64,000 nt of DNA from Psychrobacter coccoides (GTDB lineage: Bacteria > Pseudomonadota > Gammaproteobacteria > Pseudomonadales > Moraxellaceae): positions 1 through 64,000 of the forward strand of contig NZ_JAGBKM010000018.1 in the NCBI RefSeq assembly GCF_017498085.1, in the 5' to 3' direction. Each line of letters opens with the position of its first letter. The stretch's first letter is position 1. A model generated the notes under the pieces. That model had not been told where the DNA came from, searched no databases, and saw only the letters and a program-made list of their open reading frames with translations. Position numbers and translations under genes: made by a program. Below, one piece after another: positions 1-64,000 of the stretch.

Positions 1-914
1 AGACCTCTTGCAAAAGTAGTTGTCAGACACAACGTATATTATTGAACTCTACTTACTTAATAGATATGCCAAACATAGATAAGCTACTCAAACAAAGTGA
101 CGCTGGTTTTAAACGCTACACTGGCATTCATAAAGCCACTTTTTATGACATGCTTGAGGCCATGCAAAAGCATGAAGCATCTAAGACCAAATCAGGTAGA
201 CCAAGTGTGCTCAGTCTTAAGGAGCAGATACTACTAGCCCTGACTTATTGGCGTGAATACCGCACGCTTTATCATATCAGTATGGACTTTGGTATTCATG
301 AGTCTTCTGCTAGCCGTATCATTCGTAAAGTAGAAGACACACTGATTAACTCTGGCAAGTTTGAATTGCCCAAAAAGCTGCCTAGTCGTGTCGATGAGGA
401 CATCAATTGGTCAGTCGTCATTGTCGATGCCACCGAAACCCCAATTGAGCGTCCAAAAAAAACCAAAGAGACTACTACAGCGGCAAGAAAAAACAACACA
501 CCTTAAAAGCGCAGGTTATCGTTCATTGGCAAACCGGTTTGATACTTGATGTGCAAACCTGTAAAGGGTCCATCCACGATTTTAAGCTGTATAAAGATAC
601 TTGTCCTGATTGGTTACCTGAGAACACTAACTATCTAGCAGACAGTGGTTATCAAGGGTTAGCAAAGCGACATAACCAAACTTTCACACCATTTAAGAAA
701 CCTCGTGGTGGTCAGTTATTGGAGATATGCAAACAAGCCAATCAGTATCTGGCAAAGTTCCGTATTGTGGTTGAACACAAAATAGGCTTAATCAAGTTGT
801 TTAAAATCGTGGCTCATAAATATCGCAACCGTCGTCAGCGCTACGATCTTAGAATGAAGCTATTTGCTGGTATCATTAATTCCGAGCTTAAACTATGACT
901 TTTGCAAGAGGTCT
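1..914 (+). mobile_element. IS5-family insertion sequence, complete
   Basis: The element is bounded by perfect 17-bp terminal inverted repeats: AGACCTCTTGCAAAAGT at 1-17 and its exact reverse complement at 898-914. It encloses one transposase in two overlapping frames. The transposase has the DDE residues and the YSGKKK-H-T-LK signature typical of IS5-family (IS427/IS1031-like) enzymes. The window starts at the first base of the element, so the left target duplication cannot be seen. A contig or window break exactly at an IS end is common in draft assemblies, because repeats collapse there. Confidence 0.9.
66..898 (+). CDS. IS5-family transposase, two frames joined by a -1 frameshift
   Basis: Frame one runs to 506 and holds the helix-turn-helix-like N-terminus (residues about 20-100) and the first catalytic Asp in VIVDATETPIERP. 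Frame two ends at 898 and holds the second Asp (LADSGYQG) and the Glu (VVEHKIGLIK). At 455-462 there is a run of eight A. Slipping back one base there joins ERPKK to NQRDYYSGKKKQHTLKAQV, which restores the family motif and gives a protein of about 277 residues. ATG at 66 is preferred, although an upstream TTG at 42 is in frame. The TGA stop (896-898) reaches the first base of the right inverted repeat. Programmed frameshifting is known for some IS5 subgroups. Here it could equally be an inactivating one-base mutation; the intact ends and intact catalytic residues favour a functional, frameshifted gene. Confidence 0.82.
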
Positions 915-1037
915 ACTTTATAGTTATTTTCTCAGATAAATATTTACAATATCCATCTGTGGCAATGAGCAATTCCTTGTATGCTTTTAAATAAAACCTG
1001 AATAAAAACCACAACCATATTATTTCTAGGAAGGATT

Positions 1038-2084
1038 ATGTATCAGACTGGCTTAATGATTGGGCATTTTGAGCCGCTACATTTGGGGCAGATGCGCAGT
1101 ATTCTGGATGCTGCAGGGCATGTACAGACCTTACACATCGTCATCACTGCTCACCCCTCACCACATCCAGACTTTAACATCACTCTACAAGACAAGGCCC
1201 GTTGGCTCCAGATGGCCTGTGCTGATCTGCCGTTTATTCAGATCCACACCTCTGATGAAGTCGATTTGCCCTTTCATGAGCGCTTTGCAAAAGTCACTAT
1301 CGATGTGCCTGCTAGTGATGCTAAATTACAGCGTATGATGGCGACGCTAAACTTGCCCAACGATACCGTACTAGTCGTTGCAGACAACCATCCGCTGGCC
1401 TATGACGCTGCTCAAAATCAGCTGACCATGAGCGTGTTAACAACAGCCTTACATCCGGAGTTTGACTCTGACGCTATCATGCAAAACCCAGTGGCTCACT
1501 GGACAGCCATTCACCCTGAAGCACGCGGCGACTATACCAAGACTGTCGCTATCGTTGGCGGTGAGAGCTCAGGCAAAACGACTTTGGTACACAAGCTTGC
1601 AAACTATTACGGTGCTACCTTTGCGCTGGAGATGGGCAGACTGTATGTCGGTTCTGATTTGGGTGGCACAGAGGTTGGGCTACAGTATAGCGACTATGGT
1701 CCGATTGCATTGGATCATGCTCAGGCTATTCGAGAGGCAACCGCTATGGCAACGGCGCCGGTGACTATCGTTGATACTGACTTTGTGACGACGCAGGCGT
1801 TTTGTGAGGAGTATGAAGGTCGTACACATCCGTTTGTAGCGGCATCTATCGATGAGTTTCGCACTGACCATACCATCATGCTCGATAATAATGTGCCTTG
1901 GGTCGCTGATGGTATGCGCTCTTTGGGCACGCCGGATGCGCGTGGGCGTTTTGAGCAGCGTTTACTGGATATTTTCTCACGGCACAATATCAAACCGCAC
2001 CTCATCGATGCCCCTGATTATGACACTCGTTACAAAGAGGCCCTTTTGTATATCGATCAGCATATTTACGGTAAAAAACCATAA
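1038..2084 (+). CDS. nadR: NadR-type bifunctional NMN adenylyltransferase / nicotinamide riboside kinase
   Basis: This cytoplasmic enzyme of NAD salvage should phosphorylate nicotinamide riboside to NMN and, in typical relatives, adenylate NMN to NAD. The C-terminal kinase half (about residues 170-348) is well conserved: P-loop GGESSGKTT, then LQYSDY, DTDFVTTQAFC and a DG-RSLG motif. The N-terminal nucleotidyltransferase half (about 1-165) is recognisable as GHFEPLHLGQ, but the usual HxGH reads HLGQ. The S-x-T-x-x-R motif normally near residue 150 is not present. The protein lacks the DNA-binding N-terminus of the E. coli homologue (410 aa) and therefore should not be a repressor. Its start has a good AAGGA site. 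It precedes pnuC by 28 bp, surely as one operon. Confidence 0.9.
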   Translation: MYQTGLMIGHFEPLHLGQMRSILDAAGHVQTLHIVITAHPSPHPDFNITLQDKARWLQMACADLPFIQIHTSDEVDLPFHERFAKVTIDVPASDAKLQRMMATLNLPNDTVLVVADNHPLAYDAAQNQLTMSVLTTALHPEFDSDAIMQNPVAHWTAIHPEARGDYTKTVAIVGGESSGKTTLVHKLANYYGATFALEMGRLYVGSDLGGTEVGLQYSDYGPIALDHAQAIREATAMATAPVTIVDTDFVTTQAFCEEYEGRTHPFVAASIDEFRTDHTIMLDNNVPWVADGMRSLGTPDARGRFEQRLLDIFSRHNIKPHLIDAPDYDTRYKEALLYIDQHIYGKKP

Positions 2085-2112
2085 AATAAAAATAACACAA
2101 GAAGGATAAGCG

Positions 2113-2856
2113 ATGCGCATTAAACTACTGGACAATATCACTGGAAAATGGGCACTGCAATGGATTGTCATTTGGTTCATTTGCGGGGTTTTAGCGTTAT
2201 CGGCAGGATTTTGGTGGACCACTGATCATACCACCCTTGATGTGTTTTATTTGGGCGTGTCATTCATTGGTTTAATTTGTGTGGTATCTCTGTCCTTCCG
2301 GAAAAACGTCTTAGGCAACGGCTTTGGTATGGCAGCAACTGCTGGAGAAGTGGTCGTACAGGCTACCTCAGGTGCTGTAGGCTTGATGCTGGCACCTCTT
2401 TTTAATTTCTTTACTCATGTTTACGGTATATTTTACTGGTCAAAGCATACCGATCTTGATGGTGATATGGTGCCCAAATCTGCTAGTAAATGGGTTTGGC
2501 TGATCACTGGCGCCTTTATCATTATTGGTCTGGCGTTATTTCCTACAGTAAACGATATACTTGCCAGCTATGGTTACGCAGTCGTAGAAAATGACAGTAG
2601 TTTGTTTTTGGGCTTTATCTCCTTTTTTTGGATTAACGTGATTGCTTTTGTTCTCTCTATAACGGCTCAAGCTGCCATGATTTTGCGCTATTCCTTCAAC
2701 TGGTGGTTATGGATTGTTGTCAACTTCGTTTGGCTGCTGGTCAATCTGATGTCTGGTAACTATATTTTTGCCATTCAGACCATGATTTACCAAATCAACT
2801 CTTTTATTGGGCTTTATGAGTGGCACCGTAGTGAGCAAGACTCTGTAGAGGTATAG
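2113..2856 (+). CDS. pnuC: PnuC nicotinamide riboside transporter
   Basis: A 247-residue inner-membrane protein with about seven hydrophobic segments. It matches the PnuC family in length, in its Trp-rich helices and in the C-terminal signature NSFIGLYEWHRS. PnuC proteins carry nicotinamide riboside by facilitated diffusion, and the substrate is trapped inside the cell by the NadR kinase. The gene lies 28 bp behind nadR with an AGAAGGA ribosome-binding site, so importer and trapping kinase are co-expressed. Nothing in the sequence suggests a thiamine-type (PnuT) specificity, but substrate class cannot be proved by eye. Confidence 0.9.
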   Translation: MRIKLLDNITGKWALQWIVIWFICGVLALSAGFWWTTDHTTLDVFYLGVSFIGLICVVSLSFRKNVLGNGFGMAATAGEVVVQATSGAVGLMLAPLFNFFTHVYGIFYWSKHTDLDGDMVPKSASKWVWLITGAFIIIGLALFPTVNDILASYGYAVVENDSSLFLGFISFFWINVIAFVLSITAQAAMILRYSFNWWLWIVVNFVWLLVNLMSGNYIFAIQTMIYQINSFIGLYEWHRSEQDSVEV

Positions 2857-2909
2857 TCAATATAAAGAAAGCGACGACAGGCTTAGGCAGACTACTGTAT
2901 ATGACAACT

Positions 2910-2953
2910 CGCAAGAAATGACTATTAAGAAGTGACCCGCAAGAAATGACTAT
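2910..2953 (+). repeat. 16-bp direct repeat downstream of pnuC
   Basis: CGCAAGAAATGACTAT occurs at 2910-2925 and again at 2938-2953, so the copies start 28 bp apart. They lie in the 190-bp gap between pnuC and the DUF962 gene. The function is unknown; they may be tandem binding sites or a small duplication. Confidence 0.6.
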
Positions 2954-3046
2954 CAGGTTTATCGGATAAGTTGGTAGTGTGGCTAAATTAGTGCTACAAC
3001 TGATAATAGGAATAAAACGCACTCATTCACTAACAAGGAGGTTAGT

Positions 3047-3502
3047 ATGTCTCGTACGTCGCAAAAACGCCTGTCTAAGCGCACGCTAGAACAGTGGCTC
3101 AGTGAATATGCCGTTAGTCATCAAAACTTAATCAATAAAAGAATTCACTGGTTAGCAGTACCTACCATTTTTGTCAGTATCCTTGGTATGGGTATGTCGC
3201 TGTCGGTCTGGATAACACTGGTACTGAGCGCTTTGGTGCTCTTGTTTTATATACAGCTCTCCACACCATTGTTTTTGGCGATGGGTATTTTTATGCTTAT
3301 CTGTTTGAGTGTGATGACACTGTTCCCGATTGGTTTTAAAATTTGGGCAAGTGTGTTTGTCGTTGCTTGGATTGGACAGTTTATTGGACATAAGATAGAA
3401 GGCAAAAAACCCTCGTTTTTTGAGGATTTACAGTTTTTGTTAATCGGTCCTGCTTGGGTAGCAGACAGTTTGATGGGTGGCAAAAAAAGGCAGAACGCCT
3501 AG
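3047..3502 (+). CDS. DUF962 / Mpo1-like membrane protein
   Basis: A 151-residue protein of the DUF962 (Mpo1-like) family. It has the N-terminal signature with HQNLINKRIHWLAVP, two to four membrane helices, and the C-terminal GQFIGHKIEGKKPSFFEDL and L-IGPAWV motifs. The conserved His residues at about 26-35 and 124 are the presumed metal ligands of the family. The yeast member is an Fe(II)-dependent dioxygenase that alpha-oxidises 2-hydroxy fatty acids. Bacterial members are mostly uncharacterised, so fatty-acid oxidation is only suggested. An excellent AAGGAGG ribosome-binding site precedes the ATG. The gene is followed by a bidirectional terminator facing the SDR gene. Confidence 0.85.
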   Translation: MSRTSQKRLSKRTLEQWLSEYAVSHQNLINKRIHWLAVPTIFVSILGMGMSLSVWITLVLSALVLLFYIQLSTPLFLAMGIFMLICLSVMTLFPIGFKIWASVFVVAWIGQFIGHKIEGKKPSFFEDLQFLLIGPAWVADSLMGGKKRQNA

Positions 3503-3562
3503 CCCTGTCAGCCAAGCAGGCTACAGCCGCTCTATTTTAGACTAATTATTTCGTATTGAATG

Positions 3563-3602
3563 AAAAAACGTCAACCAAGGACATCTTGATTGACGCTTTT
3601 TT
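3563..3602. terminator. Bidirectional rho-independent terminator
   Basis: The stem CGTCAA-c-CAAG / CTTG-a-TTGACG is flanked by an A-run on the left and a T-run on the right. It sits between the convergent DUF962 and SDR genes and serves both. Confidence 0.8.
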
Positions 3603-3663
3603 GTATTTGTGATTATAGAGCATGGCGATAATGTATGTATTTTATGTGATACGGATGATATCC

Positions 3664-4455
3664 CTACTCTAGTGTTTGCACGCCACCACCGTTGACAAAT
3701 ATAGTCTGACCGCTCACCCACTCTGATATTGGCGATGCAAAATACAGCATGGCACCAGCGATATCATCAGCCTCACCCAAACGCTTAATTGGGGTATGCG
3801 ATAGCATTTTTTTCTCAATCTCAGGCGTTAGGACACTCTCAAGCGAGGCGGTACGAGTTGCCCCAGGACCCACCGCATTGATACGGACTTCGGGGCCAAA
3901 GTCGTGAGCGAGGTTGGCGACCATATGGTTGACTGCCGCTTTTGAGCCGGCATACCCGCTCATATTTGGGCTCTTATTGACGCTAGACATAGAAGTCGTA
4001 AAGACGATAGAACCATAGCCTGATTTTTTCATATGTGGCACACACAGTTGGCATAAACGCCAGCCACTAAAGACATTGAGCTCAAAGTCGCGGCGAATCT
4101 CATCTACTGCTATCTTTGCTGGGTTTTCACGACCTCCGCCGCCGCCACCTGCATTATTGATTAAGATATTGACTGTGCCCAGCTCTTCTACCACGTCGTC
4201 GACCATCGCCACCAAGTCGTCTTCTTTTAGGATGTTACACTCCACTGCCAAACCCTTAACGCCTAGCGCTTCTATGTCTTTTATAGCGGCCTTGGCCTCA
4301 TCAAGTTTTAGATCAGCTATGGCAACATGAGCACCCGCTTCCGCTAAACGTATCGCAGTGGCTTTACCAATACCGTTAGCACCGCCTGTGACAATGGCAA
4401 CCTTGCCTGACAAGTCAAACAGCTCATTAAATTTTTTGTGTTTATACTGCTGCAT
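3664..4455 (-). CDS. SDR family NAD(P)-dependent oxidoreductase
   Basis: A 263-residue classical short-chain dehydrogenase. It has the cofactor loop TGGANGIG at about residue 22, the NNAG motif at about 100, a catalytic Ser in TTSMSS, and the YxxxK pair as YAGSK. A C-terminal GQTIFVNGG completes the Rossmann fold. The acidic residue after the second strand (IADLKLD) suggests NAD(H) preference. The overall pattern resembles the 7-alpha-hydroxysteroid dehydrogenase / FabG-like groups, but the substrate cannot be assigned. An unusual GGGGGGR stretch follows NNAG. The gene is monocistronic, between a bidirectional terminator and the tRNA-Gly terminator. Confidence 0.9.
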   Translation of the reverse strand: MQQYKHKKFNELFDLSGKVAIVTGGANGIGKATAIRLAEAGAHVAIADLKLDEAKAAIKDIEALGVKGLAVECNILKEDDLVAMVDDVVEELGTVNILINNAGGGGGGRENPAKIAVDEIRRDFELNVFSGWRLCQLCVPHMKKSGYGSIVFTTSMSSVNKSPNMSGYAGSKAAVNHMVANLAHDFGPEVRINAVGPGATRTASLESVLTPEIEKKMLSHTPIKRLGEADDIAGAMLYFASPISEWVSGQTIFVNGGGVQTLE

Positions 4456-4666
4456 AAAAGCCTCTTATTCATTATTTATTTGGCGCAGGTAAAACATTTA
4501 CTACTGATCAAGTGTTTCATACCTGCCAAGGCTTTATATTATGTTCGAGTAACAAAAACCTAGTATGACCCGTCAGCTACTTTTTTGTAATTAATGCCCC
4601 GCCGCTTAGTCATTGCGATAAAAAGCCGTAGAATAAAATGAAGGCGAACACTATTAATTTTTCCAT

Positions 4667-4698
4667 AAAAAAAGCCCCACAATAAAGTGAGGCTTTTG
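4667..4698 (-). terminator. Terminator of tRNA-Gly
   Basis: Read on the minus strand, AAAAGCCTCAC and GTGGGGCTTTT form a hairpin followed by a run of seven T. It lies about 20 bp downstream of the tRNA 3' end. Confidence 0.75.
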
Positions 4699-4716
4699 CG
4701 CTTATTCAGCTGAATT

Positions 4717-4791
4717 TGGAGCGGGATAAGAGATTCGAACTCTCGACCCCAACCTTGGCAAGGTTGTGCTCTACCACTGAGCTAATCCCGC
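4717..4791 (-). tRNA. tRNA-Gly (GCC)
   Basis: On the minus strand the acceptor arm GCGGGAT pairs with ATCCCGC. The D-arm GCTCAGTGGTAGAGC is standard. The anticodon stem CAACC/GGTTG encloses TTGCCAA, giving anticodon GCC, and the T-loop is GTTCGAAT. The discriminator base is T and the CCA end is encoded (4717-4719). It stands alone with its own terminator. Confidence 0.96.
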
Positions 4792-5263
4792 TTAGATCAA
4801 ATCGTAGTGTGATAATCGTTTACCACGTCTCGATAGGTTGGCTATTCTAGCAACTATTCTGGCAGTGTCAATCCCTTTTTTTACTTTTTATCATTATTAT
4901 TATTCATTATCGTGATACCAAGCACTAAAAAACACGGTACAGCATTGATATAATTACAAATTTACTAACTCTCTCGTTAGGTTATAAAATTTATAATTTA
5001 TGGTCAATGGCGACTGCTATTTCACACTTTTGTCATACTGCACTTACAATCGTACTTATTATTGTTACTTTTACGGCACTGGTTTTGTGAGAGTATCGGA
5101 TTTATAATTATTTACGCATTGTGCGTATGAGAGGTTTTTGACAGCGTGTGCTAAGTTTTTGTCTGATGGGTTTTTCTCACTTATCTATGCTTGGCTTAGT
5201 AGTGGTTGTGTCTGTGTTTACTTTGTTCAACTTTTATTTTTAATAATTATAGCGAGGAACTCC
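4792..5263. other. Non-coding gap upstream of the M48 gene
   Basis: 472 bp, A+T-rich, between the divergently oriented tRNA-Gly and the M48 protease. It must hold both promoters. I see no convincing small gene, repeat or structured RNA in it. An in-frame TTG at 5138 would lengthen the protease by 42 residues but would bury its lipoprotein signal peptide, so I treat that part as untranslated. Confidence 0.6.
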
Positions 5264-6076
5264 ATGAAAAAACAACTTACTACGGCCGTGATGGCGGCAT
5301 CACTGTCCGCTCTGGCTCTCGTTGGCTGCAGCAGCACCACGAGCACAGGCGCTGTCGGTGTCGATCGCCAGCAGCTACTGCTGGTATCAAGCGAACAGGT
5401 ACTGCAGTTGTCCGCACAAAGCTACAATAAGAGCATCCAAGAAGCCCGTCAACGTGGGGTGCTCGATACCAATAAAGCACAAGTGAACCGTCTAAAAAAT
5501 ATCTCCAACCGTCTTATCGGACAAGTCGGTGTGTACCGTCCAGATGCGGCTCGCTGGCAATGGGAGGTCCATACTATTAAGTCAGACCAGCTCAACGCTT
5601 TTGTCATGCCAGGCGGTAAGATTATGTTCTATACGGGCATCATTGAGCGTCTTAATTTAACCGATGATGAAATCGCAGCTATCATGGGCCATGAGATGTC
5701 GCACGCCCTACGTGAGCACTCACGTGAGCGCCTGTCACGCGAGTATGCAACTCAGACTGGCATTGGCATTGCTGCCAGTGTTTTTGGCTTCTCCGAAGGG
5801 CAGGCAGAGCTTGCTAGCTTAGCCGGTGACTTCGGCCTGAGTCGTCCACACAGCCGAACGCAGGAATCTGAAGCAGATCGCATCGGTCTTGAGCTGATGG
5901 CACGAGCGGGCTATAACCCACAAGCTGCCATCACTCTATGGCAAAAGATGCAACGTGCCAGTCAAGGCGAGCCACCACAGTTTTTGAGCACCCACCCGAG
6001 CAGCACCAACCGTATTGCTGAGCTGCAGACTCTGATGCCCAAGGTCATGCCCCTGTATCAAAAATCACGTCGTTAA
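5264..6076 (+). CDS. M48 family metallopeptidase lipoprotein
   Basis: A 270-residue zinc protease anchored to the cell envelope. The start at 5264 follows a GCGAGGA site and yields a lipoprotein signal peptide ending in LALVG-C22. The active site is IMGHEMSHALREH, giving HEXXH plus a downstream ESEADRIG that supplies the third zinc ligand. It resembles the LoiP/YcaL-type envelope M48 proteases involved in outer-membrane quality control; that role is inferred from the family. The C-terminus with FLSTHPSSTNRIAEL is typical of the group. It is monocistronic, followed by a strong terminator. Confidence 0.9.
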   Translation: MKKQLTTAVMAASLSALALVGCSSTTSTGAVGVDRQQLLLVSSEQVLQLSAQSYNKSIQEARQRGVLDTNKAQVNRLKNISNRLIGQVGVYRPDAARWQWEVHTIKSDQLNAFVMPGGKIMFYTGIIERLNLTDDEIAAIMGHEMSHALREHSRERLSREYATQTGIGIAASVFGFSEGQAELASLAGDFGLSRPHSRTQESEADRIGLELMARAGYNPQAAITLWQKMQRASQGEPPQFLSTHPSSTNRIAELQTLMPKVMPLYQKSRR

Positions 6077-6145
6077 CTTGATGGCTCTGCCTCTTTATTA
6101 GATATTCATTAGTAGATATTCATCTACTTTAGTAGTCGGTAGTGA

Positions 6146-6186
6146 CAAAAGCAAAGTATGATAGACGGTTCATACTTTGCTTTTTT
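6146..6186 (+). terminator. Rho-independent terminator of the M48 gene
   Basis: A perfect 15-bp inverted repeat (AAAAGCAAAGTATGA and its complement, loop about 8 nt) followed by a T-run. It sits 70 bp after the protease stop codon and ahead of bolA. Confidence 0.88.
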
Positions 6187-6291
6187 ATGCTTTGTATTTC
6201 AGTTGGCTTGGCGTCTGCTATACTACTGACGATACATTATCGTCACCCCTTGGTATTTATCTTATTTAGGCTTGTATTAAAAAGGATCGTT

Positions 6292-6624
6292 ATGACTACT
6301 TCCTCTGCTACCCCTACTGCGACTGCTTTATATACTGCGCTCGAAACCTTACAACCACAGCATATTGAACTGATTAATGAATCTATGGATCATGCCGGTT
6401 ATTTTGAGGGCAAAGAAAGCCATTTTAAACTGACTGTCGTCAGTGAGGCGTTTACTGGTAAACGTTTGGTTGCTCGTCACCAGCTTATCTACGACTTAGT
6501 GGCCTCACTATTGACAGCACAAGGTGGTAGTGTTCATGCCTTAGCTATTCATGCCTATACCCCAGAGGAGTGGCAAGGACAAAGCCCTGACAGCCCATTG
6601 TGTGCAGGTCAAAACAAAGGTTAG
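6292..6624 (+). CDS. bolA: BolA family protein
   Basis: A 110-residue BolA/YrbA-type protein. The core ELINESMDHAGYFEGKESHFKL (cut here by the family's first loop), the VVSEAFTGKRLVARHQLIY segment with the invariant His, and the C-terminal VHALAIHAYTPEEW are all present. BolA proteins bind [2Fe-2S] clusters together with monothiol glutaredoxins and influence morphology and stress response. The ATG at 6292 follows AAAAGGA and sits at the usual N-terminus; the longer reading upstream is hydrophobic and overlaps the terminator, so it is rejected. It is followed 58 bp later by a SirB2-like gene. Confidence 0.88.
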   Translation: MTTSSATPTATALYTALETLQPQHIELINESMDHAGYFEGKESHFKLTVVSEAFTGKRLVARHQLIYDLVASLLTAQGGSVHALAIHAYTPEEWQGQSPDSPLCAGQNKG

Positions 6625-6682
6625 GCGTGGTCGTATTTAAGCAATTTAACAAGAACTATGATTGAGCGAGGATTGGTATTTA

Positions 6683-7042
6683 ATGAAACACTTACATATG
6701 CTGATGGCCGTATTGGTTATTGGGCTGTTTTTATATCAAAGCTATTTGGTATTAAGCTCACATAGACGAGCGCCACGAGTCGTCAAAATCTCGACCCATG
6801 TCGTTTATGCGCTGGTTATTCTCTCAGGTGCCGCAATCCTCATGAAGCTTATGAGTGCCAATGCACCGGTCCAATGGGTATTTGCGAAGATAATTTTACT
6901 CGTAGCGGCTATCAGTGCCAGTATGAAAGCCTTTCACAATCATGCTACCCCTGCCCAAAGCAAAGCGGGTATTTTTATCGCTGGTTTGGCTTATATTGGT
7001 ATTTTGATATTGGCTTTTGCAAAACCTGATAATTTATTTTAA
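6683..7042 (+). CDS. SirB2 family inner-membrane protein
   Basis: A 119-residue protein with four predicted membrane helices and the family opening MKHLHMLMAVLVIGLFLYQS. SirB2 proteins were named for an effect on invasion gene expression in Salmonella, but their biochemical role is not known. I start at ATG 6683, behind GCGAGGA; an in-frame TTG 21 bp upstream is less likely. It probably shares a transcript with bolA. A MITE copy lies 70 bp downstream. Confidence 0.8.
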   Translation: MKHLHMLMAVLVIGLFLYQSYLVLSSHRRAPRVVKISTHVVYALVILSGAAILMKLMSANAPVQWVFAKIILLVAAISASMKAFHNHATPAQSKAGIFIAGLAYIGILILAFAKPDNLF

Positions 7043-7112
7043 AACGGTATGACAAGGTCGATTCAAAGTACAGCAGACCCTATACATTAGACTCTAGATG
7101 CTGTATTTTTAG

Positions 7113-7284
7113 TAGGGCGTGTCTTCATTTTAAAATGGTCATAAAAATGAGATAAATTGCTGTCAGACAAGAAAAATAACGCAGGTAATATCGGGATATT
7201 AATCAGTTATTTGACGCAGTATGACAAAATTTAGCCATTTTTAGCCCATTTAGATATCATCATTTGAATTGAAGACACGCCCTA
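7113..7284. repeat. MITE-like foldback element, copy 1 (172 bp)
   Basis: The ends are TAGGGCGTGTCTTCA and its exact reverse complement, with TA at both edges as a probable target duplication. The interior is also imperfectly self-complementary: AAATTGCTGTCAGAC on the left against the complement of GTATGACAAAATTT on the right. It contains a small palindrome, TAATATCGGGATATTA, and no coding potential. Near-identical copies lie at 16453-16625 and, more diverged, at 60640-60812. It occupies most of the gap between the SirB2-like and lipoprotein genes. Confidence 0.88.
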
Positions 7285-7343
7285 TGGTTAGTTCTTTATT
7301 TTTGGTATCTTAATCACTAGCACTTTAGACTTATGGAGCCGTT

Positions 7344-7745
7344 ATGAAAGCTTTTACTGCAGCGACCCTATTAGCAGCGACTGGCCTATTAGGTCTTGCT
7401 GGCTGTGCCTCTACTGGTAATATTACGCCGCAATACGTGCCTCCAAGTAACTATCAAGGCTACGACTGCCAGACACTTAGTCAAGAGTATAATCGTGTCA
7501 ATCGTTATGTTGATGCCACACGCAATGAGCAATCGACCTTATCTGCCTCAGGCGTAGGCATTGGCGTCTCAGCAGGACGTTGGGGCGTCTCTCCCAATAT
7601 TAGCTTTGGCGTGGGAAAAAGTAATAACACCAAAGCGCGCGATGCTAAGCTTTCACGCTTATACGGTGAACGTGACGCCATTATTCAAGCCGCTCGTGTG
7701 CAGCGCTGTCCGTTTGTGAATGGCATTAAAATCTATGGTGAGTAA
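7344..7745 (+). CDS. Small lipoprotein of unknown function
   Basis: A 133-residue protein with a signal peptide and lipobox ending in LGLAG-C21, so it should be lipidated in the envelope. The mature part has a conserved-looking core (DCQTLSQEYNRVNRYVDATR), a Gly/Ser-rich middle (about 70-90) and a Cys near the C-terminus (QRCPF) that could pair with the Cys of YDCQTL. I recognise no domain. It is monocistronic, between a MITE copy and a strong bidirectional terminator. Confidence 0.75.
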   Translation: MKAFTAATLLAATGLLGLAGCASTGNITPQYVPPSNYQGYDCQTLSQEYNRVNRYVDATRNEQSTLSASGVGIGVSAGRWGVSPNISFGVGKSNNTKARDAKLSRLYGERDAIIQAARVQRCPFVNGIKIYGE

Positions 7746-7785
7746 CACCAGCAAAGATAAACCCAGCCGCTCTAAAAAGAGCATG

Positions 7786-7828
7786 AAAAAAGCCAATATG
7801 TGAACTGAATACCACATATTGGCTTTTT
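7786..7828. terminator. Bidirectional terminator
   Basis: A perfect 16-bp stem (AAAAAGCCAATATGTG and its complement, 10-nt loop) with an A-run on one side and a T-run on the other. It lies between the convergent lipoprotein and trxC genes. Confidence 0.9.
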
Positions 7829-7848
7829 ATTATGTCCATAAAAGTCTA

Positions 7849-8286
7849 CTAAGACGATAAGCTTTGTACCCATTGTACGATTTGATGACTTGGTAGCGCA
7901 CCTGACTGTCGGGCGATCTCTTTTCCGCCTTTAAAAGCCACCATCGTCGGTAAGCTACGTATATTGTAAGGGGCGGCGGCTTGTTCGTGCTTATCCGTTT
8001 GTAGCTTGGCAAATACCACTTCTGGCAGTTGCCCTGCCGCTTCTTTGAACTGCGGCGCCATCATGATACATGGCTGACACCAACTGGCCCAAAAATCAAC
8101 AATCGTTAAAACCTCATTTTTTTGGATGACTTTATTGACGGTTTGTGCTGTGAGCTCCTGCGGAGTGGCTGACAGTAACTCCTGACCACATTTGCCACAG
8201 TTGGGCTTGGCACTTAAGCGCGCACTTGGCACACGGTTGGTCGCTTGGCAGTGTGGGCAGACTAAATGCATACTCTGTTCACTCAT
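7849..8286 (-). CDS. trxC: Thioredoxin 2 (TrxC)
   Basis: A 145-residue cytoplasmic thioredoxin with the TrxC-specific N-terminal zinc ribbon (CPHC at about 10-13 and CGKC at about 31-34), followed by a thioredoxin fold. The redox motif is WASWCQPC rather than the usual WCGPC. The cis-Pro loop RSLPTMVAF is intact. It reduces protein disulfides and is often part of oxidative or sulfur stress responses. It lies 88 bp downstream of the DUF2892 gene on the same strand and may be read with the sulfur module. A strong terminator follows. Confidence 0.92.
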   Translation of the reverse strand: MSEQSMHLVCPHCQATNRVPSARLSAKPNCGKCGQELLSATPQELTAQTVNKVIQKNEVLTIVDFWASWCQPCIMMAPQFKEAAGQLPEVVFAKLQTDKHEQAAAPYNIRSLPTMVAFKGGKEIARQSGALPSHQIVQWVQSLSS

Positions 8287-8374
8287 AGAATCATTTCCTC
8301 TTAATCAGTAGCGGTCAGCTATCATCAATCAAAACAGTGTCTTTTATCAGCTCAATTAATGATAGCTGTTTCAC

Positions 8375-8560
8375 TTAGCGTTTGCAGGTATTGATACCAA
8401 GCATCGTGTATAAAGGACAAAAACGCAACAATCCTGTAAATAAAGGTATTAAGCCAATTGCGCCCCATAAGCTTTGATAATACACACCCAACGCAATAAT
8501 AATGATACCGGCTGCAATACGTAACACTCTCTCAGTATTTCCAATGTTTGCTTTCATCAC
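8375..8560 (-). CDS. DUF2892 (YgaP-like) inner-membrane protein
   Basis: A 61-residue protein with two membrane helices and the family pattern NIGNTERVLRIAAG near the N-terminus and GLLRFCPLYTMLGINTC at the C-terminus. The same module forms the membrane tail of rhodanese YgaP, and free-standing versions recur next to persulfide dioxygenases and BigR regulators. The two conserved Cys suggest thiol or sulfane-sulfur chemistry, but the function is not established. It is probably cotranscribed with the upstream metallo-hydrolase gene (101-bp gap). Confidence 0.85.
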   Translation of the reverse strand: MMKANIGNTERVLRIAAGIIIIALGVYYQSLWGAIGLIPLFTGLLRFCPLYTMLGINTCKR

Positions 8561-8661
8561 TAACTCCTTCAGTTTTCTTATTGAGGGCTTATTACAGACC
8601 AGTCATGAGCTTTGCAGCCTAGACCGGTATTGTTGTAAATGGTCTATCTATCACACTACTA

Positions 8662-9531
8662 TTACGTAAGCGCATTAATCGGTACTTTTAGATAGCGCAC
8701 GCCATTGTCTTCAGGCTGTGGCAGATGCCCTGCATCGATGTTGACTTGAACAGACGGTATGATCAGGCGTGGCATCGCAAGTGTGGCGTCACGGCGCTCA
8801 CGCATCTGCACAAACTCAGCTTCATTGATGCCATCTTTGACATGGATATTACCTAGCTTTTGGGCAGCGACACTGGTTGTTGGGCAGTGCTTACGACCTT
8901 TACTTGGATAGTCATGACACAGATACATCACGGTGTCCTCATCAAGTGCCAGCAGCCTTTGGATAGAGTGATATAGTGTTTTGGCGTCACCACCTGGAAA
9001 GTCGCAGCGTGCTGTCCCTACATCAGGCGCAAATAAGGTATCACCGACAAACACCACTGTTTTTTCATCATCAGCAGCGATATATGCCATGTCGGCAGGT
9101 GTATGCCCTGGCACGTGCATAGCAGTAATGGTAATATCACCAAGCGCTAGGGTATCGCCTTCGTCTGTCAAAATATCAAACTGACTGGCGTCGGTACGAA
9201 AGCTGGTATCGAAGTTAAAAATTTGTTTGAATATTTTTTGGACTTCGGTAATATGACAACCCATTACCAACTGTCCACCTAGTGTCTCTTTTAGATGGAT
9301 AGCACCTGACAGATGATCGGCATGTGCATGCGTCTCGATGATATATACCAACTCCCAATCATGCTCACGTACAAACTCAATCACTGTATCGACATCAGCC
9401 GTATTGGTATGTCCTGATTTGGCATCAAAATCCAAAACAGGGTCGATAACTGCGCATTGCTTATTTTTGGCGTCTACAAGTACGTGGGTATAGGTCTCTG
9501 TATCACTGTGCAAAAACGAATGGACTTCCAT
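8662..9531 (-). CDS. ETHE1/Blh-type MBL-fold hydrolase, probable persulfide dioxygenase
   Basis: A 289-residue metallo-beta-lactamase-fold protein. THAHADHLSGA gives the HxHxDH motif, MHVPGHTPADMAY the next His, and FVGDTLFAPDVGTARCDF the bridging Asp with the family's TARCDFPGG signature. The C-terminal YLCHDYPSKGR His completes the iron site. The TARCDFPGG and HDY motifs are typical of persulfide dioxygenases (GSSH to sulfite), and the divergent BigR-type regulator supports this. It lacks the N-terminal DUF442 domain of Blh fusion proteins, but two separate DUF442 genes lie downstream of the regulator. Confidence 0.9.
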   Translation of the reverse strand: MEVHSFLHSDTETYTHVLVDAKNKQCAVIDPVLDFDAKSGHTNTADVDTVIEFVREHDWELVYIIETHAHADHLSGAIHLKETLGGQLVMGCHITEVQKIFKQIFNFDTSFRTDASQFDILTDEGDTLALGDITITAMHVPGHTPADMAYIAADDEKTVVFVGDTLFAPDVGTARCDFPGGDAKTLYHSIQRLLALDEDTVMYLCHDYPSKGRKHCPTTSVAAQKLGNIHVKDGINEAEFVQMRERRDATLAMPRLIIPSVQVNIDAGHLPQPEDNGVRYLKVPINALT

Positions 9532-9781
9532 AGGTACCTCTCTATTTATATACTCTAATTTATTTATCTGCTTTAATATTTAGATTTAAATAATGATTGG
9601 TATTAATATAGCAACTACTATACACTTTATCAATTTATATAATGTAAATGAAGATAATTTGCTATATTCTGCTATACAATAGATAATTAACAACACATGA
9701 TCATCAATACTATAATGATCACTACAAATCAAACACCAATGCAGCGATGCTTTTTGCCGCTGTATATAGGAGCTCACTATT
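9532..9781. promoter_or_regulatory. Divergent promoter region, sulfur module
   Basis: A 250-bp, very A+T-rich gap between the metallo-hydrolase gene (minus) and the ArsR-type regulator (plus). It contains repeated GCTATA motifs around 9661-9677 and several imperfect AT palindromes. BigR/SqrR-type repressors normally bind the promoter they share with their target, so the operator is expected here. I cannot point to one certain dyad. Confidence 0.5.
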
Positions 9782-10177
9782 ATGACTTCTGTATCAGAAC
9801 TCAGCCCAACCTCAACCAACGATGCACTTAGTGCAGAAACAGAAACTCAAGACATGACTGGCTTTGCGCCGACAGATCTTGCCAAACAAATGCAGCAAGC
9901 CTCCATGCAAGCCAGTCAGCTACTTAAGTCACTGTCACATCCGGATCGTCTACTGCTCTTATGTCAGCTGACGCAAGGTGAATACTGCGTAGGCGAGCTT
10001 GAAGACTTGGTCGGTGTCGGACAGCCAAGCCTGTCACAACAACTGGGTATCTTGCGTAAAGATCAGCTGGTCTCGACCCGCCGTGAAGGCAAGCAAATCT
10101 ACTACAGTATCGCAAGCGATGATGCTTTAGCAGTCCTACAACTACTATATCAGCGCTTCTGTGCCAAGATAGACTAA
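9782..10177 (+). CDS. ArsR-family regulator, BigR/SqrR-like sulfane-sulfur sensor
   Basis: A 131-residue winged-helix repressor. The recognition region is VGQPSLSQQLGILRKDQLV, followed by the wing STRREGKQIYYSI. Cys61 (LLLLCQL), Cys69 and Cys127 (QRFCAK) are present. Cys61 and Cys127 are placed like the two Cys that form a tetrasulfide bridge in BigR and SqrR, whereas metal-binding ArsR motifs (ELCVCDL) are absent. It is divergent from a probable persulfide dioxygenase, which fits a reactive-sulfur sensor. The N-terminal extension of about 35 residues is unusually long and Ser/Thr-rich; a downstream start at Met25 or Met37 is possible. Confidence 0.87.
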   Translation: MTSVSELSPTSTNDALSAETETQDMTGFAPTDLAKQMQQASMQASQLLKSLSHPDRLLLLCQLTQGEYCVGELEDLVGVGQPSLSQQLGILRKDQLVSTRREGKQIYYSIASDDALAVLQLLYQRFCAKID

Positions 10178-10291
10178 TCGCTTGCCTAATACTTGCCTAA
10201 TAATAGTGATATTCGATGATAAACCTAAAGGTGCGCTAGTGATTGCCCATCTCTATGTCTGCCTTATTCCTTGATGTGATGATGAATTGAT

Positions 10292-12001
10292 ATGTCTTCT
10301 ATCGCTGCTCGCTTGATTCCTGCTTGGCTGCGTCAATACCAACTGACTGACCTACCGACTGATGTCGTCGCAGGGCTGGTAGTGGGCGTATTGGTCATCC
10401 CACAAAGTCTAGGCTATGCTGTCCTCGCAGGTCTGCCTCCGGTCTATGGCCTATATGCAGCGATCGTCCCTGTCATCGTCTATGCGTGGGCAGGCTCCAG
10501 TAACATACAAGCAGTCGGCCCAGTAGCCATCACTGCTATCATGACCGCCAGCAGCTTGTATCCCTATGCTGAACAGGGCTCTGAGCAGTACATATTGATG
10601 GCCAGTCTATTGGCGTTGATGGTTGGTGCTCTGCTGTGGATAGCAGGGCAGCTCAAACTTGGCTGGATTATGCAGTTTATCAGTCGCGGGGTCACAGCAG
10701 GGTTTGTCAGTGGTGCTGCCGTATTGATATTTGTCAGTCAGATCAAGTATCTAACCGACATTCCTATCTCAGGCAGTAGCTTGGTCGATTATGTAGGGAG
10801 TATGATCACGCAGACCAATCAGCTGCATCCACAAACACTGATCATTGGTGTGATTGCTTTTTGTCTTTTGGTTGCCAATCGTTATGGCAAAAAGTGGCTT
10901 TGGCACTCTTGGTTATCAGCGTCTTATGCTAAGTGGGCGGAGCGCTTGTTTCCGCTCATTTTACTGATTATCGCCATAGTCCTTAGCATGAGCTTACAAT
11001 GGGGTGCGCTTGGGGTGGCCATCATCGGTGAGATACCGCAAGGACTTCCAAGCTTTACGCTGCCGCCTATACCAGATGTTAGTGAAGCCCTAAATCTACT
11101 CCCAACCGCAGGACTGATGGCGCTAATTGCGTTTGTCTCGAGCAGTTCGGTCGCCAGCACGTATGCTCGTAAGCGTGGAGAGAGCTTTGATGCCAACCGT
11201 GAGCTAACAGGACTTGGGCTGGCTAATCTTGTTGGTGGGTTTTTTCAGAGCTTTGCCGTAGCAGGCGGGTTTTCTCGTACGGCCATCAACGTTGATTCTG
11301 GCGCAAAAACCCCGATCGCCAGTCTGGTCACTGTACTGGTCATGATAGCCGCTTTGGTAGCTTTTGGTAGCGCCCTTGCGCCTCTGCCCTATGCGTTACT
11401 TGGCGCCACGATCATGTCCTCTATCATCGGGCTGATTGATGTGGCGACATTAAGGTCGGCTTGGCAGCGTGATCGCTTGGATGCGCTGAGCTTTTTGGCA
11501 GCCTTTTTTGGGGTATTGATATTTGGGCTCAATACGGGCTTGGTCATTGGACTAATGGTGTCATTTGCCAGCTTGATTTTGCAATCCAGTCAGCCACATG
11601 TGGCTGTCGTCGGCCAACTGGGTGGCAGCGGACACTTTCGTAATATCAATCGTCATGATGTCGTTACTTTTACTAATTTATTGATATTACGCATTGATGA
11701 GAGTTTATTTTTTGGTAATAGCGAGTCTGTACATCGTCGTATCTTGCAAGCGACCAAAGACTATCCAAACGCCAAAGAGATCATCTTGATTATGGCGGCG
11801 GTCAACCACATTGACCTGACGGCACAGGAGATGCTTAGCACTCTTAATCAGGAGTTGGCAGAGCAAGACAAGCGCTTGCATTTTAGCTTTATTAAAGGCC
11901 CTGTCATGGATATTATTGGTCATACGCCGCTTATCAATGAGCTTTCTGGACAGGTCTACCTTAGTACCATAGAAGCGGTCAGAGACCTTGAAAAGGGCTA
12001 A
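10292..12001 (+). CDS. SulP-family anion transporter with STAS domain
   Basis: A 569-residue inner-membrane SLC26/SulP protein. The N-terminal sulfate-transporter signature (VVGVLVIPQSLGYAVLAGLP) is followed by about 12 to 14 helices. The family motif SRTAINVDSGAKTP occurs at about 330, and a cytoplasmic STAS domain occupies about 440-560. It follows the BigR-type regulator by 114 bp, so it likely handles sulfate or sulfite produced by persulfide oxidation. Direction and substrate are inferred; bicarbonate is an alternative for the SulP family. Confidence 0.9.
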   Translation: MSSIAARLIPAWLRQYQLTDLPTDVVAGLVVGVLVIPQSLGYAVLAGLPPVYGLYAAIVPVIVYAWAGSSNIQAVGPVAITAIMTASSLYPYAEQGSEQYILMASLLALMVGALLWIAGQLKLGWIMQFISRGVTAGFVSGAAVLIFVSQIKYLTDIPISGSSLVDYVGSMITQTNQLHPQTLIIGVIAFCLLVANRYGKKWLWHSWLSASYAKWAERLFPLILLIIAIVLSMSLQWGALGVAIIGEIPQGLPSFTLPPIPDVSEALNLLPTAGLMALIAFVSSSSVASTYARKRGESFDANRELTGLGLANLVGGFFQSFAVAGGFSRTAINVDSGAKTPIASLVTVLVMIAALVAFGSALAPLPYALLGATIMSSIIGLIDVATLRSAWQRDRLDALSFLAAFFGVLIFGLNTGLVIGLMVSFASLILQSSQPHVAVVGQLGGSGHFRNINRHDVVTFTNLLILRIDESLFFGNSESVHRRILQATKDYPNAKEIILIMAAVNHIDLTAQEMLSTLNQELAEQDKRLHFSFIKGPVMDIIGHTPLINELSGQVYLSTIEAVRDLEKG

Positions 12002-12224
12002 TCATTATTCAGGCTTATTAGGATTGTCAGCAGCGTGACAGTAAAACTGTACCAACTATAAACATACAATAGTTGTGGTCAGTAGGAAAATATCGTTATG
12101 ATAAGTGTTATATTATGCTAGATTGGCACTCTATCGCTAGCGTTGATACTTGATAAGCTCAGCGCTTTATCGTAGATGGCTAGCCAACTATTGAACTTTT
12201 TTAAACTCATAACTGATATTACTT

Positions 12225-12551
12225 ATGACTGATGATTTAACGATTTACAGGCAGATCTACCCCCATCAATGTATTAAAATTGCTGAGCTGGGGTATCGAT
12301 CAGTACTGAATGTGCGCCCTGATGACGAAGCAGACATGCAGCCCAACAGCTGTGACTTTACTGTAGCGACTGAACGGGCTAACCTAACTTATCATTATCT
12401 ACCATTCGATGATGAGCGCCTGAGTACGATGACTGTGGAGCAGTTTGCGACCTACTATCACGCCATGCCCAAACCTATATTAATGTTCTGTGGTACTGGC
12501 GCACGTGCAAAGCTGCTGTATCAAAGTGCGCTTATGCAAGGCCTATTGTAG
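12225..12551 (+). CDS. DUF442 / TIGR01244-type sulfurtransferase-like protein, paralog 1
   Basis: A 108-residue protein with the DUF442 (beta-lactamase-hydrolase-like phosphatase/rhodanese) fold pattern. It opens with IYRQIYPHQ, carries YRSVLNVRPDDEADMQP, and has a Cys loop FCGTGARA. The loop fits the C-x-x-G-x-R rhodanese/phosphatase pattern, but Gly follows the Cys where paralog 2 has Arg. No clear ribosome-binding site precedes the ATG. It lies 223 bp after the SulP gene and 198 bp before paralog 2. It may act in sulfane-sulfur transfer as in Blh fusions; that is an inference from context. Confidence 0.8.
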   Translation: MTDDLTIYRQIYPHQCIKIAELGYRSVLNVRPDDEADMQPNSCDFTVATERANLTYHYLPFDDERLSTMTVEQFATYYHAMPKPILMFCGTGARAKLLYQSALMQGLL

Positions 12552-12749
12552 GCTTTTATAGGTAAAAATAAGCCGCAGATATGTCTGACTGACACCGGAG
12601 TAATTGCAGCACATATATGCTTCTTACGCCCCACTATACTTTATAGGCCTTTAAGCTTTATAAGCACTTAAAAACAATAGATACTTAAAGAGAATAACGC
12701 TTTAAACGCTATAACCACCTTTAAATAAACTGATAAAAAAGGAGCTCTT

Positions 12750-13082
12750 ATGAGCCACCAAGTGAGTATTGCTGGACAAATCACCCCTGATCAGGTGCCA
12801 ACGATTGCTGAAAACGGTTTTAAAACCATCATCAACAACCGTCCTGATGGTGAGGAGCCAGGACAACCAACCAGCGCTGATATCGCTGCTGCTGCCAAGC
12901 AAGCGGGCATTGCGTATAAAGAAATATCATTTGCAGGTAGTGAGCTCAATCAAACGCATGTCGAACGGTTTGCTGAGTTTTTTAACGAGGCTGAGCAGCC
13001 TATCTTGATATTTTGCCGTACAGGCAACCGCTCATCAGGCATCTATGAAGCGGCTAAGCAGATGGACTTGTTGGATGACTAA
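12750..13082 (+). CDS. DUF442 / TIGR01244-type sulfurtransferase-like protein, paralog 2
   Basis: A 110-residue protein with the canonical DUF442 features: the VSIAGQITPDQV opening, FKTIINNRPDGEEPGQP, and an active loop FCRTGNRS. It is the better conserved of the two tandem paralogs and has a good AAGGAG ribosome-binding site. In Blh-type fusions this domain precedes the persulfide dioxygenase domain and acts as a rhodanese-like sulfurtransferase. Here the two functions are separate genes in one locus. A likely terminator follows. Confidence 0.85.
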   Translation: MSHQVSIAGQITPDQVPTIAENGFKTIINNRPDGEEPGQPTSADIAAAAKQAGIAYKEISFAGSELNQTHVERFAEFFNEAEQPILIFCRTGNRSSGIYEAAKQMDLLDD

Positions 13083-13117
13083 CTGATCACATGTCTTAAC
13101 GATTGACTTTGCTATAA

Positions 13118-13149
13118 AATAGTAGGCCCATGTAATGATATGGGCTTTT
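13118..13149 (+). terminator. Terminator after the second DUF442 gene
   Basis: GCCCAT and ATGGGC (13126-13131 and 13140-13145) form a stem extended by weaker A/T pairing and followed by TTTTA. Confidence 0.6.
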
Positions 13150-13273
13150 ATACTATTTAAGGCATATGGATTAAGGCATATTGAACCTACTTATGATCAC
13201 TGCATTACCACAAGGAATGTGATCACTTAAAAAGTCACTTTATGATGACCTTTAATTTTACAAGGACTGTTTC

Positions 13274-14134
13274 ATGAGTAATACCGTATTGGCTTTACTC
13301 CCATTGGCGCTCGCCTATATCATGTTTACTTTAGGAACAGGATTAAAACCTAGCGACTTCAAGGTTATCATTAATCATCCTAAAGCATTTTTTGTTGGTT
13401 TGATTAACCAAGTCATCTTCGTACCCTTAGTTGCTTTGGCCATAATTTTAGTGATGGGTCCACCGCCTGCCATTGCTTTTGGTATCTTGCTGATTAGCTT
13501 TTGTCCGGGTGGCGTGACCAGCAACATGCTGACCTATTATGCCAAGGGCAACGTTGCTCTATCCATTGCGCTGACTGGCGTGGTCAGTTTGCTATCAGTC
13601 ATTACTTTACCTGTTTTTATCACTCTGGCATTTAACCACTTTATGCAAGATCAAGCGGGCTCTATTAGCGCAGTCAAGATTGGTATGGTGATGTTTTTGC
13701 TGACGACTTTGCCTGTTTCCTTAGGTATGTTTGCGCGGCATAAGTTCAATCGACTGATGATACGTAAAAGCGGTATGCTAAATGGTTTAGCCAGCCTATT
13801 TTTTGTGTTGGTCGTCCTCGCCGCTATGATCTCTAATTGGGCGCTTCTAAAATCACAATTAAACTCCATGGGACTTGAGCTGATGCTCATCATTATGGCT
13901 TTATTTGTATTGAGTATCTTGACGTCTAAAGCCTTTAGGTTGAGTTGGTTTGATACTAAGACCATCTCTATAGAAACCAGTATTCAAAACAGTACCACTG
14001 CGATTACTTTAGCGCCCATTATTATGGGTTCCACTGTAGGCTTACCGGCTATCGCTTTGCCTGCTGCTGTCTATGGCGTGCTCATGTATGTGATTGCGTT
14101 GCCAGTGATTGCGCTCATCCGTAACAAAAACTGA
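13274..14134 (+). CDS. Bile acid:sodium symporter (BASS) family protein
   Basis: A 286-residue integral membrane protein with about nine to ten helices and the family motif ISFCPGGVTSNMLTYYAKGN in the first half, plus the SIQNSTTAITLAPI crossover motif in the second. Bacterial BASS proteins move organic acids, pantoate or other anions with sodium; this one's substrate is unknown. It could be part of the neighbouring sulfur module, but it has its own leader (191-bp gap) and terminator. Confidence 0.85.
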   Translation: MSNTVLALLPLALAYIMFTLGTGLKPSDFKVIINHPKAFFVGLINQVIFVPLVALAIILVMGPPPAIAFGILLISFCPGGVTSNMLTYYAKGNVALSIALTGVVSLLSVITLPVFITLAFNHFMQDQAGSISAVKIGMVMFLLTTLPVSLGMFARHKFNRLMIRKSGMLNGLASLFFVLVVLAAMISNWALLKSQLNSMGLELMLIIMALFVLSILTSKAFRLSWFDTKTISIETSIQNSTTAITLAPIIMGSTVGLPAIALPAAVYGVLMYVIALPVIALIRNKN

Positions 14135-14147
14135 GTCTACCTAACGC

Positions 14148-14176
14148 AAAAAGCCACCTCTTAGAGGTGGCTTTTT
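14148..14176. terminator. Bidirectional terminator
   Basis: The 13-bp perfect stem AAAAAGCCACCTC / GAGGTGGCTTTTT lies between the convergent BASS and ahpF genes. Confidence 0.9.
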
Positions 14177-14200
14177 AAACTAACATTAGAGCTGATTGGC

Positions 14201-15778
14201 TTACTGCATAACCAAGTATTCAAACGCTGACAATGCTGCTTTACTACCCTCACCCATCGCAATATTGATCTGTTTGAACGGTACAGTGGTCACATCACCA
14301 CAAGCGAAGATACCTTTGCGATCTGTACGGCAGCGCTCATCAATCTCAATCTCACCAAAGCGATTTAGATCGACAAAGCCTTTGACAAAATCAGTATTCG
14401 GCATCAAACCAATCTGGACAAACACCCCTGACAAATCACGCTCATGCATCTCTTCTGTGCTACGATCTTGGTAGACGATAGAAGTCACCTTGCCATCAGT
14501 CGCCTTGATCTCTTGGGTTGCCGCATTAGTGATAAACTCGATATTGTCTTGTTCTTTGGCTTTATTGATCAATACCTGATCAGCTTTTAGCTCATCAGCG
14601 AACTCGAGTACGGTCACATGATTGACGATACCTGCCAAATCAAGGGCTGCTTCTATACCTGAGTTACCGCCGCCGATGACAGAGATGTCTTTACCTTTAA
14701 AGAAAGGCCCATCACAGTGTGCACAGTAAGCCACGCCCTTACCGATGTTTTCTTCCTCCCCTGGAACACCAAGCTTACGCCACTGTGCACCGGTCGCAAG
14801 AATAATACTACGGGTCTCAAATGTCTCACCGGTATTGAGATGGATGCTGTAGTTTTCTTCTACGGTTTCGCCGATCTCCTTGACACTGACATGCTCTTTT
14901 AGAGTAATGTCGTATTCATGCAAGTGTTTTTCAAAGTTGGCTGACAACTCATTACCCGTCGTCAAGGGTACAGAAATCAAGTTTTCGATATCTTGCGTGT
15001 CTTTGACCTGTCCACCAATACGATCAGCGACCATGGTTACTTTTAGGCCTTTACGCGCTGTATAAATTGCCGCAGCCACGCCAGCAGGACCGGCACCGAT
15101 AATCGTCACGTCTTGCTGCTCTAACTGCTCAGCATCAGCGTCCGCCTCACTCAGTAGATCAGGGAACTGCTCTTGTAGCTTTTCAATCAGTTTAGCCGTA
15201 TCGATCAAGCCATTAGCGAACGGTTCACCATTCAAAAATACCGCTGGTACACCTTGGATATTATTCGCCTCTACTTGCTCCTGAAACAGCGCCCCATCGA
15301 TCATCTCATTACTGATGCCATCGTTGAGTAGAGAAAACTGGTTTAGCGCTTGCACGACTTCTGGACAGCTGTGGCAAGACAGTGACACATAAGTCTGAAA
15401 CACTAACGGCTTTTGAATACGCTTAATCAGACTTTGAATGCCTTCGTCTAGCTTTAGGGTATGACCACCAGCCTGCAGAATGGCCAAAATCAGCGAGGTG
15501 AACTCATGACCACCTGGGATACCACTAAATACGATACCTGTATCAACTAAAGCACCATCGATATGACTAAGTACCGCAAAACTAATCGGACTTGGTAAGC
15601 TGTCATCATTGGTGTCGGCATCGAAGTTAATCTTATCGGTAGTGCCTGCGATTTTGGTTAAAAAATCAATCAGCTCACCGCGTTTTTCATGCTCACCACT
15701 GCCCAATACAAAGCTGATTGGGCGGGTCATGTTTTCGCTATAGCTTTTAACGGCGTCTAATAAACTTTGATCTATCAT
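14201..15778 (-). CDS. ahpF: Alkyl hydroperoxide reductase subunit F
   Basis: A 525-residue flavoprotein disulfide reductase that passes electrons from NAD(P)H to AhpC. The N-terminal tandem thioredoxin-like region carries CHSC near residue 132. It is followed by the FAD motif IIGAGPAGVAAA (about 228), the redox pair CAHCDGPFF (about 350), the second nucleotide motif VIGGGNSGIEAAL, and the C-terminal GIFACGDVTT. Length and order match E. coli AhpF. It is transcribed away from the ydcH-like gene. ahpC is not adjacent but lies 1.1 kb upstream on the same strand. Confidence 0.95.
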   Translation of the reverse strand: MIDQSLLDAVKSYSENMTRPISFVLGSGEHEKRGELIDFLTKIAGTTDKINFDADTNDDSLPSPISFAVLSHIDGALVDTGIVFSGIPGGHEFTSLILAILQAGGHTLKLDEGIQSLIKRIQKPLVFQTYVSLSCHSCPEVVQALNQFSLLNDGISNEMIDGALFQEQVEANNIQGVPAVFLNGEPFANGLIDTAKLIEKLQEQFPDLLSEADADAEQLEQQDVTIIGAGPAGVAAAIYTARKGLKVTMVADRIGGQVKDTQDIENLISVPLTTGNELSANFEKHLHEYDITLKEHVSVKEIGETVEENYSIHLNTGETFETRSIILATGAQWRKLGVPGEEENIGKGVAYCAHCDGPFFKGKDISVIGGGNSGIEAALDLAGIVNHVTVLEFADELKADQVLINKAKEQDNIEFITNAATQEIKATDGKVTSIVYQDRSTEEMHERDLSGVFVQIGLMPNTDFVKGFVDLNRFGEIEIDERCRTDRKGIFACGDVTTVPFKQINIAMGEGSKAALSAFEYLVMQ

Positions 15779-16208
15779 GTTTGTTCCTCATTATTACTGT
15801 ATATGTAACGGCAACGGTAATATTGCACGTTCAAATCTGATTTATTTATTACTGATAATAGTATTAAAAATGTGATAGGCAGTATGCTTTTGCCTTTTGA
15901 TGTCTCTATTATCATAGGTTTGAAGGGTTTGAGCAAGCTGAGAAATTTAAACCTTAAGTTTTATAAAACCAATCGATATCCTTGACTATTAATTAAAATT
16001 AAAACTATATAAAAACGATGGGCATGGTATCCATGGTCTTTTTTCGCTACAATCAAATGGAGCTAATAAGAAAGATTCTTATTTGTTTCGCACCCTCATT
16101 GATGCCAGTGTTTGAGTCATTCACTACCAGATACCTCATGACACTGCGTCAATACGTTACCTACATAGGCCAGTTTTATGTAAACGTTTAACTATCAAGG
16201 ATGAACAT
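15779..16208. promoter_or_regulatory. Divergent promoter region between ahpF and the ydcH-like gene
   Basis: 430 bp, A+T-rich. It contains a 3-nt-loop inverted repeat AATAAGAA / TTCTTATT at 16065-16083 and an ATGG/CCAT dyad near 16025. OxyR control of ahpF is expected, but I find no convincing OxyR-type array of ATAG/CTAT half-sites. Confidence 0.45.
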
Positions 16209-16451
16209 ATGAGAAAGACAGATACCCTGCAAGACAACAGAGATATCATCGCTAAGCTTAAACAAACAGACAGCCACTTTGCTGTTATTTTTGATGAGCA
16301 CACGACACTTGATCAGCAGATTAACCAACTAGAAAAAGATAGGGTCAAGCACGCCAGTCGTGATGAAGAGATTGAACACATGAAACGCCGAAAGCTACAG
16401 CTCAAAGACGAGATATACAAGATGATCGATAAAAATAAAAATACAGTCTAG
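16209..16451 (+). CDS. YdcH-like (DUF465) small protein
   Basis: An 80-residue, highly charged protein with a predicted helical hairpin. The pattern HFAVIFDEHTTLDQQINQLE followed by EEIEHMKRRKLQLKDEIY is the DUF465/YdcH signature, although the N-terminal part is longer than usual. The function is unknown. It lies between ahpF and ahpC in the opposite direction. A MITE copy abuts the TAG stop codon, starting 2 bp after it. Confidence 0.82.
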   Translation: MRKTDTLQDNRDIIAKLKQTDSHFAVIFDEHTTLDQQINQLEKDRVKHASRDEEIEHMKRRKLQLKDEIYKMIDKNKNTV

Positions 16452-16452
16452 C

Positions 16453-16625
16453 TAGGGCGTGTCTTCATTTTAAAAATAGTCATAAAAATGAGATAAATTG
16501 CTGTCAGACAAGGAAAATGACGCAGATAATATCGGGATATTAACCAGTTATTTGACGCAGTATGACAAAATTTAGCCATTTTTAGCCCATTTAGATATCA
16601 TCATTTGAATTGAAGACACGCTCTA
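16453..16625. repeat. MITE-like foldback element, copy 2 (173 bp)
   Basis: Nearly identical to copy 1 throughout. The left end is TAGGGCGTGTCTTCA; the right end has one change (CGCTCTA for CGCCCTA). TA is at both edges. It starts 2 bp after the stop codon of the ydcH-like gene and therefore becomes the 3' untranslated region of that message. Confidence 0.88.
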
Positions 16626-16894
16626 GTATGGACTGTTATACCAGTTCCAAAAAACAAGGCAGTAAGAAAAAACAAGTACATGTATCATCATTAATAAAAG
16701 ATACGAGTTTGATACTTGTAATTAATCAATGCTATAAACCGCCCTTTTATGATTTAATACTAGCGCACCAAAAGGCCCCATCAATGGTTATTGATGGGGC
16801 CTTCCTGATAGTTGATAGTACTGATATTATATAGACTTCTATATAATATTGACTACACAGTACTCTAAACGTATCTAATTGATTAGACTGCTAG
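16626..16894. other. Gap between MITE copy 2 and ahpC
   Basis: It contains only the ahpC terminator and A+T-rich sequence. A 74-codon open frame that begins inside the MITE right end has no start signal and ends with the terminator hairpin, so it is not considered a gene. Confidence 0.6.
16772..16803 (-). terminator. Terminator of ahpC
   Basis: The 14-bp perfect stem AAGGCCCCATCAAT / ATTGATGGGGCCTT has a 4-nt loop. On the minus strand it ends in CCTTTTGG, about 90 bp after ahpC. Confidence 0.75.
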
Positions 16895-17461
16895 TTAGAT
16901 TTTACCGACAAGATCAAGACTTGGCTTTAGAGTGTCGCCGCCTTGTTCCCAAGCTGCTGGGCAAACTTCACCGTCGTTTTCACGCACGTATTGGGCAGCT
17001 TTAACTTTGCGTACCATGTCTTTAGCGCTACGGCCGATACCGCCAGCGTGAATTTCAGCGACCTGAATCAGACCATCAGGATCCACTAAGAACGTACCAC
17101 GCTCAGCCAGACCTGCTTCTTCAATCATGACATTGAAGCCACGAGTGATACGACCTGTTGGGTCACCGATCATTGGGAAAGTAACTTTACCAATGGCTTC
17201 TGAAGAATCATGCCATGCTTTGTGCGTGAAATGAGTGTCAGTTGATACTGAGTATACTTCTACGCCTAGGCCTTGCAGCTCTTCGTACTGAGCTGCCATG
17301 TCTTCTAGTTCTGTTGGGCAGACAAACGTGAAGTCTGCTGGATAAAACATGAAGATAGCCCATTTACCTTTGACGTCTTCTGATGTGATGGTTTTGAACT
17401 CGCCATTTACAAATGCGTCTGCTGAAAACTCTGGGATTTCCTGATTGATAATAGATGCCAT
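16895..17461 (-). CDS. ahpC: Alkyl hydroperoxide reductase subunit C (peroxiredoxin)
   Basis: A 188-residue typical 2-Cys peroxiredoxin. The peroxidatic Cys at about 47 lies in [17 protein letters not shown] and the resolving Cys at about 166 in [10 protein letters not shown]. The [10 protein letters not shown] segment and the C-terminal tail match E. coli AhpC (187 aa). It reduces hydrogen peroxide and organic peroxides, with AhpF as reductant. It is divergent from oxyR, its probable regulator, across a 302-bp gap. Confidence 0.96.
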
Positions 17462-17763
17462 TTTGGGCTCCTTTATTGTTAAGATAAATAAAAATATAAA
17501 TGATTGGGATGTCTTTAAGACTAAAACGAACTTTCTATTAAGCCTTTATCTATCTGGGCTACATGACTAACTATACCCGAATCTGATGGTTAATCCAGTT
17601 AAAAGTTTTTAATGTGATGTTTTGTTTTATTAATCTTGTTAAACTATTATCTCTCGTTTTTATTATGAGTACGCTACGTGCAAGCTATCGCTTGACAGTC
17701 AGTCTATAGCTCACATAAACCCGCTCAAAACAGTGTTAAAAAAACCATTAATAAAGAGGTTTT
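17462..17763. promoter_or_regulatory. ahpC / oxyR divergent control region
   Basis: 302 bp with both promoters. An arrangement of GCTAT and CTATAGC around 17684-17710 is reminiscent of OxyR half-sites, but the spacing does not fit the four-by-ten-base pattern well. Confidence 0.45.
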
Positions 17764-18678
17764 ATGATTACCTTACGTCAACTTGAATTCGCTTTAGCCG
17801 TCGCCAAACATCGTCACTTCAAACGCGCAGCAGAAGACTGCAATATCTCACAATCTGCTCTAAGCTTAGGTATTGCAGAGCTTGAAAAACAGCTTGATAC
17901 ACAGATTTTTGAGCGTAATAATAAACAGGTCCTGATCACTCCTATTGGTGAGGAGATTTTGACACGAGCCCAGCGGATATTTTCTGAAGTCAACGATTTG
18001 ACTACCCGAGCCCACAGCCATCAGACGCCGCTGGCTTATCCGATGACGGTCGGTATTATTCCAACGATTGCGCCTTATCTGCTACCCAAAGTCTTGCCAG
18101 CATTACGAACGCAATATCCGAGCTTTCGTATGACGATTATCGAGCAGCAGACAGAGCGCCTGCTAGAACAAGTGCGCTACGGACATATCGACACTGCGAT
18201 TATTGCGCTGCCTTATGCAATAGAGGGCTTACATACCTTTGAATTTTGGGCAGAGGATTTCTTTGCTGTATTTCCAAAGGACGATGTACACGCCAAGCTA
18301 GATAGCATCAGCTCTAACGAGCTAGCGACCGCCAATTTGATGCTGCTTGGAGAGGGTCATTGCCTAACGGATCAGACCTTATCCGTCTGTGAGTTTGATC
18401 GTACAGAAATGAAATCCAGCTTTTCTGACGCCAGTTTAAACACACTGATACAAATGGCGCTTGCCAATATGGGCACGACGCTGGTACCAGAAATGGCGCT
18501 GAATCAGCTGCATCTACAAAACCAAAATGCCGTCGCTGTCCCCTTGGCAGAGGCAGGTCCGCACCGTCATATCGCCTTTGTGACTCGCCTCAATTATGCC
18601 CGTGTCGATGACGTCAATCTACTCGGCGAGCTGTTTAGAAAGGCTTTTGAAGAGGCTGCTAGTACCGATAAATCCTAA
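17764..18678 (+). CDS. oxyR: OxyR, LysR-family peroxide sensor
   Basis: A 304-residue LysR-type regulator. The N-terminal helix-turn-helix includes HFKRAAEDCNISQSALSLGI. The effector domain holds the redox pair Cys200 and Cys209 in GEGHCLTDQTLSVC, corresponding to Cys199 and Cys208 of E. coli OxyR. This pair distinguishes OxyR from other LysR proteins. Oxidation by hydrogen peroxide forms the disulfide that activates genes such as ahpC. A ribosome-binding AAAGAGG site precedes the ATG. ahpC is the divergent neighbour. Confidence 0.95.
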   Translation: MITLRQLEFALAVAKHRHFKRAAEDCNISQSALSLGIAELEKQLDTQIFERNNKQVLITPIGEEILTRAQRIFSEVNDLTTRAHSHQTPLAYPMTVGIIPTIAPYLLPKVLPALRTQYPSFRMTIIEQQTERLLEQVRYGHIDTAIIALPYAIEGLHTFEFWAEDFFAVFPKDDVHAKLDSISSNELATANLMLLGEGHCLTDQTLSVCEFDRTEMKSSFSDASLNTLIQMALANMGTTLVPEMALNQLHLQNQNAVAVPLAEAGPHRHIAFVTRLNYARVDDVNLLGELFRKAFEEAASTDKS

Positions 18679-18809
18679 ATTTGAAGCGATAGTTTATCGG
18701 ACGATGCCATATAGTAGACTCACTTTATAAGTGTCTATGATCGTTTTTTAACTGACTGTATAGACCTGTCATGAGCACAAGAACAGGTTGCACATAAAGT
18801 AGGTGAGGT

Positions 18810-19481
18810 ATGAACGAGTTGCCACTAGCCGCTGCCGCTCTTGGCGAGCAGTTTGCGCTATACTTATCTGCGTTGAGCAACAATATCGAGCCTGCACAAG
18901 CCAGACTGCTCTGGCAAGATATCGCAGCTCAATATGGCGCCACTCAACGTGCTTACCATGACTTAAACCATCTGCGCCAGTTGTTTGTGCAGTTTGAACA
19001 AGTCAAGCACGACCTACATGCGCCCTCTATCATCGCTCTCGCACTCTATTACCATGATGTGATATATGAGCCCAGTCGTTCAGACAATGAGCTTAGAAGT
19101 GCTGAATATGCGTTTGCGGCATTACGCCCTTATCTCAGGCTTCCTCAATGCCAACATGTTTATGCGCTTATCATGATGACAGCGACCCATCAGCTCGGTG
19201 AACTCTCGGACCCTGATAAAGTCAGTGATACAGCTTATATGCTTGATATGGACTTGAGTATCTTAGGCACACCTTGGCACGAGTACCAACAGTACGCACA
19301 AGCGGTGCGTCAAGAGTACCATCAGGTTCCATTGGCAGATTATCGCCTCGGACGGACTCAAGTACTCACAGCTCTGCTCTCTCGTTCTAGACTGTACCTA
19401 ACCGATTATTATTATCAGCGCCTAGAGATACAAGCACGGGACAATATCAAACGTGAAATAAGCCTGCTACTTAACTTGTAG
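18810..19481 (+). CDS. HD-superfamily metal-dependent hydrolase (COG4339 type)
   Basis: A 223-residue cytoplasmic protein. Metal-binding positions are visible in YHDLNHL (about 50), ALALYYHDVIYEP (about 77, the HD pair) and LDMDLSILG (about 150). This is the COG4339 group of predicted HD phosphohydrolases, often mislabelled as receptor-subunit homologues in databases. The substrate is unknown. The last 15 bp overlap the 3' end of the convergent methyltransferase gene. Confidence 0.83.
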   Translation: MNELPLAAAALGEQFALYLSALSNNIEPAQARLLWQDIAAQYGATQRAYHDLNHLRQLFVQFEQVKHDLHAPSIIALALYYHDVIYEPSRSDNELRSAEYAFAALRPYLRLPQCQHVYALIMMTATHQLGELSDPDKVSDTAYMLDMDLSILGTPWHEYQQYAQAVRQEYHQVPLADYRLGRTQVLTALLSRSRLYLTDYYYQRLEIQARDNIKREISLLLNL

Positions 19482-20069
19482 CTTCAGAAACAGCTCACTT
19501 CCCTGCCTAGCGGGATGGGAGTTCGTACTGGTTTCCATGATATCGATATCAAAATAAGGCGCAAAAAGCTTTAAATATTCTGCTTTTGAGCCACCAAAAG
19601 GGATGCCATCACCGCCAAAGTCCTTATCAAACAACAAACCTATCAGCTTGCCCTGAGGCTTGAGTAGCGCTGCCATCTTCTGCACATACTCATCACGGCG
19701 TGAGGGGGTTATCGCACAAAAAAACGTCTGCTCAAGTATCCAGTCAAACTGATACGTTTCAGGCGATAACTCAAAGAAATCAGCGCAGACTAGATGCTCA
19801 GACGGAAAATCTGGATAGCGCTCAGAAAAATCTTCAATCGGTGCAGGAGCAAAGTCAACCAAAATGACATTGGTAAACCCTTGTTCGTGCAAATACCCCA
19901 CTTCGTAAGCATTGCCTGCACCTGGCACCAATATCCTTTGATTTTTTGCTGACTGTGGCAATTGATCAATATAAGCTTTAAGTGGTGGTGAGACCTGCCC
20001 CATATCCCACTGTATACTACCCGACTCGTAACGCTGCTGCCAGAACTCAGCTTGATTGACACTATCCAT
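19467..20069 (-). CDS. TPMT-family SAM-dependent methyltransferase
   Basis: A 200-residue class-I methyltransferase of the thiopurine S-methyltransferase family. It has FWQQRYESGSIQWDMGQ at the N-terminus, the SAM motif ILVPGAGNAYEVGYL, and WILEQTFFCAI, with GLLFDKDFGGDGIPFGG toward the C-terminus. Bacterial relatives methylate tellurite, selenite or thiol compounds, and some work on sulfide or thiocyanate. The actual substrate here is unknown. The gene ends 15 bp inside the convergent HD hydrolase gene. Confidence 0.87.
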   Translation of the reverse strand: MDSVNQAEFWQQRYESGSIQWDMGQVSPPLKAYIDQLPQSAKNQRILVPGAGNAYEVGYLHEQGFTNVILVDFAPAPIEDFSERYPDFPSEHLVCADFFELSPETYQFDWILEQTFFCAITPSRRDEYVQKMAALLKPQGKLIGLLFDKDFGGDGIPFGGSKAEYLKLFAPYFDIDIMETSTNSHPARQGSELFLKLQVK

Positions 20070-20226
20070 ATGCTGTTTCTCCCTATTATTTGCTCACTGT
20101 ATGTTTGATTGTTTTTAAACAATACATTTCGTCCCATTATGACTTATCATAACAGCTTATACAGGTTGTTTACCTATATTATTGCAGCGTTAACTCTTAT
20201 TGGTAGGCAAGCCAATATCGTTAACC

Positions 20227-20877
20227 CTAAATAAAACTGGCACCTTCTGTGTCATGTGCTGCCAACATATCATGCCAATATCGATAGTCCGGCATTGCAG
20301 CAGCTACCGTTTGCCAAAACGCAGGGCTATGATTGGCGTGATGCAAATGGCACAGCTCATGGACGACCACGTATTCGGTACACTCAATCGGATAGGCCGG
20401 CAGATAAACCGATAGCCAAATTCGCTTTGCGTGAGTATTACAGCTGCCCCAGCGGGTGTGCATCTTTTTAATACGGGTCTCATGAGCTTGAGCACCGACA
20501 ACGGGCTGCCACTTGTCAAATAAGGACGCCATAATATCGCCAAGCTGTTGGCGATAGTAAGCTATCTTTTCATCATGACTTAAGACGAGAGATTGCGGCA
20601 CACCCCATAGCAAGACAGGGCGAGCACTAGATAAAGATGAAGCCATTTTATGCTGATGTTGCGCCAATACTTGCGCATGGTGGCTGATCGCCCAAGGTAC
20701 ACGCTTAGCGACAGCCTGGGCAGTTTGGGCGGTACTCATAAACATGGGTACGGATACCCTCAGTGTGTATGGCAAGAGACGGAAATTAACGTTTTTGACT
20801 CGCTTTTTTGTCACCTGTAGCTCAATACCTGCCGCTGCTAACTGCTGATTTATACTTTGTAGTAGCGCTGTACTCAT
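20227..20877 (-). CDS. YgjP-like metallopeptidase-domain protein
   Basis: A 216-residue protein of the YgjP/DUF45 (WLM-like) zinc-peptidase family. The catalytic motif is VVHELCHLHHANHSPAFW (HExxH plus a downstream His), preceded by the family signature HTRWGSCN. The ATG at 20877 overlaps the TGA of the upstream DUF1513 gene as TGATG, so translation is probably coupled. It is the last gene of the Fur-controlled operon, although a role in iron metabolism is not known for the family. Confidence 0.87.
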   Translation of the reverse strand: MSTALLQSINQQLAAAGIELQVTKKRVKNVNFRLLPYTLRVSVPMFMSTAQTAQAVAKRVPWAISHHAQVLAQHQHKMASSLSSARPVLLWGVPQSLVLSHDEKIAYYRQQLGDIMASLFDKWQPVVGAQAHETRIKKMHTRWGSCNTHAKRIWLSVYLPAYPIECTEYVVVHELCHLHHANHSPAFWQTVAAAMPDYRYWHDMLAAHDTEGASFI

Positions 20878-22271
20878 CAGCAAACCGCCTGCAGATGATT
20901 ATCAAAAGACATTTTGTGCCCTTTGCTATGTTTGATAAGGTGCTGAGCGGTTTTGCTGTGAGCCACTTTTCTTGGGCTGGCTGATGCGCTGGACAGCGCT
21001 AGTGTCGTCAATTGACCTTGCCCATCGCTGACGATAAAGCCTGCCTGTTTATCATTGGCTAAGGGTAGCACTGATGCCCCAGCGCAATCTGGCAAATTAA
21101 CAGCATCAACCAATGCTCGAGTATTTAAGTCGTAAATCGCCGCACAGCCGCCAATTGGTGTGGTCACGCACAATAAGTTATGTGTGCTATCCACTGCCAC
21201 ACTGGCAATATACTGATGAAAGCGCTGCCACTGGTCATTAGGCATAATAAGCGGTTTAAGGTCAGTATCACCGCGCTGGTGCGTCAGCACTAATGGCACA
21301 TTGAGATGGCGCTCGCCTTGAAACTGAACCCCTATCATCACGGTGCCATCATCATGTATGGCGAGATGACGGATACTCATCTGATTATGTTGTGGGGTGA
21401 TTTGCTCAAGCAGTGTGCCATCATAACGATTTAAGTAAGTCAATGAGGGACGCATACTATCAAGATTAAGCTCCTCGCGTGATGCCTGCTCGGTTTTAAT
21501 ACCACCATTAGCTATCACTAGCGCCTCCCCATCAGGATGCATAATCAGCTCGTGGGGACCGATACCGCGTGCCTCGAACTCGCTTACCTTTTTGTAAGCA
21601 TCATGAGCATCATACACACCAATTTTGCCCTCTAAACTCACCGTATCATTTTCAGTCACGTAAAGCAGCTTACCATCTAAGCTATAGCAAGCATGACCAT
21701 AAAAATGACGCTGAGCTGCCGCTTGTATAGCGAGCTTGACCTGTCCTGTCGCCGCATCCAATACCCAAAACCGCTCGCTGGGACGACGACCCATGACCAC
21801 CACATCACGGTTATGCTTATGAATATGACACTCCTCTTTGGGTATTACGGCAGGCTGCACGACGATATCATGAACACGCTCAGGCATAGTAGTCTGCCAG
21901 ACAAGCTCTCTATCGGCGTCAATACCGACCACACCAAAGTCGTTTTCGGGCGGTGTCTCATCATTAGGGGTAGCAATACTGTTTTTTGGCATAGAGGCGA
22001 CGCCACTTACCCAGCACACTGGGCGTGCCAACATGGTAGTGGTATGCAAGGCGCTCAAATCTGGCGTCTCTTCTGCTTGCTGATAAGCGTGCCGCCACGT
22101 CTGCCATCGAGCATAGGCGCCCGTCATATAATCTTGCCAACGGGCATTGGGCTGGTGCTGCTTACGATAACGATGATGAATGGCGATTAATGCTGCCGTA
22201 CCAATCAGCGTACCAGAGAGCGTTTCCATGGCTGTTTTTAAAGCAGGCAGTTTTGTGGTCCTTTGTGTCAT
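20877..22271 (-). CDS. DUF1513 beta-propeller-like protein
   Basis: A 464-residue protein. An N-terminal hydrophobic segment (about 15-32) suggests membrane anchoring or export. The body shows repeated blades such as GHACYSLDGKLLYVTEND and GIGPHELIMHPDGEALVIAN, which is the DUF1513 signature. In Pseudomonas and other bacteria DUF1513 genes follow imelysin and di-heme oxidoreductase genes in iron-repressed clusters, as here. The biochemical function is unknown. It starts 2 bp after the upstream imelysin stop and overlaps the next gene. Confidence 0.85.
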   Translation of the reverse strand: MTQRTTKLPALKTAMETLSGTLIGTAALIAIHHRYRKQHQPNARWQDYMTGAYARWQTWRHAYQQAEETPDLSALHTTTMLARPVCWVSGVASMPKNSIATPNDETPPENDFGVVGIDADRELVWQTTMPERVHDIVVQPAVIPKEECHIHKHNRDVVVMGRRPSERFWVLDAATGQVKLAIQAAAQRHFYGHACYSLDGKLLYVTENDTVSLEGKIGVYDAHDAYKKVSEFEARGIGPHELIMHPDGEALVIANGGIKTEQASREELNLDSMRPSLTYLNRYDGTLLEQITPQHNQMSIRHLAIHDDGTVMIGVQFQGERHLNVPLVLTHQRGDTDLKPLIMPNDQWQRFHQYIASVAVDSTHNLLCVTTPIGGCAAIYDLNTRALVDAVNLPDCAGASVLPLANDKQAGFIVSDGQGQLTTLALSSASASPRKVAHSKTAQHLIKHSKGHKMSFDNHLQAVC

Positions 22272-22273
22272 TA

Positions 22274-23413
22274 TCAGTCGCCATCGGTACTATTGAAGCC
22301 CACACGAATACCAAGTGCTGGGATCAATTGGCGCTTAATAATACGAGTCATGGTGGTCAGATGATCGTATAACTCCTGCTGAGCAGCGCTATCAGCATCA
22401 GCGATATCTTCAGGCATTTGCGCCAGTAGGCCTGTGGTTTGGGCGAGTATGGTAGATAAGCTATTCCCGACTTCACTATTATCACTATCCGTTAATATCT
22501 TGGTTAGTATGGGATCGGTCAGCGTTTGATTAAGGACGGCCAGTTTGGCATTGATGATGGCACGGCTCTGACCAGCAGTCGCAGCTGGCAGATGACCTTT
22601 GGCTTTACCTGTGAGGCCCAAAGGCTGATCAATGGCGCTAGATTTCATAGTCTCAACCAATGACAGCAACGAATTAAACCATTGGTTCAAGCCTTGATCA
22701 CTCTCTGCTGTCTGGTCAATTGCCAACAGCGTCGTCGCATTTTGTTGCCAACTGCTTTCGATATCTTGTAGGCGTGTGCTCAACGCACCACTTGCGCTGA
22801 TCACATAAGCACATTGACCTGCATCTAGGCGGTCATTGGCGTACAGTGCTTCTTCTAATCCTGGTACACCTTGGACAATAGCACTTTCGTTTGCCAGCTG
22901 TGCGGCGGTGAGGTTTGGATTGGTGGCGATCAGATCAGCGACACCATCATGCACCAGTCCTCGCTCATCTGGATAGTAATTGATGTACAGATTGCTCATA
23001 CTGGCGGTGGCAGGGCCGAAGTTAATTGCCTCAGCACGTGCCCATGCTTGTGCCAGCATCAGCCATTGGTCTCGCAGCGCTTGTAGCTCCTGGCCGCTTA
23101 CTGGCGCTTGCTGACAATGCTTCTTTGCCAACTCATGTAACAGGCTACTCTGCTTCGCTGCATCAGCATACGCTGGAATGACGATATCATCAGCAACATG
23201 TGTCAGGTAGGATGTTTGGGTATCGGCGCTGATGTCAACTGCGACAATGTCAGCTGCACTATCCTTTATAGTGTCGACAGACTCTATACTTGAGGCAACT
23301 TCTTGGTTGTCTGTCTCTACTGCTTTATTTTCTTCGGCAGGTTTGACGCAGCTGATCAGTAAGCCTGCGCTGAGCGCTGATAGCGCCATGGCTAAAGCAT
23401 GGTTTATTTTCAT
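22274..23413 (-). CDS. Imelysin-family lipoprotein, GxPxxE type
   Basis: A 379-residue lipoprotein (lipobox ending LLIS-C22) with the imelysin fold pattern: WMLAQAWARAEAINFGPA-type helix, GVPGLEEALY and a C-terminal helical bundle. Classic imelysins have GxHxxE; here the motif reads G-V-P-G-L-E, the His-less variant found in the second imelysin of such clusters. The presumed periplasmic role is in iron handling with the other operon members. It lies 56 bp downstream of the di-heme oxidoreductase. Confidence 0.87.
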   Translation of the reverse strand: MKINHALAMALSALSAGLLISCVKPAEENKAVETDNQEVASSIESVDTIKDSAADIVAVDISADTQTSYLTHVADDIVIPAYADAAKQSSLLHELAKKHCQQAPVSGQELQALRDQWLMLAQAWARAEAINFGPATASMSNLYINYYPDERGLVHDGVADLIATNPNLTAAQLANESAIVQGVPGLEEALYANDRLDAGQCAYVISASGALSTRLQDIESSWQQNATTLLAIDQTAESDQGLNQWFNSLLSLVETMKSSAIDQPLGLTGKAKGHLPAATAGQSRAIINAKLAVLNQTLTDPILTKILTDSDNSEVGNSLSTILAQTTGLLAQMPEDIADADSAAQQELYDHLTTMTRIIKRQLIPALGIRVGFNSTDGD

Positions 23414-23469
23414 AGTTTTCTCGTGTGTTTTGCGCAGGCATTTGCATTCTGCGCAACGTTATTTCAGTG

Positions 23470-25044
23470 TTATAGCGATTGCAAAAAGGCAGTTAACTCA
23501 GCACGCCCTTGTTTGTCTAGCTGTAGTACATTTTGCTTTTGTTTTTCGGCTTCCCCGCCGTGCCAGAGCACTGCTTCCATCAGGGTGCGAGCACGACCAT
23601 CATGCAAGAATGTCGCTTGCGGATCAACCGTTTGCGCCAGGCCAATACCCCACAGGGCCGGTGTTCGCCATTCATACGAGTTGGCCAAAAACTCGACTTG
23701 TAAATCTTTTGATGGCAGTTTGCCTGCAATCGTCCGATCAGCAAGATCATCACCCATATCATGGAGTAGTAGATCAGTATAAGGATAAATCACTTGTCCA
23801 TGCTGCTCAAGGTGATCATCAGGGGTTTTTGGCAACTGATATCTTGGCGTATGACAGCTGTGACAGCCCATATCATAAAAGCGTTTTTTGCCCGCTAAGA
23901 CCAGCGCATCATCAGCATTACGACGGTGTGGCACAGCCAAGTTACGTGTATAAAACTCCACAAACCTCGCCACCTCGTCATTGACTTCAACAGGCGGCTT
24001 ACCATTACCTTGCTCGTCAGCGCCAGTAGGGGCATTTAAACAAGCCGTCTGTGCAGGCATGCAGGACTCATGAGGGCGGATGTTTGAGGTTAGCCCCATA
24101 TCTTCATTAAAGGCACTTTGGTTTTGAGTCAACAGCTTGGTTTGCCCAGCTTTCCAGCCAAAGCGTCCTAGAGCAACCTTACCCGTTTGTGGGTCCATAG
24201 CAAGATTAAACTTGCCATAAATGCCATCACCATCTTGATCCATACTATCGGCTTGTTTTTTGATGTCATCGTCAGGTATTTGCTCTAGCAAGCCAAGTCC
24301 TATCATCGGTAGTGCCACGCGTGGCGAGACCATCAGCGTTTCATCAAAGTCACCATAACCCAGATTGGTTAAGTGAAAAGTTGGCGCTCGCAAGGTTTCG
24401 ACATGACCATCAGTAAAGGTGACGGGTTTGTCTGTCCATTGCACACTAATACGCGCTTCAGCGGGTACGCCTTGAATACCACGGTCCTGTAACTGGCCAC
24501 CATAGACAGGATGGACAACTTTTTCGATCAACGAATTTTTTAATTGTTCTCGCTCTTTATCTGTGGTCGCCGGCATCGCCAGTCGAATCAGCAAGCTATC
24601 AGCATCATCGTCGCTAGTCATAGGCGCATGACCACGACCATCTTTGATGTGACAGGACTGACAAGCAGCGACATTGAATAGCGCCCCAAGACCGTCACGG
24701 CTATCGGTACTGGCAGGCGCCACCACCCACGGCTGCTTAAAAAATGCATTGCCGATGAAAAAGTCGCCTTTACGAGAGGCCGTTAGGTTAGACGAAGGCT
24801 TGGAGTAACTTTCACTACTGGTGATGCTAATGCCAGTATCCCCACCTTGCTTAATCTCTTGTGGATCAAAAGTTGCCAGCTGTGTCATCGGCACGCCGGC
24901 CAGCGCTTCAATCGTCTCGACCCGTTTGGGCGCTACTGCTTGAGTGGCTTCTTCATGGTTTGTTACTCCATTAGACGCCTTGTCAGTAGGCTGACAAGCA
25001 CTGAGAGCCACTGTACTGATAAGCATTAAAGTAAGTTTGTACAT
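23470..25044 (-). CDS. Di-heme oxidoreductase (CxxCH) lipoprotein
   Basis: A protein of 524 residues from the ATG at 25044, which gives a lipoprotein signal MYKLTLMLISTVALSA-C17. Reading from the TTG at 25128 would add 28 residues in front of it. There are two c-type heme sites, ACQSCH at about 126 and GCHSCH at about 393, plus a conserved DGRGHAP and FLHDGRARTLMEAVLWHGG. This matches the DUF1111 / di-heme 'thiol oxidoreductase' family distantly related to MauG and cytochrome c peroxidase. In this operon it may oxidise iron or another metal in the periplasm. The ccm genes elsewhere in the window would supply heme attachment. Confidence 0.88.
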   Translation of the reverse strand: MYKLTLMLISTVALSACQPTDKASNGVTNHEEATQAVAPKRVETIEALAGVPMTQLATFDPQEIKQGGDTGISITSSESYSKPSSNLTASRKGDFFIGNAFFKQPWVVAPASTDSRDGLGALFNVAACQSCHIKDGRGHAPMTSDDDADSLLIRLAMPATTDKEREQLKNSLIEKVVHPVYGGQLQDRGIQGVPAEARISVQWTDKPVTFTDGHVETLRAPTFHLTNLGYGDFDETLMVSPRVALPMIGLGLLEQIPDDDIKKQADSMDQDGDGIYGKFNLAMDPQTGKVALGRFGWKAGQTKLLTQNQSAFNEDMGLTSNIRPHESCMPAQTACLNAPTGADEQGNGKPPVEVNDEVARFVEFYTRNLAVPHRRNADDALVLAGKKRFYDMGCHSCHTPRYQLPKTPDDHLEQHGQVIYPYTDLLLHDMGDDLADRTIAGKLPSKDLQVEFLANSYEWRTPALWGIGLAQTVDPQATFLHDGRARTLMEAVLWHGGEAEKQKQNVLQLDKQGRAELTAFLQSL

Positions 25045-25271
25045 GCTATTTTTTGAGGATAAAACAGAGAAAAATACGGCAGAAGGCTTGGCAGGAGTAA
25101 AGCTCATAGAGGTTGCCTTTGTTTGCAAGTGAAGCCAATAAAACCATTACAGTCATGTGACTGTGGTTCAAGCTTCCAACAGACCTTGTTTTTGTAAAGT
25201 ACGCTGCCAACCCTTGTTAGCAACGTATGCATAGCGTCTGATTGATGCTTTAGCAGCAGATATAGACCAGC

Positions 25272-26726
25272 TTAAAACTGCGAGCCAGCATCTGCATCTA
25301 GATTATCAATACCTACTGCTTTTGCAGCATTTTCGATACCATCTGTCAGCTGCTGTAAGCTGGTAATACCTGCCTCAATCCAACCACGGCGCTTGTTTTG
25401 TTCTTCAGCTGAGATGCCTTCTTTACTCGCTTGGCCGACGGTTGCTATCATTTGATCGACCTTAATCCCGTCTTTCTCGCCTTTTTCGACGATAACATTA
25501 AAGGCATCTTCTACCTGTTTAAAGTCAGCAGCAAGCTTATCTGCCGCTTCTGTGTGACCATTGTCGATCAAATACTGTTTAATACCATAACCGCCGATGG
25601 TATCACCAGCAACTGTCTTATAGCTGCCATTAAAGACATTTTGGATGCCACGCGCATTATTGGCATAACTCAAATGAGTCAGATCACTAAAGCACTCATG
25701 CTCATCTTCGGTAGATCCTGTAACAAAGGCCACCTGCATGCGCTCCGAAGCAAGCTCTCCTAGCGCAAGACTACCCATCTGATACATAATCTGACGCAGG
25801 GCATTGTCATCTTTACGCGCCATTAAATCGCTACGAAGGGTGTTTTCACTTTCAGGTTGCCACTGAGCTTCCATTGCTGTTAAGTCGTCCACTAGTAACT
25901 GAGCGGCAGCCTTCAAATACTCACCACGGCGCTCACAAACAGCAGCATCTTCATTGACCGTATCACCGCTAGTGCATTGTCCTGCTTCGCTCATATAATC
26001 AGTCACAGGACGATTTCCTGCGCCCTCGCCCACGCCATTGGTATCTTGACCCCATAGCATAAACTCAATCGCATGATAGCCAGTCGTCACATTCGCCTCA
26101 CTCCCACCGATCTCATTCATGTCTGCAAGCAGCTCAGGCGTGATCTCGCTGGTGTCTTGCTTAACACTACCGACAGTGATGCTATCGCTATTGATGATAT
26201 TGTCTTGGCTATTGTACTCGCCTTGATAGCTGTCACTGACATAGTCGATTAAAGCCTCATCGAGTGGCCATGCATTCACCTGACCTTCCCAACCATCGAC
26301 ACTGCCGATTGCGCGCTTTTCATTAGCGGTAACAAACCCTTCATCGAAACGAAATACTTCAGTTTGTGAGTACGGTTGACGAGCCGTCTTATAAGCCGCT
26401 TGCGCTGCCTCTAAACTGGCTGGTGTTGGCGACTCTACATAGGCCTCTACCGCTGCTTGTAGGGCTTTGGCGGTTTCAAGCGAATCCTTGTAAACGGCAT
26501 GAGCCATATCAGCATAACTAATGACCAGTCTATCGATGTGAGCCTGCTCGGTCGCGGACACTTCATTTTTATCCGCTGATGGGGTGCTTTGTATCTCTGC
26601 CTGTGTACTGGTGTCAACATTCTCTTCACTTTGTTTGGTGCAGCCTGACACCATCAATAGTCCTGCTAAAGCAGCAGCTAAAGTAGTGGGTAAACATTTA
26701 CGGCTCGTCACGGTAGTCATCGTCAT
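25272..26726 (-). CDS. Imelysin-family lipoprotein, GxHxxE type (IrpA-like)
   Basis: A protein of 484 residues from ATG 26726, which sits behind GAGGA and gives a signal peptide ending LLMVSG-C29. Upstream in-frame codons would add up to 12 residues. The imelysin motif GYHAIEFMLWGQD (GxHxxE) is intact, with FVTANEKRAIGSVDGWEG in the N-terminal half. The family (IrpA, IcmP, EfeM-like) works in periplasmic iron uptake. A perfect Fur box lies about 135 bp upstream, so it heads an iron-repressed operon. The 227-bp gap to the next gene shows no strong terminator. Confidence 0.9.
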   Translation of the reverse strand: MTMTTVTSRKCLPTTLAAALAGLLMVSGCTKQSEENVDTSTQAEIQSTPSADKNEVSATEQAHIDRLVISYADMAHAVYKDSLETAKALQAAVEAYVESPTPASLEAAQAAYKTARQPYSQTEVFRFDEGFVTANEKRAIGSVDGWEGQVNAWPLDEALIDYVSDSYQGEYNSQDNIINSDSITVGSVKQDTSEITPELLADMNEIGGSEANVTTGYHAIEFMLWGQDTNGVGEGAGNRPVTDYMSEAGQCTSGDTVNEDAAVCERRGEYLKAAAQLLVDDLTAMEAQWQPESENTLRSDLMARKDDNALRQIMYQMGSLALGELASERMQVAFVTGSTEDEHECFSDLTHLSYANNARGIQNVFNGSYKTVAGDTIGGYGIKQYLIDNGHTEAADKLAADFKQVEDAFNVIVEKGEKDGIKVDQMIATVGQASKEGISAEEQNKRRGWIEAGITSLQQLTDGIENAAKAVGIDNLDADAGSQF

Positions 26727-26860
26727 ACACATCCTCAAAAGATATCGCAAAATTATTATCAATGCCTTATAAATGTCATGAACAGAGGCTACAAATTGTC
26801 TAAATAGCTGATCTCATTACACTCATGGCACAACTTAAAACACTCACAAATTATAGAGTT

Positions 26861-26879
26861 ATTGATAATCATTATCAAT
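26861..26879. promoter_or_regulatory. Fur box
   Basis: ATTGATAATCATTATCAAT is a perfect 9-1-9 palindrome and fits the Fur consensus GATAATGATAATCATTATC in a shifted register. It lies upstream of the imelysin operon (minus strand) and on the other side of the ompA-like terminator, so the imelysin operon is the only plausible target. Confidence 0.85.
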
Positions 26880-26912
26880 GATTAATTTATAATTATATAA
26901 ATGCGTTTAATA

Positions 26913-26945
26913 AAAAAAGAGCCGACAAGACGTCAGCTCTTTTAT
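26913..26945 (-). terminator. Terminator of the OmpA-like gene
   Basis: On the minus strand AAAAGAGCTGAC and GTCGGCTCTTTT form a hairpin with one mismatch, followed by a run of T. Confidence 0.78.
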
Positions 26946-26975
26946 AAATAATTTTAAGATAAATCAGGCTAAAAA

Positions 26976-27632
26976 TTAGTTCACGCTCTGTGGTGAATTA
27001 ATGGTTAACTCGACGCGGCGGTTTTGTTGACGGCCATAGTCAGTACTGTTGTCAGCAACTGGGCGTGACTCACCATAAGCAACGACGTTGATACGGTTTG
27101 AAGACACACCACGTGCGCTTAAGTAGTTGGCGACTGAATAAGCACGATCACGTGACAGACGCATGTTATAAGCTTCTGCACCTCGGCTGTCCGTATGACC
27201 TGCGATATTGACAGTTGTTTGATTATACTGGCTCATCGTTGAAGCAAGCTTATCAAGCGTGGGCTTGAATGAAGAACTTAGTGTAGCGTCATCAAAGGCA
27301 AAAGTAATGTTACCTGGCATCACAAGATCGATGTTACCAGTGGTTGGGTTCTGCTCAACCGTCACCCCTGTACCTGCCATTTGCTGCTCAAGCTGTCTTG
27401 CTTGACGCTCCATGTAATAACCAACACCAGTGCCTAATGCAGCACCAATCAAGGCATCACGGCCCGTCTTATCGCCACCTGTTGCTTTAGAAATCGTCGC
27501 ACCACCTGCTGCACCTGCTAGACCACCGATGGCTGCTTTATTTAAGCGTTGCTGCCCAGTGTTTGGGTCTGTCACACAACCAGTAAGGGCTAGGCCTGAA
27601 GCGACTGCGGCAATCATTAATTTATTACGCAT
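26976..27632 (-). CDS. OmpA-family lipoprotein (YiaD-like)
   Basis: A 218-residue outer-membrane lipoprotein (lipobox LALTG-C19). A glycine-zipper-like stretch (about 33-75, IGGLAGAAGGATISKATGG) precedes a C-terminal OmpA domain with TVNIAGHTDSRGAEAYNMRL, LSRDRAYSVANYL and GRQQNRRVEL. The domain should bind peptidoglycan diaminopimelate through the conserved Asp and Arg. It resembles YiaD/PAL-type anchors. It is monocistronic with its own terminator and a long leader region upstream. Confidence 0.9.
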   Translation of the reverse strand: MRNKLMIAAVASGLALTGCVTDPNTGQQRLNKAAIGGLAGAAGGATISKATGGDKTGRDALIGAALGTGVGYYMERQARQLEQQMAGTGVTVEQNPTTGNIDLVMPGNITFAFDDATLSSSFKPTLDKLASTMSQYNQTTVNIAGHTDSRGAEAYNMRLSRDRAYSVANYLSARGVSSNRINVVAYGESRPVADNSTDYGRQQNRRVELTINSPQSVN

Positions 27633-28410
27633 AATTAAATCCTCTTAAGTTATCAGTTAATTCTACAAATTCTAATTTATTTTACTTTAATTTTTAAATA
27701 CCAAACGTGCCATTTATATCAACGAGTGTATAAACAAAACTGTTGTATAAAATAGTCACTAAGTGCAAAGCACACCTGTCTTATTATGCCAATACCCTTC
27801 TATCTATATGTAATATTTTGTCACACCTATGTATGGAAACTGCACAAGGCTTACTCAGTACATGATGCTTAATAGCGATAAATATCTAACATACAGTTGA
27901 TCTACTTTAAAACCGATACAGTGCTGTTGGGATGAGTTTTGCAGTTTCTGTGTAAACAGTACGCAAAAAAAGACTATTCAAATAGTACGACTCTAGAACC
28001 GTATCAATTCTATTTCGACTTGACATCATAAAGCAAGTATACGTCACTTAGCATGCCTGAATGAGCGCATCCTGACAACATTTAATCCCATTATTTACAT
28101 CCAAGGCTATTAGGGCGTGTCTTCATTTTGAAAATGGTCATAAAAATGGGATAAATTGAAGACACGCCCTAAGCTTAATTAAAGCGCTGAATGACAAAAC
28201 GATGGTGTAAAACATCAAACCGACAAATATAGCGGGTGTTGTTATTTGCTATCATCAGTCACGTTAACAGTCGTACACTGTGATTGTTTTCTGCTAAAAT
28301 TAGTCGTTGCTGACATTACCATGATTAAAACGAAGCTCGTTTGTGATTTATAAATTGAATGACTTATCAATTGAACATCGACTAAAAATAAATATCCAAA
28401 AGGACTTAAC
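27633..28410. other. 778-bp intergenic region with a short MITE copy
   Basis: It lies between the divergent ompA-like and acyltransferase genes. It holds both promoters and the 61-bp MITE derivative at 28111-28171. A short dyad around GACTATTCAAATAGTAC (27972-27988) is seen. A 120-codon open frame on the minus strand (28242-28604) overlaps the acyltransferase start and has no coding features. Otherwise I see nothing in it. Confidence 0.6.
28111..28171. repeat. MITE-like element, copy 3, internally deleted (61 bp)
   Basis: The left 47 bp match copies 1 and 2 up to GATAAATTG, then run directly into GAAGACACGCCCTA, the right end. The junction falls at AATTG, which occurs at both places in the full element, so about 111 bp were lost between two AATTG repeats. 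Both ends are intact (TAGGGCGTGTCTTCA), so the derivative may still be mobile. Confidence 0.85.
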
Positions 28411-29373
28411 ATGCGACTGAGCGCTACCATTGAAAAGCTGCATGAACGTGCGCCTAAACTTGGCAAAGCTGTTTCTCTTATGACCGCTACTGGTGTGATC
28501 GCTGGTAATAGCATAGGCGGCAGTATCCCGATCTGGCTCATGGGGACGGCCAAAATGATCACAGGATCAGATATCGCTGATAAGACAGTGATCAAAATTG
28601 CCAATCACTGGATCAAGAGCAACAATGCGGTTATCAATTATATCTTACCGAAAAAAGACTGGCGTATTGACTTGCCCGACGATGTCCATATGGATGGCAA
28701 GTATTTATTGGTGAGCAACCATCAATCATGGGTGGATACCAGTATCGTACAATATATCAGCGAAAACCGGTTACCACTGACCCGTTTTTTTACCAAATTT
28801 GAGCTGATTTATATCCCTGTAGTTGGGCAAACCTTTTATTTTTTAGACTTTCCAATGATGCGTAGGCACTCCAAAGAAGCGCTTGCCAAAAATCCTGAGC
28901 TCAAAGGCAAGGATTTACTAGAGGCTCAACGTGCCTGCGCTTTGTTAAAAGACAAGCCTTTTACGCTACTCAACTACTTAGAAGGTACCCGCTTCACCAA
29001 AGCCAAACATGATAAACAGAACTCCCCCTATACTCATCTGCTCAAACCACGGGCCGGTGGCCTTTCATTGGCGATCAACGCTTTGGGTGAAGATATTGAT
29101 GGTATTTTAGATATGACTATCGTGTACCCTGATGGTATACCAAACTATAGTGACTTATGGAAAGGTAACATCAAGCGTCTGGGAGTAAATGTACGACATA
29201 TTGAGATGCCAGATGCGCTATTTACTGCCATCCAAAACGGTGGCTATCAAGATGACGACGCCATCAAAAAACAAATGTTTGATTGGATCGATAATATATG
29301 GCAACAAAAAGATGCGCTTATCGATGATATGTTGGCTGACTTTGACAATAAACCACAGGTCTCAAAAGCTTAG
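28411..29373 (+). CDS. Acyltransferase, PlsC/YihG-like
   Basis: A 320-residue membrane-associated acyltransferase. It has NHQSWVDT at about residue 101 (the NHx4D catalytic block), FTKFELIYIPVVGQ next, and EGTRFT at about 190 (block III), followed by KPRAGGLSLAINALG. The pattern and length resemble the YihG/LCLAT group of lysophospholipid acyltransferases rather than the shorter PlsC. It probably remodels phospholipids at the inner membrane; the exact acceptor is unknown. An AAAAGGA site precedes the ATG. Confidence 0.87.
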   Translation: MRLSATIEKLHERAPKLGKAVSLMTATGVIAGNSIGGSIPIWLMGTAKMITGSDIADKTVIKIANHWIKSNNAVINYILPKKDWRIDLPDDVHMDGKYLLVSNHQSWVDTSIVQYISENRLPLTRFFTKFELIYIPVVGQTFYFLDFPMMRRHSKEALAKNPELKGKDLLEAQRACALLKDKPFTLLNYLEGTRFTKAKHDKQNSPYTHLLKPRAGGLSLAINALGEDIDGILDMTIVYPDGIPNYSDLWKGNIKRLGVNVRHIEMPDALFTAIQNGGYQDDDAIKKQMFDWIDNIWQQKDALIDDMLADFDNKPQVSKA

Positions 29374-29501
29374 CCATTTATCTTTGATCTAACTGGCTTT
29401 TACCCAACTGGCTTTGCTTTATAATAGCGGGATAACCCTGCTATGTTATGCAAACCGCTACGCTACAAGCGATAATGATCACATACCTACTGACATAAGG
29501 G

Positions 29502-30587
29502 ATGACTGTGTCTGCCTCTACTGCTTCCGACCCTGCTATAAAACAAAAACCACTCTCCAGCGTCTCTACAGGCTCGCAGCATCCGAAACGCCCAACGCCC
29601 AACCGTAAAAAGCTGATTTATGATATTTTGATGTTGATCGTTATCAGTATTGATTTACTGCTCATCGGGCTTGATGCCATCTTGATGAGTAATTTTAGTA
29701 GTGAAGTTGCCAACTGGCTGGCATTGAGTGACGGGCTGAACTGGTATAAAAGTGTTTTGCATGATCCATTGCGCACTGCTGGTGGGTTTTTTACTCTGTT
29801 CTTGATTACCGAGCTGCTGATACGCTGGGCAATCGCCATTAAAGAGCGGGTATACTACCGTTGGTTTTTCTTTCCCTTTGTCCATTGGTATGAGGTGCTT
29901 GGCTGCTTCCCACAGCTGCGAGCATTACGTCTGTTTCGCGCTGTCATCATCGGTCGACGTTTGTATCAGCTCGGCTATCAAGTGCTACCACAGCCTTGGC
30001 TTAACCGTATCAAGTTCTACATCGACTTATTGTTAGAAGAGCTATCTGACCGAGTGATACTAACCACCATTGCCAATTATCGACAGCAATTAACAGATCC
30101 TAAGATGCAAAAGTCGCTGATAGAGTCAACGATTACTCGCAACCGTGATGAGATTGAAGCAGTGATACTATCGTTGCTACGTAAAGAGCTGATACCGCAA
30201 TTACAAAGACTAAATGATCAAAGTGCAGAAGGTAACCTGTTGGCGAATGAGGTCGGCAAGGCCATTCAAGACGGTCTGGCAAACACCCCAGAACTACGTC
30301 GCTACCTGAGGCTGATTCCCATTGCTGGCAGCCTAATCGAGTCTGAACTGCAGCAGATCGGACAGAGTATTGGCGAGAATTCTATTATTTCTCTTAATGA
30401 GCGCTTATTAGATACAGAGATTCTTGATAAACTCATGCAAGCGATCGCCCATGGAGTGACGAATATCGATACTTCAGATACGCTGCTTGAAGCCTTGATC
30501 GCCACTATCATCTCTGATAGCTTGTCGGAGCTTGAAGAGCAGGTCAAAGTACAGCAGTGGAAGCATCGCGAGATGTTGCCTTTATAA
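29502..30587 (+). CDS. Conserved-looking membrane protein with S4-like helix, function unknown
   Basis: A 361-residue protein. The N-terminal 30 residues are Ser/Thr/Pro-rich. Two or three hydrophobic helices follow (about 38-60, 85-110), then an Arg-studded helix RALRLFRAVIIGRRLYQLG (about 147-165) that resembles the S4 voltage-sensor helix of ion channels. A long soluble C-terminal half follows (about 185-361), helical and charged. No pore-loop selectivity motif is visible, so it is not an obvious channel. The start may be ATG 29502 or GTG 29508; the AAGG site fits GTG better. A terminator follows. Confidence 0.6.
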   Translation: MTVSASTASDPAIKQKPLSSVSTGSQHPKRPTPNRKKLIYDILMLIVISIDLLLIGLDAILMSNFSSEVANWLALSDGLNWYKSVLHDPLRTAGGFFTLFLITELLIRWAIAIKERVYYRWFFFPFVHWYEVLGCFPQLRALRLFRAVIIGRRLYQLGYQVLPQPWLNRIKFYIDLLLEELSDRVILTTIANYRQQLTDPKMQKSLIESTITRNRDEIEAVILSLLRKELIPQLQRLNDQSAEGNLLANEVGKAIQDGLANTPELRRYLRLIPIAGSLIESELQQIGQSIGENSIISLNERLLDTEILDKLMQAIAHGVTNIDTSDTLLEALIATIISDSLSELEEQVKVQQWKHREMLPL

Positions 30588-30591
30588 ACAG

Positions 30592-30631
30592 GCTTAAGTA
30601 TAGATATCATAAACATACTTGAGCGTTTTTT
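30592..30631 (+). terminator. Terminator after the S4-like gene
   Basis: GCTTAAGTAT and ATACTTGAGC form a 10-bp stem with one wobble pair, followed by GTTTTTT. Confidence 0.75.
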
Positions 30632-30849
30632 GGCGATATTTATGTTGCTCAGGGGTTGTTAAACTTTGGCATCTCTTAGTACACTGCATAATAACCGCCA
30701 AGTCTTGATGACTAACTGACGGATAACGACATGACAAATGATAAGTGACTGATGATAAAGTGCTCGGTGACATACCTATAATAATAACTGCGCCATGATT
30801 ACAGCAATATAGGTATCTTCCAGATAGGTATCTTTTAAGGATTTATATT

Positions 30850-31683
30850 ATGACGACCTCGGATACAAACAGCCAAGTAACGGCCAATCAGCCTGCGATA
30901 AGCTTCTACGGCAAGATGCTGACATTTTCGCGCCTGCAGCTACATACAGATGACCCAGCAGCAATCGAAGAGCACTTAGCCGGTTTGGTTAGTAACAAAA
31001 ACAGCAATATTCCAGTCGTTATCGACAGTAGCGTTGAGCAAGACTTATCCGCTTTAGTAGATCTGCTTTGGTCGTGGGGATTGCAGCCTATCGGTGTGGT
31101 CACAGGCTTGCTTGATGAACAAGCCCGCCTACAAAGGCTGGCCATTTTTCCAAGTGATGGCAAACGTATCGAACGTATATTGCCAACGAAAAAACCAAAA
31201 ACTGAAATCAATCAAACCACTGAGCCCAAAACCTCACAAGACTCGACGACAAACAGTGAACAAAATACTTCCTTGTCAGAGGCCGACACCCCTTCCAAGC
31301 CTGCAGCAGCCTTGTCTACTGATACAGTAGAGAGTGCAGATCATATAACCAGTTTGATCTATGATCAAATGCTACGCTCTGGACAAAGCATTAATCATGT
31401 TGGTGGTGATCTCATCTTGACCAATAGTGTCAATAGTGGCGCTGAAGCAATCACAGACAATAGCCTTCATGTCTATGGTCGAGCTCAGGGCAGACTGGTA
31501 GCAGGCGCTACAGGTGACAAAGACGCCCGTATTTTTTGCCAAGTTTTTAACCCTTCCCTAGTCTCTGTCGCTGGCACCTACTGCTTACGAGATAACCTAC
31601 CTGAGGAAACCATTGATAAGCCGGTACAGGTGCGTTTCGTTGAGGGCCAAGGGTTGGTGTTTACCGTAATGGATAATCTATAA
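30850..31683 (+). CDS. minC: Septum site-determining protein MinC
   Basis: A 277-residue inhibitor of FtsZ assembly. The N-terminal domain (about 15-115) is followed by a Thr/Ser/Glu-rich linker (about 120-160). The C-terminal beta-helix domain (about 165-277) has the family pattern GDLILTNSVNSGAEAITDNSLHVYGRAQGRLVAGA. With MinD and MinE it prevents division at the poles. An AAGGA site lies before the ATG. minD follows only after 383 bp. Confidence 0.93.
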   Translation: MTTSDTNSQVTANQPAISFYGKMLTFSRLQLHTDDPAAIEEHLAGLVSNKNSNIPVVIDSSVEQDLSALVDLLWSWGLQPIGVVTGLLDEQARLQRLAIFPSDGKRIERILPTKKPKTEINQTTEPKTSQDSTTNSEQNTSLSEADTPSKPAAALSTDTVESADHITSLIYDQMLRSGQSINHVGGDLILTNSVNSGAEAITDNSLHVYGRAQGRLVAGATGDKDARIFCQVFNPSLVSVAGTYCLRDNLPEETIDKPVQVRFVEGQGLVFTVMDNL

Positions 31684-32066
31684 TCGCACTGGTTAATCTG
31701 CCTGTTTTCTGTTTTAATATTCAGGAAAGTTAATTTAACAAAAAAACGCTACGATAAATTTGTAACTCAGCCACTATTGATGATAACAATCGTATATAAG
31801 CAGTGGCTTACAATGTGTCAGTACTTATTCAGCAAGATACGACCCTGTCACAATAACCCTGCTATAAATTGTGATTTATTTATGCTAGGCTTACGCTCGC
31901 AGATAGTAGTCGTAGCGTAACGGTGCGGTTTAGTTATAAGCATTTATTTAAAGAACTGAGTGGCCCTGTTTTCGAGGCTACAACAGACAGTGATAACACG
32001 CATACATATGTTATCAAACGATTTTTATCTATCAGATATTCCAATGAACTATAGGAGTGTGCCATT
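31684..32066. promoter_or_regulatory. minC-minD intergenic region
   Basis: 383 bp without a gene. It includes an inverted repeat TTACGCT...AGCGTAA around 31890-31920 and A+T-rich stretches that could hold a separate minD promoter. I see no clear terminator behind minC. Confidence 0.5.
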
Positions 32067-32879
32067 GTGGCGAAGATTGTTGTAATCACTTCAGGTAAAG
32101 GCGGTGTGGGTAAAACCACAACAAGCGCGTCTTTTGCCGCCGGCTTAGCATTACGTGGCTATAAAACCGTTGTTATCGATTTTGATGTCGGCTTACGTAA
32201 TCTAGACTTGATTATGGGCTGTGAAAATCGCATTGTGTACGACTTTGTTGACGTGATTAACGGCAATGCTCGTTTGTCACAAGCACTAGTAAAAGACAAG
32301 CAGCTAGAGAATTTATATATTTTACCTGCCAGTCAGACCCGTGACAAAGATGCATTGACAGATGAAGGGGTTAGCGAGGTTATGGATGAGCTGTCAAAGC
32401 AGTTTGACTATATCATCTGTGACTCGCCTGCCGGTATTGAGCGTGGTGCACAGCTAGCGATGTATCATGCTGATGAAGCCATCATCGTCACCAACCCTGA
32501 AATCTCTTCAGTACGTGACTCTGATCGCATCATTGGTATCTTGCAGAGCCGCACCAAAAAAGCGGAAGAAGGCCAAGGGGCGGTTCGAGAGCATCTAGTG
32601 GTCACCCGTTACAATGCCGAACGTGCCGCAGCCAACGAGATGATGGATATTGATACCATTTCTAATGATATCCTCAAGGTGCCTTTATTGGGTGTCATTC
32701 CTGAAAGTGACGCTGTACTTGAAGCGTCTAACCATGGTGAGCCAGTCATTCACTATTCTGACTCGGTTGCTGGCCAATGCTATGACGATATGGTTGCTCG
32801 CTTCTTAGGAGAAGAGCGTCCGCTACGTCATCTTGATGTCAAGAAAAAGAGTCTACTACAGCGTTGGTTTGGGGGTTAA
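32067..32879 (+). CDS. minD: Septum site-determining ATPase MinD
   Basis: A 270-residue ParA-type ATPase. It starts with GTG and the deviant Walker A motif [10 protein letters not shown] at about 10-19. [18 protein letters not shown] follows, then [12 protein letters not shown]. The C-terminus [12 protein letters not shown] is the amphipathic membrane-targeting helix. It recruits MinC and oscillates with MinE. The stop overlaps the minE start region as TAATGATG, so the two genes are tightly coupled. Confidence 0.96.
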
Positions 32880-32881
32880 TG

Positions 32882-33172
32882 ATGAGTAAGAAAAAAGGAT
32901 TCTGGAGCAGCCTATTTGGCACTGACGACAAAAACAGCGCCGGTAGTGCCAATATGGCCACTGAGCGCTTAAAGGTTATCGTTGCCAGCGAAAATAGGTT
33001 AAATAACCGCCTAACGACTGACCGTATTGAAAAGATGAAACGTGAGATATTAGAAGTCGTTAATAAATACGTAAACGGTGTACAAATGGATGATGTAAAT
33101 ATCAATCATCGCTCTGAAGACAGCCTGGATGTATTAGAGATGAACATCAGCCTGCCTGAACATAAGAAGTAG
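32882..33172 (+). CDS. minE: Cell division topological specificity factor MinE
   Basis: A 96-residue protein, slightly longer than the usual 88. The N-terminal amphipathic membrane helix ([11 protein letters not shown]), the MinD-contact segment [13 protein letters not shown] and the C-terminal dimer domain ([23 protein letters not shown]) are all present. Two ATGs (32879, 32882) are possible; the first overlaps the minD stop. The second is better spaced from the GGGGG stretch. A terminator follows. Confidence 0.93.
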
Positions 33173-33260
33173 CTTTACCAAAAACTAAAGTCAGGTTCAT
33201 GCTCTATGATCTAGACCACTGATATGTATAACTGATAGAGGTCTGTATTTTATAGAGAAG

Positions 33261-33287
33261 CGCTAAGCGGAATGCTTGGCGTTTTTT
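33261..33287 (+). terminator. Terminator of minDE
   Basis: CGCTAAGC and GCTTGGCG pair with one wobble around the loop GGAAT, followed by TTTTTT. Confidence 0.85.
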
Positions 33288-33355
33288 ATATCAAATCTAA
33301 AGTGTAACTGAACACCTTTATAGCGCCATATCACTCTCAGCGCTGTTGTGTGTTG

Positions 33356-33937
33356 TCAGCTATCTAAATCGACCAACTGGTGGGCAATTTTGTCTAAGTC
33401 TGGCACCAAGTAATGTACATTATCAATCATAACTGTCTGAAACATATAAGAAGTCACGACATTTTCTCTAAAGCGGTTTGCTGTCACTTCTAGCTCAGTG
33501 TCATTGAAGCCATCACTAGCAGATTGTTGATGCTGCGACCCTTCTTCACTGCTGTGGATAGCAGCGCTATTACTCTGGGCCTGTTGCCGGTACACGTCAG
33601 GCAGTTCAGCGTCTTCAACATCTGAGATACGCACCTGCATTTGCCGTATCTCACCTGCCGTCTGTAGAGCCAATCGGTGAGCTACCGTATTGCCTTCTAA
33701 TACGATGATTGTATCAACCTGCTGATCATCTGGAACCAAGTGAAACACAGCGACTTCCTGCTGCTGCCACAAGTAGGTCAAAATATGCTCATCATAGGCA
33801 TCGACACTTAATATCAAGCTGCTAGGAATGATCCAATCGGGCTGATTTAGCGCGGGTATAACAGTCACTTCAAGCATACCTTTACTGGTTGTCAATAAAC
33901 TGACAGCTTCAAATGAATGCTTCATGATTTGCTTCAT
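33356..33937 (-). CDS. Probable CheW-like (ChpC-type) protein
   Basis: A 193-residue protein encoded behind the cheB-like gene, with ATGA overlap. The N-terminal half (PSSLILSVDAYDEHILTYLW..EVAVFHLV) and the C-terminal part (YMFQTVMIDNVHYLVPDLDKI) are compatible with a divergent CheW-like fold split by a Gln/Ser-rich stretch at about 125-150. In Pseudomonas the ChpA system has a CheW-like ChpC next to ChpB, so position supports that name. The sequence similarity I can see is modest, and an unrelated accessory protein remains possible. Confidence 0.6.
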   Translation of the reverse strand: MKQIMKHSFEAVSLLTTSKGMLEVTVIPALNQPDWIIPSSLILSVDAYDEHILTYLWQQQEVAVFHLVPDDQQVDTIIVLEGNTVAHRLALQTAGEIRQMQVRISDVEDAELPDVYRQQAQSNSAAIHSSEEGSQHQQSASDGFNDTELEVTANRFRENVVTSYMFQTVMIDNVHYLVPDLDKIAHQLVDLDS

Positions 33938-34944
33938 AAATCGATCACCGTAGATAAAGAAGGGGTTGCCACTCTCTCACCGATATACTCGGTAAGCTTT
34001 TGGGCCAGTGCTTTGGGACTGCCAACAAACTGACAGTATCCTGAATCAATAATAGCCTGTGGTTGATTGGGGTACTTACTCAGACTCGGATCTTGTGCCC
34101 AGATCTGACTATTGTTATCTTGAATGGCGTCTAAGTGCTGGACACCATCATTACCCATACCAGAAAAAACAATACTTATGAGCTCACTACCATAGACGTC
34201 ACTGGTGTTTTTGAGTAGCTGACCGATCGAGGGTTGGTACTCTTCTGGCCACTTTTGCTCTGTCAAGATCACTCTACCATGAGAGTCACAGACAATCTGT
34301 CGATCAATAGGTGCTATCAGGCAATACCCAGAGCGCAGTCTCTGACTCATAGAGATCACTTGATATTGCCAATCATTATGATGATTTAATATACGTGGTA
34401 AGGTCTCGATCATATCTTGATTGAAGTGCTGTGCCAACAAAATACAAATCGGCAATGAGGGCGACAAATTATCCAAAAAGGCTTTGATCGCACTAGGACC
34501 GCCTGCTGATGAGCCTAAAAAAACCACAAACTTCCACGGAGGCGTTGACCCATCATAAGTGCTGTTTTGCAGCAGGGCAGGTTTATTAAGTAGCTGAGCC
34601 AGCTTGCGCTTTAGCTTACGCTGCCATTGGGCATAACGATACACTTCATTAAGATGTGGTGCTGGGCTAAACCCAACTAGAACCACACTTGAGTTAGAGG
34701 CCTTAATTGCCATAGCAATCGTGTCATCATACTCACTATCAATCAACCAAATATCAACTTGGACCTGATAAGGTTGAGGTTTATCTTGCAGTTGCTGACG
34801 CGACAAGCAATCAACCAGCACCAAATCGCAACTGCGTACCGTGTCACTGAATGCCAGCCTTTGATGCTGATTTTCTGCTATCACTAGTACTCTAATAGCG
34901 CTGCTCTCCTTAGTGCCTAGATGTGAGGTGACCATATTATCCAT
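33934..34944 (-). CDS. CheB-type protein-glutamate methylesterase (ChpB-like)
   Basis: A 336-residue protein. The C-terminal methylesterase domain (about 150-320) shows the catalytic Ser in FLGSSAGGPSA, the His in LLAQHFNQDM and the Asp in SGMGNDG, the triad of CheB. The N-terminal part (about 15-120) looks like a degenerate receiver: it starts RVLVIAENQHQR but lacks the usual acidic pair and clear phosphorylatable Asp. It should demethylate or deamidate the PilJ receptor. It overlaps the chpA end by 8 bp and the next gene by 4 bp. Confidence 0.88.
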   Translation of the reverse strand: MDNMVTSHLGTKESSAIRVLVIAENQHQRLAFSDTVRSCDLVLVDCLSRQQLQDKPQPYQVQVDIWLIDSEYDDTIAMAIKASNSSVVLVGFSPAPHLNEVYRYAQWQRKLKRKLAQLLNKPALLQNSTYDGSTPPWKFVVFLGSSAGGPSAIKAFLDNLSPSLPICILLAQHFNQDMIETLPRILNHHNDWQYQVISMSQRLRSGYCLIAPIDRQIVCDSHGRVILTEQKWPEEYQPSIGQLLKNTSDVYGSELISIVFSGMGNDGVQHLDAIQDNNSQIWAQDPSLSKYPNQPQAIIDSGYCQFVGSPKALAQKLTEYIGERVATPSLSTVIDL

Positions 34945-37900
34945 TTTGACTTAAGCTAATGCTATATCCTAATTGCGCTTCAATTTTATCCAACAACTCG
35001 TTTTCTTGGAATGGCTTACCCATATAGTCATTGACGCCGAGCTTAAAGGCACGCTCTTGATGTTTTTCACCAGTACGTGAAGTGATCATGATAATAGGTA
35101 TATCACGCAAACGCTTATTGTGACGCACCTGCGTCGTCACTTCAAAACCATCCATACGCGGCATCTCGATATCTAGCAGGATAAGATCTGGCGTCATCTC
35201 TTGTAGTATCTCGATAGCATCGATACCGTCTTTGGCAACAGCAACATTGATCCCTTGACGCTCTAGTAAGCGTGAAGTAACTTTGCGCACGGTGACTGAG
35301 TCATCAACAACCAATATTCTAGTTTGTGACGACTTATCCTCTCTCTTAACTTTGATGTCTTTCTTGACATCCTTGACAACTGGAGCGTTACGCATCAGAG
35401 CCATCGGATCCAAAATAGGCAGTACAGAACCGTCACCCATAATGGTAGCCGCTGAAATACCTGCAAGGTTTGCAAGCTGGCGACCTAGAGGCTTTACCAC
35501 CACTTCGATACGTGATCCTGCGATCTGATCGACCTGAAGCGCGGTTTTTTGACCAGTACGATTTTTGATCACAATCACCGGCAAGCTGGTATTGGTACTG
35601 ACCATTAACTCATTGAGTTTATTGCCAGATAAAATCTCATTGAGATAGCGAATACGATAATCTTCGCCTTCAATTCTTAAACTGCTCACGCCAGACTCGT
35701 AATAGTCATAAAGGCTTTCAGGATTGACACGAATGACCCGCTCAATCTGTACCAGAGGTATGGCGTAATAACGATCTGCAGCACGTACCACTAAGGCATC
35801 TGATATGGCGACAGTCAACGGCATACGAATCGTAAAGCGAGAGCCTTTGCCTTCCTCAGAGCTGACCGATACCGAGCCACCCAATTGACGAATCTCACTT
35901 ATCACTACGTTCATTCCAACGCCGCGCCCTGAGATTTGTGTGACTCTTTTATTGGTCGTTAGACCCGCATTAAAGATATACTGCATAATATCTAGGTCGC
36001 TAAGACTGTCATCGTCAGCGGCAATCAAGCCTTGTTCAATGGCTTTATTTTTTACCGCTTCGACATTAATGCCATGACCATCATCGGATAAATGAATGAC
36101 AATCTCACTGCCTTCCCGTATGACGTCTAAATTGATTTGACCGCTACGGGCTTTCCCGGCTCTTAAGCGTGCTTGAGTGTTTTCGATGCCATGGTCGATG
36201 GCGTTACGTAACATGTGCTCAAGAGGTGAAGTGATGCGCTCAAGAATGGTTCTATCAATCTCATCATCGGCATTTACAATGTTTAGCTCTACTGACTTAT
36301 TAAGCTCATGAGCGGTTTGTCTGACAATACGCTCAAGGCGTGGTACTACTCGGGTAAACGGTACCATACGTGAGTTCATAAGCCCGTCTTGTAGCTCAGC
36401 TTGAGTACGTGAAAGCTGTAATAACAGACTTTCGTTATCACGTGTTTTTTCGAGCAAGGTTCCTTTAATATCAATCAAGTCAGAAGCGGACTCTGTCAAA
36501 GATTTTGACAGTTGGTTCAAGGATGAGTATTGGTCCATTTCTAGTGGATCAAACCCTTCTTCGTTCATTAATGACCTATCATCAATCTGCGATAGGATTT
36601 GCTCTTCAAGCTCGGTTTCCATTCGACGTAACTGGTCGGCCAGACGTTGAACTGTAGTCCCCATCTCTTCGATGCTGTTGGTCAGGCTACTCATTCCCAT
36701 ATCGATACGAGCACGGTTGATTGCTGACTCACCTGATAGGTTAATCATATGTTCAACCAGGCTGCCTGATATACGAACGACCTCATTATAATTGTCGCTT
36801 TTTTCCTGCGTCTCAAAGCTGCCAGTCATGGGGGGCATGTCATTAATATCAACTGTCACCCGCCCTCTTTGCTGCTGCTTAGCAGCTGAAATCATACTGC
36901 GCTGCTCTTGCAAAGACTCTCTAGGGACATGCTGCAAATTATCAGGGTTCTTACTAAACTGCTTTAATGCCGCAATCAAAGCTGTCGGTAGCGGCGGGTT
37001 TACTTTTTGCTTGAGAATATAAACCGCATCAGCTAACCAGTCATGACAAGCCATAAGCAGCTGCGAGACCATCTTTGTCGCTGGGCGACGGCGAATCGCC
37101 AACTCTTCGTATACGGTTTCCATCTCATGAGCCAGATCAGCGATACCGTTAGCAGTCACCATACGTGCACCACCTTTGATGGTGTGCAAATCTCTTTGCA
37201 ATGCTTGTAAAGCAGCCACATCACTAATATTACTCAAAAACAGCTGCAGGTATTTGTTGCTGCTTTCAATAATCTCATCAGCTTCTTCTAAAAACACCTC
37301 TAAAATATCAGCATCAGGCAGCTCGCCTGCCCAAGACTCCGCAATGATGTCAGCCAGACTGTCTGTTTTGACAGCATGGTCAGTATCTGCAGTGTCAGCT
37401 TCAGCCAAGTCCTCATCACTGTCTTTATACAAGGCAGGTAAAATAAGGGTTATGGCTGTTGGCAGCTCATTAGCTCGCTGAAAGCCTTGTAACTGCTCAA
37501 TAAGCTCGTTGGCAAAAAACGACTCTTGATAGCGCTCTACATAGTCAATTTGCAAGGACAGCGTGTCGTGCAATATCTGCATGATCGTGAGCCACTGAGG
37601 CGTCGGCTGCAATTCCTGCTCGTCAAATGCTTCGTAAATATTCTCTGCCATATGCGTCAAGTCACCGATACTGCGGATCCCTGCCATTTGTGCACCACCT
37701 TTAATGGTATGCATATGACGCTGTAGAGTTTTTAAGGTAGTATGATTACTGAGGTCAGTTCGCCACTTATTGAACGTCTGAGCCACAACACCGTCTAGTT
37801 CCTGTGTTTCTTCTAAGAATATCTCTAACAGCTCAATATCGGTATTGATTGCTTCAGTCTGTAGCGTCTCTGCTTGAGTACTATCTACACTTGGCTCAAC

Positions 37901-40900
37901 GACCTCGACATCGACATCAATATTTTCTGGCATAGCAGCAGCTAAACTCTCATCACTATCGGTGATGGCTTTTAAGTCTATGAGCACTTGCTGATCTACT
38001 TTTAAGGACATACCTGCTGCAATGGCATCGAATAAGCTGATCAATTGCTGATGACCGGCGAGCAGCGCTTGCTGTAACTGTACGCCTTCGGCAATATCAG
38101 GATAGGCTCTAATCTGCTTATAGGCTGCATGCAAAGCATTTAGCACCGAAGTAAACTTTGGTGAGTCAGTAGTCTGCTCTATTAGTTGTTCGATTTGGTA
38201 GATTTGTTGTTCAGCATAGTCTTGTACCGCAGTCGTGCTTTCACTAGCCAGTTTATCTTGCAGCTGCCATTCAGCATCAAGCAAACCATCAACATCAGCC
38301 TCTAAAAGATTAGCAACCACTAACTCATTGTTTACAGCGGTTTCGGTCTCATCAGGCTCGCCAAGCATCACTTGTAAAGAAACCAAGTCATCTTGGTTTT
38401 GAAGTGTGGCAACTGGTACGTCCTGCTGATTGACATCCTGCGTATAATTATTCAGATAGTTTTCAATCAATAACACTGATTGACACAGCGCCTGTAAATG
38501 CTGAGCACTCATAAGGATATCTTGTTGCTGCAGCTGCATTAAGCTTTGTTCTATTGTGGCGCTGATCTGACTGACAGCAGACAATGCACTCGAGCCAGAA
38601 GACGAGCGCAAGGTATGAAATGCTCGCACTATCTCATCTGCAACTTCAACCTCACTGTCTTCACGATGGGCATTGACAAAGTCTTTGACATCTTGCAGCA
38701 GCTCTTGCGCCTCTTCGATAAATATGGCGCAAAACGCTTGCTCTTCACTGCTTTGAGGGGTAGTTATTGCTGAAGCATCAGCCATCATCTCATTGACAGA
38801 ATGAATAGACGCTAAAGCAGGATCAGGGCTAACACTTTCATTGACAGGACTGTCCACAATATCAGAGCAATACCTAGTGCTATCTGTCTTTGCATTATCA
38901 GCACTGAGATTAGTGTCGCTCTTCGCAGGCACACGCTTACGTAAGGCAGCATAGCTAAACTCATCACCATATTGCTTACTATAAGCACCAGCACAGGCAA
39001 TCCACAACGATACTATCTCGGGATAGTCAGCGTCCTGACTGCTACTACTGCGGGCAAAAATGTCTACTAAGTTAGGATAAGCCAGCAAAACGTCATCTAT
39101 CAGCTGAATAACACCTGCAGACACGTCGATACTATGCTCTAAAATACGATTGAGCATATTTTCTATGGCCCAAGCCAACTCACCTGTATAGTGTGCGCCA
39201 ACCATACGGCCAGAGCCTTTGAGTGTATGAAAGCCGCGTCGTACTTCTTTTAGTTTGGTTAGATCAGCAGTATCATCACACCAGCGGTTATAAAGAGGTA
39301 TGATTTCAGCCAACACCTCTTCTGCTTCTTCAATAAATATCTCTTTGATATCGGCATCTATATCATGGTCATCGGCAGGTGACTGCAAAGCCTCTTGCAT
39401 GAACGGCTCAAGCACAGCAGGTATAGCAGAATCGGTCGGAGCGAGGCTTGACTGCGCTGTAGCCTCATTTATCACATGACCATGAGTAGCATCAGACTGA
39501 CTGGCTGACGTCAGAGGGGCTTCTGTTGAATGGCTGGACTGATTTGCATCAGACTCAGCGAGCACTGGCTGCTCTGTATTTTGGTCTAATGCTTGGCCAG
39601 TTGCAAGATTGTTGATTTGTAGAATAATAGTAGCAGGGTCTGTATGAGGCGCTTGTTTTGCTAAAAAACTGGCGACCATGGTGGGCAGTTGCGCTGTTGT
39701 CTCTACGACCCGCCCTACCATCTCGTCAGTTATCGCCAACGACATATCTAAGGCTTTGTTAAGCAGGCTTTCTAGAGCCCATGCTATCTCACTGATACTG
39801 TAAGCCCCTGCCTGACGGCCTGCTCCTTTTAGAGAATGAAAGCCACGGCGCACTTCTATTAATGGCGTCAGATCCTGCGCATCTTGTTGCCAAATAGAGA
39901 CAAAATCATCAAGATCTTCGATAATCTCCGCAGCCTCTTCAGCAAAAATATCTCGGATATCCTCACTCACTTCAAAATCATCGGACTGTATCGAGGTATA
40001 TGACGGATGTAATGCCTTGCTATCAGCGTCAATCATCGGCAACACATCAGACGTCGTCTCAGCTTCAGCTGTCTGGTTTTTATCAGCTGCCTCTAGGACT
40101 GCTTTACCGTCAAGATCATCTAGGGTGCTATCCAAGGTTGAGTCATTAGGTGCTATCTCTCCTGTGTCATCGTAACGCACCTCATTAGAAGCTGTAGTTA
40201 CGGCAAACTGATAGGTATCCGTCACCGTATCAGGTGCTGTGATTAGCACATCCAAAAGCTCGCCTGCCTTTTCTAGTTGTGCGTCTATCTTTGCCAACAA
40301 CTGCTGATCAAGGACCTGATGTCCCAAATAACTGAGCAATAGCTCAAAGGAGGCGATTCCTTGCACTAATACTTCAACGAGCTCTTTGCTAAGGCGCTCT
40401 ACTTTATGCTCGGCCATCTGTGCAAATAAATCTGCCATCTGATTATTTATTTGTCGTATTAAAGGCAGTTCTAGATTATCTAGTACCTCACCGATTTCTA
40501 CAAAAGCCTCTGAGATAGCTAATAAATAAGTCTGCTTATGCGGCTGCTGTAAGTATTGCTTAAAGTTGTTTTTGACGTCTTCTAGAGCAAGGCGCAGATG
40601 GCGCAGCGTACTAGCAAACGTCATCTCAAAAGAGACAGACTTTGCATCGATAGAGTTATCACCAGATACAGTGGCTTCGGATGAAGGTGCTGTCGTCTCG
40701 TCGATATTGGTTTGGATAAGCTGCTCAGTGTTATAAATAGAGCTATATGACTCTTGCAACTGACGCTCAATTTGCCACTGCATTTGTGCAAACGCGTCTT
40801 CAGAGCTTAGACTGCTGTCAATATCAGACAAGATCTGATCTATATGTGATTCGTACTGTACCCAGCCTCGTTGTCCTAGCTGCCTTTTAATATCTTGCAA

Positions 40901-41914
40901 TGGTCTGGTGAGTGCTTGCGGCTCTTCGAGATCAAAGATCACAGATTCAAGATCAGCCAAGATGCGAGGTAAAAAACGCATCGTACTGTCATGTTTTGAT
41001 AATGAGTGGCTGATTAAGCTTTGTGTTGACAGATTAAGGCTCTTTAGCAGGTTGAGCTGAATAAAGATATCGGCAATCAGGCCTTCAATATCTTCTTGCT
41101 GTATATCGCTGTTTGTCTGACCGTCTGTAGCCAAAGCTTGTCGATGGCGCTTTACAATGACTTGCTCTAAACGTGACAGCAGATGAGCATAGCTTGCTGG
41201 TATCGGCGAGTCATTATCCAGCATATTTTGCAACCAAAGCGCTGTCAGATACCATAGACGTTGCTGATTCTGACTTGTACTGGTCTGCCATAAGTAATGG
41301 CTGGCCTTTTCTAGGCTGGCTAACGTTTCAACTTGATTACGATTGGTGGCGAGCAGTTGTTGCGTCTGTTGGCGCCATGCCAGTAATAGCTGCTGATACT
41401 GCTCAGGCTGCATAGGTAGCAAGACGGTATCCTTAGATACGTCTATGTTTATACTTTCTTGAGCATGTTGGCTTTGGTAAGCACTGACCAGCAACGCTGG
41501 GTCATTATTGTTTGACCCGTCTTGTGGTTTTAGATCTTGAGCAAGCTGCTGGATAACTCGATGCAGTAGTACCTCATGACAAGCGCCTGTTTGCACCGTA
41601 TATGTCAGCTCATATCGCAGCAATTGATGCGCAAACTGTACCAGACGGTACCCTATACCAGTATCAACCTCCGTACCGACTACTTTAACAGACCAGCGTA
41701 GCTGAGAGGCTAAGGCTGCTAATAAAGGCAGGTTTATCATGGTTAAGGTGTTGCTGATCTGATGATAAGACTGTGCCATAAGATCAAAGTCAGGATGAGC
41801 ATCTGCTTGCCAACCATCAGATACAATTGATAACTGCTGATCGAGTAATGGTAGCAACCACTCTCGCCTTACCATTTCATTAGGCTGGTTATTCATAAGG
41901 TTATCCTGACTCAT
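34937..41914 (-). CDS. chpA: ChpA, multi-domain chemotaxis-type hybrid histidine kinase
   Basis: A 2325-residue kinase of the twitching-motility chemosensory pathway. The N-terminal third is helical and FimL/HPt-like without clear phospho-His. Five His-containing phosphotransfer motifs follow: HSLKGAG (about 694), HTLKGSG (895), HTLRSSSGSSA (1098), HTIKGGAQ (1401) and HTIKGGAR (1576). Next come a dimerisation region, a CheA-type ATPase domain with LEHMLRNAIDHGIEN (about 1900), SDDGHGIN and GRGVGMNVV, a CheW-like domain (about 2060-2180) and a C-terminal receiver (about 2195-2315, phospho-Asp in LILLDIEMPRMDG). It is coupled to PilJ through PilI and signals to PilG and PilH. It is similar in order to Pseudomonas ChpA (about 2470 aa). 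The next gene overlaps it by 8 bp. Confidence 0.95.
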   Translation of the reverse strand: MSQDNLMNNQPNEMVRREWLLPLLDQQLSIVSDGWQADAHPDFDLMAQSYHQISNTLTMINLPLLAALASQLRWSVKVVGTEVDTGIGYRLVQFAHQLLRYELTYTVQTGACHEVLLHRVIQQLAQDLKPQDGSNNNDPALLVSAYQSQHAQESINIDVSKDTVLLPMQPEQYQQLLLAWRQQTQQLLATNRNQVETLASLEKASHYLWQTSTSQNQQRLWYLTALWLQNMLDNDSPIPASYAHLLSRLEQVIVKRHRQALATDGQTNSDIQQEDIEGLIADIFIQLNLLKSLNLSTQSLISHSLSKHDSTMRFLPRILADLESVIFDLEEPQALTRPLQDIKRQLGQRGWVQYESHIDQILSDIDSSLSSEDAFAQMQWQIERQLQESYSSIYNTEQLIQTNIDETTAPSSEATVSGDNSIDAKSVSFEMTFASTLRHLRLALEDVKNNFKQYLQQPHKQTYLLAISEAFVEIGEVLDNLELPLIRQINNQMADLFAQMAEHKVERLSKELVEVLVQGIASFELLLSYLGHQVLDQQLLAKIDAQLEKAGELLDVLITAPDTVTDTYQFAVTTASNEVRYDDTGEIAPNDSTLDSTLDDLDGKAVLEAADKNQTAEAETTSDVLPMIDADSKALHPSYTSIQSDDFEVSEDIRDIFAEEAAEIIEDLDDFVSIWQQDAQDLTPLIEVRRGFHSLKGAGRQAGAYSISEIAWALESLLNKALDMSLAITDEMVGRVVETTAQLPTMVASFLAKQAPHTDPATIILQINNLATGQALDQNTEQPVLAESDANQSSHSTEAPLTSASQSDATHGHVINEATAQSSLAPTDSAIPAVLEPFMQEALQSPADDHDIDADIKEIFIEEAEEVLAEIIPLYNRWCDDTADLTKLKEVRRGFHTLKGSGRMVGAHYTGELAWAIENMLNRILEHSIDVSAGVIQLIDDVLLAYPNLVDIFARSSSSQDADYPEIVSLWIACAGAYSKQYGDEFSYAALRKRVPAKSDTNLSADNAKTDSTRYCSDIVDSPVNESVSPDPALASIHSVNEMMADASAITTPQSSEEQAFCAIFIEEAQELLQDVKDFVNAHREDSEVEVADEIVRAFHTLRSSSGSSALSAVSQISATIEQSLMQLQQQDILMSAQHLQALCQSVLLIENYLNNYTQDVNQQDVPVATLQNQDDLVSLQVMLGEPDETETAVNNELVVANLLEADVDGLLDAEWQLQDKLASESTTAVQDYAEQQIYQIEQLIEQTTDSPKFTSVLNALHAAYKQIRAYPDIAEGVQLQQALLAGHQQLISLFDAIAAGMSLKVDQQVLIDLKAITDSDESLAAAMPENIDVDVEVVEPSVDSTQAETLQTEAINTDIELLEIFLEETQELDGVVAQTFNKWRTDLSNHTTLKTLQRHMHTIKGGAQMAGIRSIGDLTHMAENIYEAFDEQELQPTPQWLTIMQILHDTLSLQIDYVERYQESFFANELIEQLQGFQRANELPTAITLILPALYKDSDEDLAEADTADTDHAVKTDSLADIIAESWAGELPDADILEVFLEEADEIIESSNKYLQLFLSNISDVAALQALQRDLHTIKGGARMVTANGIADLAHEMETVYEELAIRRRPATKMVSQLLMACHDWLADAVYILKQKVNPPLPTALIAALKQFSKNPDNLQHVPRESLQEQRSMISAAKQQQRGRVTVDINDMPPMTGSFETQEKSDNYNEVVRISGSLVEHMINLSGESAINRARIDMGMSSLTNSIEEMGTTVQRLADQLRRMETELEEQILSQIDDRSLMNEEGFDPLEMDQYSSLNQLSKSLTESASDLIDIKGTLLEKTRDNESLLLQLSRTQAELQDGLMNSRMVPFTRVVPRLERIVRQTAHELNKSVELNIVNADDEIDRTILERITSPLEHMLRNAIDHGIENTQARLRAGKARSGQINLDVIREGSEIVIHLSDDGHGINVEAVKNKAIEQGLIAADDDSLSDLDIMQYIFNAGLTTNKRVTQISGRGVGMNVVISEIRQLGGSVSVSSEEGKGSRFTIRMPLTVAISDALVVRAADRYYAIPLVQIERVIRVNPESLYDYYESGVSSLRIEGEDYRIRYLNEILSGNKLNELMVSTNTSLPVIVIKNRTGQKTALQVDQIAGSRIEVVVKPLGRQLANLAGISAATIMGDGSVLPILDPMALMRNAPVVKDVKKDIKVKREDKSSQTRILVVDDSVTVRKVTSRLLERQGINVAVAKDGIDAIEILQEMTPDLILLDIEMPRMDGFEVTTQVRHNKRLRDIPIIMITSRTGEKHQERAFKLGVNDYMGKPFQENELLDKIEAQLGYSISLSQNG

Positions 41915-41988
41915 TTATACACTTGATTTATGCATTTGTGCTTACCATAGCAACAACCGCTGTATCACATCACTATCTAATCATGGCT

Positions 41989-43398
41989 TTAGTAAATCTC
42001 AGCAACAGCTTCTAAATGCTCTTCTTCATCTGAGAGCTTAAAGCCTGTTACTGATTCTTGTAGAGCTGCTGCCATCTCATTTAACTCGCCAATAGAGCGT
42101 GCTGTTGCCATAGTACCTGATGAGGTTTGTGAGGTGATGTCCTGAATGATGTTCATGGTATTGGAGATACTACCGGCAGACTTGGCCTGCTGCTGTGCGG
42201 CATCTGAGATATTTTGAATCAAGTCTGCTAGAGTGTTCGATACACTTTGGACTTCTTCTAGCGCTTCACCAGCATCCTTTGCTAAGCGCGCCCCGCGTAC
42301 TACTTCAGAAGTGGTCGACTCCATAGACATGACCGCTTCACTGGTATCTGCCTGAATGGTTTTAACCAAGGTTTCAATCTGTTTGGTGGCGTTGGCTGAA
42401 CGTTCTGCCAGACGCTGAACCTCATCGGCAACGACTGCAAAACCACGCCCTGCCTCACCAGCCATAGAGGCCTGAATGGCAGCGTTCAAGGCCAATACGT
42501 TGGTCTGATCAGCAATATCATTAATCAAGCTAACAATATCACCAATCTCTTGTGATGACTCACCTAAGCGTTTGATTCGTTTTGACGTTTCTTGAATCTG
42601 ATCACGAATGACGTTCATGCCCTCGATTGAGCGCTGTACTACCTCTGCTCCATTATGCGCAATCACAACTGATCTTTGGGCAACAGCCGCTGATTCAGTT
42701 GCGTTATCCGATACTTGGTCAATAGATATGGCCATCTGATTAATTGCGCTAGATACGCCGTCAATCTCCTGAGCTTGGTGCTCAGACGCTTCAGCCAGCT
42801 CGACAGCGTTCATCTGAGTCTGCTGAGATGATTGCGAGACACGATCAGCAGTACTGTTGATGACCAATACCAGTTGGCGCAATTGGTCAATAGCGAAGTT
42901 GACTGAGTCAGCGATTGCACCCGTAAAGTCTTCTGAGACGGTAGCGTTAACGGTCAAGTCACCTTCAGCCAAGTCACCAAGCTCATCAAGTAGGCGCAAA
43001 ATCGCCATCTGGTTACGCTCGTTTTCTTCTTGGATTTGGCGGGCACGCTCAGACTCAGTTTCTGACTCTTGACGCCGACGTAAGGTTTCTTTTTCAATCA
43101 GTATACGCTCAGCACCACCACGGTTTTTAAATAACTGCGTTAGGACCAGTAGCATTCCAAGTAAGCCGATCAAAAATAAAATAGCTGGCCATACTATGCT
43201 ACCACTGGTTAAGAGTTCACGCTCAACATCACTTAAGTAATGGCTTACCGTTGCGAGCGAGTTGATTAACCAAGCTAAAAAAACAACACTCACTAAGGCA
43301 AAAAGCCCTAATAAAATCTTCCACTTCCTATTGGAGTCCTCAACACCTAGCGTACTTGTACTCACACTAGCTGTAGGGCTTTTTGTAACATCACTCAT
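41989..43398 (-). CDS. pilJ: Methyl-accepting chemotaxis protein PilJ, short form
   Basis: A protein of 469 residues from ATG 43398, which is well spaced from GGAAGGA. Two membrane helices (about 28-48 and 67-90) enclose only about 17 residues of periplasm. A HAMP-like segment with [23 protein letters not shown] and the signalling domain (about 195-460) follow. The hairpin tip [40 protein letters not shown]-type segment is intact. PilJ of Pseudomonas is about 680 residues with two large periplasmic PilJ domains, which are missing here. Position between pilI and chpA supports the PilJ role. Confidence 0.88.
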
Positions 43399-43516
43399 TG
43401 TGTTCATTCCTTCCAAACAGTCGTTTAAGTCGTATCATGACTAGCTTTGCATCACCTGACTCAAAACAAGCAATTAGCTATATTTATTGTTGGTAGTAAC
43501 TATTTAGCACTGCACC

Positions 43517-44044
43517 TTATATCGCTGCATCAATATATCGCCCATCTTTAGCCAACAGGCTTGGCATAAAGACAAACCACTCTTGCTGATCTTTTACAAA
43601 CTTGCCATGATTATAAGGGGCGAATGGTGAGTCGCTATCGATGGCTTCAGCACGATACTGACCATGTGTAAACTGCTCAATACCGAGCACTTTATCTACG
43701 ACTAGACCAGAAAACACAGTACTATTATCAATCACCAAAACCTTACGCAGGCTTTTTTTCTGACGACTTGGTACATTCAAAAACTGCGGCAAGTCCGTTA
43801 AAGGCAATAAGCGTCCACGTATATTAGCAATACCTAGTAGCCATGGCTCTACCATAGGGATATGGGTATATTCAGGTATGCTTAACACCTCAAAAACCTC
43901 TCCCATCGGTGCCACTAAGCGTTGGTCGCCAACCTCAAACACCACACCTCGCCAGTCATAGTCTTTACCACTTTGAAGACCACGGCTACGGGCTTTGGCT
44001 AGATCGGCCAAACGTAAAAGCTCAATAAATCCTTTAGAGGCCAC
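43517..44044 (-). CDS. pilI: CheW-like coupling protein PilI
   Basis: A 175-residue CheW-domain protein that links PilJ to ChpA. The core RLVAPMGEVFEVLSIPEYTHIP, WLLGIANIRGRLLPLTDLPQFL and VLVIDNSTVFSGLVVDKVLGIEQF is typical. It begins with GTG, behind a GGAG site, 3 bp after the pilH stop, so the two genes are cotranslated. The C-terminus WFVFMPSLLAKDGRYIDAA is characteristic of PilI. Confidence 0.92.
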   Translation of the reverse strand: MASKGFIELLRLADLAKARSRGLQSGKDYDWRGVVFEVGDQRLVAPMGEVFEVLSIPEYTHIPMVEPWLLGIANIRGRLLPLTDLPQFLNVPSRQKKSLRKVLVIDNSTVFSGLVVDKVLGIEQFTHGQYRAEAIDSDSPFAPYNHGKFVKDQQEWFVFMPSLLAKDGRYIDAAI

Positions 44045-44047
44045 AGG

Positions 44048-44410
44048 TTACTCCGTTACCGATTGGATAACATGCATCAGCTCAGATTCGTTAACTGGCT
44101 TGGTAAGATATTCTTTTGCCCCTTGGCGTTTACCCCACACTCGATCAGTTTCTTGATTTTTGGTGCTAATCATAATCACTGGGATATGGGCGGTGGTTTT
44201 ACCACGGGTGATCTTACGGGTCGCTTGGAAACCGTTCATTTCTGGCATGACCACATCCATTAAAATGACGTCGGGTAAGTGCTCTTCTGCCATCTTGCAG
44301 CCGTGCTCACCGTTAGCCGCTTCTAATACCTGAAAGTCGTTTCTGGCAAGCATGTCACGGAATTTCGCCATCTCTGATGGTGAGTCGTCAATGACTAGTA
44401 CAGTCTTCAT
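44048..44410 (-). CDS. pilH: Response regulator PilH
   Basis: A single receiver domain of 120 residues from the ATG at 44410, preceded by AAAGGA. The acidic pair is in VLVIDDSPSEM, the phospho-Asp in DVILMDVVMPEMNG and the conserved Lys in GAKEYLTKPV. In Pseudomonas PilH modulates retraction through PilU and acts as a phosphate sink for ChpA. pilI follows after 3 bp. Confidence 0.92.
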   Translation of the reverse strand: MKTVLVIDDSPSEMAKFRDMLARNDFQVLEAANGEHGCKMAEEHLPDVILMDVVMPEMNGFQATRKITRGKTTAHIPVIMISTKNQETDRVWGKRQGAKEYLTKPVNESELMHVIQSVTE

Positions 44411-44622
44411 GGTGTTTCCTTTATATTTTGACATCCACTAGGATATTTTTTGTTGTTGCAGACAGTAACTGTTAAATACAGTGGCTGTTACTAAAGGCAA
44501 ATGATTGCTTTTTTACGATTTATATATAATCAGTGCGCAACAGTACTATCGTTGTCACTATTCATCTGTGTCAGTGCTTAGTGCTAAATAACATCAACCA
44601 AAGTGACAAAAATTGGCAATGA
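44411..44622. other. pilG-pilH intergenic gap
   Basis: 212 bp without a gene, longer than the gap in Pseudomonas, so pilHIJ-chpA may have its own promoter here. Confidence 0.5.
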
Positions 44623-45000
44623 CTAGCGATACTGCTCAATTGCGTCAAACAGCTCATTTTTACTAAAAGGTTTGGTTAAATATTCGTCAGAACCGACAAT
44701 ACGGCCACGAGCCTTATCAAACAGTCCATCTTTTGAAGACAACATAATGACGGGCTTTTCGGCATAATCAGGATTGTTTTTGATCAAAGCGCAAGTCTGA
44801 TAGCCATCAAGGCGTGGCATCATAATGTCAACGAAGATAATATCTGGATTGTTATCAACGATTTTTGCTAATGCATCAAAACCATCAATAGCGGTAACGA
44901 CTTCACAGCCCACTTTTTGTAATAAAGTCTCAGCAGTACGGCGAATGGTCTTTGAGTCATCAATCACCATAACCTTCAACCCTTCAAAGTTATTTTCCAT
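44623..45000 (-). CDS. pilG: Response regulator PilG
   Basis: A receiver-only protein of 125 residues from the ATG at 45000. An earlier in-frame ATG, 6 bp upstream, is too close to the AGGA site. Motifs: VMVIDDSKTIRR, DIIFVDIMMPRLDG with the phospho-Asp, PVIMLSSKDG and DEYLTKPF. It is phosphorylated by ChpA and promotes pilus extension through PilB and, in Pseudomonas, adenylate cyclase. It heads the cluster. Confidence 0.93.
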   Translation of the reverse strand: MENNFEGLKVMVIDDSKTIRRTAETLLQKVGCEVVTAIDGFDALAKIVDNNPDIIFVDIMMPRLDGYQTCALIKNNPDYAEKPVIMLSSKDGLFDKARGRIVGSDEYLTKPFSKNELFDAIEQYR

Positions 45001-45006
45001 TATCAT

Positions 45007-45351
45007 TGTCCTATGAACGCCTAATTAATCTTAAGATAGCCATGATGACCATCTCAGCTCTTTATTTCAAATATTGTAGGGAAGTGTTTTTATAACCCAA
45101 CTCTTTATCTAACCACAAACTTTAATGAAAGCGTATGTCAATCCTAGCCTGCAGCTTAACCAAACAAAACTCATTATAATGACTGCATGCATTATTCATG
45201 CCAATTAAGTCTGTGTTAAAAACTGTCATAAGCACTATTTATCAGCACCCCACTTTACTGGTTATTAAGTATTAGCGTAAGATAATGTTCATAGTTATCG
45301 AACCTTATGGCTATTGTCTATATAATAAAATAACGTTTATAGTGGTGGTCG
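45007..45351. promoter_or_regulatory. Divergent promoter region, pilG / membrane-fusion gene
   Basis: 345 bp, A+T-rich, holding the promoters of pilG (minus) and of the membrane-fusion lipoprotein gene (plus). No repeat or RNA gene is seen. Confidence 0.5.
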
Positions 45352-46611
45352 ATGATGAAAAAACTAAAACCTTCTACATGGTTTAAATACAGCGCTGTTG
45401 TCATGACAGTGTTGTCTATAAGTGCTTGTCAGCCACCTTCCTCTACTGATACCCAATTACCCCCTGAAGAGAGCGATCAGGCAAGCTCACCCCTATCTAT
45501 CAGTGCTGACACGGTGAGTATGACATCAGACTATATACTCAGTACAAAACCGTCTCGCTATCAGCCCAGTCTTGGATTACAAGGTACCATCACCCCTGAC
45601 AAGCAGTCACGCTTTGTTACTACTCGTAATGTCATAGTCCAAAAAGTTCTGGTTAAAAAAGGCCAGTGGGTAGAAAAAGGCGCACCTTTGGTTATCTTAA
45701 AACAACAAAGCAGTGCAAATACAGCAGCGCCTTTAGAGGTTAATGATGATAATTCTGAGCGGCTATCGGTGCGCCAAACAAATGAAGCTGCATCTAAACA
45801 AGTCAATGACGATAAAGAAGACAGCGCAAGCGATACTAATACGACAAACACTGAAGGCAGACGAAACGAGACAACCACTAACGCCTCAAAGGATAACAAT
45901 GACATTGAAAATAGCTCGCTGATCAAGACATCGGCTGAATCTAGTGACACGGATGCGATTGTCGATCATACTGAGCCCACTGTCGATGGTGAGCCTCCCA
46001 TTGTGGTCTATGCCAGCTTTTCAGGACGTATAGACGCCCTGTATGTCGACGCTCTGCAACAGGTGGCTGCTGGCAAGCCATTATTACTATTAAGCAATGA
46101 TGACAACTTACGCTTTATCGCCACTGTACCTAGTCGAGCAGAGTCTCAGCTGTCAGTAGGTCAGACCGTCAACTTCTTAACGAAAGAGCTGGCAAAGACT
46201 TTTACCGGACAAATCAGCAAACTCAGCAAAGATGCGCAATCAGATGATCTAAAAGTCTACGTCAGTGTGGTAAAAAACGAGGCCAGCCGCAGTAACCTAA
46301 AGCCTGGTATGCCCGTGACAGGCCGCGTTGATTATGGTCAAATCGCTGTCGGCAATATCGTCCCTAAACAGGCGCTTCATGATGTGGACCTCTCCTCTCT
46401 GCAGAGCCCACCTTATCAACCATTGACACCGCTAACCGCTCATGTCTGGATCATAGAACAAAACCAACGCCTAACTCGGCAATCCGTTGAGGTCATTGAA
46501 TATGATCCCAGCACTGGCAAGTATCTTATTGCTGGCATCAGCAATGACAGTTTGATTTGTTTGGCTGACTTGCCGATTGACGCTGTTGGCAAAAAAGTAG
46601 TGGTTTCTTAA
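45352..46611 (+). CDS. HlyD/RND-type periplasmic membrane-fusion lipoprotein
   Basis: A 419-residue lipoprotein (lipobox VLSIS-A-C26). A lipoyl half-domain is seen at about 75-115 (NVIVQKVLVKKGQWVEKGAPLVIL) and the second half at about 215-245 (ASFSGRIDALYVDALQQVAAGKPLLLL in part). Beta-barrel-type sequence follows (about 250-330) with the usual LKPGMPVTGRV. Between the lipoyl halves, where a coiled-coil hairpin is normal, there are about 95 Ser/Thr/Asn/Asp-rich residues with little helical pattern. No inner-membrane pump or outer-membrane channel gene is adjacent, so the partner is unknown. Confidence 0.72.
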   Translation: MMKKLKPSTWFKYSAVVMTVLSISACQPPSSTDTQLPPEESDQASSPLSISADTVSMTSDYILSTKPSRYQPSLGLQGTITPDKQSRFVTTRNVIVQKVLVKKGQWVEKGAPLVILKQQSSANTAAPLEVNDDNSERLSVRQTNEAASKQVNDDKEDSASDTNTTNTEGRRNETTTNASKDNNDIENSSLIKTSAESSDTDAIVDHTEPTVDGEPPIVVYASFSGRIDALYVDALQQVAAGKPLLLLSNDDNLRFIATVPSRAESQLSVGQTVNFLTKELAKTFTGQISKLSKDAQSDDLKVYVSVVKNEASRSNLKPGMPVTGRVDYGQIAVGNIVPKQALHDVDLSSLQSPPYQPLTPLTAHVWIIEQNQRLTRQSVEVIEYDPSTGKYLIAGISNDSLICLADLPIDAVGKKVVVS

Positions 46612-46918
46612 TAAAGCCATTAAATTGTGGCAATCGCACTATCAAGCTACTGTCGGTCGGTAGACTGAATTGATCATTGGCTAGACCAGTTATCCACGGA
46701 CCCTAATGCCTATATTAAAAGATGGGCATTAAAAGATGGATATTGAGAGATGGGTCGAAACATGGATTGTTACATTCTGTAGAAACATTAACAAAGGCTG
46801 TCTTGTTTGGTAACGTCAATATTAGGCAAAATAGACATATTGACCCTATAATTAATTAACCCTATAACTGTAAATCATATTAATAACAATCACTATAACC
46901 ATGACTAGAGGACATTTT
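46612..46918. other. Gap with a three-unit 14-bp tandem repeat
   Basis: 307 bp between the membrane-fusion gene and the response-regulator gene. Three 14-bp units are seen at 46715-46756. Otherwise it is A+T-rich and should contain the promoter of the two-component operon. Confidence 0.55.
46715..46756 (+). repeat. Tandem repeat, 3 x 14 bp
   Basis: The units are TTAAAAGATGGGCA, TTAAAAGATGGATA and TTGAGAGATGGGTC. They lie 160 bp before the response-regulator start and could be binding sites for that regulator; this is a guess from position. Confidence 0.65.
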
Positions 46919-47641
46919 ATGAGTAAGCAAATCCTATTGATTGAAGACGACCCTGACTTAGCAGAGCTTATCAGCGACTATTTGACCATGAACTACTATG
47001 ACGTGCATCATGCCGGGCTTGGACAAGAAGGCCTTGATATTTTGGATGCCAAAGAACGTGATATCGACTTGGTCGTCTTAGACTTGATGCTACCTGATAT
47101 GGATGGTATGCAAGTCTGTCAAAAGATTCGTGGTAATAAGAGCAATATGACCAATAAAGTGCCCATCATTATGCTGACAGCTAAAGGAGATACTACTGAT
47201 CGGGTCTTAGGATTAGAGATGGGTGCTGACGATTACATCGCCAAGCCATTTGAGCCTCGTGAGCTTTTGGCTCGTATTCGGGCCGTGATTCGCCGCCATG
47301 AACAACCAAATCAAGCTGACAGCCAGTCTGATAGCTTGACATTTGGGCGTCTCAGCGTGTTCCCTGACAGCCATGAAGTGACCATTGATGAGCAACCTGT
47401 GCGCTTGACCACTCACCAGTTCCAATTGCTGCATTATTTCGCTACCCATGCAGGTAAAGTACTCAACCGTGAGCAGCTATGGCAGGCCATGCCAAATGAT
47501 GACAGCTCTGATAATATCGATCGAGCCATTGATGTACATATCTCACGTCTGCGGGCACTGATCGAAGATAACCCTCGTCAACCGAAACGTATCATCACAG
47601 TACGCGGCGTTGGCTATCAGTTTGCCACTGATCAAGTCTGA
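46919..47641 (+). CDS. OmpR-family response regulator
   Basis: A protein of 240 residues from the ATG at 46919, behind AGAGGA; an upstream in-frame ATG 18 bp earlier lacks a site. The receiver (about 1-120) has LLIEDDPDLAELI, VVLDLMLPDMDG and DYIAKPFEPRELL. The winged-helix domain (about 140-240) has TTHQFQLLHYFATHAGKVLNREQL and the recognition region DRAIDVHISRLRALIEDN. It pairs with the histidine kinase 134 bp downstream. It is close to the RstA/CusR-like branch, but I cannot name an orthologue. Confidence 0.92.
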   Translation: MSKQILLIEDDPDLAELISDYLTMNYYDVHHAGLGQEGLDILDAKERDIDLVVLDLMLPDMDGMQVCQKIRGNKSNMTNKVPIIMLTAKGDTTDRVLGLEMGADDYIAKPFEPRELLARIRAVIRRHEQPNQADSQSDSLTFGRLSVFPDSHEVTIDEQPVRLTTHQFQLLHYFATHAGKVLNREQLWQAMPNDDSSDNIDRAIDVHISRLRALIEDNPRQPKRIITVRGVGYQFATDQV

Positions 47642-47775
47642 TTGCGTCAAACAACGCTTGCTTAGCCGCTAAGATATTTATAAGATTCCAAGTGCTTTAT
47701 ACTATAAAGTACTGTCTTTATTAACGACGGCCAGCTCGTCGTCGACTTTGAGTATCTACCATTAGAGATCAATGC

Positions 47776-49836
47776 ATGCAACAACTGGGTTTTCGCTCTG
47801 TTTTCGCTAAGTTATTTGCCAGTGTCATGCTGGCACTTATCTTATTTGCCATAGCGATGGTGCTATTGACGCAGTTGGTTCATGACAAAGACGCAGGCAT
47901 TCGCTCCGAGGTGGTTGCCACGCAAATATTAGGGCAAATAGATCCTTTTTTACAAGAGCTAAACGTTGCTGTTAGTAAAGACAATCGACTACAAGCACGC
48001 TTTATGCTCGCTGTGGTCAAAAAGAGCTTTGATATTTTTGATGAGTCATTACAGGCTAAGATGGGCTTGTATGATAATACTGGACACTTGCTCATGCAGA
48101 CAGACAATAGTGATCTACCACTAGAGCTGCCTGATACGCCCTCGTTACTGACTCGTGTTTTTCCTTCTTTTTCAGACACACCAGCTACCCAGCAAGCGCA
48201 AGTATATAGCAGCACAGGGTACACTTTGTTGTATGAGTCGCGCTTAACTCCCAAGAAACCTGCCTTATCTGCCGCTTTAAATTTATTTACTGGCACACTG
48301 CTGCTGCTGCTGATTATGGCAGGCGTTTTATGGTTAATCGCCCGCACCATGACTTGGCGTATCAATCAGATGAGTCAGCAGATGGCTCAATTGGGTGATG
48401 GTGATTTTACGGTGCGTGTCAACAGCCGTGGTAATGATGAAATCGCTTCGCTGGCACGGGGGTTTAACCAAGCAGCACAAAAGATCGAACACCTTGTCAA
48501 TGCCAATAGTCTACTACTGGCTCACGCCTCACATGAGCTACGTACCCCCATCACTCGCATTCGATTACAGATTGAGATGATGGATATGCTGGCAAGGAGT
48601 ATGCCCAATGATATTAAAGAAAAGTTTGATAAACGGGCACAAGCTATTAATCGTGACCTCTCTGGCTTAAATGATTTGGTAGAGAGCATCTTGTTGGTCA
48701 GTCGCTTGGATGCTGGTCATGCTATGCAGCAAATTGAGCGGGTAGACTTTTATGACCTGATCAATCAAGAGCGTCAACATTACTCTGAAGCCACCTTGAT
48801 TGGTGAGCATATTGTGATTGATGGTCAACCAGCCATGCTGACTCACTTGATTCGCAATTTACTAAATAACGCCATGCTGCATGGGGTGCCACCCGTGACT
48901 GTCTTGCTTTATGGCGTACAGGATAGAGCGGATGCAGACACCATACCTGACTATCTACTGCAATCAATAGTAGACAGCAGTTTTGCAGACTATAACTGCT
49001 TAACTGATGCCGATGAAGACACGCTGCTTGATACAAGCTTGGCATTGCTGAATGATGACTCTGATACTGCTGATAACGTAACCAAGTCAAAGTCTGACCC
49101 GCTGGCTTTAGGTGAGCACTTAGACGCTCAAGACGCTTTATCAGCGCCCGTCATCTACCGAAATGGCGAGACGCTGACGCCCCCGAGTGATGACGAGAAA
49201 GGCCCCGATCAGCTTGCCAGCCCAAAGACAGTAGACTCCGCCTCTGGCGCTACCTTTGACACCAGCACTCGCAATGATGAGGGTGACGCTGATACTACCG
49301 CAGCTGTAAAAGAACCCCGCTTTTCTGCTGCATCACACGGTGTGCCGACGGAGGTCATGGCGCTTGATAAAGCCATATTTAGCCCTGCCCCTGATGATAC
49401 AAGTATCAGCCTTCTCACTAACACTACAACCGTCCAAAGCGTCCAAAATAACGCCAAGGCGGATGGTGCAGATAAGCCCGACGGTCTCAACGATAACGAC
49501 GCAAACAACGAGCCTCGTAAAGAAAGCTTGTTTTTAAAGCATTTAAAGAAAACCAAGCCTGAACCAGCACGCCCATTACCAAAGTATGCTGTGCTCGCTG
49601 TGATAGATGAAGGTGCAGGTATACCAGAGGATAAACGTGAGGAGATCTTCAGTCCCTTTGTACGCTTACAGCAAAAAAACAAAGGGTCTGGCCTTGGTCT
49701 ATCTTTGGTCTCACAAATCGTTAGTGCCCATCAAGGCCACATTATTAATGATACGATTAATGGTCATACTCGGTTTTTGGTCATCCTACCCGTCAAGCAT
49801 GATCCACATTATCACTCGCCAGACGAGCATGATTAA
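47776..49836 (+). CDS. Sensor histidine kinase with a long insertion in the ATPase domain
   Basis: A 686-residue inner-membrane kinase. Membrane helices at about 12-34 and 172-195 flank a periplasmic sensor domain of about 135 residues. A HAMP domain (about 196-245) and the phospho-acceptor His253 in HASHELRTPITR follow. The N box LIRNLLNNAMLHG is at about 355-367. Instead of the usual few residues there is then a Ser/Asp/Thr-rich stretch of about 220 residues before AVIDEGAGIPEDKREEIF (about 605) and GSGLGLSLV. It phosphorylates the regulator encoded upstream. Ligand and regulon are unknown. Confidence 0.88.
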   Translation: MQQLGFRSVFAKLFASVMLALILFAIAMVLLTQLVHDKDAGIRSEVVATQILGQIDPFLQELNVAVSKDNRLQARFMLAVVKKSFDIFDESLQAKMGLYDNTGHLLMQTDNSDLPLELPDTPSLLTRVFPSFSDTPATQQAQVYSSTGYTLLYESRLTPKKPALSAALNLFTGTLLLLLIMAGVLWLIARTMTWRINQMSQQMAQLGDGDFTVRVNSRGNDEIASLARGFNQAAQKIEHLVNANSLLLAHASHELRTPITRIRLQIEMMDMLARSMPNDIKEKFDKRAQAINRDLSGLNDLVESILLVSRLDAGHAMQQIERVDFYDLINQERQHYSEATLIGEHIVIDGQPAMLTHLIRNLLNNAMLHGVPPVTVLLYGVQDRADADTIPDYLLQSIVDSSFADYNCLTDADEDTLLDTSLALLNDDSDTADNVTKSKSDPLALGEHLDAQDALSAPVIYRNGETLTPPSDDEKGPDQLASPKTVDSASGATFDTSTRNDEGDADTTAAVKEPRFSAASHGVPTEVMALDKAIFSPAPDDTSISLLTNTTTVQSVQNNAKADGADKPDGLNDNDANNEPRKESLFLKHLKKTKPEPARPLPKYAVLAVIDEGAGIPEDKREEIFSPFVRLQQKNKGSGLGLSLVSQIVSAHQGHIINDTINGHTRFLVILPVKHDPHYHSPDEHD

Positions 49837-50154
49837 CTACTTATCACTCGCAAATATCATCAACTATAGGTCTCACTTCGACCTATAGTCTGTCTTATGG
49901 CAATATTGTCATAAGTGGGTCACGGATGTGCATATCCAAACCCCTGTATAATGTGCTATATTATCGCCCCTTATTACATAGTTAATGATAGCAAACCTCA
50001 ATATTGACGCTGTCACCTTAAGGTTTAGCTATCAGCAGTCCCATCTAACTCATACCAACCCAAAATCAGTGCTGCGCCTAGTAGACCAAGCGAGTTTGTT
50101 ACTGCCAACCATAGTTTTGGGTTCAGTATAAATCTATTAAATTTCGAGCATTCC
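49837..50154. other. Leader region of metNIQ
   Basis: 318 bp. It contains a 10-bp stem-loop just after the kinase gene (49863-49889) and a 9-bp inverted repeat AACCCAAAA / TTTTGGGTT (50057-50065 and 50115-50123) separated by 49 nt, ahead of metN. The latter could form a leader hairpin or be a regulator site. I recognise neither a SAM riboswitch core nor a MetJ box array. Confidence 0.5.
49863..49889 (+). terminator. Possible terminator of the kinase gene
   Basis: ACTATAGGTC and GACCTATAGT form a perfect 10-bp stem with a 7-nt loop 27 bp after the stop codon. The following sequence is only weakly T-rich. Confidence 0.5.
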
Positions 50155-50925
50155 ATGAGTGACATGATCGTCCTAAATGATGTGACCAAACGCTTTTTGA
50201 GCGACCGATCTATAAAAGATAAAAACGGTAAGCCTCATTGGTTTACAGCTGTTGAGCCGACATCAATATCTGTAAAGCAAGGTGAAATTTTCGGCCTCAT
50301 GGGCTATTCAGGTGCGGGGAAATCTACCCTACTGCGTCTGATTAATCTACTTGAGCGTCCAGATAGTGGCCAAGTCATCATCGATGGCGTGGATTTGACC
50401 AGCTTGTCAGCCAGTGAGTTACGTGTCGCTCGCCATAATATCGGTATGATTTTTCAGCAGTTCAACTTGATGTCTAACCGCACCGTCTTTGACAATGTGG
50501 CATTTAATTTGACTGTGGCCGGCTACCCTAGTCGTGATATTCATAAGCGGGTGATGGAATGCCTTGAGATCGTTGATTTGACAGATCGTGCCAGTCATTA
50601 TCCAGCACAGCTATCAGGTGGGCAAAAGCAGCGAGTCGGCATAGCTCGAGCAATCGCTCCAAGTCCAAAAGTATTGTTGGCTGACGAGCCGACCAGTGCT
50701 CTTGACCCAGCGACCACCCGCAGTCTGCTCACCTGCCTGCGTGATATCAATGAGCAGCTTGGTGTGACCATAGTGATTGTTACCCATGAGATGAGCGTCA
50801 TACGTAGGCTGTGTGATCGAGCAGCACTGTTACATCAGGGTCAACTATTAGAGGTCGCTGATGTTCGAGACGGTCTGATTCAGGCCACCACCCCGATTGG
50901 CCAAGGCTTAATCGTCGAGGACTAA
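50155..50925 (+). CDS. metN: Methionine ABC importer ATP-binding protein, MetN without C-terminal domain
   Basis: A 256-residue ATPase with Walker A GYSGAGKS (about 49-56), Q-loop, signature LSGGQKQRVGIARA, Walker B VLLADEPTSALD and the switch His in VIVTHEMSV. The MetN-typical NRTVFDNVAFNL is present. E. coli MetN has 343 residues, the last 90 or so forming the NIL domain that binds methionine and inhibits transport. This protein stops after the ATPase domain. metI follows 19 bp later and metQ beyond it, which supports the assignment. Confidence 0.9.
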   Translation: MSDMIVLNDVTKRFLSDRSIKDKNGKPHWFTAVEPTSISVKQGEIFGLMGYSGAGKSTLLRLINLLERPDSGQVIIDGVDLTSLSASELRVARHNIGMIFQQFNLMSNRTVFDNVAFNLTVAGYPSRDIHKRVMECLEIVDLTDRASHYPAQLSGGQKQRVGIARAIAPSPKVLLADEPTSALDPATTRSLLTCLRDINEQLGVTIVIVTHEMSVIRRLCDRAALLHQGQLLEVADVRDGLIQATTPIGQGLIVED

Positions 50926-50944
50926 CAAGTCAGGAGAAATAGAT

Positions 50945-51631
50945 ATGTTGACTGGTGCTGAATTATCCGCCTCAATCGATAAGCTGATCGCACTGCGTAA
51001 AGAGATTTGGCAAGCTTCGGTAGATACCTTTGTCATGCTCGGTATTTCCACCACTGCCGCTGTCACTATTGGCGGTCTCTTTGGCGTGTTCTTATTTTTG
51101 TCCAGTGATCGGCAGTTTTTACAAAACAAAGGGCTATACGCCATTTTGGGCGGTATTACCAACTTTATGCGCGCCTTCCCGTTTGTCATTCTGATGATTG
51201 CCATGAGCCCTTTTACCAAGGCGATTGTCGGTACCGGAATTGGCCCAATCGCTGCATCACTGGTATTGGCGATTGCCGGTTCGTTTTATTTTGCACGTTT
51301 GGTTGAACAAAACCTACGAGAAGTGCCACGTGGTATTATAGAGGCTACTGAATCTATGGGGGCTAAGCCTTTTACGATTATCAAGGTATTGCTCAACGAA
51401 GCACGTTCAGGTTTGGTATTGTCAGTGACCATCCTTTGTATTAGCCTGCTTTCTTATTCAGCAGCTGCCGGTATGATTGGTGGTGGTGGCCTTGGTGACT
51501 TGGCCATTCGCTACGGTTATTATCGCTATCAAACCGAAGTCATGGTATTTATCGTTATCATGCTGTCTATCATGGTTATCTCGATTCAGGCCTTTGGTAA
51601 CTGGTTGGCAAGTCGTCTAGACAAACGTTAA
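50945..51631 (+). CDS. metI: Methionine ABC importer permease MetI
   Basis: A 228-residue permease with five membrane helices. The EAA-type coupling loop is GIIEATESMGAKPFTIIKV. The C-terminal GMIGGGGLGDLAIRYGYYR pattern is highly characteristic of MetI. It would pair with MetN in a 2:2 complex. A terminator at 51751-51781 separates it from metQ. Confidence 0.93.
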   Translation: MLTGAELSASIDKLIALRKEIWQASVDTFVMLGISTTAAVTIGGLFGVFLFLSSDRQFLQNKGLYAILGGITNFMRAFPFVILMIAMSPFTKAIVGTGIGPIAASLVLAIAGSFYFARLVEQNLREVPRGIIEATESMGAKPFTIIKVLLNEARSGLVLSVTILCISLLSYSAAAGMIGGGGLGDLAIRYGYYRYQTEVMVFIVIMLSIMVISIQAFGNWLASRLDKR

Positions 51632-51750
51632 TTGACTGGCACTAAATATGAATATTTTTCAAGGTTTAATGCTTTTTATTCATAACTAAACTGCTTGATT
51701 TTGTCACAAAAACCATATAACTTTGTATCATTCACGCAATTTTCTATGCA

Positions 51751-51781
51751 GCAACATTACTCTATTTAATGTTGCTTTTTT
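51751..51781 (+). terminator. Terminator-like hairpin between metI and metQ
   Basis: GCAACATTA and TAATGTTGC form a perfect 9-bp stem followed by TTTTTT. It would lower or stop read-through into metQ. Confidence 0.8.
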
Positions 51782-51845
51782 AACGCCTGTGCTTAGGGTT
51801 CGTTAAATGCATAATTTTTACTACTTTCATTTGTAAGGGAACGCT

Positions 51846-52814
51846 ATGAAATTAACAGATATCAGCCGTCAGTTGGCAACCGCTTTTGCCGCTGTGGGTG
51901 TATCAAGCTTGGTTTTGGTTGGCTGTAATAACTCATCTGCACCAGAAGCCACTAAAGAGCCGGTTACTGAAGGCGCAACCTCCGAGACAGCTGCTAATGA
52001 TATCGATCCTGAGCATAGCAAAATCGTCATCGGCACCACAGAAGGCGACTTTGCAGATATGGTGCGCAACCAAGTAAAAGGCTCTCTAGAAGCTCAAGGC
52101 TATGAAGTTGAGCTGGTGACCTTTACAGATTATGTACGTCCTAACTTGGCGTTGGCTGATGGTGATTTAGACATCAATATCTTTCAGCATAAGCCGTACT
52201 TAGATACGTTTAAGACAGAAAACGATCTTGATTTGGTCGAAGTATTCCAAGTACCCACGGCCCCGCTTGGTATCTATACGGGCAAAAAAACCACACTTGA
52301 TGAAGCCTACAAAGGTATGAGCGTATCAGCGCCAAACGACCCCAGTAACTTCGCTCGTGCCTTGGTGATGATGGATGATTTGGGTTGGCTGACGCTAAAA
52401 GAGGATATCGACCCATTAACCGCATCAAAAACAGATATCGCTGACAATAGCAAGTATGACATCAAAATCGTTGAGCTAGAAGCAGCACAGCTACCCCGTG
52501 CCCGTGATGAAGTTGATTTTGCTGTAATCAATGGCAACTATGCAACCGATGCTGGCATTGAGCTCACTGATGCGCTGTTTCAAGAGCCAAGCTTTGCTTA
52601 TGTCAACTGGTCAGCGATTAAAGCGGCAGATAATGGTAAAAAATGGGTAGAAGATGTTACAGAAGCCTATAACTCTGACGACTTCAAAAAGTACGCTCAT
52701 GAGACTTTCCCAGGTTATAAATATCCAAAAATCTGGAATACTGCTGGTCAAGCAGATACAGTAACAGCGACGGATGGCACTGCCAGCGCTGAGGCGACGG
52801 TCGCTGCTGAATAA
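51846..52814 (+). CDS. metQ: Methionine-binding lipoprotein MetQ
   Basis: A 322-residue lipoprotein (signal peptide ending LVLVG-C27) of the NlpA/MetQ family. The core starts IVIGTTEGDFADMVRNQV, and typical segments include LADGDLDINIFQHKPYLD, VSAPNDPSNFARAL and DFAVINGNYA. It would deliver methionine, perhaps D-methionine too, to MetNI. The mature protein is longer than usual by an Ala/Thr-rich C-terminal tail of about 25 residues and an N-terminal linker of similar composition. A terminator follows. Confidence 0.93.
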   Translation: MKLTDISRQLATAFAAVGVSSLVLVGCNNSSAPEATKEPVTEGATSETAANDIDPEHSKIVIGTTEGDFADMVRNQVKGSLEAQGYEVELVTFTDYVRPNLALADGDLDINIFQHKPYLDTFKTENDLDLVEVFQVPTAPLGIYTGKKTTLDEAYKGMSVSAPNDPSNFARALVMMDDLGWLTLKEDIDPLTASKTDIADNSKYDIKIVELEAAQLPRARDEVDFAVINGNYATDAGIELTDALFQEPSFAYVNWSAIKAADNGKKWVEDVTEAYNSDDFKKYAHETFPGYKYPKIWNTAGQADTVTATDGTASAEATVAAE

Positions 52815-52846
52815 TCAGCTCGGTTTTCTCTCAGCGATTCAGCAAT

Positions 52847-52885
52847 AAAAAACGCCCGTTACCGACTGGTATAGGGCGTTTTTTT
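52847..52885 (+). terminator. Terminator of metQ
   Basis: AAAAAACGCCC and GGGCGTTTTTTT enclose an inner TACC/GGTA pair. A strong rho-independent signal, usable on both strands. Confidence 0.88.
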
Positions 52886-52900
52886 ACGGGTTTTATTTAT

Positions 52901-52967
52901 TAGGGCATGCCATCATTTAGATGATGAGGCTTAAAGTATGTATATGTGCCAATGGGTGACACACCCT
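52901..52967. repeat. Possible diverged MITE relative (67 bp)
   Basis: The left end TAGGGCATGCCATCATTT and the complement of the right end TAGGGTGTGTCACCCATT agree at 13 of 18 positions. Both resemble the ends of the MITE family described above. The interior shows no match. It lies between the convergent metQ and codA-like genes. Confidence 0.45.
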
Positions 52968-52989
52968 AAGGCCTATTCAACAGGCCTTA
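52967..52989 (-). terminator. Weak stem-loop after the codA-like gene
   Basis: TAAGGCCT and AGGCCTTA form an 8-bp stem with a 7-nt loop, downstream of the deaminase on the minus strand. No good T-run follows. Confidence 0.4.
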
Positions 52990-52996
52990 TATTCAT

Positions 52997-54253
52997 TTAT
53001 TTTGTTTTTCTAAATACATCCAATTCAATCTCATAGCTTGGCTCAGGCTTTTTAAACAGATGCTGACCATTACGGATAGAGGCCAGTACATCTGCACGTT
53101 GGCGCACTGCCTCAAACGGAGTATCAGCGTCCAGTACCAAGAAATTTGCTGCACGTCCTACCTCAATACCATAATCGTCTGCAATATTGAGCGTTTTAGC
53201 GCCATTAAAGGTAATGAGGTCGAGACAGACATCCAGCTGCGGTAGCGACATGGTTTGTGCCAGATGAATACCATTGTCGAGAATATTCATCAAATTACCA
53301 TTACCTGCTGGGTACCAAGGATCATTGATAGAGTCTTGACCGAAACTGACGTTGATACCACTTTCCCAAAACTCTTTTACTCGTGTCAGACCACGGCGTT
53401 TAGGATAGGTGTCTTGACGACCTTGTAGATAGGCGTTTTCGGTGGGTAGTGCGATAAAGTTCATGCCCGACTGCTCAAACAAGCCCATCATGCGAAACGC
53501 ATAAGCATCATCTGCTGAACCAAACGAGCAAGTATGACTCGCTGCTGTGCGCTCGCCGATGCCTTCGATCATTACTAAAGCATTCAACAGCTGCACATGG
53601 CGACTCATCGGATCATCAGTTTCATCACAGTGGACGTCGATAAGCTTGTCATACTTCATCGCCAGCTCAACCGTTTTGCGTACCGAGTCTTGACCAAACT
53701 CATATGCCCACTCAAAGTGTGGAATGCCGCCCACACAGTCTGCACCCATTTTTAGCGCCTCTTCCATCAGCTCATCAGCACCTTTATAGGCATACATACC
53801 TTCTTGTGGAAAAGCGACAATCTGAATGGTGACATTGTCTTTGAGCGCTTCACGCAGCTCCAGCATAGCTTTGAGTCCCGTTAGATCAGGATCACAAACG
53901 TCAATGTGCGTACGGATATACTGTACGCCTTTGGACACCTCTTCTTGGATACCTTTTAACATTCGCTGCTTGGCATCTTCGAAGGTTTGGTTTTTTTTGA
54001 CATCATGCCAGCGAGCGATACCTTCAAACAGCGTACCCGAGGCGTTTTTGGCATCATCACCACCGCCAGTATAGACATAGTCAAGATGTAAATGTGAGTC
54101 AACATAAGGCGGTACGATCAAGCGACCTTTGAGATCAATCTCTTCATCAGCGGCTGGCAAGTTATGACCTATCTGCTCGATGATCCCATTTTTGACCAAG
54201 ATTTCACTGGCATCACTATTGCGATAGATATTGGCATTGGTAAATTTAATCAT
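52997..54253 (-). CDS. CodA-like cytosine deaminase family amidohydrolase
   Basis: A 418-residue amidohydrolase clearly related to E. coli cytosine deaminase: metal-binding DSHLHLD near 55, IVAFPQEGMYAY with the conserved Gln, VHCDETDD with the catalytic Glu, SHTCSF, and YPKRRGLTRVKEF. The segment after the last ligand reads FGQDSINDPWYP where CodA has FGHDDVFDPWYP, so His312 and Asp314 of CodA are replaced by Gln and Ser. That position shapes the pyrimidine pocket, so the substrate may be another amino-azine or modified cytosine. It lies 41 bp behind an MFS transporter gene, probably its uptake partner. Confidence 0.87.
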   Translation of the reverse strand: MIKFTNANIYRNSDASEILVKNGIIEQIGHNLPAADEEIDLKGRLIVPPYVDSHLHLDYVYTGGGDDAKNASGTLFEGIARWHDVKKNQTFEDAKQRMLKGIQEEVSKGVQYIRTHIDVCDPDLTGLKAMLELREALKDNVTIQIVAFPQEGMYAYKGADELMEEALKMGADCVGGIPHFEWAYEFGQDSVRKTVELAMKYDKLIDVHCDETDDPMSRHVQLLNALVMIEGIGERTAASHTCSFGSADDAYAFRMMGLFEQSGMNFIALPTENAYLQGRQDTYPKRRGLTRVKEFWESGINVSFGQDSINDPWYPAGNGNLMNILDNGIHLAQTMSLPQLDVCLDLITFNGAKTLNIADDYGIEVGRAANFLVLDADTPFEAVRQRADVLASIRNGQHLFKKPEPSYEIELDVFRKTK

Positions 54254-54294
54254 TATAAACTCCTGTTTTTATAAGGCTTATTTAGCAAAATCTG

Positions 54295-55548
54295 TTATGC
54301 GGTAGGGGCATCTAGAGTCTTTTTGGATATAAAAGTAATGATGACGGCAGGAATAAAACATAGGATAGACAGATAGACAATGCCAAGCACGCCTGTCTCT
54401 GGCATATGTACCAAAATCAATCCAGCAATCCAAGTAGCAATCATGATTGAGAAATTAAAGACACTGGACTGGACTGAGGTCGCCACTGCCTTGGCTTCAT
54501 CGACTTGATGGCTGACAGCCGTTTGAAACATCGTCACTAACGGACCAAACGCAAGACCCCATAATAAAAAGGCAATATGCGCCACACCATTAGTCCCTCT
54601 AAAGAACACAAACAGTCCCATCGCTATCAGACCACACGCCAGCATACTGACGATAAGACCGCGCAAATGAGTGTCAATAACCCGAGCTGATAGAATGACT
54701 GAGATAACTGACCCGATACCAAAAATCAGCAGCGCCAAACTGATACCACCGACGAACTCTAGTGTTTCAACCAATAGCGTAATATAAGTATAAGTGCTGT
54801 AATGCGCCACGACCGCCAAAAACGTCAAGGCCAACACAATCCAAACCCCAGGTATCTTAAGGACTGCTATGGGTGAATTGCTTTGGGTCAGTTTTTCGCC
54901 CTCGACAGAAGGTAAAAACTTTATTGCCAACAAAGCAATTGCAGCCCCTAATAACCCAAGAACGATAAATGACATACGCCAACCCACCTGCGTACCGATA
55001 AACGTCATCACCGGCAAACCAAGACTGACGCCAAACGTATTGCCTGCCATGATGATAGTAATGGCTCTACCATGCATGTTTTCAGGTACGAGTGCCGTAC
55101 CATAAGCGGCAATCATCGGCCACATAATACCGGCACAGATACCGCCAAGAATACGCATAGCGACGATAAGATAATACGATGAGGTCATACCGACGACGAT
55201 GTTAGAGACAGCAAAGCCAGTCAACAAAGCCAATAATAGAATTTTTCGATTGATCCATAACGTCATACTGATTAAGGGAATCGCAAAAATCGCCGACGCT
55301 AAGGCATAAATACCGACTAAAAACCCCACTTGGGTCTGTTCAACACCAAGACCAGCTGTCATCTGCGGCAAGATTCCTGATGGCATCAGCTCGGATAAAA
55401 TACCAACGAAAGTCACACTGGCCATAAGTCCAAAGATGAACCATGAGATGGGGCTTTGTCCAGTACCGTTGCCTGACAGACTGTTGGTTGCCTGATTACT
55501 ATTTGAAAGACTAGACACATCCTCTCCTAAAAATGAAAAGGTAATCAT
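54295..55548 (-). CDS. MFS transporter
   Basis: A 417-residue, 12-helix major facilitator. The signature between helices 2 and 3 is VGFLVGIYALASAIFAIPL, with NRKILLLALL after it. It belongs to the sugar-efflux/DHA1-like group. The N-terminus (about 35 residues) is polar and Ser/Asn-rich. It is the first gene of a two-gene operon with the CodA-like deaminase, so a nucleobase-like substrate, imported or exported, is a reasonable guess. Confidence 0.87.
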   Translation of the reverse strand: MITFSFLGEDVSSLSNSNQATNSLSGNGTGQSPISWFIFGLMASVTFVGILSELMPSGILPQMTAGLGVEQTQVGFLVGIYALASAIFAIPLISMTLWINRKILLLALLTGFAVSNIVVGMTSSYYLIVAMRILGGICAGIMWPMIAAYGTALVPENMHGRAITIIMAGNTFGVSLGLPVMTFIGTQVGWRMSFIVLGLLGAAIALLAIKFLPSVEGEKLTQSNSPIAVLKIPGVWIVLALTFLAVVAHYSTYTYITLLVETLEFVGGISLALLIFGIGSVISVILSARVIDTHLRGLIVSMLACGLIAMGLFVFFRGTNGVAHIAFLLWGLAFGPLVTMFQTAVSHQVDEAKAVATSVQSSVFNFSIMIATWIAGLILVHMPETGVLGIVYLSILCFIPAVIITFISKKTLDAPTA

Positions 55549-56027
55549 TTTTTTAAGTTTTGAGATCTATGTAAGGGGGTTTTAATTGAGCGCTTTTTTA
55601 ACTCGGAGCGCTTTTAACTTAGCAGTTATTTAATATTGTTTGTCTTGAACCTAGCTAGCTATTATGGATAGAGGGTGTGAGATACACCTTTTATGACGGA
55701 TCAGCTATGGCTTAGCCTTTAATACTACCTCAGTATATCCATGATATTAGTAAGGAATTGTGTGTTGAAGTAAATATTTGTTTGATGGCAAGTTATTTGA
55801 TCGTTATTTGCAGCATAAAAAGACAAGCAAACTGTCAAAACAGTCTTTAGCAAAAAAATAGCCACTGACGTTACAGCCTGTGTATGCTTTGTAGAAAACC
55901 GTCACTAACCATTTCTCTTAATACTGATTTTTTTTATAGTGATTAAGTGACCTAGAGCAATAAGCGCTCTCTAAAATCAAAACACTCTATAGCCAATGCA
56001 CTTTAAAAATGACATAAGGATAATAAT
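55549..56027. promoter_or_regulatory. Divergent promoter region, MFS / aldo-keto reductase
   Basis: 479 bp. It contains a short direct repeat GAGCGCTTTT...AACT (about 55588 and 55606) near the MFS start, and otherwise A+T-rich sequence with no gene visible. Confidence 0.5.
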
Positions 56028-56876
56028 ATGCACGCCAAAAACTATAATATCCGCACCGCAGGACTTGCCAATATCCCGGTATTAGGCCTGGGCACATGGC
56101 AATCAAAAGGACAAGACTGTATCGATATCGTCAGTCAAGCGCTACAAATGGGTTATGAACATATTGATACGGCACAAGCTTACGACAATGAAAAGGAGGT
56201 TGGACAAGGTATCAAGCAATCAGGTGTCTCACGTGATAAGTTCTTTTTGACCACTAAGATTTTCCCTGATGATATGAAGTTTGAACCAGAGAAACTACAA
56301 GCAGCCGCCAAGCGTTCATTAGAAAACCTAGACACTGACTATGTTGATCTATTACTACTGCACTGGCCAGATGACCGTGTGCCATTATCTGAGACCATGC
56401 CGGCATTATGTGACCTACAAAAACAAGGATTAACCCGTCATATCGGTGTTTCTAACTTTAATATCGCCAATCTTATGGAAGCCAAAAAACACGCTGACGT
56501 GCCGATCGTGGTCAACCAAGTTGAGTTTCACCCCTTTATTAAACAAAATACCTTACAGACGTTTTTGCATAATCATCATATTTTGTTAGAGGCGTATTCA
56601 CCACTGGCACGTGGTGATGTGTTTGATAACGAAACCATCAAAGAAATCGCTGATAAGCATGGCGTAACGCCTGCACAGGTATCACTGGCTTGGATATTGT
56701 CAGACAAAGAGCGCCTTGCTATTCCAAAGACTTCTAACCCTGATCACTTGCAGGGCAATTTAGACGCTATAAATATTGAGCTGAGTGCCGAGGAGTTAGA
56801 AAAGATTGGCAGCTTGGCTCGTAGTGATGGTCGCAAGATTGAGCATCCTGACTACACGCCAGTATGGGACGATTAG
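56028..56876 (+). CDS. Aldo/keto reductase, DkgB-like
   Basis: A 282-residue NADPH-dependent reductase with the (beta/alpha)8 pattern of the AKR superfamily. The catalytic tetrad is visible: Asp and Tyr in HIDTAQAYDNEKEVG, Lys in FLTTKIF, and His in DLLLLHWPD. HIGVSNFN and AIPKTSNPDHLQGNL bind substrate and cofactor. It resembles 2,5-diketo-D-gluconate reductase B (YafB), which works on methylglyoxal and other aldehydes. The physiological substrate is not certain. It is monocistronic, with a terminator. Confidence 0.9.
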   Translation: MHAKNYNIRTAGLANIPVLGLGTWQSKGQDCIDIVSQALQMGYEHIDTAQAYDNEKEVGQGIKQSGVSRDKFFLTTKIFPDDMKFEPEKLQAAAKRSLENLDTDYVDLLLLHWPDDRVPLSETMPALCDLQKQGLTRHIGVSNFNIANLMEAKKHADVPIVVNQVEFHPFIKQNTLQTFLHNHHILLEAYSPLARGDVFDNETIKEIADKHGVTPAQVSLAWILSDKERLAIPKTSNPDHLQGNLDAINIELSAEELEKIGSLARSDGRKIEHPDYTPVWDD

Positions 56877-56955
56877 GGTCTGTGGCGCATTAAACAATGG
56901 TACCGACGGTAATAAACATTTCTAAATGCCGTCATTACTGCTCAGAATAAACCAC

Positions 56956-56983
56956 AAAAGCCACTGATTATCAGTGGCTTTTT
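56956..56983. terminator. Bidirectional terminator
   Basis: The 12-bp stem AAAAGCCACTGA / TCAGTGGCTTTT plus T-run lies between the convergent aldo/keto reductase and ccmE genes. Confidence 0.9.
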
Positions 56984-57047
56984 GCTACTTAGTAATGAGG
57001 TGCTTTACTTTATTGGTAAGCGTATTAGGCTGTTCGATAGCTTATGA

Positions 57048-57548
57048 TTATTGCTGTAACGTTTGCGTCTCACGTATCGGTTCAGCAGGATTATACTGCT
57101 CTGATGCGGGGATAGCACCGCTACGATTGTGCTCTTTTAGCGACTTGGCAACCTCTGGTGGCATATAGTTTTCATCGTGTTTGGCCAGTACCTCACCTGC
57201 GACAAAGGTCTCACCTTGCATCTTACCTGTCGCTACCACACCTGAGTTTTCAGCGAACAAGTCAGGCAAAATTCCTTGATAAGTCACAGGTACTGTCGAA
57301 GCAAAATCAGTGATCGCAAATTCAACACTTAAAGGGTCGCTAGGCGAGCGCTGTACGCTGCCTGCTACTACCATGCCGCCAGCACGAATGCGTTTGTCTT
57401 GCGGTGCTTCACCTTGAGCAATGGCTGTAGCGTCAAAATAATAATCGGTCTGCTGCCCAATAGCATAAATAACCAACACCACGGCTATCGCAGCGCCTGC
57501 AAGCGTAAACATAACCCACATTAGTTTTTTGCGACGAACTGCATTCAT
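57048..57548 (-). CDS. ccmE: Cytochrome c maturation heme chaperone CcmE
   Basis: A 166-residue protein with an N-terminal membrane anchor (about 9-28) and a periplasmic OB-fold domain. The heme-binding His lies in [13 protein letters not shown] (HxxxY), where heme is attached covalently before transfer to apocytochrome. The [13 protein letters not shown] segment is typical. A GAGGTGG site precedes the ATG. The ccmFGH genes that should follow are not in this window; a terminator follows instead. Confidence 0.94.
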
Positions 57549-57701
57549 GTCACCACCTCATTCACGAGTGATTAATAGACCAATAAAAGATGATAAAAAA
57601 AGGGACCTAATAGCATCGCCATCAAATCCCATTGATATGAATGATATGATAGCATTTTTTTTCGACATCAACACTGCTTATTGGTTGATATTAAAGTCTT
57701 T

Positions 57702-57926
57702 TTATAAGGTTTGAGGCTTATCTTTCGATTTGGACGCATGAGAAGTACGCTGGGCCTGCCTTGCTTGTTGTATGGCCAACTGACGAATCAAAGCCTGCCT
57801 TTGACGACGGCTATAAAAAATAAAAACCAGTATCAAAGCGACCGCGATGCCCCAGCACGACCAGACAAATACGCCATGTTTTCCCATAGCGATAAACTCT
57901 GAAAAGCTATAAAAATAAGGCTGCAC
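57702..57926 (-). CDS. ccmD: Heme exporter protein CcmD
   Basis: A 74-residue single-pass membrane protein with SFSEFIAMGKHGVFVWSCWG, the CcmD signature, then a positively charged tail RRQRQALIRQL. It stabilises the CcmABC-CcmE complex. It starts with GTG behind AGGAGAAGG. The gap to ccmE is 153 bp, unusually long for this operon, while ccmC lies 26 bp upstream. Confidence 0.92.
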   Translation of the reverse strand: MQPYFYSFSEFIAMGKHGVFVWSCWGIAVALILVFIFYSRRQRQALIRQLAIQQARQAQRTSHASKSKDKPQTL

Positions 57927-57952
57927 AACCTTCTCCTAGGTATTATTAGGTA

Positions 57953-58741
57953 TTATTTGGTTTTTTCACGGACAAACTCTTTAACCCAAGCTTTACCTTG
58001 ATCACGGTATAAAATAAGCGTGTTGGTACGATAAATCGCTAATGTCCCAACCAACAAATAACTGCCTATGGTCATCAGCAGCAGTGGCATCCACATATCC
58101 GCTGACATCTTTGGAGCGGCAGTCAGGGTAAAAGTAGCCCCTTGATGCAAGGTATTCCACCACTCGACCGAGTACTTGATAATGGGTAGATTGACAGCCC
58201 CTACTACCGATAAGATAGCGGCCGCCTTACCCCGATTGGCCGTATGTTCAAAGGCGGCAAACAGCGCCATAACACCGGCATACAAAAACGCCAAAATCAG
58301 CATCGAGGTCAGGCGTGCGTCCCATACCCAGTAAGTCCCCCATGTAGGCTTGGCCCAAATCGAGCCTGTCAATAAACTGATCACACACAGTAAAAATCCT
58401 AACGGGGCGATGGCTTGCGCCACCAGACTTGCCGTCTTGATCTTCCAAACCAAGAAGATAACCCCGAGTACAGCCAAGGCAAAGTATATAGAAATAGCCA
58501 AACTGGCCGCTGGCACATGGATAAAGATAATACGATAGCTATTGCCCTGCAAGTAGTCGGGTGGCGCAAACGCCAAGCCCCATACGCTACCAATCGCAAG
58601 ACATATACTGGCTAATATCGCAAGCCACTTCACCCAAGGCGCAAAAATGCGAAAAAACTGCTTGGTACCCACCGTGGTCAAGAACACTTGCCAAATGCGC
58701 TGCCACACACTAGGGGATGAGACATTTTTCATATTGGGCAT
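57953..58741 (-). CDS. ccmC: Heme exporter / heme handling protein CcmC
   Basis: A 262-residue, six-helix membrane protein with the tryptophan-rich WWD motif KPTWGTYWVWDARLTS and conserved His residues in IIFIHVPAAS and the later FEHTANRG that axially bind heme. It presents heme to CcmE. ccmD follows after 26 bp. Upstream, 219 bp of non-coding sequence separate it from ccmB. Confidence 0.94.
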   Translation of the reverse strand: MPNMKNVSSPSVWQRIWQVFLTTVGTKQFFRIFAPWVKWLAILASICLAIGSVWGLAFAPPDYLQGNSYRIIFIHVPAASLAISIYFALAVLGVIFLVWKIKTASLVAQAIAPLGFLLCVISLLTGSIWAKPTWGTYWVWDARLTSMLILAFLYAGVMALFAAFEHTANRGKAAAILSVVGAVNLPIIKYSVEWWNTLHQGATFTLTAAPKMSADMWMPLLLMTIGSYLLVGTLAIYRTNTLILYRDQGKAWVKEFVREKTK

Positions 58742-58960
58742 GGAGTCAACCTATGTCACAGCATATTATTTATGACAGATATACCCAGCTCAGCCAGTAC
58801 CATAGTACTGATCAGGCTATAGGCTACAAGCCACTGTCTATAAATATGCTGACGTTAAATACGGGATAGAATCTATAAACCACTATTATAGCAAAGTTGC
58901 CAGTTTTAACCATGCTGTTGATTTAAAACCTAAAGGCTGTTTCTAATTACCAAACAAGCC

Positions 58961-59713
58961 TTAATTCAACCACGCCATCTTTAGGGTCTGAGCAATCACC
59001 CACGGCATGATCAGCACCGACATGATACTACCGGCCAGTAACAGGGCCAAAATAGGCAGCCCATTTAGACCAGTGGCAAACAAGTCAACAGCCCCTGTCG
59101 CAAAAATCAACACCGGTAACTGCATCGGCAAAGCAATCAAGGGCACCAATACTGCGCCGTTTTTGAGAGACAAGGTCAAACTACTGGCAATCGCTGACAA
59201 CATAAGTAGCATCGGACTACCTGCCATGATAGAGACCATCAAAATACCAGCGTCAAACCAGCTAAGCTGAAACAATGGCACAGCAAGTAGACTAAGCACG
59301 GCAACAATACCACTGCTAAATAGCCAATGAATGATCAGGCGTATCAACACCCAAAGCGGCAATGAGGCCTTTGCGACCACTAGCTGCGCCAAGGTCCCAT
59401 TGTCCAGTGCAGGTTTGAACAACCCATCAACACCCATTACCAAGGATAATAATGCGGCAATCCACACAGCAGAGACAGCCAGACGTTGTAGCAGCTGCGG
59501 CTCGCTACCTACTGCTAATGGAAACAAGGTAATTATCATCAAAAACAGCACCAATGGATATAACCACTGCACTGCCCCTTGCTGCTTGACCTGCCACTCA
59601 CGCCGCCACAACTGACCAAAACTAATGCCACGCATGGCAGCAGCGCTAGGCGGCATCATATCTTTGGAGGATTCGGGACTGGTGATGATGGGTTGCACAT
59701 TGTTTTTGCTCAT
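58961..59713 (-). CDS. ccmB: Heme exporter membrane subunit CcmB
   Basis: A protein of 250 residues from the ATG at 59713, behind AAGGG. A 17-residue upstream extension overlaps ccmA and is unlikely. It has about six membrane helices and typical CcmB segments such as DGLFKPALDNGTLAQL and GSPMLLMLSAIASSLTLSL. It forms the ABC complex with CcmA. A soluble N-terminal tail of about 40 residues is longer than usual. Confidence 0.92.
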   Translation of the reverse strand: MSKNNVQPIITSPESSKDMMPPSAAAMRGISFGQLWRREWQVKQQGAVQWLYPLVLFLMIITLFPLAVGSEPQLLQRLAVSAVWIAALLSLVMGVDGLFKPALDNGTLAQLVVAKASLPLWVLIRLIIHWLFSSGIVAVLSLLAVPLFQLSWFDAGILMVSIMAGSPMLLMLSAIASSLTLSLKNGAVLVPLIALPMQLPVLIFATGAVDLFATGLNGLPILALLLAGSIMSVLIMPWVIAQTLKMAWLN

Positions 59714-59723
59714 TTTGTATCCC

Positions 59724-60395
59724 TTATACCATATAGTCTGACAAATCGAGCACCTGACTGGCAACCGCTACCGGCTGATGGCTGGTCATAAGTACCGCAC
59801 CGCCAGCAGCAGCAAACGCTTGCAACCTATCTTCCATGCGTGCCACCATATCGACATCAAGAGCAGTAAAAGGCTCGTCAAGCAGCCACAATGGCGTCAC
59901 TTGTGGCGTCAAAAGATACAAACGTGCCAACGTAATGCGGCGTGTCTGTCCGGCAGACAGATGGTTTGAGCTAAGCGTTTCAAACCCCTGCAGCCCGACC
60001 CATGCCAACGCCTCATCGATATCAGTAGCACGTGGCACGATACCATATAGATTCAGCAAAAAGCTTAGGTTTTGCGCTACTGTTAAGCTGGGATTGATGC
60101 CCAATTGATGAGAGACATACAACGGCTGCAGCGGCAACCGCTCATGACCTTTATAAAAAACATGCCCTGTCAATACAGGTAACAAACCTGCTAGCTGCAT
60201 AAGCAATGTGGTTTTACCTGTCCCATTTGCACCGACAAGATGACAAATACTACCTGCTGATAAATTCAGCGAGACACCGGCGCACAAAGGTATCTCACCA
60301 CGCTGAATCGTTAGCTCATCAAGCTTGAGCAATGGCACAGAGATATCACCTGATTTAGGTGTCATACCGGACATGGTGGTAGATACTGTCATCAA
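59724..60395 (-). CDS. ccmA: Cytochrome c biogenesis ATP-binding protein CcmA
   Basis: A 223-residue ATPase: Walker A GANGTGKTTLL, signature LSAGQTRRITLARL and Walker B LWLLDEPFTALD. It energises release of holo-CcmE from CcmC. The N-terminus has two close ATGs and about 20 extra Ser/Thr-rich residues. It is first in the ccmABCDE order on this strand. A MITE copy lies in its upstream region. Confidence 0.93.
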   Translation of the reverse strand: MMTVSTTMSGMTPKSGDISVPLLKLDELTIQRGEIPLCAGVSLNLSAGSICHLVGANGTGKTTLLMQLAGLLPVLTGHVFYKGHERLPLQPLYVSHQLGINPSLTVAQNLSFLLNLYGIVPRATDIDEALAWVGLQGFETLSSNHLSAGQTRRITLARLYLLTPQVTPLWLLDEPFTALDVDMVARMEDRLQAFAAAGGAVLMTSHQPVAVASQVLDLSDYMV

Positions 60396-60910
60396 AACCT
60401 CTTATTATATGTTAAACGACCCAACTGACAGTCGATACTTAATAAAATAGATACACTGCATAATTGCGCTAGACTGTTACAAACCTTTCTGGCGTGCGAT
60501 GCCTGATGCTGCAAAAAACTCATCCTAGCCTCGCCGTATGTTTTTTATATTGGTCTGACTATATTACTGCTGTCTTCAGATCGTCTAAAAATTGTCTCTG
60601 CCAGTGTCATGATAGAACCATGAATCATCAAACATGCCCTAGGGCTTGTCCTCATTTTAAAAATGGAGATAAAAATGAGATAAATTGCCGTCAAACAAGG
60701 AAAATAGCGCAGATAATATCGGGATATTACCTAGCTATTTAACGCTGTTTGGCAAGATTTAGCCATTTTTAGCCCATTTAGTATCCTTCGATTGAATTGA
60801 GGACATGCCCTAATATAGGAATGCAATATTCCTCATAAACTGGTGTGGCGTTCGTGGCATAATACACCACACCAAACACAACCCCACAGTATAACAAATT
60901 GTCGATTACT
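60396..60910. other. Divergent gap with MITE copy 4
   Basis: 515 bp between ccmA and the unknown protein gene. It contains the ccmA promoter, MITE copy 4 and, at 60841-60874, an inverted repeat TGGTGTGG / CCACACCA with an 18-nt loop, just before the downstream gene. Confidence 0.6.
60640..60812. repeat. MITE-like foldback element, copy 4, diverged (173 bp)
   Basis: Same organisation as copies 1 and 2. The ends are changed in step: TAGGGCTTGTCCTCA on the left and the complement of TAGGGCATGTCCTCA on the right. The central GATAATATCGGGATATTA and the TTTAGCCATTTTTAGCCCATTTAG block are kept. The 9 bases before its left end (ACATGCCCT) also match the outer part of a right end and may be the remnant of another copy. 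Confidence 0.85.
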
Positions 60911-61996
60911 ATGACCTCAAAACCGATACAAACTAAAAAGCATGATCCTATATCAATGACTCCTGCAGCGAGCACCACCAGTCATCAAGAGGGTGTCAAT
61001 ATAACCATCAATAGCTTGATTGAGGCCCAGACTGCTTTTATAAAGCACTGGCTACAACAGCAGGCAGAGCCGCTAGCGACTGAGGCTTGGCAATGGCTTG
61101 GCGCTCAATCATTGAATAAATACTTAAACGCTGATGACTTAACACGCTTAATCAATGATGGGATACTCACTCAACCGATGAGCGATATCATGCGTAGCGA
61201 TGTCCGTGACATCATGCGCACCCTGATCTATCATCCGGCCAATGACAACGTCCCCTTATCTGACTTGGTTGATGAGACCCAAATTGTGACCCTCGCCACC
61301 TATATTGGCAACTATGAGCAGCAGCGCAATATACTCATTAGCACGTTTATCGGTAATGAGACCTTTGCTGATCTACTCACACAAACACTGTACCACGCCA
61401 TCAATGACTTTATGGAAACCACTTTAGACAGGGCTGGCGGCGTCGGCAAACTGATGAAAATGGGACGCAGCTCCTTTGAAAAAGCGACCAATAGGAATCT
61501 CGACGAAAAACTACAAACCTACTTGCATCGCAATATTAAAGATTTGGCACAGCGGGCAGAAGCCAACGCCCAAGCGCACTTATCAAATGAGGAAGTCACT
61601 CGTCTACTGGTAACAGGTTGGGCACGTATAAAAGATCAGCCCGTCAGTCGGTTACAAGAGTATCTACGTGAGACGCCTGAGCACAGTAGTATCGACCATC
61701 TCGAGGCCAGTTTACAGCAAAGCTATAATCGCTTGCGCCTCTCCCCTTACTTGCACAGCCTGGTTGCAGCGGTGGTAGACACTTGGTATAGCAACCATCA
61801 ATTTGACTCTATCGCTGAGTTGGCTGCCAGCTTAAACTTAGGCCCGTCTGCCTCGATGGCACTTAGTACTACTATGATACCGATGCTTAATGACGCTCTT
61901 GAAAGTGACTGGTTCACGACACATATCAAGGAGATGTTGTCTGCATTTTATGCGCAACCAGACATCAAAGAGGGGCTAGGATTACAGGAGCTTTAG
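60911..61996 (+). CDS. Hypothetical protein, helical, function unknown
   Basis: A protein of 361 residues from the ATG at 60911; an in-frame TTG 12 bp upstream is unlikely. It has no signal peptide or membrane helix. It is almost wholly alpha-helical, with two visibly similar regions (LLTQTLYHAINDFMETTLDRAG and LHSLVAAVVDTWYSNHQFDS, each a hydrophobic helix pair). I recognise no catalytic motif. It is followed 66 bp later by a YbjN-like gene on the same strand. I cannot assign a function. Confidence 0.65.
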   Translation: MTSKPIQTKKHDPISMTPAASTTSHQEGVNITINSLIEAQTAFIKHWLQQQAEPLATEAWQWLGAQSLNKYLNADDLTRLINDGILTQPMSDIMRSDVRDIMRTLIYHPANDNVPLSDLVDETQIVTLATYIGNYEQQRNILISTFIGNETFADLLTQTLYHAINDFMETTLDRAGGVGKLMKMGRSSFEKATNRNLDEKLQTYLHRNIKDLAQRAEANAQAHLSNEEVTRLLVTGWARIKDQPVSRLQEYLRETPEHSSIDHLEASLQQSYNRLRLSPYLHSLVAAVVDTWYSNHQFDSIAELAASLNLGPSASMALSTTMIPMLNDALESDWFTTHIKEMLSAFYAQPDIKEGLGLQEL

Positions 61997-62062
61997 TAGT
62001 AAGGTAAACATAGCCTTTTGTGTTTTAGGTCGCTAAATACATTTAACATTTACACTTTATTG

Positions 62063-62848
62063 ATGGCCAGTATCACACCTATGAGTCACAGCAACAAACT
62101 CAGCTTATGGCAAAAGATCAAGCAGCTCTTGACTGCTGCTGAGCCTAACTCTGCCAATAAGCACCCAAGCTCAAAGACGAGTAACAGTGAGGCTGCTGAT
62201 GTGGCCTCGGCCACTCATGGCTTAGAGAATGAACAGACACAAACCGATAATTTGACTGGCGATGACATTCCTGAAGCATCCACTACCACCAAAGAAGAAG
62301 CCGATCTTATAAAAAGCAGTGAGACGCCCATCGTTGAGCAACTAAAAGCGTTTTTTAACCGTAAGCAGTGGCACTACACCTACTATCCACCAAGGAATTC
62401 TGACAGTCAGCTGTCACATCACTTGTCTCTACGGATGCGTAGCAGACAAATGGACTGTGGCTATCTGTTTCGAGCACAAGAAGGCAATAACTTGCTTGCG
62501 GTTTATGGGATTTTGCCGTTTTTGATCCCTGAAAGCCACCAGGGTGCGGCCATGTTGCTCATCACCCAAATCAACTATGACATGCTCATCGGTAATCTAG
62601 AGATGGATATGAGCGATGGTGAAGTTCGCTATAAGCATGCGATTGATGTCGAGGCTGTCGGTCTGGACGATACGATCATCGAGCATTTATTACAAAGCGT
62701 GGTGGCCATGACGACCGTAAGCTATGAGCTTTTTAGCGACCTCATAAATACACCAGACCCTAGCGAAGACATAGCGACCTTACTCAGCGAGCTGCGTCAG
62801 CAAGAGGATGCTCGAACCTTTTTTTTGCCCACACAGTATGTACAATAA
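62063..62848 (+). CDS. YbjN-domain protein
   Basis: A protein of 261 residues from ATG 62063; ATG 62081 and a more distant TTG are alternatives, none with a clear ribosome-binding site. The first 100 residues are polar and of low complexity. The C-terminal 160 have the YbjN / type III chaperone-like pattern: LKAFFNRKQWHYTYY, NLLAVYGILPFLIPES and a buried MLLITQINYDMLIGNLEMDMSDGEVRYK-type strand series (about 155-205). YbjN proteins affect motility and stress gene expression by an unknown mechanism. Confidence 0.75.
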   Translation: MASITPMSHSNKLSLWQKIKQLLTAAEPNSANKHPSSKTSNSEAADVASATHGLENEQTQTDNLTGDDIPEASTTTKEEADLIKSSETPIVEQLKAFFNRKQWHYTYYPPRNSDSQLSHHLSLRMRSRQMDCGYLFRAQEGNNLLAVYGILPFLIPESHQGAAMLLITQINYDMLIGNLEMDMSDGEVRYKHAIDVEAVGLDDTIIEHLLQSVVAMTTVSYELFSDLINTPDPSEDIATLLSELRQQEDARTFFLPTQYVQ

Positions 62849-62917
62849 AGCCGTGCTCATGCTTGTCTGTCGTTACCCTTTCTACATTCATCAACACAAC
62901 AGTCACCATATAACATT

Positions 62918-63856
62918 ATGCTAAAAATCGCTTACTCTGACGTTTTTCGCTATGCTGTACCTGAAAAGCATCGCTTTCCCATGCAAAAATACATCATGAT
63001 TCCTGAGCGTTTGCTTGATGAAGGTACCATCACTAGCGACAACTTCTTTGCGCCCAAGCGTTTGAGCGAAGCGGAGATTTTGACCACCCATACTGAGGAA
63101 TATTGGCATAAGCTAAAAACCCAAACCCTCACCCGAAAAGAAGCTCGAGCAATCGGTTTTGAGATGACCGAAGTCTTGGTCGAACGTGGTCGCTATATTG
63201 CTCATGCCACTTATGAGTGTGCCTTGTATGCCAAAAAGTATGGCGTGGCGATGAATGTCGCTGGCGGTACGCATCATGCGTTTGCCGATCACGGTGAAGG
63301 GTTTTGTGTGTTTAATGATGTCTGTATCGCCAGCAATCTACTGCTCATGCGAGATGAGGCCAAAAAAATCTTGGTGATTGACTTAGATGTGCACCAAGGT
63401 AACGGCAATGCCAGTATTATGGCCAATGAGCCTCGAGTTTTTGTGTTTAGTATGCATGGCACAAAGAACTATCCATTTCGCAAACCACCTTCAGACCTAG
63501 ATATTGGGTTGGAGAATGGCACTGGTGATGCAGAGTATCTGCGTGTTTTGCAAGAAACGCTGCCGCTACTGATCGCCCAAGTAAACCCTGATATGATTTT
63601 TTATCAGTCGGCGGTCGACGTGCTCGCTACTGATAAGCTGGGTAAGTTAGGACTGACCCAAGCAGGCTGTAAAGCTCGTGACGAGTATGTCATGCAGACG
63701 GCGAAAGCTGCGGATATTCCGGTGGCGATTGTGATGGGTGGCGGTTATTCAGAGGATGTTGAAGATGTGGTTGAGGCGCACTGCAACACTTTCCGGGCAG
63801 CGCAAGAGATTTATTTTAATAAAGTAAGGCCTTATGCGCTAGAGGGACAAGACTAA
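62918..63856 (+). CDS. Class IV histone deacetylase-like protein
   Basis: A 312-residue zinc amidohydrolase of the arginase/deacetylase fold. Active-site motifs are GGTHHAFADHGEGFCVFND (tandem His, about 117-135), VIDLDVHQGNGNA (Asp and His ligands) and YQSAVDVLATDKLGKL (second Asp). These, and the short length, match the HDAC11-like bacterial group. Bacterial relatives deacetylate proteins, polyamines or acetoin-related molecules; the substrate here is unknown. It lies 1 bp before a DUF2905 gene. Confidence 0.9.
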   Translation: MLKIAYSDVFRYAVPEKHRFPMQKYIMIPERLLDEGTITSDNFFAPKRLSEAEILTTHTEEYWHKLKTQTLTRKEARAIGFEMTEVLVERGRYIAHATYECALYAKKYGVAMNVAGGTHHAFADHGEGFCVFNDVCIASNLLLMRDEAKKILVIDLDVHQGNGNASIMANEPRVFVFSMHGTKNYPFRKPPSDLDIGLENGTGDAEYLRVLQETLPLLIAQVNPDMIFYQSAVDVLATDKLGKLGLTQAGCKARDEYVMQTAKAADIPVAIVMGGGYSEDVEDVVEAHCNTFRAAQEIYFNKVRPYALEGQD

Positions 63857-63857
63857 T

Positions 63858-64000
63858 ATGGCAAAAATCCTAATTGTCATCGGCATGGTACTGGTTATCA
63901 TCGGTATTATCTGGCTGGTATTTCCTAGTGCCTTTGCGTGGCTGGGTAACTTGCCAGGTGATATCAAATACAAATCAGGTCATACCCAGATTTATTTTCC
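63858..64000 (+). CDS. DUF2905 small membrane protein, truncated by the window end
   Basis: The first 47 codons are present: MAKILIVIGMVLVIIGIIW forms a membrane helix, followed by the DUF2905 pattern LGNLPGDIKYKSG. The family is about 65-75 residues with two helices, so the last third lies outside the window. The function is unknown. It directly follows the deacetylase-like gene. Confidence 0.85.
   Translation, partial: MAKILIVIGMVLVIIGIIWLVFPSAFAWLGNLPGDIKYKSGHTQIYF

Follow-up and report, generated by a model that had tools for sequence, protein, structure and literature searches.

The two-component locus and its surroundings

The window analysed here, a stretch of 64,000 nucleotides from Psychrobacter coccoides, contains a gene for a membrane histidine kinase of 686 aa (47776..49836, +), whose frame is open through all 686 codons. 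The protein has two TM helices with a periplasmic domain, followed by HAMP, HisKA and a split HATPase_c domain. HAMP spans residues 187-238 (48334..48489, +; Pfam PF00672, E 1.1e-12) and the HisKA/DHp domain residues 244-314 (48505..48717, +; PF00512, E 2.3e-11); the latter bears the phosphoacceptor motif SHELRTP, in which His253 is an invariant column of the kinase alignment. The Pfam bit scores of HAMP (48.5), HisKA (44) and HATPase_c (55) exceed the curated cut-offs of 25, 26.9 and 26.4, which together with the phosphoacceptor His places the protein among the transmembrane HisKA/HATPase_c histidine kinases.

Within the ATP-binding (CA) domain, the N box LIRNLLNNAMLHG occupies residues 358-370 (48847..48885, +), with R360, N361, L362, N365, A366, H369 and G370 all invariant. 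The G1 box DEGAGI follows at residues 611-616 (49606..49623, +), with an intact F box (FSPFVRL, residues 625-631) and G2 box (GSGLGL, residues 637-642) downstream. The motif residues of the N, G1, F and G2 boxes are invariant across 52 kinase sequences, and the modeled CA domain has a Bergerat fold. In the original prediction the N box ended near residue 367 and the next ATP-binding motif began near 605, which was off by about three residues.

Directly upstream lies the cognate OmpR-type response regulator of 246 aa (46901..47641, +; Pfam Response_reg and Trans_reg_C). Almost every locus (94/95, 19/20 and 5/5) has it next to the kinase, and it is 93-99% identical in most Psychrobacter examined, with 88% in one. 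Further upstream, a gene for an HlyD-like lipoprotein (45352..46611, +) accompanies the pair in most loci of Psychrobacter and Moraxella, and its product is a possible partner; an efflux transporter gene directly beside it was not found in the window. The lipoprotein has a disordered insert of its own, about 99 aa rich in D, S, T and N, inside the barrel-sandwich domain. Another long disordered linker in this genome occurs in a MinC-like protein (30850-31683, +), where about 50 S/T/D-rich residues connect the two halves. A Pil-Chp-like chemosensory cluster (33356-45006, -) is located just upstream of the locus and comprises a ChpA-like hybrid of 2325 aa (34937-41914), MCP-like and CheW-like proteins and two small response regulators. 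The position of its last gene (44623-45006) next to the kinase locus is maintained in many relatives.

A 222-residue insert splits the ATP-binding domain ahead of the G1 box

The N and G1 boxes of the kinase are separated by 240 residues, of which 222 (residues 382-603; 48919..49584, +) are inserted, in good agreement with the roughly 220 originally predicted. For comparison, the N-to-G1 spacing in other HATPase proteins measured in the same genome is 22-67 aa. The insert sits in a beta-hairpin between the strands VTVLLYGV (374-381), which follows the N box, and YAVLAVID (604-611), which runs into G1. The best Pfam HATPase_c stretch covers residues 604-674 and enters the profile as late as position 37, since the portion with the N box lies at too great a distance upstream for the two to be linked. 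A short N-to-G1 hairpin is a usual rather than a curated defining trait, and membership in the kinase family therefore stands.

The location of the insert differs from the earlier proposal that it forms the ATP-lid side. The lid, between the F box and G2, is very short and intact, and the insert site is the hairpin ahead of G1, outside the lid. Two other proteins of this genome have enlarged CA loops. The hybrid kinase L169 (G000:C3) is described below. A CpxA-like kinase (L003, G000:C13) carries an S/T/K-rich extra segment, ARQRPKTTKPVNRSLSTDKSSSHVGGYG, in the ATP lid, and loop expansion in this genome thus reaches a true lid too.

A Pfam search with the insert gave no match of any kind. A second copy was sought in the same genome and not found, so that a duplication of the insert elsewhere in the genome was rejected. 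A tandem-repeat origin was likewise rejected, as TRF detected no array within the insert; the program reported a single short CTG run upstream of it (48298-48312).

The insert is retained in all orthologues compared

The distribution of the kinase was determined by a scan of genome contigs, which gave 80 loci, and by a separate search covering 299 family genomes. The gene is present in 131 of the 299 genomes and in three genera only, Psychrobacter (g1), Moraxella (g10) and a third genus (g7). An Acinetobacter orthologue had been suggested for comparison; among 16 family genera, kinase matches at E <= 1e-40 were obtained in these 3, and the other genera tested gave weak matches only.

All 111 non-identical orthologues compared (window protein included) carry the insert at the same place, with lengths of 46-301 aa, and an orthologue without it, sought as a refutation of the original prediction, did not occur among them. 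The insert measures 111-301 aa in Psychrobacter (median 246 if the window protein is excluded), 46-105 aa in Moraxella and 90-115 aa in g7. In a tree of the core rooted on g7, Moraxella forms a single clade, and the length of the insert agrees with the branching: the insert is short in Moraxella, reaches 111-206 aa in the group on the P. phenylpyruvicus side and 148-301 aa in the main Psychrobacter clade. In some relatives (L068, L151 and L152) the kinase gene is broken or incomplete, with its parts in separate frames, which may reflect sequencing errors.

The abrupt break in homology is the only feature that would speak for a segment outside the mature kinase, that is, a frameshift, a pseudogene, an intein or a bypassed coding gap. 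We give this explanation next to no chance. The window and almost all orthologues have an open frame, dN/dS is below 1 throughout, the core is strongly constrained, and the insert lacks a Pfam match and, by inspection, intein-like ends. Frameshift, pseudogene and intein were rejected on the open frames, the dN/dS values and the missing Pfam match. The claim of a true in-frame insertion is upheld, and with 110 further non-identical orthologues bearing the insert at the same position, neither chance nor a sequencing artefact accounts for it.

A folded base and long disordered spacers are predicted within the insert

Structure was predicted with AlphaFold2 for the whole window protein, using a moderate-depth alignment of 52 fairly close sequences. 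In the Psychrobacter alignment, four conserved islands can be distinguished within the insert. Island 1 is a base helix, QDRADADTIPDYLLQSIVDSSFADYN (residues 382-407; 48919..48996, +; w 0.06-0.105), with the genus consensus IPDYLLQ..SSFxDYN immediately following the strand; helices are predicted at 384-388 and 392-406, with pLDDT 85-93 over residues 371-400. An acidic spacer predicted to be disordered follows (residues 408-454; 48997..49137, +; w 0.30-0.35; pLDDT < 50 over 403-452). Island 2 is a small hairpin, LSAPVIYRNGET (residues 455-466; 49138..49173, +; w 0.04-0.07), with the genus consensus LPAPxIYxNGE and predicted strands at 460-462 and 465-467 (block pLDDT 83). Residues 475-584 again have pLDDT below 50.

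The position of island 3 is occupied in the window protein by the degenerate sequence VMALDKAIFSPAPD (residues 527-540; 49354..49395, +). In many other species it conforms to the consensus DLTDxIKKVxWRxVP, or more broadly DLTDxIKKVxWxxVP with an IKKxxW helix, and it is absent from several. Island 4 is a basic foot, RKESLFLKHLKKTKPEPARPLPK (residues 581-603; 49516..49584, +; w 0.045-0.05), with the consensus RKExLFxKHLKKxKxEPxRPLP; it contains the FxKHLKKxK foot and terminates at the G1 strand.

A second model, of the CA domain alone from another species (L010), gave pLDDT values of about 91 for both the base helix and the hairpin and below 50 for the spacers; island 3 appeared as a weak helix (201-218, pLDDT about 57) and island 4 as nothing firm. 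The modeled CA core aligned with ThkA (3a0x; Z 17.3, 136 residues, 1.7 A) and EnvZ (4kp4; Z 16.2). As the alignment to solved domains spans the insert, the ATPase fold is predicted to close around it, and the stretch was not seen to form a normal domain outside the ATPase core. No membrane helix is present in it, as had been stated. The description of the insert as disordered holds for most of its length, except that the first ~25 residues are predicted as helix, residues 455-467 as a small hairpin, and the four islands are under strong purifying selection.

Conserved islands are carried on fast-evolving spacers

The selective constraint was compared between the kinase core and the insert by Nei-Gojobori counts on partly overlapping pairs of increasing divergence; 22 independent pairs gave the same picture. 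At similar dS, the core exhibited dN/dS values of 0.026-0.034 compared to 0.24-0.43 for the whole insert. Within the insert, the four islands reached 0.038-0.114 and the spacers 0.295-0.484, so that the spacers evolve about ten times faster than the core. Most indels of the insert fall in the spacers. The synonymous rate of the insert equals that of the core, and at this rate the low dN/dS of spacers (0.3-0.48) and islands (0.04-0.11) indicates that the segment is translated.

Because the islands had first been chosen by eye from the same sequences, we also performed a held-out clade test. Insert columns that were conserved in one randomly drawn half of the clades had a pN/pS of 0.060 in the other half, compared to 0.406 for the remaining insert columns, and the direction was identical in 20/20 splits. 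Short conserved motifs thus lie in a fast-evolving disordered segment, as would be expected of an arm resembling the WalK tail.

The strongest rival to a regulatory arm is loop growth around a structural cap, which we regard as a serious but less probable explanation. It states that the hairpin before G1 tolerates insertions, that loops of this type tend to be extended in Psychrobacter by filler that is acidic and rich in S, T and N, that the islands merely cover and stabilize the enlarged hairpin, and that the arm as a whole has no signaling role. Consistent with such lineage-typical growth, the adjacent HlyD-like protein has acquired disordered sequence of a similar kind (32-143 aa in Psychrobacter, 0-97 in Moraxella), an extra stretch of about 40 residues occurs at this hairpin in the genome's hybrid kinase, and the kinase spacers are almost free to change. 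The islands that are confidently folded are 1 and 2, and the high confidence may just mean that they pack on the CA domain. However, the comparable filler of the HlyD-like protein has 0 conserved columns at >= 60% majority, compared to 47 in the kinase insert, and the kinase insert was never lost in the 111 orthologues compared. In addition, the most constrained and oldest island, the basic foot, is predicted to be unstructured, and structural packing explains it poorly. Loop growth hence accounts well for the spacers, but poorly for the islands.

The basic foot is the oldest constrained motif

Judging from the alignments, the oldest constrained motif is the basic-hydrophobic foot F-x-K-[HR]-x-K-K beside the G1 strand. 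A basic-hydrophobic motif like that of island 4 is the only one that can be recognized in almost every sequence from the three genera, exemplified by DFLKRLTRTK and SLLRFSRQK in Moraxella and SIFSRKK in g7. A foot pattern, which was fitted by eye, matched 105/111 tails compared to about 19 in shuffled tails. The body of the insert is acidic in 110/111 sequences, and a net positive charge characterizes the last 35 residues in 109/111.

This layout, a basic-hydrophobic pattern with an acidic body upstream that is kept in all three genera, would also fit a membrane or nucleic-acid tether, in which the foot FLKHLKK tethers the CA domain to the inner membrane face and controls its mobility, with the acidic body as an electrostatic counterweight. 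The foot is short, though, and neither model predicts a helix in it, and we think such a tether improbable.

A possible regulatory arm on the CA domain

Taken together, alignments and structure models show that the kinase core is intact, that the insertion site is conserved and that constrained islands are set on fast-evolving spacers predicted to be disordered. As only a few short motifs are strictly kept in an insert that otherwise changes rapidly, the arm is probably a working part rather than filler. Our favored reading, to which we assign an even chance, is that of a regulatory arm on the CA domain in which flexible spacers carry docking motifs alongside a folded cap; the docking role considered in the original prediction is plausible. 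The folded base, formed by the helix 384-406 and the small YxNGE hairpin, would form a cap at the CA domain edge. The exposed motifs, and the basic foot in particular, would bind a partner reversibly; the likeliest candidates are the cognate response regulator and the DHp/CA surfaces of the kinase itself. In this way, the arm could set the engagement of the ATPase domain with the DHp helices and the regulator and thereby the balance of kinase and phosphatase activity. Length and acidity of the spacers may tune reach and local concentration, which would need little sequence conservation.

Several observations speak against a regulatory arm. Island 3 is degenerate or missing in the window species and several others, and as few as 46 inserted residues suffice in Moraxella. 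Moreover, conservation of the cognate regulator far exceeds that of the arm, and there is therefore no sign of co-variation between them.

In a bolder version, which we rate as rather unlikely, the arm would be a multivalent cytoplasmic input/output module whose hairpin, amphipathic helix and basic foot engage a different partner, not the cognate regulator. If so, a second, cytoplasmic signal would act directly on the ATPase domain; the CA domain would possess a regulated insertion point, with docking motifs acquired step by step between Moraxella and Psychrobacter.

Tuning of histidine kinases usually involves their sensor, HAMP and DHp parts, and the ATP-binding domain is viewed as a fixed engine. 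Here, a whole clade retains an arm of 46-301 residues inside that domain, mostly disordered by prediction and with constrained motifs on fast spacers. The short Moraxella and long Psychrobacter forms provide a natural length series on how a disordered arm may act upon a kinase.

Comparison with known systems

In the open-access literature, we found no report of large N-to-G1 insertions or of this Psychrobacter/Moraxella kinase-regulator pair. The kinase shares HAMP, a SHELRTP-type HisKA domain, the HATPase_c boxes and an OmpR-type regulator with the EnvZ/RstB-type HisKA kinases (NF007898, NF007004; PDB 4kp4, 4cti). These have a short N-to-G1 hairpin, whereas the Psychrobacter hairpin holds 222 residues. 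The best NCBIfam scores are 123.4 bits for RstB (NF007898, cut-off 478) and 122 bits for EnvZ (NF007004, cut-off 415); being far under the cut-offs, they mark the protein as no equivalog of either, and RstB membership was rejected on this basis. In our favored reading, it is an active EnvZ/RstB-like transmembrane histidine kinase with an accessory arm in its CA domain.

In Moraxellaceae members without this gene, the nearest kinases are those which we take to be BfmS-like. In 13 other family genera the best kinase match was weak and local, mostly to such proteins of about 550 aa with a normal hairpin, and the regulators beside them are 42-47% identical to the query regulator. The window genome has its own BfmS-like kinase (L002, at C67), with a normal hairpin and 23 aa from N to G1, beside a 45%-identical regulator. 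As this pair coexists with the insert-bearing kinase, the latter represents a separate system; its identity as a BfmS orthologue was rejected, and the BfmS-like kinase is a paralogue that shares about 30% identity along part of the length. A milder case of hairpin enlargement is the hybrid kinase L169 (935 aa) of the same genome, which has a surplus of about 40 residues in the same CA hairpin and 67 aa from N to G1.

The closest works-like analogue is the disordered C-terminal W-acidic tail of WalK from Streptococcus mutans and Staphylococcus aureus, a CA-borne segment in which one short conserved motif docks the regulator; the tail binds WalR, and both phosphotransfer and phosphatase activity depend on it (PMC9087282). 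No homology is claimed between the two: the WalK tail is short, C-terminal and built around a Trp and acidic motif, whereas the Psychrobacter arm lies inside the CA fold and carries basic-hydrophobic and YxNGE motifs.
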